From NCBI GenBank assembly GCA_947501445.1, contig CANMVS010000035.1, positions 1 to 32,937 on the forward strand: 32,937 bases of DNA. Direction: 5' to 3'. The position numbers and the translations under genes are program-made. The stretch is from an uncultured Rhizobiaceae group bacterium (GTDB lineage: Bacteria > Pseudomonadota > Alphaproteobacteria > Rhizobiales > Rhizobiaceae). This document shows positions 1 to 32,937 of the stretch, piece after piece. Under the pieces are notes generated by a model that did not search any database, had not been told where the DNA came from, and saw only the letters and a list, made by a program, of their open reading frames with translations. Position 1 is the stretch's first letter. Each line of letters opens with the position of its first letter.

Positions 1-351
1 GGTCAGGATCTTTACGAGCGTCTCTACTGCGCCCGTGGCGAGATGGAGAACCGCATCAAGGAACAGCAATTACAGCTGTTTGCTGACCGCACCTCCTGCC
101 ACCGCTGGTGGCCCAACCAGTTCCGTCTGCTGCTTGCAAGCTTGGCCTATGTGCTGATGAGTGCCATCCGCCGGATCGCACTTGCCGGCACCGAGCAGGC
201 CAGGGCCCAATGCGTCACCATTCGTCTCAAACTGCTCAAGATCGGTGCCGTGATCACCCGCAACACACGTACCGTGCGCTTCATGCTGTCGTCGGCCTGT
301 CCCGATCAACAGTTGTTCCGTCTGGTCGCTGAAAGGCTCAAACCGGGATAA
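1..351 (+). CDS. IS1380-family transposase, C-terminal part (5' truncated by window edge)
   Basis: The reading frame is open from base 1 to the TAA ending at 351, so the N-terminus lies outside the window; the first internal ATG (43) is not a real start. The visible 116 residues contain the run ENRIKEQQLQLFADRTS followed by a hydrophobic helix and the segment TIRLKLLKIGA, which I recognise as the C-terminal end of IS1380-family DDE transposases. The protein would cut and rejoin the ends of its own insertion sequence. The catalytic residues lie upstream and cannot be checked, so I cannot tell whether the element is intact or a remnant. The family assignment is by recalled resemblance. Confidence 0.8.
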   Translation, partial: GQDLYERLYCARGEMENRIKEQQLQLFADRTSCHRWWPNQFRLLLASLAYVLMSAIRRIALAGTEQARAQCVTIRLKLLKIGAVITRNTRTVRFMLSSACPDQQLFRLVAERLKPG

Positions 352-558
352 TCAACAACACGCATCAAACCACTGACCGGCGGGTGCAACCGTGTCCGCC
401 GACAAAGACTATTGCTCACAGGCACCCAAAAAGGCTCAAACCAAACGTGTCAGCGCTCCCTCAACCCGAAACCGGAAAACTCCAGCATGGTGATAACGCC
501 ATATCGGAAAAATCCCCGCTAAAAACACGCCAAACAGACTTTCATGAAATTTCCGGGT
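1..558 (+). mobile_element. Right-hand part of an IS1380-like insertion sequence (end approximate)
   Basis: Downstream of the transposase stop there are about 200 bases without a credible gene before a dispersed repeat begins at 559. IS1380-family elements normally carry a non-coding tail and a terminal inverted repeat after the transposase, so this stretch is probably that tail. The inner segment ending ATTTCCGGG at about 557 is a plausible terminus, but the left end is outside the window, so neither the inverted repeat nor the target duplication can be confirmed. Confidence 0.45.
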
Positions 559-661
559 TAGAGCAATTCAGATTTTGACAGAACCGGCAAAACGTGAATG
601 CATCAACAAAATCAAAGACCGTTATCGTCTTCCCGTTTCTGACAAAAGGTAAAACGGTCTA
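559..661 (+). repeat. Dispersed palindromic repeat, copy A (103 bp, full length)
   Basis: This is one of five related copies in the window (others at 10485, 10862, 11816 and 25845). It starts TAGAGCAATTCAG and ends ACGGTCTA. It aligns without gaps, in reverse orientation, with copies B and C over 103 positions. The first half can form a stem between TTCAGATTTT and AAAACGTGAA with one mismatch. In the second half AGACCGTT and AACGGTCT (reverse strand) pair perfectly. The last three bases provide the stop codon of the minus-strand oxidoreductase gene. Size and two-palindrome layout resemble the RIME and Bru-RS elements of Rhizobiales. Confidence 0.85.
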
Positions 662-2707
662 CAGAACTGAAACGTCAACGAACGTTTCATTATAGCAGGC
701 ACCATCTTCGATATCCGTTCTGATATCGCTGGGGATGAGCGCGTTGACAGTGCTGCCCGTCTGACTGCTGCGCAGCCATGTCCCCTTGGGACTGTAAAGA
801 ACACCGGGGCGCACCGCATCACTGATTTTAAGTGCAAGGGAAACGCTGCCTTGCGCGTTAGAAACCTGAATAATTGTTCCGTCGGCCAAATTGCAACGCG
901 CTGCATCGGCTGGATTCATCTCGACAATCTCAACGCCACTGGATGCATCGCAGCTGCCGAATGTTGCATTGGTTCGCTTGCTGGAAGATGGTGATATCAA
1001 CACAAATGCGCCAGACTTCGCTACCGGTTCAAAGCGCGGTACACCATAACCAAAGCGGCTTTCAAGATCGTCCGAATAGAGCTCGATCCTGCCTGAAGCA
1101 GTTGCCGGGAAAACCGTCTGACACATGATGGACTCCACACCATCGCCCGGTGTCATCGTCAATGCGGTATCCGTCGGTATTGTGCTCGGCGACAGGCCTT
1201 TCATACGTTCGTCGGTTCCATCAAACGCCGCATCCATCAGATCCTGGTCCGTGTCACGGAACATGGGATCATCAAAGCCGAAACGGGCGGACAACCGCCG
1301 GAATATTTCCGTATTGGGCAGGCTTTCACCTACACAGGCAATGACCGGTTCGGCGCGCTGGACGTAATTTTGGCCATAGGCACCAAAAATGTCGGCATGT
1401 TCAAAATGGCTGGCAGCAGGCAAAATAACATCGGCATAGGCCATACTATCCGTCATCACGACATCACAGCCCACAACAAACAGGTCCTTTCTGCCGAGTG
1501 CTTCAATCATCCGCTTTTGATCAGGATGCGTGCAGACGGGATTGTGATTGTAAATCATCGTGGCCATAACCGGTGGCGCCAGCGTCGGATCCAGAAGCTT
1601 TTCAGCCACGTCGACGATATTGAACGTACGTGTCCCCTCAGGAATGAGATCAGGCCTTTGCAGACGATCTGTTGTTTTGGGTGATGCCAACCCTGATTTG
1701 GCCAATACGCCAGCACCCAGCCGACCGTGGTTTCCACTCAGGGCCTGCAGAGCCATCGCCGCACGCAATCCCGAACCACCACTGCGTCCGCGTTCAATGC
1801 CGTTGCCCAGTGAGACACCCACAGCTTTGGCTTCCACATACATGTCGACCAACTGATGAAATTCACTTTCCATGAGCCCACAAAGTGAGATCACATCATC
1901 AATGCTGTAACAACGCGCCTGATCCATATAGGCATCAAAACCGACAGTCCATTGAGCTACAAAATCCTTGTCGATCGCATCGCGGCGCTCCAGCTCGGCT
2001 GCAACCGCCATTGCAAGCACAACATCGCTACCGGGATTAATCTGTAAAAACAGATCGCACTGCTCGGCGATTTTGGTTCGCTTGGGATCAATGATGACCA
2101 GCCTTGCACCACCGGCACGGGCCTGTTTGATAACCCGCATCAGATGGAGATTTGAAACGGTGACATTGTTTCCCCAAACGATGATCAGATCCGAATGGGC
2201 CGCCTGTTCCGGCGGCATGCCTGCCGTTGATCCATAAAGGCTGGTATAGGCGGTGCCACGAACGGCACCGCACAATGGTCCGCGATTGAGCAATGTGGCA
2301 CCCAGCTTATGAAAAAACCGCCGGTCCATGGAGCCACCGGCCAGTTCACCATGCGGGCCTGCATAGTTGAACGGCATGACCGATTGAGAGCCGTATTTCT
2401 CTATGGCATTGCTGAAGCCCGCATAAACCAGATCAATGGCGTCCTGCCAACTGATGGGCACATAGGAGCCATCTCCGCGCGTGCCGGTCCGCTTCAGCGG
2501 GGTTGTAAGCCGTGCCGGTCCATGAACGAACTGCGGGTATGAACGAACAACCTTATTGCAGACGACACCTGCCGTATAGGGATTGGCACTGGACCCACGC
2601 ACGGCAATCAGTTGGTTGTTTGAAACAGTGGCTGTCAGGCTGCAGGTGTCAGGACAATCCAGCGGGCAGACACTGGGCAGGTGCTGTACAGGTTGAGATG
2701 CGGACAT
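659..2707 (-). CDS. Molybdopterin-dependent oxidoreductase (DMSO reductase superfamily, formate-dehydrogenase-like)
   Basis: This 682-residue protein carries the N-terminal iron-sulfur motif CPLDCPDTC (Cys14, Cys18, Cys22) with the fourth ligand at Cys50, as in the Molybdop_Fe4S4 domain. The large bis-MGD-binding molybdopterin domain follows, with GPLCGAV placing a candidate molybdenum ligand at Cys146. A C-terminal dinucleotide-binding domain begins at about residue 560. There is no Tat or Sec signal, so it should be cytoplasmic. The ATG at 2705-2707 has a GGAG eight bases upstream. The substrate cannot be read from sequence; formate dehydrogenase, nitrate reductase and BisC-like enzymes share this fold. 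It is the last gene of the minus-strand transporter/phosphatase run, after a 130-bp gap, so co-transcription is possible but not shown. Its stop codon comes from repeat copy A. Confidence 0.85.
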   Translation of the reverse strand: MSASQPVQHLPSVCPLDCPDTCSLTATVSNNQLIAVRGSSANPYTAGVVCNKVVRSYPQFVHGPARLTTPLKRTGTRGDGSYVPISWQDAIDLVYAGFSNAIEKYGSQSVMPFNYAGPHGELAGGSMDRRFFHKLGATLLNRGPLCGAVRGTAYTSLYGSTAGMPPEQAAHSDLIIVWGNNVTVSNLHLMRVIKQARAGGARLVIIDPKRTKIAEQCDLFLQINPGSDVVLAMAVAAELERRDAIDKDFVAQWTVGFDAYMDQARCYSIDDVISLCGLMESEFHQLVDMYVEAKAVGVSLGNGIERGRSGGSGLRAAMALQALSGNHGRLGAGVLAKSGLASPKTTDRLQRPDLIPEGTRTFNIVDVAEKLLDPTLAPPVMATMIYNHNPVCTHPDQKRMIEALGRKDLFVVGCDVVMTDSMAYADVILPAASHFEHADIFGAYGQNYVQRAEPVIACVGESLPNTEIFRRLSARFGFDDPMFRDTDQDLMDAAFDGTDERMKGLSPSTIPTDTALTMTPGDGVESIMCQTVFPATASGRIELYSDDLESRFGYGVPRFEPVAKSGAFVLISPSSSKRTNATFGSCDASSGVEIVEMNPADAARCNLADGTIIQVSNAQGSVSLALKISDAVRPGVLYSPKGTWLRSSQTGSTVNALIPSDIRTDIEDGACYNETFVDVSVL

Positions 2708-2837
2708 GGCTTAGGCTCCGGCGGGGGAAATCACACGATTTGCAATTTAACGCCCGACTGGTCTTTGAAAAATAGCCAATTACGCAATATCCTGCCAAAC
2801 CACTTTGGTAAATCAGGTTGTTCCGCAGCCAGAAATT

Positions 2838-3638
2838 CTAATCCACATAGGATGCATCAGACAGTTCAATCAGGGCATCGAATACCCCTGGTGCACCAAC
2901 TACTACACGCCCGCCGTGCACCAGCATCGCATCAGCGCTTTGTTTTTCAACCCTTCCACCAGCCTCCGCCACCAGCAGCTGGCCAGCCAGACAATCCCAG
3001 GCATTCATGTGGGGTTCGGTATAGGCAATCAGCCGGCCGGCCGCGACATAGGCGAGCATAAGTGCGCCGGATGCATTGCGGTAGAAAATACCGCCCTGAT
3101 CAACCAGGCCGGCAATCAGGGCAGAGACCATATGTCCCGGCGTGCGATTGTTCATGCCAACACCTGTGCTGCCATCATCAAGACCTTTGCTTGCAGCCAC
3201 ATGCATAAGATCATCGTTCAAATGCGCCCCCATACCCTTTGCGCCCCAGAACATCTCATCGTGGCTGGGCTCATAAATGACGCCAACCTTGGTTTCATCC
3301 TGATGTACGCAGGCCAGAGCAACACACCAGGAAGGAATGCTGCGCACGAAATTTGCTGTGCCATCAATCGGATCTATGACCCATGTATAGCCGGACGTGC
3401 CTGTGACATTATCATGTTCTTCACCAACGATGCCATCATCGGGAAAGAGCGTTGCAAGCCGCTCGCGAACGAAGAGTTCTACCTCCAGATCCGCGTTGGA
3501 CACCAGATCCTGCACACCCTTTTGCTGGATCACCAATGCACCGACAGAGCGAAAGAAGCCCTGTCCCAGATTGCCGGCATCCCGTGCCAGTATTTTGGCC
3601 TGTTCAAGACGGTTATTCAGTTCGGTGTCCAAGAGCAC
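2838..3638 (-). CDS. Inositol monophosphatase family phosphatase
   Basis: The 266-residue product has the full metal-dependent phosphatase signature: GEE at residues 72-74, DPIDGT at 89-94 and the C-terminal WD pair at 214-215. These ligate the Mg2+ ions and the phosphate. Family members hydrolyse inositol phosphates, histidinol phosphate, PAP or sugar phosphates, and motifs alone do not separate these. The GTG at 3638 is only two bases from a GGAG, so the true start may be the TTG at 3630-3632, which that GGAG would place at a normal distance. It lies 94 bp downstream of the ABC ATPase gene on the same strand. An inferred role is removal of phosphate from the imported compound. Confidence 0.85.
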   Translation of the reverse strand: MLLDTELNNRLEQAKILARDAGNLGQGFFRSVGALVIQQKGVQDLVSNADLEVELFVRERLATLFPDDGIVGEEHDNVTGTSGYTWVIDPIDGTANFVRSIPSWCVALACVHQDETKVGVIYEPSHDEMFWGAKGMGAHLNDDLMHVAASKGLDDGSTGVGMNNRTPGHMVSALIAGLVDQGGIFYRNASGALMLAYVAAGRLIAYTEPHMNAWDCLAGQLLVAEAGGRVEKQSADAMLVHGGRVVVGAPGVFDALIELSDASYVD

Positions 3639-3732
3639 ATCTCCAAGTTGGGCGAATCATCGTGCGGCGCACGAACATGCTGTAACACTGCCGCGATGCT
3701 GGTGACCATCGTCTGACGCAACGCGAAATGGT

Positions 3733-4809
3733 CTAATCGCGCAGCAGAACCGGCCCTTTTTCCGCAAAGCGAACTGCCACCGGATCACCAACTTTCAGCT
3801 TGGACTCCACATCACTTGAGGTTGCGAAAAGCTCCCCATGCGTGGTCTCCAGCGTATATTCAAGATGATTGCCGACATAGGTCAAACGCACGATGGACCC
3901 GGGGATGGAATTGGCCACGCCGGGCACATCGACAATTACGCGATTTGGCCGCACCGCCAAAAAGGCAGGCCCGCTGTGCAGGCCGCGTGAAGGCAGATTC
4001 AGGTGGATATCACCCAGTTTCACCTGCGCCACATCAACAGCAACGGCGCTGATTTCGCAGGCCATGATATTGGCCTCTCCAATGAAATCCGCAACAAAGC
4101 GGTTCGCTGGTGCATCATACAATTCACGCGGCGTTCCATCCTGGGCGATGGTCGCATTGTTCATCACGATAATCCGGTCAGACACCGCCAATGCCTCTTC
4201 CTGATCATGCGTGACATAGACCACCGTCAGGCCCAGCGTCTGTTGAATCTCCCGAATTTCTTCGCGGACCTGGCGGCGCAACTTGGCATCAAGGTTGGAC
4301 AGGGGTTCATCGAACAACAGGACCTGAGGCTCAAGAACCAATGCACGGGCAACAGCAACACGCTGCTGCTGGCCTCCAGACAGTTCGCTCGGAAGTCTGC
4401 TGTCATAGCCGTCCAGGCCGACCAGTTTCAGACCGGCAAGTGCCCGTTCTTTGCTTTCGGCCTTGTTGAAGCCGGAAAATTTCAAACCATAGGACACATT
4501 TTCCAGCACACTCATGTGGGGAAACAGCGCATAGGACTGAAACACCATCGACACATCCCGGTCCGTCGCCGGCAGATTGGTCACATCATTATCACCGATG
4601 GTGATCGTACCGCTCGTCGACATTTCCAAACCGGCAATCAGGCGCAGGGTCGTTGTCTTGCCACATCCCGATGGGCCAAGAAGCGTGACCAATGTGCCAG
4701 CGGCGATATCGACCGAAATATTTCCTACGGCCCGCACATCTCCGCCATAGACTTTTGTCACATTCCTGAACGAAACGGATGCGGCCTTGCTGTTGTGTGT
4801 AGCAGTCAT
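3733..4809 (-). CDS. ABC transporter ATP-binding protein, FbpC/PotA-like
   Basis: Counted from ATG 4807-4809, the 358-residue protein shows Walker A GPSGCGKTT at 45-53, a Q-loop near 91, signature LSGGQ at 143-147, Walker B LLFDEP at 164-169 and switch His201. A C-terminal TOBE-like extension (about 285-355) is typical of importers of the iron/spermidine/sugar class. I prefer this start over the upstream ATG at 4827 because GGAG sits five bases before it and the longer form would overlap the permease gene. The permease stop lies 10 bp upstream, so the two are surely translated from one message. It would power uptake through the permease at 4820-7060. Confidence 0.93.
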   Translation of the reverse strand: MTATHNSKAASVSFRNVTKVYGGDVRAVGNISVDIAAGTLVTLLGPSGCGKTTTLRLIAGLEMSTSGTITIGDNDVTNLPATDRDVSMVFQSYALFPHMSVLENVSYGLKFSGFNKAESKERALAGLKLVGLDGYDSRLPSELSGGQQQRVAVARALVLEPQVLLFDEPLSNLDAKLRRQVREEIREIQQTLGLTVVYVTHDQEEALAVSDRIIVMNNATIAQDGTPRELYDAPANRFVADFIGEANIMACEISAVAVDVAQVKLGDIHLNLPSRGLHSGPAFLAVRPNRVIVDVPGVANSIPGSIVRLTYVGNHLEYTLETTHGELFATSSDVESKLKVGDPVAVRFAEKGPVLLRD

Positions 4810-4819
4810 GGGTTCTCCG

Positions 4820-7060
4820 TCATCCAATTGGCTTTGTGTGAGCTGTCACATTCGTACGCGACTGGTCCAACCGCCTGCCGACATTTGTGCGCCCCACCAG
4901 AATCTGCAGCAATCCGACAGCCGCAAGCATGACCATGATCAACGTGGTTGAATAGGCAATCGCCAGTCCGTAGTCATTGTTTTCGACACGGCCGATAATA
5001 TAACTCGTCGCCATATTGTATTCTGCGCTGACCAGAAAAATCACCGCTGATATGGCGGTCATCGCCCGCACGAAAGAATAGACCAGTGCCGCCAATATGG
5101 CCGGTTTCAACAGGGGCAAAATGACATGCAGAAACGTTTGCCAGGAATTTGCGCCAAGGGTCAGGGACGATTCATCAAGACTTTTGTCGAGCTGTGACAT
5201 GGAAGCAATGCCAGCGCGCACGCCCACTGGCATATTGCGGAATATGAAGCTCACCACAAGAATGATCCCGGTGCCGGTTATCTCGATAGGCGGCACATTG
5301 AAGGCGAGAATATAGCTGACCCCGATAACAGTGCCCGGAATGGCAAAACTGAGCATTGTGCCAAATTCGAAGGCATTCTTTCCGGCAAATTTCTGTCGCG
5401 TCAGCAAATAGGCTGTCACCAATCCGACTGCCGCTGTCAAAGGTGCCGAAATGGCTGCGATCTGTAGTGTCGTCCAGAAGGAATCCCAGGCCGACCCCGT
5501 CCACAACAGGCCATTTTCGCCCATTTTCAGGGAAAATGCCGTCAGGTAATGCTTGAAAGTCAGGGCATTGTTAACGCCCCATAATTCAACCACCGAGCCG
5601 TAAAAAATCATCACATAGATGGTGGCGGTAAAAATCGTCCACACCCCGGCAATGGCAAAGACCGGTATGGCCAGTCTTTTCGGCAGGTGCGGGTGTACAC
5701 CAGAATCGCCTTTTCCGGTCATGGTTGTATAGGATTTTTTGCCCAGCCAGAACCGCTGCGCATAAAAGGCAGCCAGCGTGAAGGCCAGCAGTACCAGTGC
5801 CAGGATTGCGGCACGACCCTGATCATATTGAGCGCCGACGATAGCGAAGAATATTTCAGTGGACAGAACATCAAAATTCCCGCCCAGAACAAGCGGGTTG
5901 CCAAAATCAGCCATGCTCTCGATAAAACCAAGCAGGAATGCATTGGCAATGCCTGGCCGCATCAACGGCAGGGAAACCGTGCGAAATGTATCCCATTTGC
6001 TGGCGCGAAGCGTCTGCGCCGCCTCTTCCATTGACGGGCTGACACCCTCGACCACCCCGATCAATACGAGAAAGGCAATGGGTGTGAAGGCCAGAATCTG
6101 CGCAATCAACACGCCCGGCATACCGTAAATCCAACGGGTCGGCGCTATGCCAAAAACATCGGCGACAAATTGCGTCACACTGCCGGACAATCCGAACAGC
6201 AGAATGATGGCCAATCCGATGACAAATGGCGGCGTGATAATCGGCAGCACCGTCATTGCCCGAAGGCCCCGTTTGAAGCGAAACCCGGTCCGCGTCACAA
6301 CCAGCGCAAAAATCAGGCCGAGGATCGTCGTCAGTGCGCCCACCAAAATGGCCAGCACCAGCGAATTCCATGCGGCACCGCAGCGCCCGCCTGAAAGGCA
6401 GGCCAGGCCCCACAGGCGTTTGTCGGTAAATTTTTCAAAAAAAACACTGATCGAATAGGCGTTGTCCTGCGTTATGAAGGCAGAACTCAGCATGCTCAAA
6501 ATGGGGTAGAATACGAAAACCGTAACGATGGCGATGATAAAACCAATGGCACCGACCACAAAGATATCACCATTGACAGCACCACGGGCGGCAATGCCCT
6601 GGGTAAAGACAAACAGGAATGCACTGGCAACAAGCATCGCGCCATAGCCCATGCCAAACTGCCGGTCACCAAGGGGACCGAACAGGCTTTCAAGCCAGCC
6701 GAACTGCCAACCGCTGATGCCAATTGCAAATCCCTGTGCAATCAGCCAGCCAAATCCCAGCGCACCATAGATGATCAGCAGTCGTGCATGCGCAGGGTCC
6801 GAGCGCGGTTTGGCCATGGCCTGAAGCGGCCCGAGCAGAAACAGAACCAGCGGCAACAACCAGGTTTTTTCGCCCTGAAAGAGCAAAAACAGTGCCGGCG
6901 CATAGTCAGAATCAAACGGATACCCCTCGAACAGCCAGACGAAGGAGAAGAACCCGTCCTCGACCCCGTACCAGGGAACGAGACAGAACCCCACCCAGCC
7001 GACAATAAGCCAGAGCAGCATTGTCGACTGGGCAGATTTGGTGATCGTTGCGGTTTTCAC
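4820..7060 (-). CDS. ABC transporter permease with two fused membrane domains (FbpB/AfuB-like)
   Basis: At 746 residues this carries two BPD_transp_1 domains in one chain, each with an EAA loop for contact with the ATPase: EEAAQTLRASKWDTF at about 345-359 and ESSLTLGANSWQTF near residue 645. About four extra hydrophobic helices (residues 15-185) precede the first domain, making it longer than classical FbpB. The inner-membrane channel would work with the binding protein encoded 21 bp upstream. The start is uncertain: GTG at 7058-7060 has no clear ribosome-binding site, and the next ATG (codon 14) has none either. The double-domain design occurs in the ferric-ion, sugar-phosphate (AfuB) and 2-aminoethylphosphonate transporters. 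Confidence 0.9.
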   Translation of the reverse strand: MKTATITKSAQSTMLLWLIVGWVGFCLVPWYGVEDGFFSFVWLFEGYPFDSDYAPALFLLFQGEKTWLLPLVLFLLGPLQAMAKPRSDPAHARLLIIYGALGFGWLIAQGFAIGISGWQFGWLESLFGPLGDRQFGMGYGAMLVASAFLFVFTQGIAARGAVNGDIFVVGAIGFIIAIVTVFVFYPILSMLSSAFITQDNAYSISVFFEKFTDKRLWGLACLSGGRCGAAWNSLVLAILVGALTTILGLIFALVVTRTGFRFKRGLRAMTVLPIITPPFVIGLAIILLFGLSGSVTQFVADVFGIAPTRWIYGMPGVLIAQILAFTPIAFLVLIGVVEGVSPSMEEAAQTLRASKWDTFRTVSLPLMRPGIANAFLLGFIESMADFGNPLVLGGNFDVLSTEIFFAIVGAQYDQGRAAILALVLLAFTLAAFYAQRFWLGKKSYTTMTGKGDSGVHPHLPKRLAIPVFAIAGVWTIFTATIYVMIFYGSVVELWGVNNALTFKHYLTAFSLKMGENGLLWTGSAWDSFWTTLQIAAISAPLTAAVGLVTAYLLTRQKFAGKNAFEFGTMLSFAIPGTVIGVSYILAFNVPPIEITGTGIILVVSFIFRNMPVGVRAGIASMSQLDKSLDESSLTLGANSWQTFLHVILPLLKPAILAALVYSFVRAMTAISAVIFLVSAEYNMATSYIIGRVENNDYGLAIAYSTTLIMVMLAAVGLLQILVGRTNVGRRLDQSRTNVTAHTKPIG

Positions 7061-7081
7061 AATGGTGTCGCAGTCAAATGA

Positions 7082-8107
7082 TTACTGCGGCAGTGTGGAA
7101 ACCTCATCATCCCATTTTTTTAACAGGCGCTTGCGCTCTGCACTCGATCCATATTTGCTGAAGTCATAGTCAATCAGCTTGATGGAGGACAGATCCGGTG
7201 CCGAAGGCGATGTTTTTGCCGCCTTGTTGGATGGTACCTGATAGGCCTTTACGTCGAGGGCACGCGACTGCGCATCGTGAGTCAAGGCCCAATCGTAGAA
7301 TTGCTTGGCTTCATCCATATGCCGGGCACCCTTGATGATGGACATGGAACCGATCTCGTAACCGGTGCCTTCGCAGGGCGCTACAACCTTGATCGGGAAT
7401 CCCGACACAGCCTGTTTGACCGCGTCATGCATGAAGACAATGCCAATGGTGTTTTCACCGCGACCGGCTGCCTTGATCGGTGCTGAACCGGATTTGGTAT
7501 ACTGATTGATGTTCTTGTGCAGGGCTTTCATATAGTCAAAGCCACCTTCTTCTCCGAAAAGCTGCACCATGGTTGCCAAAGTCGTATAGGCGGTACCGGA
7601 TGAATTCGGATTAGCCATTTGCACATGACCCTTGTACTCCGGCTTGGTCAGATCCTTCCAGCATTTTGGCTCAGGCAGGCCAGCTGCTTTCAGCAGATCT
7701 TCATTATAACCATAGCCAAGTGCACCGGAATAGATGCCGATTGTCTTGTCGCCAGCAGACTGCGCCTGCGAAATTGCCCAATCATTCAGTTCACCGCGCA
7801 TCGGTGAGACATAGGGTTCGGTCAATCCTTCCTCGGCTGCCTGCAGATGCGGATCACCCGTGCCACCCCACCAGACATCACCTTTGGGGTTTGCACCCTC
7901 AGCCTTGATCTGAGCAAAGGTTTCGCCTGAGCTTTTTCGAGTCATATTAACATCGATACCGGTCGCTTCTTCGAAGCCACGGGCCATGGATTGGCACCAG
8001 TCTTCCTGCGCACTGCAGTAAAACGTCAATTTTGCGGCACTTGCCATCGACGTCGACGCTGCCAGTGCAGTTACAAGTGCGACTACCGTTTTATTGATCG
8101 TGTTCAT
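7082..8107 (-). CDS. Periplasmic substrate-binding protein, FbpA/AfuA-like (SBP_bac_6 type)
   Basis: The 341-residue protein begins with a Sec signal peptide (charged MNTINK, hydrophobic core, cleavage after about residue 25 at ASA-A). The mature start KLTFYCSAQEDWC is typical of the FbpA-related binding proteins, and the segment SGSAPIKAAGRGE resembles their anion-binding loop. The ATG at 8105-8107 follows GGGAGGA at good spacing, so I discard the longer frame to 8140. I see no adjacent tyrosine pair of the kind that binds Fe3+ in FbpA, so iron is not the obvious ligand. It heads the transporter genes. The Pho-box-like site upstream (8188-8227) and the phosphatase gene downstream point to a phosphorylated ligand, which is inference. 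Confidence 0.9.
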   Translation of the reverse strand: MNTINKTVVALVTALAASTSMASAAKLTFYCSAQEDWCQSMARGFEEATGIDVNMTRKSSGETFAQIKAEGANPKGDVWWGGTGDPHLQAAEEGLTEPYVSPMRGELNDWAISQAQSAGDKTIGIYSGALGYGYNEDLLKAAGLPEPKCWKDLTKPEYKGHVQMANPNSSGTAYTTLATMVQLFGEEGGFDYMKALHKNINQYTKSGSAPIKAAGRGENTIGIVFMHDAVKQAVSGFPIKVVAPCEGTGYEIGSMSIIKGARHMDEAKQFYDWALTHDAQSRALDVKAYQVPSNKAAKTSPSAPDLSSIKLIDYDFSKYGSSAERKRLLKKWDDEVSTLPQ

Positions 8108-8187
8108 TAAAGTTCCTCCCGTTCGGTCCTGCCGGAACAAATTTTCCAGAACGTTTCAGTTCGGAATATTTCTTCCGTCACATTCAT

Positions 8188-8242
8188 CTGTCATCAAATT
8201 GTCATATATTGTCAATTGCTGTTGACGTTTGCCGCGTATAAT
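8188..8242 (+). promoter_or_regulatory. Pho-box-like direct repeats and a TATAAT box
   Basis: CTGTCATCAAATTGTCATA (8188-8206) matches the recalled PhoB-box consensus CTGTCATAWAWCTGTCAYW at 17 of 19 positions. Two further degenerate units, TTGTCA at 8209 and CTGTTGA at 8219, continue the spacing, giving starts at 8188, 8199, 8209 and 8219. A perfect TATAAT lies at 8237-8242, 11 bp after the last unit, which is the spacing expected of a PhoB-activated promoter on the plus strand. The transporter gene, however, reads the other way, from 8107. The site may act in both directions, or the plus-strand transcript may be separate. Confidence 0.5.
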
Positions 8243-8284
8243 TTTTCAGCACATTAACATTTGACGCAATCAGGTATCTTCCCC

Positions 8285-8312
8285 GTCCAAGCCAAAAGTA
8301 CCTGGCTTGGAC
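8285..8312. other. Perfect 9-bp inverted repeat (stem-loop)
   Basis: GTCCAAGCC (8285-8293) and GGCTTGGAC (8304-8312) are perfect reverse complements around a 10-base loop. It sits between the 3' end of the CPBP protease gene and the start of the binding protein gene. Neither strand has a T-run directly after the stem, so it is not a textbook terminator. It could end transcripts from either side or be a protein-binding site. Confidence 0.45.
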
Positions 8313-8377
8313 AGTAATGATTACATCCACCATCATGAACAGCATCAGTTTGGGCTCGACGGGCGGATGCACGAACA

Positions 8378-9103
8378 TCAATGAAACAACAACGGTATCA
8401 TGATGTGCATTGTAGCGTGCATCGCCACGACAAACCCGGGACCAAACAGGAAAAACAGCGCGCCCATCACAAGGCCAGGCACGAAGAAACGTGTAGCAAC
8501 CAGGGGCCACACGATTGTGCCATCCGCCTCTCCAGCCTCATGCAGGAGAACGAATGCCACGGCGGTCAGGACAATTGCAACCGTCGCTGCCAGCAACACC
8601 CGGTTCCTGTGCTTCCGGGCGCGCAGCAGCCAATAGGTTCCAAAGAAGAACACAGGCGTCAGCACCATTCGAAAGAGCACTTCCTCCCCATATCCGGCCA
8701 CCATTCCATAAAGAAACCCCGGCTTTGAACTTTCCTCGGCCGGAACAAAGGATGGCAAGACATCACCCACCAGTATTCTTATTGTGATTGCGACAGCCAT
8801 CGCTGCCGCAATCCCCGCACCTATTTGAATAAATGGGGTATTTTTCAGTAACGCCTTGCTACCCAACCAACAAAACGATGCCCCTCCCAGCACGATTGAT
8901 GAGAGGATAGTAAGCCAGATTGAGGCCTGTATTGGCAGTATCTTTATCAATGGATCTGCCCATTGCAGATTGCCGGGTGTGGGCAGGCTGAAAAACCAGA
9001 AGAACAGGCAATAGAGCACGAAAAACTGTGCCCACACGATTGTAGCGGCAAGCTGTCTGCCGAAATCTGCTGGATAGTAGGCAAGAGGTCTGATGATCGA
9101 CAC
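8378..9103 (-). CDS. CPBP family intramembrane metalloprotease (CAAX protease / Abi type)
   Basis: The 241-residue protein is mostly hydrophobic, with about seven membrane segments. It carries the motif set of the CPBP family: EEVLFR at 140-145 (EExxxR), the FxxxH motif as FVLLH with His188, and the later HATMH (His229, His233). These residues form the membrane-embedded metal site used in CAAX-prenyl endopeptidases and bacteriocin-immunity-type relatives. Its substrate is unknown. GTG at 9101-9103 is taken as start because AGGA stands about eight bases before it. It is 40 bp downstream of the osmC-like gene on the same strand, so the two are probably co-transcribed from the TetR-controlled promoter. 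Confidence 0.85.
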   Translation of the reverse strand: MSIIRPLAYYPADFGRQLAATIVWAQFFVLYCLFFWFFSLPTPGNLQWADPLIKILPIQASIWLTILSSIVLGGASFCWLGSKALLKNTPFIQIGAGIAAAMAVAITIRILVGDVLPSFVPAEESSKPGFLYGMVAGYGEEVLFRMVLTPVFFFGTYWLLRARKHRNRVLLAATVAIVLTAVAFVLLHEAGEADGTIVWPLVATRFFVPGLVMGALFFLFGPGFVVAMHATMHIMIPLLFH

Positions 9104-9143
9104 GGGCTTTTCCTGACAGTTGATTATTGGACGCGCTAGTTGA

Positions 9144-9743
9144 TTAAATCTGTCGTCCGTTGACTGTGATGCTCATGGACGCGGGAACCGCATTAACGAC
9201 AGTCTGGGCAGCCATACACGCCCGCTCTGCAATGTCAGACATGCGGGTTATGACTTCATCGCTCTCCTGTGTCTCGATAAGAACAAATGTTTCGAGACCA
9301 TTCGAATGGCCCTCCATCTGACCGCCCATATCAACGGTCATTCCAGGGATGCGGGATTGAAATTTCATTTTCTGCTCAACCCGGATCGACGAGATATTGA
9401 GCCCCTGGCTATCCGCATAGCCTTTAAGGTGCGTCAGAAGACAAAAGGCGATACCCGCTGCCAGATAGGAGAGCGGCGCCGGTGCGAGATCTGCGCCGCC
9501 GATCAATGTTCCCTCGTCACTATGCATCTCGAAGGCCCCAAATGACGGGATGTTCGGTTTGACGTAGCACCGCTTCAGCAGGCCCGGTCCGTGCAGGAGT
9601 TCGGCGATCGTATGTAACTCGAGATTTAGCCCCTCTTTCGATTTTGTTGCTGGCTCAATATCAAACGAGACCGGAGCGGGCATTGTGTCGATACGTTTAA
9701 CAAGTGTTCCGTCAAAGGTTGATGTGGGGGTCACGGAGGTCAT
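9144..9743 (-). CDS. OsmC-like family protein
   Basis: The 199-residue product has the OsmC/Ohr fold signature. The central helix segment LAPAPLSYLAAGIAFCL contains Cys101, a second cysteine lies in ERACMAAQTVV (Cys176), and the beta-rich part between them carries RVEQKMKF. In Ohr and OsmC this pair of cysteines reduces organic hydroperoxides. Many OsmC-like proteins with an extended N-terminus, as here, have no proven activity. The ATG at 9741-9743 has AAGGAT upstream. It is transcribed divergently from the TetR gene, and its candidate promoter contains one of the twin palindromes, so it is almost certainly the regulator's main target. Confidence 0.87.
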   Translation of the reverse strand: MTSVTPTSTFDGTLVKRIDTMPAPVSFDIEPATKSKEGLNLELHTIAELLHGPGLLKRCYVKPNIPSFGAFEMHSDEGTLIGGADLAPAPLSYLAAGIAFCLLTHLKGYADSQGLNISSIRVEQKMKFQSRIPGMTVDMGGQMEGHSNGLETFVLIETQESDEVITRMSDIAERACMAAQTVVNAVPASMSITVNGRQI

Positions 9744-9764
9744 GAGGGTTATCCTTTTGGTTAG

Positions 9765-9780
9765 GGTACGATATCGTACC
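9765..9780. promoter_or_regulatory. Operator palindrome 1 (perfect 16 bp)
   Basis: GGTACGATATCGTACC is a perfect palindrome in the gap between the divergent osmC-like and tetR genes. It is the copy nearer the osmC-like gene. The centres of the two copies are 31 bp apart, about three helical turns, which would place two TetR dimers on the same face of the DNA. Confidence 0.88.
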
Positions 9781-9788
9781 GTAATTGA

Positions 9789-9817
9789 CAGATAGGGTAC
9801 GATATCGTACCCGTCAA
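9789..9817 (-). promoter_or_regulatory. Candidate promoter of the osmC-like gene
   Basis: On the minus strand TTGACG (9817-9812) and TATCTG (9794-9789) are separated by exactly 17 bases. The spacer is the second operator palindrome, a classic layout for repression by steric block. The -35 box is good; the -10 box keeps only its first three bases. Confidence 0.45.
9795..9812. promoter_or_regulatory. Operator palindrome 2 (perfect 18 bp)
   Basis: GGGTACGATATCGTACCC is a perfect 18-bp palindrome. It shares its inner 16 bases with operator 1 and is the copy nearer the tetR start. Two copies of so long a palindrome in a divergent TetR gap are strong evidence for the regulator's binding site. Confidence 0.9.
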
Positions 9818-9840
9818 TAGGGTCGATGAAGGAATGGGAA

Positions 9841-10464
9841 ATGGAAAACGCTCTGAGCAGTCGCGAAAAACGTCAATCGGAAAAGCGCGCTGCTATATTG
9901 ACGGCGGCAAAAACATTGTTTTTCGAGGAGGGATATGGGCGCACGACCATGGATCGCGTTCTGTCCGCAGTGGGCGGTTCCAAAAGAACATTGTATGCGC
10001 ACTTTGAGAACAAGGAAGTCCTGTTCAAAGCCATCATCTCGCAGGTTTCAGATCGCGTGCTTTATGCGCTCACACCGCAGGTCGAATCAAAGGAGTTTGG
10101 CGATACGCTCGCAGATATGGGTGTTCGATATCTTCAGGTCATGACCTCAACCGAAGGCATTGCACTCTACCGGGCGATGGTGGCGGAGGCGGCACATTTT
10201 CCGGACCTGGCTGATAATTTCATACAAAATGGTCCCTGCCGCGCCAGCAAACATCTCGCAGATTATCTGCGTGTTCAATCGGCGCATGAAAATCTGCATA
10301 TCGCCGACCCGGATCTCGCCGCGGCGCAATTTATGGGAATGGTTCGCGGGAATGCGCACCTGCTTGCAGTGCTCACAGCGCAAATCCCCTCTGATGAAGA
10401 AATTCGCACAATCGTGAAAGCCGCTGTTGATAGCTTTTTGAGGGGATGTATCGCGCATCATTGA
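9841..10464 (+). CDS. TetR/AcrR family transcriptional regulator
   Basis: Counted from ATG 9841 the protein has 207 residues. The N-terminal TetR_N domain has its helix-turn-helix at about 33-55, with the family signature LYAHFENKEVLF at 51-62. The C-terminal two thirds form the ligand-binding and dimer part; the ligand is unknown. I chose 9841 over the in-frame ATG at 9826 because AAGGA precedes it at seven bases. It should bind the two palindromes at 9765 and 9795, repressing itself and the divergent osmC-like/CPBP pair. The neighbouring OsmC-like gene hints that the inducer may be a reactive or lipophilic compound. Repeat copy B begins 21 bp after its stop. Confidence 0.92.
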   Translation: MENALSSREKRQSEKRAAILTAAKTLFFEEGYGRTTMDRVLSAVGGSKRTLYAHFENKEVLFKAIISQVSDRVLYALTPQVESKEFGDTLADMGVRYLQVMTSTEGIALYRAMVAEAAHFPDLADNFIQNGPCRASKHLADYLRVQSAHENLHIADPDLAAAQFMGMVRGNAHLLAVLTAQIPSDEEIRTIVKAAVDSFLRGCIAHH

Positions 10465-10484
10465 CGGTCATTCGCGCAGTGTTT

Positions 10485-10587
10485 TAGGCCGTTTCACGTT
10501 TTGTCAGAAACCGGACAACGGTGTCGGCCCTTGATTTTGTTGATGCATTCAGGCTTTCCCGATTCCGTTAAAGCCTGAATTGCTCTA
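10485..10587 (-). repeat. Dispersed palindromic repeat, copy B (103 bp, full length)
   Basis: This copy runs opposite to copy A, from TAGGCCGTTTCACG to GAATTGCTCTA. TTCAGGCTTT (10548-10557) and AAAGCCTGAA (10570-10579) form a perfect 10-bp stem with a 12-base loop. Against copy C one base pair has changed from T-A to C-G in both arms, a compensatory change that supports selection for the stem. Confidence 0.88.
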
Positions 10588-10597
10588 TATTCGGCGC

Positions 10598-10813
10598 ATG
10601 AAAATTATTCTCTACGTTCTTGCGGCAATCACGCTGCTTGGCCCCATTGCAGCCTGGACCTATGTTGTTGCACTTGGATGCGCTTTTAAGACCAATTCCT
10701 CCAACTGCGATGTTCACCTGGTAGATTATCTGGATACGGAATTTTTAAGCCTGGCAGCCATGCCCTGGCTCCTCGGCATTATCTGTCTGGTTGCCGCCAT
10801 ACGTAAACGATGA
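10598..10813 (+). CDS. Small membrane protein of unknown function
   Basis: The 71-residue product has two hydrophobic segments, about residues 3-25 and 50-66. They are joined by a short polar loop that contains two cysteines (ALGCAFKTNSSNCD), and the protein ends in the positive tail AAIRKR. This suggests a two-pass inner-membrane protein with the cysteine loop outside. ATG 10598 is preferred to the TTG at 10580, which would lie inside repeat copy B. No good ribosome-binding site is visible. It is flanked by inverted copies B and D of the repeat. I do not recognise the family. Confidence 0.6.
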   Translation: MKIILYVLAAITLLGPIAAWTYVVALGCAFKTNSSNCDVHLVDYLDTEFLSLAAMPWLLGIICLVAAIRKR

Positions 10814-10861
10814 ATAGAGGCGTATCTTCCCCACGCATTGGAATGTCATTGCCTTTGGACC

Positions 10862-10922
10862 AGGGCAATTCAGGTTTTGACGGAACCGGCAATACCTGAA
10901 TGCCTCAACAATAATGACAAAT
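10862..10922 (+). repeat. Dispersed palindromic repeat, copy D (partial, left half)
   Basis: This is the first 60 or so bases of the repeat in the same orientation as copy A, starting AGGGCAATTCAGG. The first stem (TTCAGGTTTT with AATACCTGAA, one mismatch) is kept; the second palindrome is missing. It faces copy B across the small membrane protein gene. Confidence 0.75.
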
Positions 10923-11020
10923 CTGCGTACCTGTTCTATGGGTGTTTGCACAACTGGCAGGTTCCGTTCGGGCCAACTTCATGGGCTGAAAAACCTGTTT
11001 TGAAACCGGGGACAGTTTTC

Positions 11021-11818
11021 ATGCCTGATGTCGCGATCAATGATGTGACCATGTATTATGAAATCAGCGGTACGGGTAATCCGCTTCTGCTGATCGCCGG
11101 TTTTGCCAGCGACAGTCAGAGTTGGGCTTCACTCGTACCAATCCTGTCCGCCAACCACCAGCTTATCATGCCCGACAATCGGGCGGTCGGGCGCACGCTG
11201 CCTGCTGATGCGGGCACAAGTGTCGAGCAAATGGCCGCTGACTGCATTGGTCTTCTGGATGCGCTGGGCCATGAAAAAATTGATGTCCTTGGCCATTCCA
11301 TGGGATCCACCGTTGCTCTGTATCTGGCAGCACATCACCCGGAGCGTATCAACCGTGTTGTCGTCGCTGCCTGCGGGCAATTGCACAACAGCCGTGTTAA
11401 CGCCCTGATTGATACGCTTGTCGCGCTTCGTGAAGCCGGTGCGCCGGAAGACCTTTGGTATGCAAATCTTTTTCACTGGCTGTTTGCACCAGGGTTTTTT
11501 GATGATCCTTCGACAGTCAATGAGGCAATACGATTATCGCGCGAATACCCCTACAAACAGTCCATACGGGCTATGCGCGCGCAGGCAAACGCCATTGGTC
11601 TGTTTCAGCATGATGACATGCTGGAGAACATCACGGCGCCGGTTCTTTGCCTTCATGGTGCCAATGATCTGCTCTTCCCGCCTGCTGACACCATCAGGTA
11701 CCTGTTACCACTCAAAGGGATTCAAACCGAGATTATCCCAAATGCCGGTCATTCGCTGCATTGGGATGCAACAGAGATCTTCGCTGGCCATGTGATGACA
11801 TTTCTCGAAAACGCCTAG
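11021..11818 (+). CDS. Alpha/beta hydrolase
   Basis: The 265-residue protein has the alpha/beta hydrolase fold with a complete catalytic triad. The nucleophile is Ser93 in GHSMG, the acid is probably Asp216 in GANDLLFP, and the base is His244 in AGHSLHWD. The early DNRAVGR segment at 52-58 matches the DNRGxGRS block of 3-oxoadipate enol-lactonase and haloperoxidase-like members. It should be a cytoplasmic esterase or lactonase; the substrate cannot be told. ATG 11021 fits the family start (VAINDVTMYYEISGTG), whereas the frame's upstream extension runs through repeat copy D and has no homology-like content. Its TAG stop is the first three bases of repeat copy C. Confidence 0.88.
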   Translation: MPDVAINDVTMYYEISGTGNPLLLIAGFASDSQSWASLVPILSANHQLIMPDNRAVGRTLPADAGTSVEQMAADCIGLLDALGHEKIDVLGHSMGSTVALYLAAHHPERINRVVVAACGQLHNSRVNALIDTLVALREAGAPEDLWYANLFHWLFAPGFFDDPSTVNEAIRLSREYPYKQSIRAMRAQANAIGLFQHDDMLENITAPVLCLHGANDLLFPPADTIRYLLPLKGIQTEIIPNAGHSLHWDATEIFAGHVMTFLENA

Positions 11819-11918
11819 ACCGTTTCACGTTTTGTCAGAAACGGGACAACGGTGTCAGCCTTTGATTTTGTTGATGCATTCAGGTTTTACCGAGTTCGTC
11901 AAAACCTGAATAGCTCCA
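11816..11918 (-). repeat. Dispersed palindromic repeat, copy C (103 bp, full length)
   Basis: It runs from TAGACCGTTTCACG to AATAGCTCCA, in the same orientation as copy B and aligned to it without gaps. CCGTTTC and GAAACGG form a 7-bp stem at one end. TTCAGGTTTT (11879-11888) and AAAACCTGAA (11901-11910) form a perfect 10-bp stem at the other. It lies between two convergent genes, where it could act as a two-way terminator. Confidence 0.88.
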
Positions 11919-11943
11919 GACGTTTGGCCCTGGCGGCTGAGTG

Positions 11944-12765
11944 TCAAAGGTCCGTCAGCATCGCATCTTCGTGCATCGCAACAGCCTGTGCCATGGCTGT
12001 CTGCGGCACATGCGGGTGCGAAAATATCCAGAACTTGCCTTCGGCAATTGCACTCAGGACCATGCGTGCAGCCTCATTCGGGTCCATTCCATTGTCAATC
12101 ACTGGCTTGATTGCTTCGGCAAACTTGCGCGATTCCTCGCTCTCGCGACGTTGGGTCAGGGACTGAGGCGATCTGTTGCGCATGCTGTCCAATATTGACG
12201 TTTTCACAGCACTTGGACAAAATACCGACGCCCGGAGTGGGGAATTTGCAGACCGCAGGTCCCGTTCCAGACTTTGCATCAGCCCAACCACGCCAAATTT
12301 GGAAACATTGTAGGCAGCAAGGTGGCTGGTTCCGTAAAGCCCTGATTCAGACGCTGTACTGTTGATATGGCCGAAACCCTGCTGCTGCATCATTGGCAAA
12401 AATGCCTGCACACCATTGATCGGCCCCCACAGATTGACAGACATGGTCCAGCGCCAGTCCTCCATCGAGGTATCCTGCGTGCGGCCCGGATCAGCAACGC
12501 CGGCATTGTTGAACAGGAAATCAACTCTTCCAAAACGATCCAGCGTGGAATTCGCCAGCGCTTCCACTTGCGCGAACTGGGCCACATCCGTTGCAACACA
12601 ATGGGTTTCAACATCCACCAGTTCAGCTGACAGATCCTGCAGAGGATCACGATTGTAGCCAGCCAGGACCAGCTTCATACCGGCCCTTGCACATTCACGC
12701 GCCAATCCTTTGCCGATCCCGCTTCCGGCGCCGGTAACAACGGCCACTTTACCTTCAAAATCCAT
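11944..12765 (-). CDS. SDR family oxidoreductase
   Basis: The 273-residue protein is a classical short-chain dehydrogenase: nucleotide-binding TGAGSGIG at 11-18, NNAG at 86-89, catalytic Ser139, Tyr152 and Lys156 (YNVSK). The C-terminal 80 residues are longer than in minimal SDRs and include a stretch rich in Arg, Ser and Gln. ATG 12763-12765 follows GGGGG at six bases and begins MDFEGKVAVVTG, the usual family start, so the extension to 12822 is dropped. The substrate is unknown. It ends 25 bp from repeat copy C, converging with the hydrolase gene. Confidence 0.9.
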   Translation of the reverse strand: MDFEGKVAVVTGAGSGIGKGLARECARAGMKLVLAGYNRDPLQDLSAELVDVETHCVATDVAQFAQVEALANSTLDRFGRVDFLFNNAGVADPGRTQDTSMEDWRWTMSVNLWGPINGVQAFLPMMQQQGFGHINSTASESGLYGTSHLAAYNVSKFGVVGLMQSLERDLRSANSPLRASVFCPSAVKTSILDSMRNRSPQSLTQRRESEESRKFAEAIKPVIDNGMDPNEAARMVLSAIAEGKFWIFSHPHVPQTAMAQAVAMHEDAMLTDL

Positions 12766-12884
12766 TTGATACCCCCACTGTGATATCCCTGACAGGGAAC
12801 ATCTGTTGTTGAACCTTGCCATTGACTTTGGATTTGAACAAGCTTGAGGATTCAGGCGTAAGCTGCCGGTTGAAACGCCCGGCG

Positions 12885-13460
12885 TTAAAACATCTCCCGA
12901 TAGGAGCGATATTCAAGCACAGACGATGACAGGCCAAGCGTGTCAGCCAAAGCTTCAATCTTGCCAGCCAACATGGGCAGCAACGCCTGGTCATTTGTCA
13001 TGACTGCAAGCTCTACATAGTGGCCAAGCTCCGGCACCTGATCCAGCGTAATGTGGAAAAGGTCCAGAAAATAGATATCACGCTGTTTGCTGATTTGCCT
13101 TGTTTGCGCAAAACCAAGAGACCGCAACATGGCTTTGGCCTTTTCCAGATCACTCAGATCCATCGCAACACACCGATCCGGCCCCGGCCCCTTGCTGATC
13201 CACAAAACCCGGTCAGAAGGTTGCATATGCCGCAAGACCTGAAACTGATCATTATGAGCCAGCCGTGCATCGTCAAAATCGTAAAAGAAATCCGTTTCAA
13301 AATTGCCAAGTGTAAAAGCAACCGCACCTAGCCCCCCTAGACGCCTGCGCACCGGCGCAATATCATCAACGGCATATTTGCGCTCAACCTCGAAGTCACC
13401 AACAAAATGATCACCCGGATCAACCAGCATCCCCTTGTTTGAAAGTGTCGATGACGTCAT
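12885..13460 (-). CDS. CYTH domain protein (class IV adenylate cyclase / triphosphatase superfamily)
   Basis: The 191-residue protein has the defining ExExK motif as EVERK (Glu24, Glu26, Lys28). Later charged strands and HYVELAV match the beta-barrel tunnel of CYTH enzymes. Members include CyaB adenylate cyclases, thiamine triphosphatase and inorganic triphosphatases, all metal-dependent and acting on triphosphates. This short single-domain form lacks a CHAD domain. The ATG at 13458-13460 has AAGGA ten bases upstream. It lies between the GST gene (70 bp upstream) and the SDR gene on the same strand. Nothing here shows which triphosphate it uses. Confidence 0.78.
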   Translation of the reverse strand: MTSSTLSNKGMLVDPGDHFVGDFEVERKYAVDDIAPVRRRLGGLGAVAFTLGNFETDFFYDFDDARLAHNDQFQVLRHMQPSDRVLWISKGPGPDRCVAMDLSDLEKAKAMLRSLGFAQTRQISKQRDIYFLDLFHITLDQVPELGHYVELAVMTNDQALLPMLAGKIEALADTLGLSSSVLEYRSYREMF

Positions 13461-13530
13461 GGCGCATGGTCCTTCGGTGTGCTGCGACCTGTCACTGCGG
13501 TCCATCCATATGCCTCATCAATGGGCCCCA

Positions 13531-14127
13531 TCAGCACGGAACTGTTGCCCGCATAGTTGGTCTTTGCCTGATGTCGGCAAACCAGGCAGACAGCTTTGGA
13601 TGTCCGACTGCCCAGTCATCATGTAATTCATGAAAGATCATGACATCAAGGGCGCAGCCGATTACCAGGGCACAGAAATCCGGCGGCCGCATCAAGGGAT
13701 CATCTGTTCGGTTTTCAAGATAATCCAGACATCGTCCGGCACGTTCGGCCTCCACCTGTAAAATGAATGCTGACCTTTGGTTTTCAGCGCGGCGGTTTTC
13801 ACGCACCCAAACGGCCATAGCATCGGCAAACCCGAAGGCCATGCTTTCAAAACCCAAGCTGCCCCATTCCGAATTGGTGCGATCGAGAAAATGCCGCCTG
13901 CCGGTCAGATGGTCAAAATAGGCACATATGTGACGCGCCTCCCCCAAAACCAGTGAACCATCCACCAGAGTTGGTACACGACAAACCGGACTATGGGCCA
14001 GCAACGGATTATCCGGCGTGCGGTTGATGACAGCGATTTCATCAATTGTTGATAAAAGTCCGCTTTCACGCGCCGCAACCCGGGCAACGCGCGCAAAGGG
14101 CGAGTTCTGTGAGTAGAACAATTTCAT
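13531..14127 (-). CDS. Glutathione S-transferase family protein
   Basis: The 198-residue product has the GST arrangement: a thioredoxin-like N-terminal domain with SPFARVARV near residue 10, the cis-proline loop VPTLV near 52, and the glutathione-contact segment EARHICAYFD near 65. An all-helical C-terminal domain follows. The serine in the first motif is the likely catalytic residue. ATG 14125-14127 (MKLFYS) fits the family start better than the GTG two codons earlier. No ribosome-binding site is evident. Function beyond glutathione-dependent conjugation or isomerisation cannot be read. Confidence 0.87.
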   Translation of the reverse strand: MKLFYSQNSPFARVARVAARESGLLSTIDEIAVINRTPDNPLLAHSPVCRVPTLVDGSLVLGEARHICAYFDHLTGRRHFLDRTNSEWGSLGFESMAFGFADAMAVWVRENRRAENQRSAFILQVEAERAGRCLDYLENRTDDPLMRPPDFCALVIGCALDVMIFHELHDDWAVGHPKLSAWFADIRQRPTMRATVPC

Positions 14128-14169
14128 ACACACTGTTTAGAGCATCTTTTGTTCAATTGGAATCACGTG

Positions 14170-15561
14170 TCAGTCAAGCCAATGGGGCCTTGCAGACCGC
14201 AACCGACCAGCAGCATGGGGCCATTCCGGCAAAACACCGTCCATAACTACCGGAAAGCGAATACGCCGGGCCGCACCCCAGTCTGTTGCCTCGATCCCCG
14301 GGGCCAGATCATCTGGCGTTTCCGCTGTAAACATACCACTTTGTGACGTGTTTCGGGTTCTGACAAGTGCCCGCGCCGTGCGCGCAAGTGACAGGCGCGC
14401 GGCGAGCACCCGGCCATTCTCGCCCCGCTGGCGCAGTGCATGCAAAACACTTGCAGCCATCAAATAGCCGGTCGCATGATCCAATGCCTGGACGGGCAAG
14501 GGCACGGGCCGATCAGCGCCGGACATTGTCATGCCATAAGCTGCCAGACCCGTACTCATCTGCACCAGACTGTCAAAACCGCGTCGCTGTGCCCAGGGGC
14601 CGCTCCAGCCATAGGCACTCAATCGCACGTTAATCATTACCGGGTTCAATGCCGTGAGTTCAGGGTGCCCGAACCCAAGGTTCTCCATAGCCCCCGGACG
14701 ATAGCCGTGCAGCAGGATATCCGCACCACGCACAAGGTGCTCAAACTGTATGCGATCCGCCGTCTTTTTCAGATCAAGCCCTGCGCATCGTTTACCAAGC
14801 GTGACTTCGGGAATGACACCGGGCTCATCCCAATGGGGCGGGTCAATGCGCAATACTTCAGCGCCATAGCCAGCTAGGAAACGCCCGGCAACGGGTCCGG
14901 CAAGCACCCGCGTCAAATCCAGTATGCGCACGCCCCGAAGTGGTTTGGCGGCAGAAAATTTCTCCCTTGGCAAAGGTTTGTCGGATTGGTGTTCCTGCCA
15001 CACGACCAGCGCTTCCCTGGCCACCGCTTTGCCCTGCGGGTGCACCTGCCAGTCAGCAATATTGCGCATGGTTGCGGCGCAACCACCCTGTTCAACAATG
15101 GCCTGTTCCAGTGCATCTGCGGGCCATTTTGCCACAGCCCGTGCAATGTCCTCGCGCTTATCACCACCGGCAAGCACCCGCTGCACGGCAACACGGTGGT
15201 GTGGGGCATTTGTATGCAGCCGGATCCAGCCATCCTGCGTTGGGTAATCACCCGCAATCGGGTCCCAGGGTGAGGGTAATTGCCAGCCCTGCGGTCGCAG
15301 CGTCATGTCAAACCACATTGCAGCCAGACGACGGTCAATCAAAATCGATGATACCGGCTGACCGTTCGACGCCATCAGTGCTGCAAGTTCGCTTGCTGCC
15401 ACCGCAAAACTGGCTGCTGCCAATTCACTCACAGCGAACCAGGAAGGTAGATTTTTCTTTTTACCGGTGTATTCAACCGGGCTTGTATGAAATTGCGGAT
15501 TGGTGGGCAAGACACTGGTCAGATCATCGCGAAATGCCTGCAAACCAAGGTTATTTTGCAT
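14170..15561 (-). CDS. CaiB/BaiF CoA-transferase family protein with extra N-terminal part
   Basis: Residues 208-463 carry the family III CoA-transferase start LRGVRILDLTRVLAGP, the block VLRIDPP and the region ALDHATGY, where Asp361 is the likely catalytic aspartate. This enzyme class moves CoA between carboxylic acids in the cytoplasm. The first 207 residues are unusual. They include a segment (about 104-190) reading like the C-terminal portion of the same family (DGWIRLHTNAPHHR, then WQVHPQG), as if part of the fold had been placed in front. The ATG at 15559-15561 has GGAG upstream. It is transcribed divergently from the citrate synthase-like gene, 78 bp apart. Confidence 0.85.
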   Translation of the reverse strand: MQNNLGLQAFRDDLTSVLPTNPQFHTSPVEYTGKKKNLPSWFAVSELAAASFAVAASELAALMASNGQPVSSILIDRRLAAMWFDMTLRPQGWQLPSPWDPIAGDYPTQDGWIRLHTNAPHHRVAVQRVLAGGDKREDIARAVAKWPADALEQAIVEQGGCAATMRNIADWQVHPQGKAVAREALVVWQEHQSDKPLPREKFSAAKPLRGVRILDLTRVLAGPVAGRFLAGYGAEVLRIDPPHWDEPGVIPEVTLGKRCAGLDLKKTADRIQFEHLVRGADILLHGYRPGAMENLGFGHPELTALNPVMINVRLSAYGWSGPWAQRRGFDSLVQMSTGLAAYGMTMSGADRPVPLPVQALDHATGYLMAASVLHALRQRGENGRVLAARLSLARTARALVRTRNTSQSGMFTAETPDDLAPGIEATDWGAARRIRFPVVMDGVLPEWPHAAGRLRSARPHWLD

Positions 15562-15611
15562 CAGGAGGCTCCATTCTTTTTCATCCGAACAACCAAACAG
15601 CCCCTCGACAT

Positions 15612-15641
15612 TTGGTCAATCTTGATCAATATAATCAATAT
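15612..15641 (+). promoter_or_regulatory. Three 10-bp phased direct repeats before the citrate synthase-like gene
   Basis: TTGGTCAATC, TTGATCAATA and TAATCAATAT follow each other without a gap from 15612, sharing a TxRTCAAT core at a strict 10-bp period. The last unit overlaps the ATG at 15640. The repeats lie on one face of the helix in the 78-bp divergent gap, so they may be the binding site of a regulator, possibly the helix-turn-helix domain of the adjacent protein itself. Confidence 0.5.
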
Positions 15642-16761
15642 GAAAATTGATGATTTGCCAACACGCTCCACATTGACATCACGCGACGCCTGCGCGGCAT
15701 TGGGTATTTCCCGTGACACGCTCTATGCCTACGTCAGTCGCGGCCATATCCTTGCCATTGCACACCCGGCTGATTCACGCAGAAGCCTCTATGATGGCCG
15801 TGATATAGAGGCGCTATTGGCGCGTAAAACGCGCGGACGCTCACGCAAGGCTGTTGCTCAATCCACCATCAATTGGGGTGAGCCGGTTCTGGAGTCTAAA
15901 ATAACCCGTATACTGGATGGGCAATTTACCTATCGCGGCAAAAACGCGGTCGATCTGTCGCGCCGACTGACGCTTGAAGATACCCTTTCATTGCTGGCGC
16001 AGTTGAAACGTTCCACCCGGACACAGAAAACAGTTCGCATCACAAAATTCAAACCATCACGTCCGTTTGACCGGATTGTTCGATTGATGGCCCAGCTGGC
16101 AACCTCCAACAGCCCAAACAAGGGACGTCCCGCAGCGGCGCGCATTTTGCGGTCTGCCGCTCTGGCCGGTGCCGACCAGAGCGCCGATGACGGTTCGGAC
16201 ATCCACTTGCTTCTGGCCCGCAGCTGGTCAACGCATCCACGTGCTGCCGATCTTATTCGTCGCGCTCTGGTTCTTTGTGCGGACCATGAATTGAATGCCT
16301 CAACCTATGCGGCACGCGTGGCGGCATCGGCTGGCGCGTCACTGCCTGCGGCACTGCTTGCGGGTCTTGCCACTTTGTCCGGCACCGGTCACGGCGGCCT
16401 GACCACGCTGAGCGGCGCCTGGATTGATGCGGTGGAGAAATCCGCCGCACCGCGCCCCGACACAAAAATTCCACCGGGCTTCGGGCACCCGCTTTATCCT
16501 GATGGCGACCCGCGTGCCGCTGAACTTTTGTCCCAATGTGGTCTTTCGGCCTACTGGACCAGATGTATTGACACAATCCACGAACAGACCGGCTTGCGAC
16601 CGGGTCTCGATTTTTCTCTGGCGACACTGGAGCGTCAGCTCGCGTTGCCCAAAGGCGCCGGACTTGCCGTCTTTGCCATCGGGCGAATTGCCGGATGGTC
16701 TGCCCATGTCTTCGAGCAGCGTGAAACCGGCAAGCTGATCCGGCCCCGTGCATCCGCCTGA
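15640..16761 (+). CDS. Citrate synthase family protein with N-terminal helix-turn-helix domain
   Basis: The 373-residue protein starts with a MerR/excisionase-like DNA-binding domain (about residues 11-62: SRDACAALGISRDTLYAYVSRG). A short linker leads into a citrate synthase domain. The catalytic residues appear intact: His251 in GHGG, His283 in GFGHPLY and Asp324 in LDFSLA, and the family block DHELNAS is present at about 215-221. At under 300 residues the enzyme part is shorter than housekeeping citrate synthase. ATG 15640 is chosen because the upstream extension of the frame overlaps the divergent gene. It may condense an acyl-CoA with a 2-oxoacid, or sense CoA esters to control the neighbouring CoA-transferase. 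Both are inference. Confidence 0.85.
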   Translation: MKIDDLPTRSTLTSRDACAALGISRDTLYAYVSRGHILAIAHPADSRRSLYDGRDIEALLARKTRGRSRKAVAQSTINWGEPVLESKITRILDGQFTYRGKNAVDLSRRLTLEDTLSLLAQLKRSTRTQKTVRITKFKPSRPFDRIVRLMAQLATSNSPNKGRPAAARILRSAALAGADQSADDGSDIHLLLARSWSTHPRAADLIRRALVLCADHELNASTYAARVAASAGASLPAALLAGLATLSGTGHGGLTTLSGAWIDAVEKSAAPRPDTKIPPGFGHPLYPDGDPRAAELLSQCGLSAYWTRCIDTIHEQTGLRPGLDFSLATLERQLALPKGAGLAVFAIGRIAGWSAHVFEQRETGKLIRPRASA

Positions 16762-16876
16762 AACTGAACACCGACCAGAAAGACGCAAAAAACAACGCCT
16801 ATTCTGGCACGGGCGTTCGCCCATTACCGAATATGCACAGCGCTCACCCGGGCACCAATCGAACTTCAGAGTCCGC

Positions 16877-16905
16877 TTGACAAGACGAAATGATTATAAT
16901 TAAAT
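16877..16905 (+). promoter_or_regulatory. Candidate promoter of the ten-gene catabolic operon
   Basis: A perfect TTGACA at 16877-16882 is followed after 17 bases by TTAAAT at 16900-16905 (four of six matches), in an AT-rich stretch 35 bp before the first gene. No operator or regulator gene was recognised beside it. Confidence 0.5.
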
Positions 16906-16939
16906 TGTATTTACAAATTTAAAAAGGCGTTTCGGTGTA

Positions 16940-17695
16940 ATGGCAATTCTGGACTACAATCCTGACATATGGCGCCATGCTCTGGACCTTGGCGATGCAG
17001 CCCCACCGGCAGCCCTGATCCTTGAAGGAACATGGTGGCGCGAGAAAGCGACGGCCAACCGCCTGTCTCATCTTGATAATGTTCGTGAATTGAATTTTCC
17101 CGATATGTTTGCCGGTGAATGGCAGGGTACAAATATTGTCTATTGTTGCGCCTATGGTGCGGCGCGGGCGGTTGAGCCCGCTCATATATTTGCCCAATTG
17201 GGAACCCCACTGATGGTGCAGATCGGCACCTGCGGAACTCTGGATATGGCAACGACAACCGGCATGGTCATGCTGCCCGAAGTCTGCGCCGCCAGAGATG
17301 GTATTTCGCAGATATACGGAGCAGAACCCCAGGTACATACGGATCCACACTGGGTTGCCCGTGCTGAGGCGCATTTGCGTGATAAAAACATCAAGACCGC
17401 GCGGGCAAGTCATTTGACATGGCCAAGTCTTTTCGCACAATCGGATGAAATATGCGCAGGCTGGATGGATGAAGGTCTGGAATCGGTGGATATGGAAACA
17501 TCTGCTGTGATCGCAGCCGCCGGTTATTTTGGGGCGTCAACAGTCTCGCTCCTGTCCGTCTGGGACGCTTTGCCGCGCGGGCGTACTTTCATGGACCCGC
17601 TATCGGAAGAAGAAGCAGCCGCTCTGCACCGGTCTAACGAGATTGTGTATGATGTCGCTCTTCAATTAGCCAGGGAGGCTGACACAATACGCTAG
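16940..17695 (+). CDS. Nucleoside phosphorylase family protein (PNP/UDP superfamily)
   Basis: The 251-residue protein shows PNP_UDP_1 features: QIGTCGT at 94-100 (phosphate/sugar loop), VDMETSAV at 183-190, which in this family contacts the ribose, and a late acidic residue at WDAL (Asp209) that could contact the base. Relatives split nucleosides with phosphate into a base and a sugar-1-phosphate. The N-terminal 60 residues do not match a subfamily I know, so the substrate is open. It is the first gene of the plus-strand run, 54 bp before the binding protein, and is preceded by the candidate promoter at 16877. The ribosome-binding site is weak. Confidence 0.75.
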   Translation: MAILDYNPDIWRHALDLGDAAPPAALILEGTWWREKATANRLSHLDNVRELNFPDMFAGEWQGTNIVYCCAYGAARAVEPAHIFAQLGTPLMVQIGTCGTLDMATTTGMVMLPEVCAARDGISQIYGAEPQVHTDPHWVARAEAHLRDKNIKTARASHLTWPSLFAQSDEICAGWMDEGLESVDMETSAVIAAAGYFGASTVSLLSVWDALPRGRTFMDPLSEEEAAALHRSNEIVYDVALQLAREADTIR

Positions 17696-17749
17696 AACAT
17701 ACACTGAGAATGAAACTGAATTTCCAATGAGCAATATCTGGGAGGATAC

Positions 17750-18982
17750 ATGAGACACCTATTGATAACGACCCTTATGGCATCGACATTTGCAATGTCG
17801 TCCCATGCGGCCTTTGCCGATACAGCCGATGGCGATTCGCTCATTGGCAAACCGTGGGAAGAAATCACCGCGGCGGCTAAAGGTGGCGAAGTCAACTGGT
17901 TCCTGTGGGGCGGTTCAGACTCAATCAACCAATATGTCTCCGAATATATTGGCGGCATTCTCAAGGACAAATATGACATCACCCTCAATCGCGTCGGCCT
18001 GTCCGACACGGTTGAAGGCGTCAATATTGTTCTGGGTGAGAAGGAGGCCGGTGTCACCGACAAGGGATCGGTTGATATGATCTGGATCAACGGCGAGAAC
18101 TTCCGCACGATGAAACAGGGTGGCCTTGCCTTTTGCGGCTACACCGAAACACTGCCCAACAACGCCTTGGTGAACTGGGATAATCCGGCAATTGCCAATG
18201 ACTTTGGTGTTCCGGTCGACGGCTGTGAGGTGCCCTGGTCCAAGGCGCAATTCGCCTTTGCCTATGATACGGCCCGCACTGAAAACCCGCCACGTTCCAT
18301 TGCAGAACTGATTGAGTGGGTAAAGGCCAATCCCGGCCAGTTCACCTATCCTGCGCCACCGGATTTCAATGGCTCGGTTTTTGTCCGACACGTGTTCTAC
18401 CACGCTGCTGGCGGCGCCGAAAATCTACTGGGTCCGTTCGATCAGGCCAAATATGATGAGGTATCGGCCAAGACCTGGCAGATTCTCAACGATATGGAGC
18501 CCTATTTGTGGCGTGAGGGCAAAACCTATCCGGCCTCAATCGCTGCGCTGGAACAGCTTTATGCCAACTCGGAAGTTGACTTGACCTTCAACTATGAGCC
18601 GGCTGGTGTTGGCCTCAATATCGAAAATGGAACATTCCCGCCGACCACGCAGGGCTACGGGTTGACGGATGGAACAATTGGCAACACCAATTACACCATC
18701 ATTCCATTCAATTCGCCCAATAAGGCGGCCGCACTTGTATTGCAAAACGTGCTGCTGTCTGGCGAGGCACAGGCGCAAAAGGCACTGCCCGATGTATGGG
18801 GCACTCAGCCGGCAATTGAGGTTGATCGCACGTCGGATGACGTTCAGGCCGTATTTGCCAGCATCAAGAAACATCCCGCTGTTGTTGACCCAAAGGAACT
18901 GGCCAAAAACTCGCTTCCCGAGCTGCAGGCTTCCTGGATTTCCGCCATCGAAAAAGGCTGGTTGGATAACGTCGGAAAATAA
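17750..18982 (+). CDS. YnjB-like ABC transporter substrate-binding protein
   Basis: The 410-residue protein starts with a Sec signal peptide cleaved after about residue 23 (HAAFA). The mature part matches my recollection of Escherichia coli YnjB closely: WFLWGGSDSIN near 50-60, GSVDMIWINGENFRT near 104-118, ETLPN, YPAPPDFNGS and PYLWREGK. YnjB is the periplasmic receptor of an ABC importer of unknown substrate. GGGAGGA stands just before ATG 17750. The genes for two permeases and an ATPase follow, separated by a stable hairpin, and then enzymes for a phosphorylated ketose. The ligand is therefore probably a polyol, sugar or sugar derivative. Confidence 0.9.
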   Translation: MRHLLITTLMASTFAMSSHAAFADTADGDSLIGKPWEEITAAAKGGEVNWFLWGGSDSINQYVSEYIGGILKDKYDITLNRVGLSDTVEGVNIVLGEKEAGVTDKGSVDMIWINGENFRTMKQGGLAFCGYTETLPNNALVNWDNPAIANDFGVPVDGCEVPWSKAQFAFAYDTARTENPPRSIAELIEWVKANPGQFTYPAPPDFNGSVFVRHVFYHAAGGAENLLGPFDQAKYDEVSAKTWQILNDMEPYLWREGKTYPASIAALEQLYANSEVDLTFNYEPAGVGLNIENGTFPPTTQGYGLTDGTIGNTNYTIIPFNSPNKAAALVLQNVLLSGEAQAQKALPDVWGTQPAIEVDRTSDDVQAVFASIKKHPAVVDPKELAKNSLPELQASWISAIEKGWLDNVGK

Positions 18983-18998
18983 ACTCCGTTGAAACATT

Positions 18999-19024
18999 CC
19001 CGCAGGGTTCACTTGCCCTGCGGG
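18999..19024 (+). other. Intra-operon stem-loop after the binding protein gene
   Basis: CCCGCAGGG (18999-19007) and CCCTGCGGG (19016-19024) form a perfect 9-bp GC-rich stem around an eight-base loop, 17 bp after the binding protein stop. No T-run follows, so it is more likely a message-stabilising or partial attenuation element than a full terminator. Such hairpins are known after binding protein genes, which need higher expression than their permeases. Confidence 0.65.
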
Positions 19025-19066
19025 GCGTAATTTACCCGGGCCACTCAGTTTGGAAACACGACCGGT

Positions 19067-19924
19067 ATGTCCGATAGACTGAAAATAACGCTTCTGCTGC
19101 TTCCCGCCATGTTGATCATTGTACTGCTGTTCTTTGGTGGACTTGCCATAGGGCTGATGCGCAGTTTCAACTATATGCCGGTCATTGGCCTGACAGAACC
19201 TGATCTGAGCGCCTATTTTTTGGTATTCACCGACCGCGAGTTCTATCTGTCATTCCTGCTGACATTCCATATTGCATTCACATCGACTGTCATATCCTCA
19301 ATTCTGGCAATCGGCGCAGCGCTGCTGCTGCGGCGCAACTTTGTCGGTCGTTCAATTGTGAATTTTCTGTTCCAGCTGAATTTGACCGTCCCGCATCTGG
19401 TTGGCGCAATCGGTATGCTCTATCTGTTTTCCCAATCCGGTTCATTTGCCCGGTTGGCAGCAGAATGGAACCTGATTGCCAAGCCAAGTCAATTTCCCGC
19501 ACTCGTATTTGACCCCTATGCCATCGGCATAATTCTGCAATATATCTGGAAAGAAATACCGTTCATCGGCGTTATCGTTCTGGCCAATATGCAGTCGATT
19601 GGCGAGGATTACGAGAGCGTTGCCCGCTCGCTGGGCGCCAGCCGTTGGCAGACTTTTCGCCACGTGTTGCTGCCACTCATTTTCCCGGGCGTTCTTTCAG
19701 CCTCTGTCATGGTGTTTGCTTTCACCTTTGGTGCCTATGAGATCCCTGCGCTGCTGGGTGCCAATTATCCGGCCGCGCTGCCGGTTCTGGCCTATCGCAA
19801 ATATACCGATGTCGACCTGGCTGCCCGACCTGAGGCCATGGCCATGGCGATCATCATCGCCATTCTCAGCGCCGTGATGATCTACATTTACATCCGCTAT
19901 TCACGCCGCAGGATCAGAGGCTGA
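19067..19924 (+). CDS. ABC transporter permease (first YnjC-like half)
   Basis: The 285-residue protein has about six membrane helices. The EAA loop EDYESVARSLGASRWQTF lies at 180-197, followed by LPLIFPG, the contact with the ATPase. It corresponds to one half of the fused E. coli YnjC permease; here the halves are separate genes. The chain ends in a strongly basic tail (RYSRRRIRG). Its stop is one base from the start of the second permease gene, so the two are translationally close. The ribosome-binding site before ATG 19067 is weak (GGAAA at some distance). Confidence 0.9.
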   Translation: MSDRLKITLLLLPAMLIIVLLFFGGLAIGLMRSFNYMPVIGLTEPDLSAYFLVFTDREFYLSFLLTFHIAFTSTVISSILAIGAALLLRRNFVGRSIVNFLFQLNLTVPHLVGAIGMLYLFSQSGSFARLAAEWNLIAKPSQFPALVFDPYAIGIILQYIWKEIPFIGVIVLANMQSIGEDYESVARSLGASRWQTFRHVLLPLIFPGVLSASVMVFAFTFGAYEIPALLGANYPAALPVLAYRKYTDVDLAARPEAMAMAIIIAILSAVMIYIYIRYSRRRIRG

Positions 19925-19925
19925 C

Positions 19926-20750
19926 ATGAGTACACGTAAAAGCCTTATAACAAGCAATCTGCGCGTTCTGACCGGCCTGGTGCTGATTACCTGGCTGATC
20001 CTGCCGTTGATCCCACTGGCAATCTGGTCTTTCGCAAGAGGCTGGTTTTTTCCCGATTTGCTGCCCAAAACCTGGTCATTGAACGCTTGGAACTATGCAT
20101 TGTCAGATACTGCCGGTGTCCTGGACAGTCTCTGGTTGACCATCGGCATATCCCTTGCGGCGACCGTGCTTTCAATACTCGTGGGCGTGCCCGCAGGCCG
20201 GGCCTTGGGGATGTATAAATTCAAGGGCAAGGAAATTGTCGAATTGATGATACTGGCGCCCACCATTGTGCCGGGCATTGCGGTCGTTCTGGGGATCCAC
20301 TCGGTGTTCATTTTCGTTGGCCTTAACAACACGGTTCCTGGCGTCATTCTCGTTCACCTTGTGCCCACATTGCCTTATATGGTTCTGGTGATGTCGGGTA
20401 TCTTTGCCAATTATGATGCCTCATTCGAGGCTCAGGCACGCAGCCTCGGCGCTTCGGCGCTCAAAACATTCTGGTATGTGACGCTGCCGGCGATCATGCC
20501 GGGAATCATTGTTGGCGGACTGTTTGCATTCCTGGTTTCGTGGAGCCAGTACATTTTGACTTTACTGATCGGCGGAGGGCGCGTCGTGACGCTGCCGTTG
20601 CTGCTGTTCAATTTTGCGACCTCGGGACGCAATGACATTACGGGCGCCATCGGCATGATCTACATATTGCCGGGGATCATCATTCTTCTTCTTACCGCGC
20701 GGCACCTGTCGGGCCGCAGTGGCGCTGTCGGAGGCTTCGGACAGATTTGA
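19926..20750 (+). CDS. ABC transporter permease (second YnjC-like half)
   Basis: The 274-residue protein has about six membrane helices and an EAA loop, FEAQARSLGASALKTFW, near 167-183, followed by LPAIMPG. It would form the inner-membrane channel as a heterodimer with the preceding permease. ATG 19926 has GAGG six bases upstream, inside the end of the previous gene. The stop overlaps the start of the ATPase gene, which points to coupled translation. Confidence 0.9.
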   Translation: MSTRKSLITSNLRVLTGLVLITWLILPLIPLAIWSFARGWFFPDLLPKTWSLNAWNYALSDTAGVLDSLWLTIGISLAATVLSILVGVPAGRALGMYKFKGKEIVELMILAPTIVPGIAVVLGIHSVFIFVGLNNTVPGVILVHLVPTLPYMVLVMSGIFANYDASFEAQARSLGASALKTFWYVTLPAIMPGIIVGGLFAFLVSWSQYILTLLIGGGRVVTLPLLLFNFATSGRNDITGAIGMIYILPGIIILLLTARHLSGRSGAVGGFGQI

Positions 20751-21790
20751 CACATGTATCCATCAAAGAACTGACCAAAGTCTATCCCGGCGCCAGCGAA
20801 CCCTCCCTTGACCGGCTTTCGCTGGAAATCCCAACCGGCGAATTGACGGCCCTGCTAGGACCATCGGGTTGTGGTAAAACCACGACAATGAAAATGATTG
20901 CCGGACTTCTGGATCCCACATCCGGCGATGTGACTTTCGACGGTCGTTCCATTTTGAAGGACAAGCCTGAAAACCGCGGTGTTGTGATGGTCTTTCAGAA
21001 CTACCTGCTTTTCCCCTATATGAGCGTCGCCGACAATATCGGCTTCGGCCTGAAGATGAGAAAAATGGACCCTGCAGAGATCAAGCGCCGGGTCGGCGAG
21101 ATGCTGGAACTGGTGAAACTTCCGGACCTTGGCAAACGCAAACCAAGTGCCCTGTCGGGCGGTCAGCAACAGCGTGTGGCACTTGCCAGAGCATTGATCG
21201 TACAGCCCAATGTGTTGCTGCTGGATGAGCCGCTGTCAAATCTCGATGCGCATTTGCGTTTCGAAATGCGCGATCTGATCCGGTCCCTGCAACAGGAAAT
21301 GGGCATCACCACGATTTTTGTGACCCATGATCAGGAAGAGGCCGTGGTTCTGGCGGATCGCGTTGCACTCATCCTTGATGGCTGCATGAAGCAATATGAC
21401 AATGCCGAAGCCTTCTACAAGCGCCCTGTCGATGAAGCAACGGCGCGTTTTTTTGGTGGCCAGAATTTCATGAGCGGAACCACCAGGGGTACCGTTTTCG
21501 AGGCTTCGTTCGGTCAATTACAGCTTGTCGAAGGCCTCAACCAGGGCAGTGGTGTCCTCACATTCAGACCAGAAAATGTACTGTTGAATGGTGATCCATC
21601 CGCACCCAACACACTGGAAGCCAATATTGCCGACAAAATCTATCTGGGGACCCAGACGCGGTTAAAACTTCGCATTGGCCAGGAGAATGTGGACATTATT
21701 ACCAACCCCAGCGACGTCGAAGGCCTGTCACCCGGTGATTTGATAAGGGTAACGCTGCCGCCACAAACACTTTGGATGCTGACATCGTAA
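20747..21790 (+). CDS. ABC transporter ATP-binding protein (YnjD-like position)
   Basis: The 347-residue ATPase has Walker A GPSGCGKTT at 38-46, signature LSGGQ at 136-140, Walker B LLLDEP at 157-162, switch His194 and a TOBE-like C-terminal part from about 265. The start is a TTG at 20747 overlapping the previous stop by four bases; no ATG or GTG lies close enough to keep the N-terminal strand THVSIKELTKVY. It would energise uptake of the ligand bound by the YnjB-like receptor. With its regulatory C-terminus it is longer than E. coli YnjD and closer to the sugar and polyamine importer ATPases. Confidence 0.92.
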   Translation: MTHVSIKELTKVYPGASEPSLDRLSLEIPTGELTALLGPSGCGKTTTMKMIAGLLDPTSGDVTFDGRSILKDKPENRGVVMVFQNYLLFPYMSVADNIGFGLKMRKMDPAEIKRRVGEMLELVKLPDLGKRKPSALSGGQQQRVALARALIVQPNVLLLDEPLSNLDAHLRFEMRDLIRSLQQEMGITTIFVTHDQEEAVVLADRVALILDGCMKQYDNAEAFYKRPVDEATARFFGGQNFMSGTTRGTVFEASFGQLQLVEGLNQGSGVLTFRPENVLLNGDPSAPNTLEANIADKIYLGTQTRLKLRIGQENVDIITNPSDVEGLSPGDLIRVTLPPQTLWMLTS

Positions 21791-21800
21791 AGGACGTACC

Positions 21801-22637
21801 ATGAAATACGGAATTCATGCCGGGCTGTGGATGGCACAGTGGACGGACGAAATCACCGGCATATTGAAAGTCGTTGCTGACCTTGGATTTGACGGCGTTG
21901 AAGTTTCACTGCTGGGAATGAGCGATGAAAAAGCACTGGCGCTTGGACAGGCCGTTCGTCATCACGGATTGGAAATAACCTGTTCCGACGGGCTGGCACC
22001 CGACAAGGATATCACATCGCCTGATCCACAGATTCGCGCCGCCGGTATCGATTATTTGCGTTGGGCCATTGCCACCACAGCAAAAATCGGATCCCGCGGT
22101 TTGGCAGGTGTGGTTTATGCACCCTGGGGTGTCTTTGATCCGGTGAATAAACCGGCACGCGCTGCGCGCTCAGCCGAAGCCTTTGCCGCTGTCAGTCCCG
22201 ATCTGGAAAACCATGACGTCACACTTGGTATTGAAGCCATCAATCGCTTTGAAACCGATCTGGTCAATACGGCTGCCGAGGCTGTCGCAATGGCAAAAGC
22301 ATCGGGGTCGGACCGTGTCGGTGCCCTGCTTGATACATTCCATTTGAATATCGAGGAAAAAGATATCGCGGCAGCCATAAAATGTGCTGCCGACACATTG
22401 GTGCATTTTCACGTGTCAGACAATGATCGCGGCGTTCCCGGCTCCGGTCATATACCGTGGCAAGAGGTTCGTGGTGCGCTGGACGATATCCGATATGACG
22501 GCTGGATCGTGGCGGAAATGTTTGTCATAGCCGGTAACCCCGCCAGCGCGGATCTGAACATCTGGCGCAATATCGAACCTGAAGCGACAGACGCCGCAGC
22601 CCGCGCATTATCTTTCATGAGACAGACATTCCAATGA
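21801..22637 (+). CDS. Sugar isomerase/epimerase, TIM-barrel (xylose isomerase-like / tagatose 3-epimerase-like)
   Basis: The 278-residue protein belongs to the AP_endonuc_2 TIM-barrel family. The metal-binding quartet of the D-tagatose 3-epimerase group is visible: Glu145 in GIEAIN, Asp178 in LLDTFHLN, His204 in HFHVSDND and Glu239 in VAEMF. Such enzymes move the keto group or invert C3 of a free or phosphorylated ketose using Mn2+ or Co2+. The gene starts 10 bp after the ATPase gene and its stop overlaps the DhaL-like start by four bases, so it belongs to the kinase and aldolase group. The exact sugar is not predictable. Confidence 0.87.
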   Translation: MKYGIHAGLWMAQWTDEITGILKVVADLGFDGVEVSLLGMSDEKALALGQAVRHHGLEITCSDGLAPDKDITSPDPQIRAAGIDYLRWAIATTAKIGSRGLAGVVYAPWGVFDPVNKPARAARSAEAFAAVSPDLENHDVTLGIEAINRFETDLVNTAAEAVAMAKASGSDRVGALLDTFHLNIEEKDIAAAIKCAADTLVHFHVSDNDRGVPGSGHIPWQEVRGALDDIRYDGWIVAEMFVIAGNPASADLNIWRNIEPEATDAAARALSFMRQTFQ

Positions 22638-23167
22638 ACGCTGCATTTCTCAACGCCTTGGTGAAACGATTTGAAGGTCTTGAACAACCGTTGAACCGGC
22701 TGGATGCAGCAACCGGTGATGGGGATCATGGTTCGACGATGTTGAAAGGGTTACGTGCAGCAGCTGAATCACCGCAGGCACCCGCAAAGGCATTTCGCAA
22801 GGCGGCAGGCGGCGCATCAGGCTCCCTGTTCAGCCTGCTGATTGGTGCACTCGATCAGGTTCTGCAGGGCGAAGCCAAATTGCCCGATGCACTGAGCAGG
22901 GCAGCGGACAGGGTTAATCAACTCGGGCAGGCAAAACCCGGCGACAAGACAATGCTGGATGCGCTTATACCGGCGGCAGCTCAGCCAGACGCTACACAGG
23001 CAGCAAAGGCTGCGCGCGCCGGGTGTGAAGGAACCCGATCAATGGCGGCAAAACGCGGTCGGGCGAGATATGTCGAAGGAGCCGGTGTCGGCCATATGGA
23101 TGCGGGCGCCACATCGGTCGCAGAAATTCTTGACGAATTTGCAAAGATCACGGCGGAGGACACATGA
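22634..23167 (+). CDS. DhaL-like (DAK2 domain) nucleotide-binding kinase subunit
   Basis: The 177-residue protein shows the DAK2 domain. TGDGDHGSTM at 28-36 supplies the Mg2+- and ADP-binding aspartates (with Asp24), then come GGASGSLF near 59, KPGDKTMLDAL near 101 and the C-terminal RGRARYVEGAGVGHMDAGA region. In ATP-dependent dihydroxyacetone kinases this domain carries the nucleotide while the K domain holds the ketone. The size is close to E. coli DhaL. Gene order is L before K, and both neighbours overlap it by four bases. No DhaM/PTS partner is near, so ATP is the likely phosphate donor. Confidence 0.9.
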   Translation: MNAAFLNALVKRFEGLEQPLNRLDAATGDGDHGSTMLKGLRAAAESPQAPAKAFRKAAGGASGSLFSLLIGALDQVLQGEAKLPDALSRAADRVNQLGQAKPGDKTMLDALIPAAAQPDATQAAKAARAGCEGTRSMAAKRGRARYVEGAGVGHMDAGATSVAEILDEFAKITAEDT

Positions 23168-24177
23168 AAAAGCTTTTCAACACAAAGGAACGAATGCCCG
23201 ACGATATGATTGACGGGTTCATTGCCGCCTTTCCGCATTGTGTCAGACGCGGTGACAACCCCCGGGTCGTAAGGCGCACCGAGCTTCGCACCAAAAATGA
23301 CAAAGTTGCACTGCTCATTGGCAACGGCTGTGGGCATGAACCCATAGCCATGGGATTTGTTGGTCAGGGGTTGCTCGACGCAAATGTGGTGGGCGATGTC
23401 TTCGCCGCACCCTCTGCAGACCATATTCTGGAAGGAATTGAAGAAGTAACCGGTGATGCCGGAGCTGTTTTGTTGATTTCACGCCACGAGGGCGATGTCA
23501 TCAATGGCAATGCTGCTGCCATGATGGCCGAAGACGACGGCCTGAATGTACGCCCGCTATTGATGTATGACGACATTTCATCTGCACCGAGGGGCCAGGA
23601 AGAAGATCGCCGTGGCGCTGCGGGAACGATGTTCATCTACAAGGTGCTGGGAGCCGCCGCGGAAGAAGGACAGGCACTGGATGAACTGGTTGCGCTGGGC
23701 GAAGATGTGCGCAGCAGAACCAGAACACTTGGTGCAGCGGTTTCACCGGGTGTCTCGCCTTTGACCGGCGAATTGATGTTCACATTGCCCGACGATGAGA
23801 TTTTTATCGGCATGGGCGTTCATGGTGAACCGGGTGTCGGGCGACGAAAAAACGGGCCGGTCAAAGATCTGGTTGCATTCATGGTTGAAGAAATACTCGC
23901 GGATCGGCCCATTGCGCCGGCAACACCGACGGTCGTGCTGGTAAACGGCTCCGGTGGAACCACCATGATGGAATTATTGACGATCCATGGTGAGGTGGCC
24001 CGCATTTTGGACGCGAAAGGCATTGAAACCACCTCGCCGATGATTGGTTCCTTCTCAACAACACAGGAAATGGGCGGATTTTCAATTTCGCTTTTCACAC
24101 CAACACCGCAAATGCTGCAATTATGGCGTGCGCCTCATGGCGCACCGCAGTTTCCCCGCATTTTTGGGGAGGCCTGA
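23164..24177 (+). CDS. DhaK-like ketose kinase, substrate-binding subunit
   Basis: The 337-residue protein aligns with DhaK. GNGCGHEP at 53-60 corresponds to GGGSGHEP, Asp111 in HEGDVIN corresponds to the catalytic aspartate, and His220 in GMGVHGEPG is the histidine that binds the keto group covalently. All three sit two residues later than recalled E. coli positions (56, 109, 218), so the catalytic set looks intact. DAK kinases phosphorylate the CH2OH next to a ketone and include enzymes for erythrulose as well as dihydroxyacetone. The aldolase that follows suggests a longer ketose-1-phosphate product. Its stop directly abuts the aldolase ATG. Confidence 0.9.
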   Translation: MKKLFNTKERMPDDMIDGFIAAFPHCVRRGDNPRVVRRTELRTKNDKVALLIGNGCGHEPIAMGFVGQGLLDANVVGDVFAAPSADHILEGIEEVTGDAGAVLLISRHEGDVINGNAAAMMAEDDGLNVRPLLMYDDISSAPRGQEEDRRGAAGTMFIYKVLGAAAEEGQALDELVALGEDVRSRTRTLGAAVSPGVSPLTGELMFTLPDDEIFIGMGVHGEPGVGRRKNGPVKDLVAFMVEEILADRPIAPATPTVVLVNGSGGTTMMELLTIHGEVARILDAKGIETTSPMIGSFSTTQEMGGFSISLFTPTPQMLQLWRAPHGAPQFPRIFGEA

Positions 24178-25074
24178 ATGGAGAAGATCATTCACGGTGT
24201 TGCTGTTGACGCCGGCAGCGGACTGGAAGCTGCCATACGAAAGGCGCGCGGCGGCAACAGCACGGGCAGCGATTTGCTGACCTTCAAAAGGGCGGTGCTG
24301 GAAGTGCTGGGAACCGATGCCAGCACGGTGCTGGTCGACGCGGCCTGTGGAAGCGATCTTGTAAACCACTATCCTGACAATTGCGCCCCCATGATCGCCT
24401 ATGAGGCCGATGTCTATCATATCTCGGACGATGACCGAATAACGGTCCTGCCAGACACTTTGTCCTATGCAGACTATGGCCCGCTCGGTGTCAGCCAGCT
24501 GAAATTCTTCATGTACTATGCACCCGATGACGATGCGGCATTGAACGCGCGCAAACAGGCGTTGGTTGCGACCGTCGGACAAGGATGCCGCGAGAATGAT
24601 CTGCGTTACCTGATGGAACCGCTGGTCTATCACCCGACCGTGGAACCGGGCACAGCCGAATATGCGGCCCTGAAACCGGACCTGGTGCGGCGAAGCACGC
24701 AGGTTTTTGCAGACCCTAAGTTTCAGGCGGATGTTTTGAAGGTCGAAATTCCTGTCGATCTGAATTTTGTCGAAGGGTTCGGCGAACCCCTCATGACCCG
24801 ACAGGCTGCGTTGCAGGCATTCAGGGACGCTGCAGAACCGGCAGCGGAGCACGAGCTGGTCTACCTGAGCGCTGGCGTTGCCTTTGAGTGGTTCGAAGCT
24901 TCGCTGCAGATGGCCCGTGAGGCAGGTGTCTGTTTTAATGGCTTCATGTGTGGCCGGGCCATCTGGGCCGATTCCATTGAAGTATTCGGCAAATCCGGCG
25001 AAACCGGCCTGCGTGACTGGCTTGCAGGTACCGGGCGTACTCGTCTTCGTCGCCTGATTGCAACATTGCAGTGA
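24178..25074 (+). CDS. LacD-like class I aldolase (tagatose 1,6-bisphosphate aldolase family)
   Basis: The 298-residue protein resembles the DeoC/LacD class I aldolases. VDAACGSDL lies at 53-61, QLKFFMYY at 107-114, MEPLVYHP at 146-153, DVLKVEIPVD at 185-194 with Lys188 as the likely Schiff-base lysine, YLSAGV at 229-234 and FNGFMCGRAIW at 253-263. LacD cleaves tagatose 1,6-bisphosphate, and relatives act on other ketose phosphates, including sulfofructose-1-phosphate (YihT). After a DAK-type kinase the natural substrate would be a ketose-1-phosphate giving dihydroxyacetone phosphate and an aldehyde. It starts immediately after the DhaK-like stop and ends 11 bp before the SDR start. Confidence 0.88.
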   Translation: MEKIIHGVAVDAGSGLEAAIRKARGGNSTGSDLLTFKRAVLEVLGTDASTVLVDAACGSDLVNHYPDNCAPMIAYEADVYHISDDDRITVLPDTLSYADYGPLGVSQLKFFMYYAPDDDAALNARKQALVATVGQGCRENDLRYLMEPLVYHPTVEPGTAEYAALKPDLVRRSTQVFADPKFQADVLKVEIPVDLNFVEGFGEPLMTRQAALQAFRDAAEPAAEHELVYLSAGVAFEWFEASLQMAREAGVCFNGFMCGRAIWADSIEVFGKSGETGLRDWLAGTGRTRLRRLIATLQ

Positions 25075-25085
25075 AAGGACGCACT

Positions 25086-25847
25086 ATGCTGAAGGGAAAA
25101 CTTGCAATTGTTACCGGTGGGGCAAGCGGTAACGGCCGGGCCATCTGTCAGGTTTTCGCCAGAAACGGCGCAAAAGTCATCGTCGCGGACCTGCATGAGA
25201 CCGGTCGTGAAGGCGGCACACCCACAGCCGGTTTGGTCAATGCTGAATACCCTGGCATGGCACAGTTTGTTCGATGTGATGTCAGCAAGGTCAGCGATCT
25301 TGAGGCGCTGATCGCAGCAGCCGAAGCCTGGGGCGGTCTGGATATTATGGTCAACAATGCGGGCATCCTGCAAAAGGAGCCCATCCTTGAGGCAACGGAA
25401 GAAACGTTCCATCGCATGGTTGATGTGAACGTCAAAAGTGTGTTCTTCGGGTCGCAACTTGCCGCCAAAGCAATGGTAAGACGCAAAGCAGGTGTCATCA
25501 TCAATATGTGCTCCATCGCCGGAATGCGCGGCACCGGAGGCTTTTCCCATTACAATCTTACCAAAGGTGCTGTGCGGTTATTGACGTACTCTCTGGCTGA
25601 CGAATTGGGCCCGCATGGCATTCGGGTCAACAATGTCAACCCGGGCATCATGCGCACGCAGATGAATATTGAGGACGACCCGGTTATCGGCACGGAAACC
25701 GGTGAGGGTTACCTTGATATGATACCCGCCCGACGTTGGGGTGAGCCGGAGGAAGTCGCTGATGCCTGTGTCTATCTGGCGTCGGATTTATCAAAATACG
25801 TCATGGGCACATCGCTGATCGTCGATGGCGGCTATTTGCGTATATAG
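25086..25847 (+). CDS. SDR family oxidoreductase (last gene of the catabolic operon)
   Basis: The 253-residue short-chain dehydrogenase has TGGASGNG at about 11-18, NNAG near 91, a catalytic Ser near 143 in NMCSIAG, YNLTK as the YxxxK pair near 156-160, and the usual C-terminal GTSLIVDGG. ATG 25086 with AAAGGA seven bases upstream is preferred to the GTG at 25071, which overlaps the aldolase stop. In this setting it probably oxidises a polyol or sugar alcohol to the ketose, or reduces the aldehyde made by the aldolase. The TAG stop coincides with the first bases of repeat copy E. Confidence 0.9.
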   Translation: MLKGKLAIVTGGASGNGRAICQVFARNGAKVIVADLHETGREGGTPTAGLVNAEYPGMAQFVRCDVSKVSDLEALIAAAEAWGGLDIMVNNAGILQKEPILEATEETFHRMVDVNVKSVFFGSQLAAKAMVRRKAGVIINMCSIAGMRGTGGFSHYNLTKGAVRLLTYSLADELGPHGIRVNNVNPGIMRTQMNIEDDPVIGTETGEGYLDMIPARRWGEPEEVADACVYLASDLSKYVMGTSLIVDGGYLRI

Positions 25848-25930
25848 ACAAATTAAGGTTTTGAGGGAATCGGCAAAACCTGAACGCATCAACATAATCA
25901 AAGGCCGACACCGTGGTCCAGGTTCTGATT
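25845..25930 (+). repeat. Dispersed palindromic repeat, copy E (degenerate, 3' end eroded)
   Basis: It begins TAGACAAATTAAGG, carries the first stem (TTAAGGTTTT with AAAACCTGAA, one mismatch) and the middle block ATCAAAGGCCGACACCGTGG, then loses similarity near 25930. It has the same orientation as copy A and follows the SDR stop directly, sharing its TAG. Confidence 0.75.
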
Positions 25931-26156
25931 TGTTCGGTGATGAGATTGTGGCTCCGACAGATGATAGGTAACCGCAATGTGGTTTTGTCGCCGCATCGCG
26001 TTCACGCACGCAAACAATGTAGCACTAATCCATTAAGTTATAATATATAAGACTTGATTGTGACGCCCGCTTATAGAATGGTTCACACTGGGCAATTTTA
26101 CGGCGCCGCCGTGATTATTCAATTGTCTTGGAGCAATGACCCGGGAGGAACCTGTC
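25931..26156. other. Intergenic region upstream of the TTT transporter
   Basis: Together with repeat E this makes a gap of about 309 bases without a credible gene. It contains an AT-rich patch with a TATAAT at 26039-26044 but no matching -35 box at normal distance, so no promoter is called. Small frames here have no ribosome-binding site and no recognisable content. The strong GGGAGGA before 26157 serves the TctC-like gene. Confidence 0.4.
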
Positions 26157-27110
26157 ATGAGAAAAGCATTTTACGTTGCCGCTGTGATCGCCACAGCATT
26201 GGGATCGGGAGCAGCAATGGCTGCAGACTATCCATCCAAATCCGTTGATTATGTAATTCCATTTGGACCGGGTGGTGAGTCTGACGTCACCGCGCGTTTG
26301 CAGCAGCCCTATTTCAAGGACAAATTCGGGCAGGACCTTGTCGTATCCTATAAACCCGGTGGCGGCGGCGCCGTTGGCTGGTCCCAGCTTAACGGTATGG
26401 GTGGTGACGGTCATTCGATCATGGGCATCAACCTGCCGCATATTGTTGTCAAACCGAAACAGGGCGAAGTCGGTTTTCAGACCGAGGATGTGACCGCTGT
26501 CTATATGTTTCACTACACCCCGGACGCTATTGTGGTGAATGCCAACAGCAATCTGAAATCACTGCAGGACCTGGTTGACTATGCCAAAGCCAATCCAAAA
26601 CGCCTGACAATGTCCGGTTCCGGCAAGGGAACGGCCAATCATCTGGCACAGGTCATATTTGATCAGATGGCGTATATTGAAACCACCTATGTTGCCTTCA
26701 AGGGCACCGGTGCCGCCGTAACTGCACTGCTGGGCAATCAGGTTGCCGCGGAATGGGGTTACACAACAGTGGGTGCCAAACAGGGTGACAAGGTCCGTAT
26801 GCTGGCTGTTGCCATGGAAGAACGCCATCCGGCCTTTCCTGATGTCCCCACTTTCAAGGAGCTGGGCTATGACATGGTCTCAGGTGCCTACCGCGGCATT
26901 GCAGTGCCAAAATCAACACCAGAGGATGTGCGACAGGCGCTGTCCGGCATGATTGCCGAGATCAACGCCGATCCGGCATTTCAAAAACAAATGCTCGATG
27001 GTGGGTTTGCCATGGTTGATGTTGCCTATGGTGCAGACATGGACGCATTCATGGCTGAAAAATCCACCGAATATCTGGCTGCGGCCAAAAATGCGGACGT
27101 CATTGACTAA
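26157..27110 (+). CDS. TctC-like periplasmic receptor of a tripartite tricarboxylate transporter (Bug family)
   Basis: The 317-residue protein has a Sec signal peptide (MRKAFYVAAV, cleavage near AAMA-A at about residue 22). The Bug-family start YPSKSVDYVIPFGPGG with the following ARL and the loop YKPGGGGAVGW contact a carboxylate ligand. GGGAGGA lies before ATG 26157, so the frame's earlier ATG at 26136 is dropped. It delivers a dicarboxylate, tricarboxylate or similar acid to the membrane component encoded 86 bp downstream. The ligand cannot be read from sequence, since this family has many members of mixed specificity. Confidence 0.92.
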   Translation: MRKAFYVAAVIATALGSGAAMAADYPSKSVDYVIPFGPGGESDVTARLQQPYFKDKFGQDLVVSYKPGGGGAVGWSQLNGMGGDGHSIMGINLPHIVVKPKQGEVGFQTEDVTAVYMFHYTPDAIVVNANSNLKSLQDLVDYAKANPKRLTMSGSGKGTANHLAQVIFDQMAYIETTYVAFKGTGAAVTALLGNQVAAEWGYTTVGAKQGDKVRMLAVAMEERHPAFPDVPTFKELGYDMVSGAYRGIAVPKSTPEDVRQALSGMIAEINADPAFQKQMLDGGFAMVDVAYGADMDAFMAEKSTEYLAAAKNADVID

Positions 27111-27196
27111 AACCATCTGCGCGTCGCATTGATCAGTCTTTATTGCGGACTGCCGTGCGATGCGCACCCATTTCCCGTGAACTGCCGGAACGGTCC

Positions 27197-29164
27197 ATGT
27201 TTGACTATCTGATCGCCGCATTCTCTCCGTTTAACATTCTTTTGGCTGTGCTGGGTGTCGCGGCCGGTACCGTTATCGGCTCGATACCCGGACTAACGGC
27301 AACGATGGCCGTCGCGGTTCTTGTACCCATTACATTTTCCATGCAGCCTGATTCAGCACTGATCCTGATGGGTGCCATCTATACCGGTGCCATCTATGGC
27401 GGGGCCTATGCCGCCATTTTGCTCAATACGCCGGGCACGCCATCTGCCATTGCCACAACATTTGACGGCTACCCGATGGCCAAACGCGGCGATGGCGATC
27501 TGGCCATATCCATTGCCTGCCTTTCCAGTGTTGTCGGCGGTCTCATCGGTGCGCTGGCGCTGCTTTTTCTTGCCCCACCACTGGCAGACGCGGCACTGGC
27601 GTTTGGACCTGTTGAATATTTTTGGCTTGCAGTCTTTGGGTTATCGTTGATTGCGGCGCTTTCGGACGGCGATTTTCTGAAGGGTGTTATTGCAGCCTGT
27701 TTCGGGCTTTTGCTGGCCATGATCGGCATATCAGAAACCAGCGCTGAAGTGCGCTTTACATTCGGCTCAAACACATTGCTGGGCGGGATTGAAGTCGTAT
27801 CGGCCTTGATAGGGCTCTATTGTATTCCGGTTCTGATTGATCTTGTGGCAACGCCCGACCGGCACCTCAATCCACCCGAAGCGCAACGCGGCATCCGCCT
27901 GCCCGAAGCGCTGAAAACGCTGGCCCGCAACAAGTGGAACCTGTTGCGCAGCTCTGTCATCGGCACATTTGTCGGGGCGTTGCCCGGTGCCGGCGGCTCC
28001 ATAGCAGGGCTTGTTGCCTATTCGGAAGCACGGCGCTCGGCAAAGGATTCCAATGCCTATGGCAAGGGCGAGCCAGGCGGCGTTATCGCCACTGAATCGG
28101 CCAATAATGCCACGGTGGGCGGCGGTTTCATCCCGACACTGGTACTGGGTATTCCTGGCACACCGCCCGATGCCGTCATTCTGGGCGCACTGCTGGTACA
28201 GGGTGTGCGCACTGGTCCGACGCTTTTCACTGACGGTGCCAATATCGTCTATACATTCATATTCGGGCTGCTGCTTGCGACACTATTGATGCTGCCTGTA
28301 GGGCTGCTCATCGGCCGATTTGCCTATGGCGCCATTGTACGCGCGCCGAAATCCGCTCTGGTGCCGATTGTCGCGTTCATGACGGTGATCGGTGCCTTTG
28401 CCATTCGTAATTCCCTGTCCGATGTCCTTATCATGATTGTCCTGGGTATTGTGGGCTGGGTTGCCTCCAAACGCGGGTTTTCGGTCTCTCCCATCGTGCT
28501 CGGATTGATCCTTGGGCGCATAGCCGAGCAGGGTTTCGTGCAAAGCTGGACAATTGGTGAGGCTTTGGGTGATCTGTGGGGTCAGTTCTTCGGCAGGCCG
28601 CTGTCACTTGTTATTATTGCCATGACATTGATTACCTTCATCTATCCATTCGCGCCAAAAATCAAAGGCCTGTTGCGCGGTAAAAATAACGGCGCTGGTC
28701 AACAAAGTGAGCGTGCATCCTGGCCCGCCATTGCCTCGGAACTGGTTTCTCTGCTGGCGTTCGCCCTGATCGCAGGAATTGTGCTGGTGCAGTCCGGCGC
28801 ATTGAATGCGGAAGCAGCCGTATTCCCGCAGACAATAGCGTGGGGAATGGCGGTTTTTGTGGTGATCGCCATCGTGCGCCTGCTGACGACCCGACATGTC
28901 AGCGCAATGGCCAGCGGCGGTTCCGTGGCCCGCCGGACGGCAGTTCCGGTGATTATGCTGGCAACGGTTGGCCTTGTTCCCCTGTTGGGCTTTGGTGCTG
29001 CCGGTGCTGTGATGGGGCTGGCGCTCATATTTGTGGCGCAATACGAAAAGCAGTCGCTTCGCGCCACCTGCATTCTTGTGGCATGCGTGGTGGCGGTCAT
29101 TGCGGCATTTACACTCGGGTTTCGAAATGTCCTTGATGTACCACTGCCCGGCGGCCTGTTTTGA
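27197..29164 (+). CDS. TctA-TctB fusion, membrane component of the tripartite tricarboxylate transporter
   Basis: At 655 residues this joins two proteins that are normally separate. Residues 1 to about 493 are TctA, with the conserved GSIPGLTATM near the N-terminus, LLNTPGTPSAIATTFDGYPM near residue 80, and GALPGAGGSIAG and LGIPGTPPDAV in the second half. After a polar linker (about 494-508) a domain with four hydrophobic segments ending VPLPGGLF matches TctB. ATG 27197 begins MFDYLIAAFSPFNILL, a typical TctA start. The fused chain would form the sodium- or proton-coupled permease working with the TctC-like receptor. No frameshift or sequence break is visible at the join. Confidence 0.9.
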   Translation: MFDYLIAAFSPFNILLAVLGVAAGTVIGSIPGLTATMAVAVLVPITFSMQPDSALILMGAIYTGAIYGGAYAAILLNTPGTPSAIATTFDGYPMAKRGDGDLAISIACLSSVVGGLIGALALLFLAPPLADAALAFGPVEYFWLAVFGLSLIAALSDGDFLKGVIAACFGLLLAMIGISETSAEVRFTFGSNTLLGGIEVVSALIGLYCIPVLIDLVATPDRHLNPPEAQRGIRLPEALKTLARNKWNLLRSSVIGTFVGALPGAGGSIAGLVAYSEARRSAKDSNAYGKGEPGGVIATESANNATVGGGFIPTLVLGIPGTPPDAVILGALLVQGVRTGPTLFTDGANIVYTFIFGLLLATLLMLPVGLLIGRFAYGAIVRAPKSALVPIVAFMTVIGAFAIRNSLSDVLIMIVLGIVGWVASKRGFSVSPIVLGLILGRIAEQGFVQSWTIGEALGDLWGQFFGRPLSLVIIAMTLITFIYPFAPKIKGLLRGKNNGAGQQSERASWPAIASELVSLLAFALIAGIVLVQSGALNAEAAVFPQTIAWGMAVFVVIAIVRLLTTRHVSAMASGGSVARRTAVPVIMLATVGLVPLLGFGAAGAVMGLALIFVAQYEKQSLRATCILVACVVAVIAAFTLGFRNVLDVPLPGGLF

Positions 29165-29210
29165 TGATGATACCAATTGAAATTTGGTCATTATTTCCTA
29201 TTTCAGTGAC

Positions 29211-30278
29211 ATGGAAGAAATTCATGACCGGTCTGTGCCGCCGCTGACAGGAAGGCATACCCGCAAAAGCAGACACAACAAATATTATCAGGGCCCGATA
29301 TCGGATCACTTTGATGGTTCAGTCTTTTTTAATCCCGGTGGCACGGCTCCAAACGGTCTGGCCGATTTGCTCAAGTGGCAATTTGGCGAGAAGAAAAACC
29401 GCTGGCCCGGTCACTTCGAAAGCCCGTTTCACAATACCGCCCCGGATGCCAGGGTTGATGGGGATGGCCTGCGGGTGACAATGGTCGGCCATGCCACCAT
29501 GCTCATTCAGGTTGCCGGGCTGAATATTCTGACAGACCCGGTCTGGTCGCAGCGGGTCAGTCCGTTGAGTTTTGTCGGTCCCAAACGCGTTAACCCGCCA
29601 GGTGTTGCTTTTGACCGATTGCCGGATATTGACTTGGTCCTGCTGACACATAATCACTATGATCATCTGGATATTGAGACACTCAAACGCCTGCACAAAC
29701 ACCACGACCCGCTGGTTATCACACCACTGGGCAACGATCGTATTATTCAGGCTTCAGTGCCTTGCATGCGGGTCGAAACGGGCGACTGGGGCAGCCATTT
29801 TGCCATTGGTCCATCCGTCACAATCCATATGGAACCCTGCCACCACTGGTCTGCACGCGGAAGTCGCGATCGTCGCATGGCACTTTGGGCAGCCTTCGTC
29901 ATCGAGACACCCGCCGGTAAAATATATCATATTGGCGATACGGGTTTTAACGCCGGGCACCACTATCGCAGCGTATATGACAAATACGGCGGGTTCCGAC
30001 TGGCAATCCTGCCGATTGGCGCCTATGAGCCGCGATGGTTCATGAAGGATCATCACCAAACACCGCAGGAAGCTGTTGAGGGCATGGAACTGTGCGCCGC
30101 CGATCACGCCATTGGTCATCACTGGGGCACGTTCCAACTGACAAATGAGGGCGTTGACGCACCGCCATCCGCACTCGAAACAGCGCTTCAGCAGCGCGAT
30201 ATTGATCCGCAGCGTTTTCGCGCCCTGAGGCCGGGCGAAACCTTCGATGTCCCAATCAGCACAACCGACGGTGAATGA
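29211..30278 (+). CDS. MBL-fold metallo-hydrolase, NAPE-PLD/RomA-like
   Basis: The 355-residue protein has the metallo-beta-lactamase metal motif HNHYDH at 147-152, preceded by VGHATMLIQ and LTDPVWSQR. These mark the subgroup related to N-acyl-phosphatidylethanolamine phospholipase D and the Enterobacter RomA protein. Further ligands are visible as GDTGF and IGHHWGTF. It has no clear signal peptide. ATG 29211 is used since the extension to 29184 lacks family sequence; no strong ribosome-binding site is seen. Its physiological substrate in bacteria is not established. It stands alone between the TTT genes and dapF. Confidence 0.88.
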   Translation: MEEIHDRSVPPLTGRHTRKSRHNKYYQGPISDHFDGSVFFNPGGTAPNGLADLLKWQFGEKKNRWPGHFESPFHNTAPDARVDGDGLRVTMVGHATMLIQVAGLNILTDPVWSQRVSPLSFVGPKRVNPPGVAFDRLPDIDLVLLTHNHYDHLDIETLKRLHKHHDPLVITPLGNDRIIQASVPCMRVETGDWGSHFAIGPSVTIHMEPCHHWSARGSRDRRMALWAAFVIETPAGKIYHIGDTGFNAGHHYRSVYDKYGGFRLAILPIGAYEPRWFMKDHHQTPQEAVEGMELCAADHAIGHHWGTFQLTNEGVDAPPSALETALQQRDIDPQRFRALRPGETFDVPISTTDGE

Positions 30279-30422
30279 ACGTCTGGCCCGGTAGGATCCA
30301 CCAACACGGCGCATTGCGCTGGAAACGGCACAAATCGGTCCATTCTGGCGGAATTTTGATCGCCGGTAGCTGGTAATTTAACCTGTGTTCAGCCATATAA
30401 CGCTTTGCAGAAGGCGAGGCCG

Positions 30423-31319
30423 ATGGCTGATATGGTTCAGTTTGCGAAAATGAATGGTCTGGGTAATGACATCCTGGTGGTCGACATGCGTGGAGACGCT
30501 GGTGTCGTAACGCCGAAGGCTGCCATCGCGCTTGCTGCAAATGAGGCGACGGCCTTTGACCAGATCATGGCAGTTCACGACCCCAAACTGCAGGGGACTG
30601 ACGCCTATATCGACATACTCAATTCGGACGGTTCGAAAGCACAGGCCTGTGGCAATGGTACCCGTTGTGTGGTGCAGGCACTGAGCGCTGAAACCGGAAA
30701 ACAGGCCTACACCTTCCAGACAGTGGCAGGCATTCTCAACGCTCGTGAACACGCCGATGGAACCATTTCGGTGGACATGGGGGCACCCGAGTTTCACTGG
30801 GATAAAATACCACTGGCAGAGGAATTCGGCGATACGCGGATGATAGAACTGCAGATCGGGCCGATCGATGATCCGGTTCTGCACTCGCCATCTGCTGCAT
30901 CCATGGGCAATCCACATGCAATTTTCTGGGTGGAGAACGACGTGTGGTCTTATGAACTGGAGAAGTTTGGACCCCTGCTGGAGAACCATCCTATCTTTCC
31001 TGAACGGGCCAATATTTCCATCGCCCGTGTTTGTTCTGACAGTGAACTTGATCTGCGCACATGGGAACGCGGCGCCGGATTGACGCGCGCCTGTGGCTCG
31101 GCAGCCTGTGCGGCTGCGGTCAGCGCCGCGCGCACGAACAGAACCGGTCGAACCGTAACTGTGAATGTGCCCGGCGGGCCGCTTACGATCGAATGGCTGG
31201 AAAACAACAATCACGTCATCATGACGGGACCCGCACAATGGGAATTTTCCGGAACGCTTGATCCACAATCAGGTCAATGGCAGGCGGATAAGACAGCAAC
31301 GCATGGGAACAACAAATGA
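30423..31319 (+). CDS. dapF: Diaminopimelate epimerase
   Basis: The 298-residue protein interconverts LL- and meso-diaminopimelate for lysine and peptidoglycan synthesis in the cytoplasm. The two catalytic cysteines are clear: Cys76 in ACGNGTRC and Cys224 in [10 protein letters not shown]. The start [13 protein letters not shown] at residue 4 is the family N-terminus. ATG 30423 has GAGG just upstream; the TTG at 30405 is less likely. The stop overlaps the mtaB start by four bases (ATGA). This gene order is common in Hyphomicrobiales. The second cysteine loop reads GSAAC where GTGAC or GSGAC is more usual, a minor deviation. Confidence 0.96.
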
Positions 31320-32596
31320 GCGGCGTTGATGTCATAACATTTGGTTGCCGGCTCAACACCTATGAGTCCGAGGTCATGCGGCGTGAAGCCGAAAAAGCCG
31401 GGCTGAACAATGCCATTGTCATCAATACCTGTGCCGTTACCGGTGAAGCCGTTCGACAGGCAAAGCAGGCAGTGCGCCGTGCGCGGCGGGATAATCCCCA
31501 CGCCCGCATTATTGTCACCGGTTGTGCTGCGCAAACGGAAGCCTCTAGTTTTGCATCGATGGAGGAAGTTGACGCTGTCCTTGGCAATGAAGAAAAACTG
31601 ACCAGCGCCGGCTACCGAAAACTGCCGGATTTTGGTGTTTCGACAGAAGAAAAAATTCGCGTCAATGACATCATGAGTGTCAAAAATACAGCGCCCCAGA
31701 TGGTCGATGCCATTGAAGGCAGAGCCAGAGCATTTGTCCAGGTGCAAAATGGATGTGATCACCGGTGCACCTTCTGCATTATCCCATTTGGTCGGGGCAA
31801 TTCACGTTCTGTGCCAATGGGTGCTGTCGTCGAACAGGTACACAGACTGGTCGGCAATGGTTATCTGGAGGTGGTAATCACCGGCGTCGATGCCACCAGT
31901 TATGGAGCAGACCTGCCCGGTGCACCGACCCTCGGCCTGCTGGCGCGAACAATCCTTGATCAGGTGCCGGAACTGCGCCGCCTGCGTCTGTCATCAATTG
32001 ATTCCATCGAAGCGGACGATCATCTTTTGGCACTCATATCGGATGAAGAACGCTTTATGCCGCACCTGCATCTGTCATTGCAGCACGGCGATGACATGAT
32101 CCTCAAACGTATGAAACGCAGGCACCTGCGTGATGATGCGGTTGCTTTTTGTCAGCAGGTGCGGGATTTGCGCCCCGGCATTTCCCTGGGCGCTGACCTG
32201 ATTGCCGGGTTCCCGACGGAAACTGAAGACATGTTTGAAAACGCGCTGTCGCTGGTCGACGATTGCGGCCTGTCGTTTTTACATGTTTTTCCGTATTCAC
32301 CGCGCGAAGGAACACCGGCAGCCCGTATGCCCCAGCATGATCGCAGTTTGATAAAAAATCGTGCCGCGCGCCTGCGCCGCAAGGGTGAAGAAGCCTATCT
32401 CAGCCATTTGGACACCATGATAGGCACGCGCCAGAATGTGCTGATTGAGAGACCGGGGCTTGGCCGCACGGAAAATTTCACACTGGTGAACATTCAATCG
32501 GGAGACCCCGGCACCATTGTAACGGTTGACATTACCGGCCATGACGCCGAAAGGCTGACGGCAAGTGATCGCCCCTCAACGCAGGCAGCGGCCTGA
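31316..32596 (+). CDS. mtaB: tRNA t6A37 methylthiotransferase MtaB
   Basis: The 426-residue radical-SAM enzyme adds a methylthio group to t6A at position 37 of tRNAs reading ANN codons. Three N-terminal cysteines (Cys11, Cys39, Cys70) bind the auxiliary cluster. The radical-SAM cluster motif CDHRCTFC (Cys147, Cys151, Cys154) follows, with IIPFGRG after it. A TRAM-like RNA-binding part ends the chain. The N-terminus [12 protein letters not shown] is characteristic of MtaB rather than MiaB or RimO. It is translationally coupled to dapF. A small inverted repeat, GGCCT-GAC-AGGCC (32590-32602), spans the stop codon, before ftsY. Confidence 0.95.
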
Positions 32597-32624
32597 CAGG
32601 CCAACCGGGAACGCAGGCACATCA

Positions 32625-32937
<313 letters not shown>

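Follow-up and report, generated by a model that had tools for sequence, protein, structure and literature searches.

A ten-gene operon of an uncultured Rhizobiaceae group bacterium, predicted to import and split a sugar as half of a two-operon pathway, most likely for algal arsenosugars

Sulfoglycolysis of the sulfo-EMP type employs an SQ isomerase, a PfkB-type SF kinase and an SFP aldolase of the LacD/YihT type. The DHAP shunt, which handles 5-deoxyribose and methylthioribose, isomerises the ribose-1-phosphate before a class II aldolase cuts it. Arsenosugars are the main form of arsenic in marine algae and edible seaweed, dimethylarsinoyl-ethanol and dimethylarsinoyl-acetate have been proposed as precursors of arsenobetaine, and the described arsenic resistance operons detoxify inorganic or methyl arsenicals. 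In people, arsenosugars yield DMA as well as DMAE and DMAA, for the most part as thio forms (PMC5478658, PMC6656958). No genes assigned to arsenosugar breakdown to DMA, DMAE and DMAA were found in the literature searched. The thiolase-like aldolases Ltp2 and Sal lack the thiolase Cys, possess the Tyr of a YD(C/H)(Y/F) motif and a DUF35 partner, and differ in the second catalytic residue, which is Cys304 in Sal and Tyr344 in Ltp2 (PMC12329534).

The window, that is, the whole stretch of 32,937 nucleotides analysed here, carries an operon of ten ORFs on the + strand at positions 16940-25847. The ORFs reported by the first-pass annotation are all present, the family calls agree with NCBIfam and Pfam, and the ORF coordinates bear out both that no gap exceeds 84 bp and that the last seven joints are overlaps or gaps of at most 11 bp. 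The operon and its upstream elements are as follows.

16877..16906, + strand, promoter-like TTGACA-18-TAAATT, second hexamer overlapping the operator (consensus match alone)
16903..16918, no strand assigned, operator AATTGTATTTACAAAT (a single mismatch to ATTTGTNNNNACAAAT), located 21 bp ahead of the first ATG
16940..17695, + strand, PNP/UDP-phosphorylase superfamily protein (PNP_UDP_1, 57.3 bits)
17750..18982, + strand, YnjB-like periplasmic substrate-binding protein of an ABC importer (PRK11622, 472.9 bits, cut-off 203)
19067..19924, + strand, ABC importer permease 1 (BPD; NCBIfam/Pfam)
19926..20750, + strand, ABC importer permease 2 (BPD; NCBIfam/Pfam)
20747..21790, + strand, ABC importer ATPase with TOBE domain (NCBIfam/Pfam)
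21801..22637, + strand, xylose-isomerase-like TIM barrel of the D-tagatose/D-psicose 3-epimerase family (233.8 bits, below the NCBIfam equivalog cut-off of 300; best solved match 178.9 bits)
22634..23167, + strand, DhaL-type nucleotide-binding kinase subunit (GDGDHG motif kept)
23164..24177, + strand, DhaK-type ketone-binding kinase subunit (His of MGVHGEPG kept)
24178..25074, + strand, LacD-like class I aldolase (PRK12858, 240.5 bits, cut-off 184; Lys of LKVE kept)
25071..25847, + strand, SDR (NCBIfam/Pfam)

From the first gene to the last, the joints measure +54, +84, +1, -4, +10, -4, -4, 0 and -4 bp. The functional unit is larger than this interval, and the ten-gene operon is half of a pathway. 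The partner genes, for an SftI/FucI-like aldose-ketose isomerase (63% identity to the family member that served as query), a thiolase homologue, a nucleoside-hydrolase-like protein (IU_nuc_hydro), a CoA ligase, a zf-ChsH2/DUF35 protein and a GntR regulator, lie together on another contig, C10, of the same genome. The initial view of a self-contained route for a polyol or plain sugar is not supported: the operon lacks all six of these genes, which co-occur with it and share its operator. This palindromic operator, ATTTGT-N4-ACAAAT, marks both operons of the window genome as well as related loci: 101 sites at no more than one mismatch were found versus 0.33 in shuffled sequences, 96 of them near the starts of pathway genes, and the other spacers, from 0 to 10, gave at most 4 sites each. 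It is probably the site of the pathway's GntR-UTRA repressor, and the two operons appear to be jointly regulated and conserved in marine bacteria. Promoter-like consensus matches, weak when taken alone, numbered 8 versus 6.7 in shuffles.

The epimerase-DhaL-DhaK-aldolase block recurs in all seven same-genus relatives and is present in most of 61 loci found by scanning genome contigs, so that the gene cluster is more than a chance association. All 61 loci encode DhaK, an aldolase ORF was called in 60, DhaL in 60, and the epimerase, the isomerase and the ATPase in 58 each; these are joined by the YnjB-like receptor (54), GntR (53), the nucleoside-hydrolase-like protein (51), the CoA ligase (50), the thiolase homologue (49) and DUF35 (49), several of the absences being due to short contigs. 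Eight of the 12 loci without the thiolase homologue have one elsewhere in the genome (L045/G003 and L046/G002 included). Among 101 related genomes, this homologue (57-69% identity) occurs in all eight that possess this aldolase subfamily and, at that identity, in none of the 93 others, one of which (G098) encodes a 46% paralogue. Genes for ALDH, SDR and MFS proteins vary more from locus to locus: just 23 of the 61 loci had an ALDH call, the sole one met in the window genome being 38% identical and located in another cluster, and SDR was detected by BLAST in only 16, distant matches included. The ALDH gene directly follows that of the aldolase in one arrangement and directly adjoins that of the CoA ligase in another, which suggests a single series of steps. 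Across the loci, furanoside-cleaving enzymes are of three kinds, PNP-like, hydrolase-like and GH51-like, and a 4-hydroxybenzoate hydroxylase is encoded upstream in two.

Several of these proteins depart from their families at active-site positions. In the PNP-like protein, each of the 15 sequences aligned, that of the window among them, has Gln in place of the Arg of RVGTCG. In nucleoside hydrolases, the Glu of AEFN contacts the 5'-OH and the His of HD is the leaving-group acid; the homologues retain the metal-binding Asp cluster, DTD(T/A)ANEIDDQ plus the Asp of WD, and have SLN for AEFN and WD for HD, with Leu and Trp at the Glu and His positions. Among NCBIfam families the ligase matches acetate-CoA ligase best, with a score half the cut-off, and the WWMTE motif of acetyl-CoA synthetase is FYG(M/L)TE in 46 of 48 sequences. 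Such changes are compatible with a 5-deoxyribofuranoside that bears a 5-substituent and with an acid larger than acetate. The thiolase homologue has lost the thiolase nucleophile, with Gly for Cys and Ala for the His of GHPxGATG in 47 of 49 sequences, whereas 48 of 49 contain the motif E-(V/L/I)-Y-D-(A/S)-(Y/F), with the Tyr of Ltp2 and Sal, and a zf-ChsH2/DUF35 gene adjoins, as expected of their partner. The position of Sal Cys304 is occupied by Ala or Ser; with Ala/Ser rather than Cys/His as the third motif residue, the catalytic acid probably differs from that of Ltp2 and Sal, and true thiolases rank above both in a fold search. The kinase has both subunits, the ketone-binding His and the DhaL Asp motif; no DhaM is encoded in the ten-gene operon. 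In the LacD family, a Lys forms the Schiff base; that of LKVE is invariant in eight sequences and aligned in the match to 3kao (239.9 bits), and the tagatose-bisphosphate aldolase equivalog TIGR01232 scores 179.3 bits, well short of its cut-off of 432.2.

Gene content, linkage, the common operator and the active-site substitutions are read from the sequence; from them we infer every reaction and the identity of the 5-substituent, X, as arsenic. One pathway for a 5-substituted 5-deoxyribofuranoside appears likely and, given such a pathway, there is good reason to take X for arsenic, on circumstantial evidence. For the operon as a whole, we favour, with some reserve, a role in import and sugar cleavage as one half of a catabolic pathway of two operons, most likely for algal dimethylarsinoyl-ribosides (arsenosugars). 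The arsenosugar would be imported by the ABC transporter and its sugar freed from the aglycone by the nucleoside-hydrolase-like, GH51-like or PNP-like enzyme (the last predicted to act on the substrate furanoside as a nucleosidase or a phosphorylase), with the aid of a sulfatase in some genomes. The SftI/FucI-like isomerase would produce 5-deoxy-5-dimethylarsinoyl-ribulose, to be epimerised at C3 by the TIM-barrel protein, a predicted ketose 3-epimerase, and phosphorylated at C1 by DhaKL, a step predicted for the DhaK-type subunit. The LacD-like aldolase is predicted to split the ketose-1-phosphate into DHAP and X-acetaldehyde, here dimethylarsinoylacetaldehyde, which ALDH would oxidise to dimethylarsinoylacetate or the SDR reduce to dimethylarsinoylethanol, unless the SDR acts on the sugar or aglycone. 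The AMP-forming ligase would make the CoA ester of dimethylarsinoylacetate, the Cys-less thiolase homologue and DUF35 would split its C-As bond in a retro-aldol manner to acetyl-CoA and dimethylarsinate, and an MFS protein would export the arsenical. The first-pass annotation's scheme of import, ketose formation, C1 phosphorylation by a DAK kinase and aldol cleavage to DHAP and an aldehyde is thus kept as a prediction, now for a sugar derivative and with the isomerase placed on C10.

The scan of the window genes named no arsenic family; the case for arsenic draws on genes of other genomes and on the known breakdown of arsenosugars to DMA, DMAE and DMAA. The relative that shares the gene order of the window, G005, has genes resembling ArsR, ArsC and aquaporin (52.4, 73.2 and 88.8 bits, all below the cut-offs of 55, 174.3 and 171.25) beside the isomerase gene, with an operator between. 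In L101/L184, ArsJ (508.3 bits, cut-off 400), an ArsJ-type GAPDH (528.8 bits, cut-off 450) and an ArsR-ArsC fusion adjoin the hydrolase gene. Queries with ArsJ, ArsR-ArsC, ArsC, AqpS and ArsH against 74 stretches (some overlapping, C10 included) matched only L101 and L182 (G005). An ArsC relative is found in 28 of 39 genomes, near the pathway in only two (rough expectation 0.06, positions compared by hand). For the MFS type with the most arsenic ties, ArsK is the best curated family in all six proteins scored singly (L067, L074, L090 and three plasmid copies; 63.5-173.3 bits, below the cut-off of 400); the other type, in 16 loci, is closer to lactate transporters. G098 has a remote thiolase/ligase locus that lacks the sugar module and lies 2.3-4.1 kb from genes for a betaine-homocysteine methyltransferase (452 bits, cut-off 338), ArsH (374.7 bits, cut-off 292.25) and an ArsK-like MFS protein (213.7 bits, likewise below cut-off). 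Four other remote thiolase/ligase loci gave no ArsC, AqpS or ArsH match; the remote loci include a TRAP receptor (L133, L155), an ABC set (L157), an acyl-CoA dehydrogenase (L133) and hydratase-like ORFs read by eye (L132, L133), neighbours that suit ordinary C-C retro-aldol chemistry.

These ligase-thiolase-DUF35 relatives lend weight to the same logic with a carbon-, sulfur- or phosphorus-bearing 5-substituent, in which the aldehyde would become a beta-hydroxy or similar acyl-CoA and the thiolase homologue would catalyse a true retro-aldol cleavage. The isomerase is related to sulfoquinovose isomerase, and Ltp2 and Sal do cleave C-C bonds (PMC12329534). Nevertheless, the three plasmid copies have neither Xsc nor a sulfite exporter among their annotated genes, two genomes carry ars-type genes next to the pathway, and one type of exporter resembles ArsK. 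As, in addition, no abundant marine ribofuranoside with a 5-C or 5-S substituent and the required beta-electrophile is known to us, a substituent other than arsenic seems unlikely. Separate branches, with an acidic aglycone passing to the ligase and lyase and an ordinary pentose yielding DHAP and glycolaldehyde, would agree with the three kinds of furanoside cleavers and with the 4-hydroxybenzoate hydroxylase, but the latter is confined to 2 of 61 loci, the hydrolase has lost the residue at the Glu position of AEFN, and the two placements of ALDH point to one series; we consider such a split improbable.

The adjacency of the epimerase, DAK pair, LacD-like aldolase and SDR, together with the analogous ketose-1-phosphate routes already known, speaks for the earlier reading of an operon complete in itself, by which a plain sugar or polyol would be imported, turned into a ketose by oxidation or isomerisation, phosphorylated at C1 and cut to DHAP and glycolaldehyde or lactaldehyde. 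This reading is even harder to credit, as it gives no role to the operator-sharing ligase, thiolase-like lyase and DUF35, and the SDR is so infrequent. The lowest probability is assigned to a DAK/LacD version of the DHAP shunt that would salvage 5'-deoxyadenosine or methylthioadenosine, with acetaldehyde or methylthioacetaldehyde as product: PNP-like and nucleoside-hydrolase-like enzymes beside a ketose-1-phosphate aldolase would suit it, as would the best match of the ligase, but the ligase does not have the Trp motif seen in acetyl-CoA synthetase, the dedicated importer, exporter and Cys-less lyase would be superfluous, and these nucleosides are universal by-products, whereas the pathway is narrowly distributed (8 of 101 related genomes).

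The suggestion that this neighbourhood could supply a substrate for YnjBCD is not supported. The window receptor is 36% identical to Escherichia coli YnjB, and a search up to an E value of 0.01 gave no relative of solved structure. In E. coli, however, YnjC is one permease of 511 aa and YnjD an ATPase of 217 aa, set among other neighbours, whereas the window importer, whose permeases are two proteins and whose ATPase has 347 aa and a TOBE domain, is not of the YnjBCD type.

Under the arsenosugar reading, we tentatively propose the first genetic route for arsenosugar breakdown, in which the ligase, thiolase homologue and DUF35 would break the C-As bond through a CoA thioester, dimethylarsinoylacetyl-CoA giving acetyl-CoA and dimethylarsinate. 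If so, this cleavage would be new enzymology with a bearing on the origin of seafood arsenobetaine: the pathway run in part would supply dimethylarsinoyl-ethanol and -acetate, and the G098 set near the betaine-homocysteine methyltransferase, ArsH and ArsK-like exporter would complete arsenobetaine degradation. A defined operator, an importer and named culturable carriers make the arsenosugar question directly testable. Should X be something other than arsenic, there would still be a conserved pathway of more than 10 genes, with a Cys-less thiolase and a nucleoside hydrolase homologue altered at the 5'-OH site.

Compared with known systems, genes of the arsenic resistance operons (arsR-arsC-aqpS; arsJ-GAPDH; arsH; arsK) border the pathway in two genomes and the remote ligase-thiolase locus in a third, but are outside its conserved regulon. 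The thiolase homologue resembles Ltp2 and Sal in its fold, DUF35/zf-ChsH2 partner, Tyr-Asp motif and loss of the thiolase Cys, although no steroid genes were recognised nearby. As in the DHAP shunt, a 5-substituted pentose would be split as the ketose-1-phosphate into DHAP and a two-carbon-based aldehyde, here, however, with a free-sugar isomerase, DhaKL, a class I aldolase and a CoA branch. With sulfo-EMP the pathway shares an SftI-family-related isomerase, a C1 kinase and a LacD-superfamily aldolase predicted to yield DHAP and a hetero-substituted aldehyde; it differs in that the kinase is DhaKL rather than PfkB, a 3-epimerase is present, the sugar would come from a nucleoside-hydrolase-like enzyme, and a CoA ligase and thiolase-like lyase would act after the aldehyde.

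The ten open reading frames that the first-pass annotation joined into one operon hold up in extent and in family assignment (ORF calls, NCBIfam, Pfam), so the operon itself is real; all ten are on the + strand, their joints range from -4 to +84 bp, and the gene names are backed by both family collections. Several of the products are remote members of their families according to NCBIfam: the epimerase scores 233.8 bits (cut-off 300) and the aldolase 179.3 bits against the LacD equivalog (cut-off 432.2).

Features of the window, which is the whole of contig C35 in a 6.8 Mb genome
2838-8140, - strand: ABC importer (SBP_bac_6 receptor, 746-aa permease, TOBE ATPase) adjoining a gene of the inositol-monophosphatase family
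12885-13505, - strand: match to CyaB (class IV adenylate cyclase) near the cut-off (52.2 of 57.95 bits)
16903-16918: palindromic operator, just upstream of the first operon gene
16940-25847, + strand: operon encoding, in order, a PNP_UDP_1 protein, YnjB-type receptor, two permeases, TOBE-bearing ATPase, tagatose/psicose-3-epimerase-like TIM barrel, DhaL, DhaK, LacD-like aldolase and SDR (NCBIfam, Pfam)
26136-29164, same strand as the operon and 288 bp after it: TctC receptor and TctA permease

A weak promoter-like site also lies just upstream of the first operon gene (promoter scan near background). The TctC and TctA genes have no match in the 61 related loci described below; a Tct set is also found near the Paracoccus seriniphilus copy of the pathway.

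Judging by gene conservation, the functional unit is larger than the ten-gene operon. On another contig of the same genome (C10, 49.9-57.4 kb), genes for a thiolase-like protein, a zf-ChsH2/DUF35 protein, a CoA ligase, a GntR regulator, a FucI/SftI-like isomerase and a nucleoside-hydrolase-like protein follow one another on one strand, and this stretch holds the best own-genome matches for the isomerase (63 % identity), the nucleoside-hydrolase-like protein (58 %) and the thiolase homologue (60 %). The thiolase homologue is present at 57-69 % identity in exactly those 8 of 101 related genomes that possess this subfamily of aldolase, and a 46 % paralogue occurs in one more, G098; among 385 genomes evenly drawn from the host's class it is found in three at E <=1e-80, namely two at 44-47 % identity besides the own one. 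The epimerase-DhaL-DhaK-aldolase block is unbroken in all 7 same-genus genomes, in which the aldolase is 53-75 % identical.

The aldolase alignment, used to scan genome contigs, yields 61 loci, by record name mostly from Rhodobacteraceae and their kin, Rhizobiales, Granulosicoccaceae and SAR116. Opposite-strand ORFs overlying real genes swelled several clusters and were removed by eye before counting.

Gene counts in the 61 loci (BLAST and clustering)
Sugar-splitting genes: DhaK 61, aldolase ORF 60, DhaL 60, epimerase 58, isomerase (FucI/SftI-like) 58
Importer and regulator: ATPase 58, YnjB-like receptor 54, GntR 53
Furanoside-cleaving types: nucleoside-hydrolase-like 51, PNP-like 14, GH51-like 5
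CoA branch: CoA ligase 50, thiolase-like 49, DUF35 49
Less constant genes: ALDH 23, MFS type 26 in 18, MFS type 31 in 16, SDR 16 (distant SDRs counted)

Loci on very short contigs (L052, L053, L059, L060, L085 and L103) are among those that lack some partner. The thiolase homologue is found in 15 of 19 genomes searched whole; for the 12 loci without it, it is encoded elsewhere in the genome in 8 cases and absent from the genome in 4. In three plasmid copies (Marinovum algicola DG 898, Parasedimentitalea marina and Paracoccus seriniphilus) the whole set stands in one row: MFS, thiolase-like, DUF35, ligase, epimerase, DhaL, DhaK, aldolase, ALDH (2 of the 3 copies), GntR, isomerase, ATPase, receptor, two permeases and nucleoside hydrolase.

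Several observations accompany these loci. In five of them (L045, L046, L049, L057, L071), all without a PNP-like gene, the permease 2 and ATPase genes are separated by an ORF of about 650 aa whose C-terminal two thirds give a GH51/ArfA-like match. A 4-hydroxybenzoate hydroxylase (4-hydroxybenzoate 3-monooxygenase) is discarded as a pathway member, being found in 2 of the 61 loci only (L077 and L078, 1441-4300), where its gene and one for a Bcr/CflA-type MFS immediately precede that of the thiolase-like protein. The own genome further encodes a second aldolase of LacD type together with an SftI-like isomerase (L043, 8637-12740, and L116; G000:C7), accompanied by PfkB kinase-like and TRAP-like ORFs read by eye, a cluster that looks like a sulfoquinovose (sulfo-EMP) cluster, as well as, next to ATPase genes of ABC transporters, a second DhaK/DhaL pair with an identity of about 35 % (L044, 11002-14650; G000:C38).

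The window operon and the C10 operon have in common a 16-bp palindrome that generalises to ATTTGT-N4-ACAAAT. The 61 loci (1.12 Mb) contain 32 exact and 69 one-mismatch sites, 101 in all, 96 of which are positioned from -250 to +60 bp relative to a pathway ORF start, and 50 of the loci have at least one; mononucleotide shuffles give a mean of 0.33 one-mismatch sites and no exact ones, spacers of 0 to 10 other than N4 give at most 4 sites each, and reversed half-sites give none. The genes preceded by sites are those for the MFS, the thiolase-like protein, the PNP or receptor, the epimerase and the ATPase. Sites are present in 21 of 22 genomes, some of them away from the pathway, as against 2 of 22 for the reversed control. 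The sole exact site of the own genome precedes the thiolase-like gene of contig C10 and is the only one informative by itself, because one-mismatch sites, to which that of the window belongs, occur at 22 palindromic places versus 12 for the reversed control, about twice as many. From linkage, we infer that the GntR-UTRA protein binds this operator. In L183 (6724-10495; G602:C1) an operator-like site stands before the gene of a second YnjB-like receptor (67 % identity), and the next ORF resembles, by eye, a periplasmic cyclic-nucleotide phosphodiesterase/5'-nucleotidase; this pair may handle the pathway substrate in a phosphodiester form.

The operon had been read as a polyol or sugar route that could give YnjBCD a substrate. 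As a complete polyol pathway it is abandoned, since partners and operator lie outside it, and the YnjBCD proposal is rejected on comparison with E. coli YnjBCD; a search of solved structures with the YnjB-like receptor gives no match. The sugar half of the route was a reasonable guess; what was missed is the partner operon, which alters the meaning of the first. The residues with catalytic roles, the ketone-binding His of DhaK, the Asp motif of DhaL and the Lys of LKVE in the aldolase, are kept, so phosphorylation at C1 and then cleavage to DHAP would be expected.

In nucleoside hydrolases the Glu of AEFN binds the 5'-OH and the His of HD protonates the leaving group. When aligned with E. coli RihA, RihB and RihC, the nucleoside-hydrolase-like protein retains the metal-binding Asp residues and has Leu and Trp in place of this Glu and His, which suggests a 5'-substituted, non-nucleobase substrate. 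The motif PSLNLVQD is lacking in 10 of the 56 ORFs of the hydrolase cluster, which include true variants (ASLNLVQD in L070) and, we think, some mis-called ORFs; the 48-sequence alignment gives the cleaner count. In the PNP-like protein the Arg of RVGTCG is Gln in 15 of 15 aligned sequences. The CoA ligase has FYG(M/L)TE in 46 of 48 sequences where acetyl-CoA synthetase has WWMTE, a position tied to acid size, suggesting an acid larger than acetate; production of acetaldehyde from 5-deoxyribose is weakened by this motif. In 47 of 49 sequences of the thiolase homologue both Cys and His are missing, so that an ordinary thiolase is dismissed; a Y-D motif is present in 48 of 49, and the DUF35 gene is a neighbour. 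These three features are shared with Ltp2 and Sal, acyl-CoA aldolases that cannot do without their Tyr (PMC12329534); in a fold search the thiolase model falls among thiolases in general (Ltp2 rank 24, Sal rank 41).

The ALDH gene immediately follows that of the aldolase in one arrangement and is immediately beside the ligase gene in others, a pattern that points to a sequence running from aldehyde through acid and CoA ester to the lyase. A 5-X-5-deoxy-ribulose-1-phosphate would be cut to X-acetaldehyde, converted to X-acetate and then to X-acetyl-CoA, and a lyase step on the latter would require an electrophilic X next to the alpha carbon. A single pathway for a 5-substituted 5-deoxyribofuranoside is probable. 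A sulfonate as X would agree with the likeness of the isomerase to SftI, yet the plasmid annotations name no Xsc, and this option is weakened.

A dimethylarsinoyl group fits as X, and the intermediates then predicted are known arsenosugar products: dimethylarsinoylethanol and dimethylarsinoylacetate, with dimethylarsinate as end product (PMC5478658, PMC6656958); arsenosugars are described as the dominant arsenic species of marine algae (PMC7345539). Following an operator site in G005, a genome with the gene order of the window, leads to ArsR-like (52.4 bits, cut-off 55), ArsC-like (73.2, 174.3) and aquaporin-like (88.8, 171.25) genes beside the isomerase, with the operator between, all scoring below cut-off. 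A search of 39 genomes for ArsC, present in 28, leads to L101 and L184, in which ArsJ (508.3 bits, cut-off 400), the ArsJ-type GAPDH (528.8, cut-off 450) and an ArsR-ArsC fusion (58 bits on the ArsR model, cut-off 55; 58.9 on the ArsC model, below 174.3) adjoin the hydrolase gene; the rough chance expectation for ArsC <=5 kb from the pathway (10 kb per 4.5 Mb, times 28) is about 0.06. For the MFS encoded first in the plasmid operons, ArsK is the sole curated match at E <=1e-8 (75.1-102 bits, cut-off 400); ArsK is matched by 17 of the 29 MFS proteins scanned (from 34 ORFs of the two MFS groups), and 17 of the 29 are of the type that leads the plasmid operons. A sulfatase gene with no visible signal peptide clusters with the pathway in 5 loci, in 4 of which (three SAR116 by record name) it stands opposite the thiolase-like gene with an operator in between; such an enzyme would suit a sulfated arsenosugar. 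In G098, a ligase/thiolase-like/DUF35/TRAP set lies 2.3-4.1 kb from genes for betaine-homocysteine methyltransferase (452 bits, cut-off 338), ArsH (374.7, 292.25) and an ArsK-like MFS (213.7, 400), which are what an arsenobetaine route would need, making the set, which lacks the sugar module, a candidate locus for arsenobetaine degradation. Other neighbours there (L148, 1399-19649; G098:C7) are a corrinoid-type methyltransferase (212 of 259 bits) and an aquaporin.

Against arsenic, 72 of the 74 stretches searched, C10 included, contain no ArsJ, ArsR-ArsC, ArsC, AqpS or ArsH, and four other remote thiolase/ligase loci have no match to ArsC, AqpS or ArsH. An acyl-CoA dehydrogenase in L133 and hydratase-like ORFs, read by eye, in L132 and L133 imply that the reaction may be an ordinary retro-aldol cleavage with a carbon substrate. 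On balance, we lean slightly towards an arsenosugar as the substrate; cleavage of the C-As bond through the CoA ester is a more tentative proposal.

The single parts are known kinds of genes and proteins. None of the curated families names the pathway, and none of the matches listed in a weak search on enzymes mentions arsenosugars. The literature searched, which leaves most subscription journals and preprints outside its coverage, yielded no genetic pathway for arsenosugar catabolism, no publication on YnjB with dihydroxyacetone kinase, and nothing on arsenosugars in Roseobacter, dimethylarsinoylacetic acid or the residue roles in nucleoside hydrolases. As a whole, the predicted pathway resembles two known ones, sulfo-EMP and the DHAP shunt, and differs from both in its kinase, its furanoside-cleaving step and its CoA-lyase branch.
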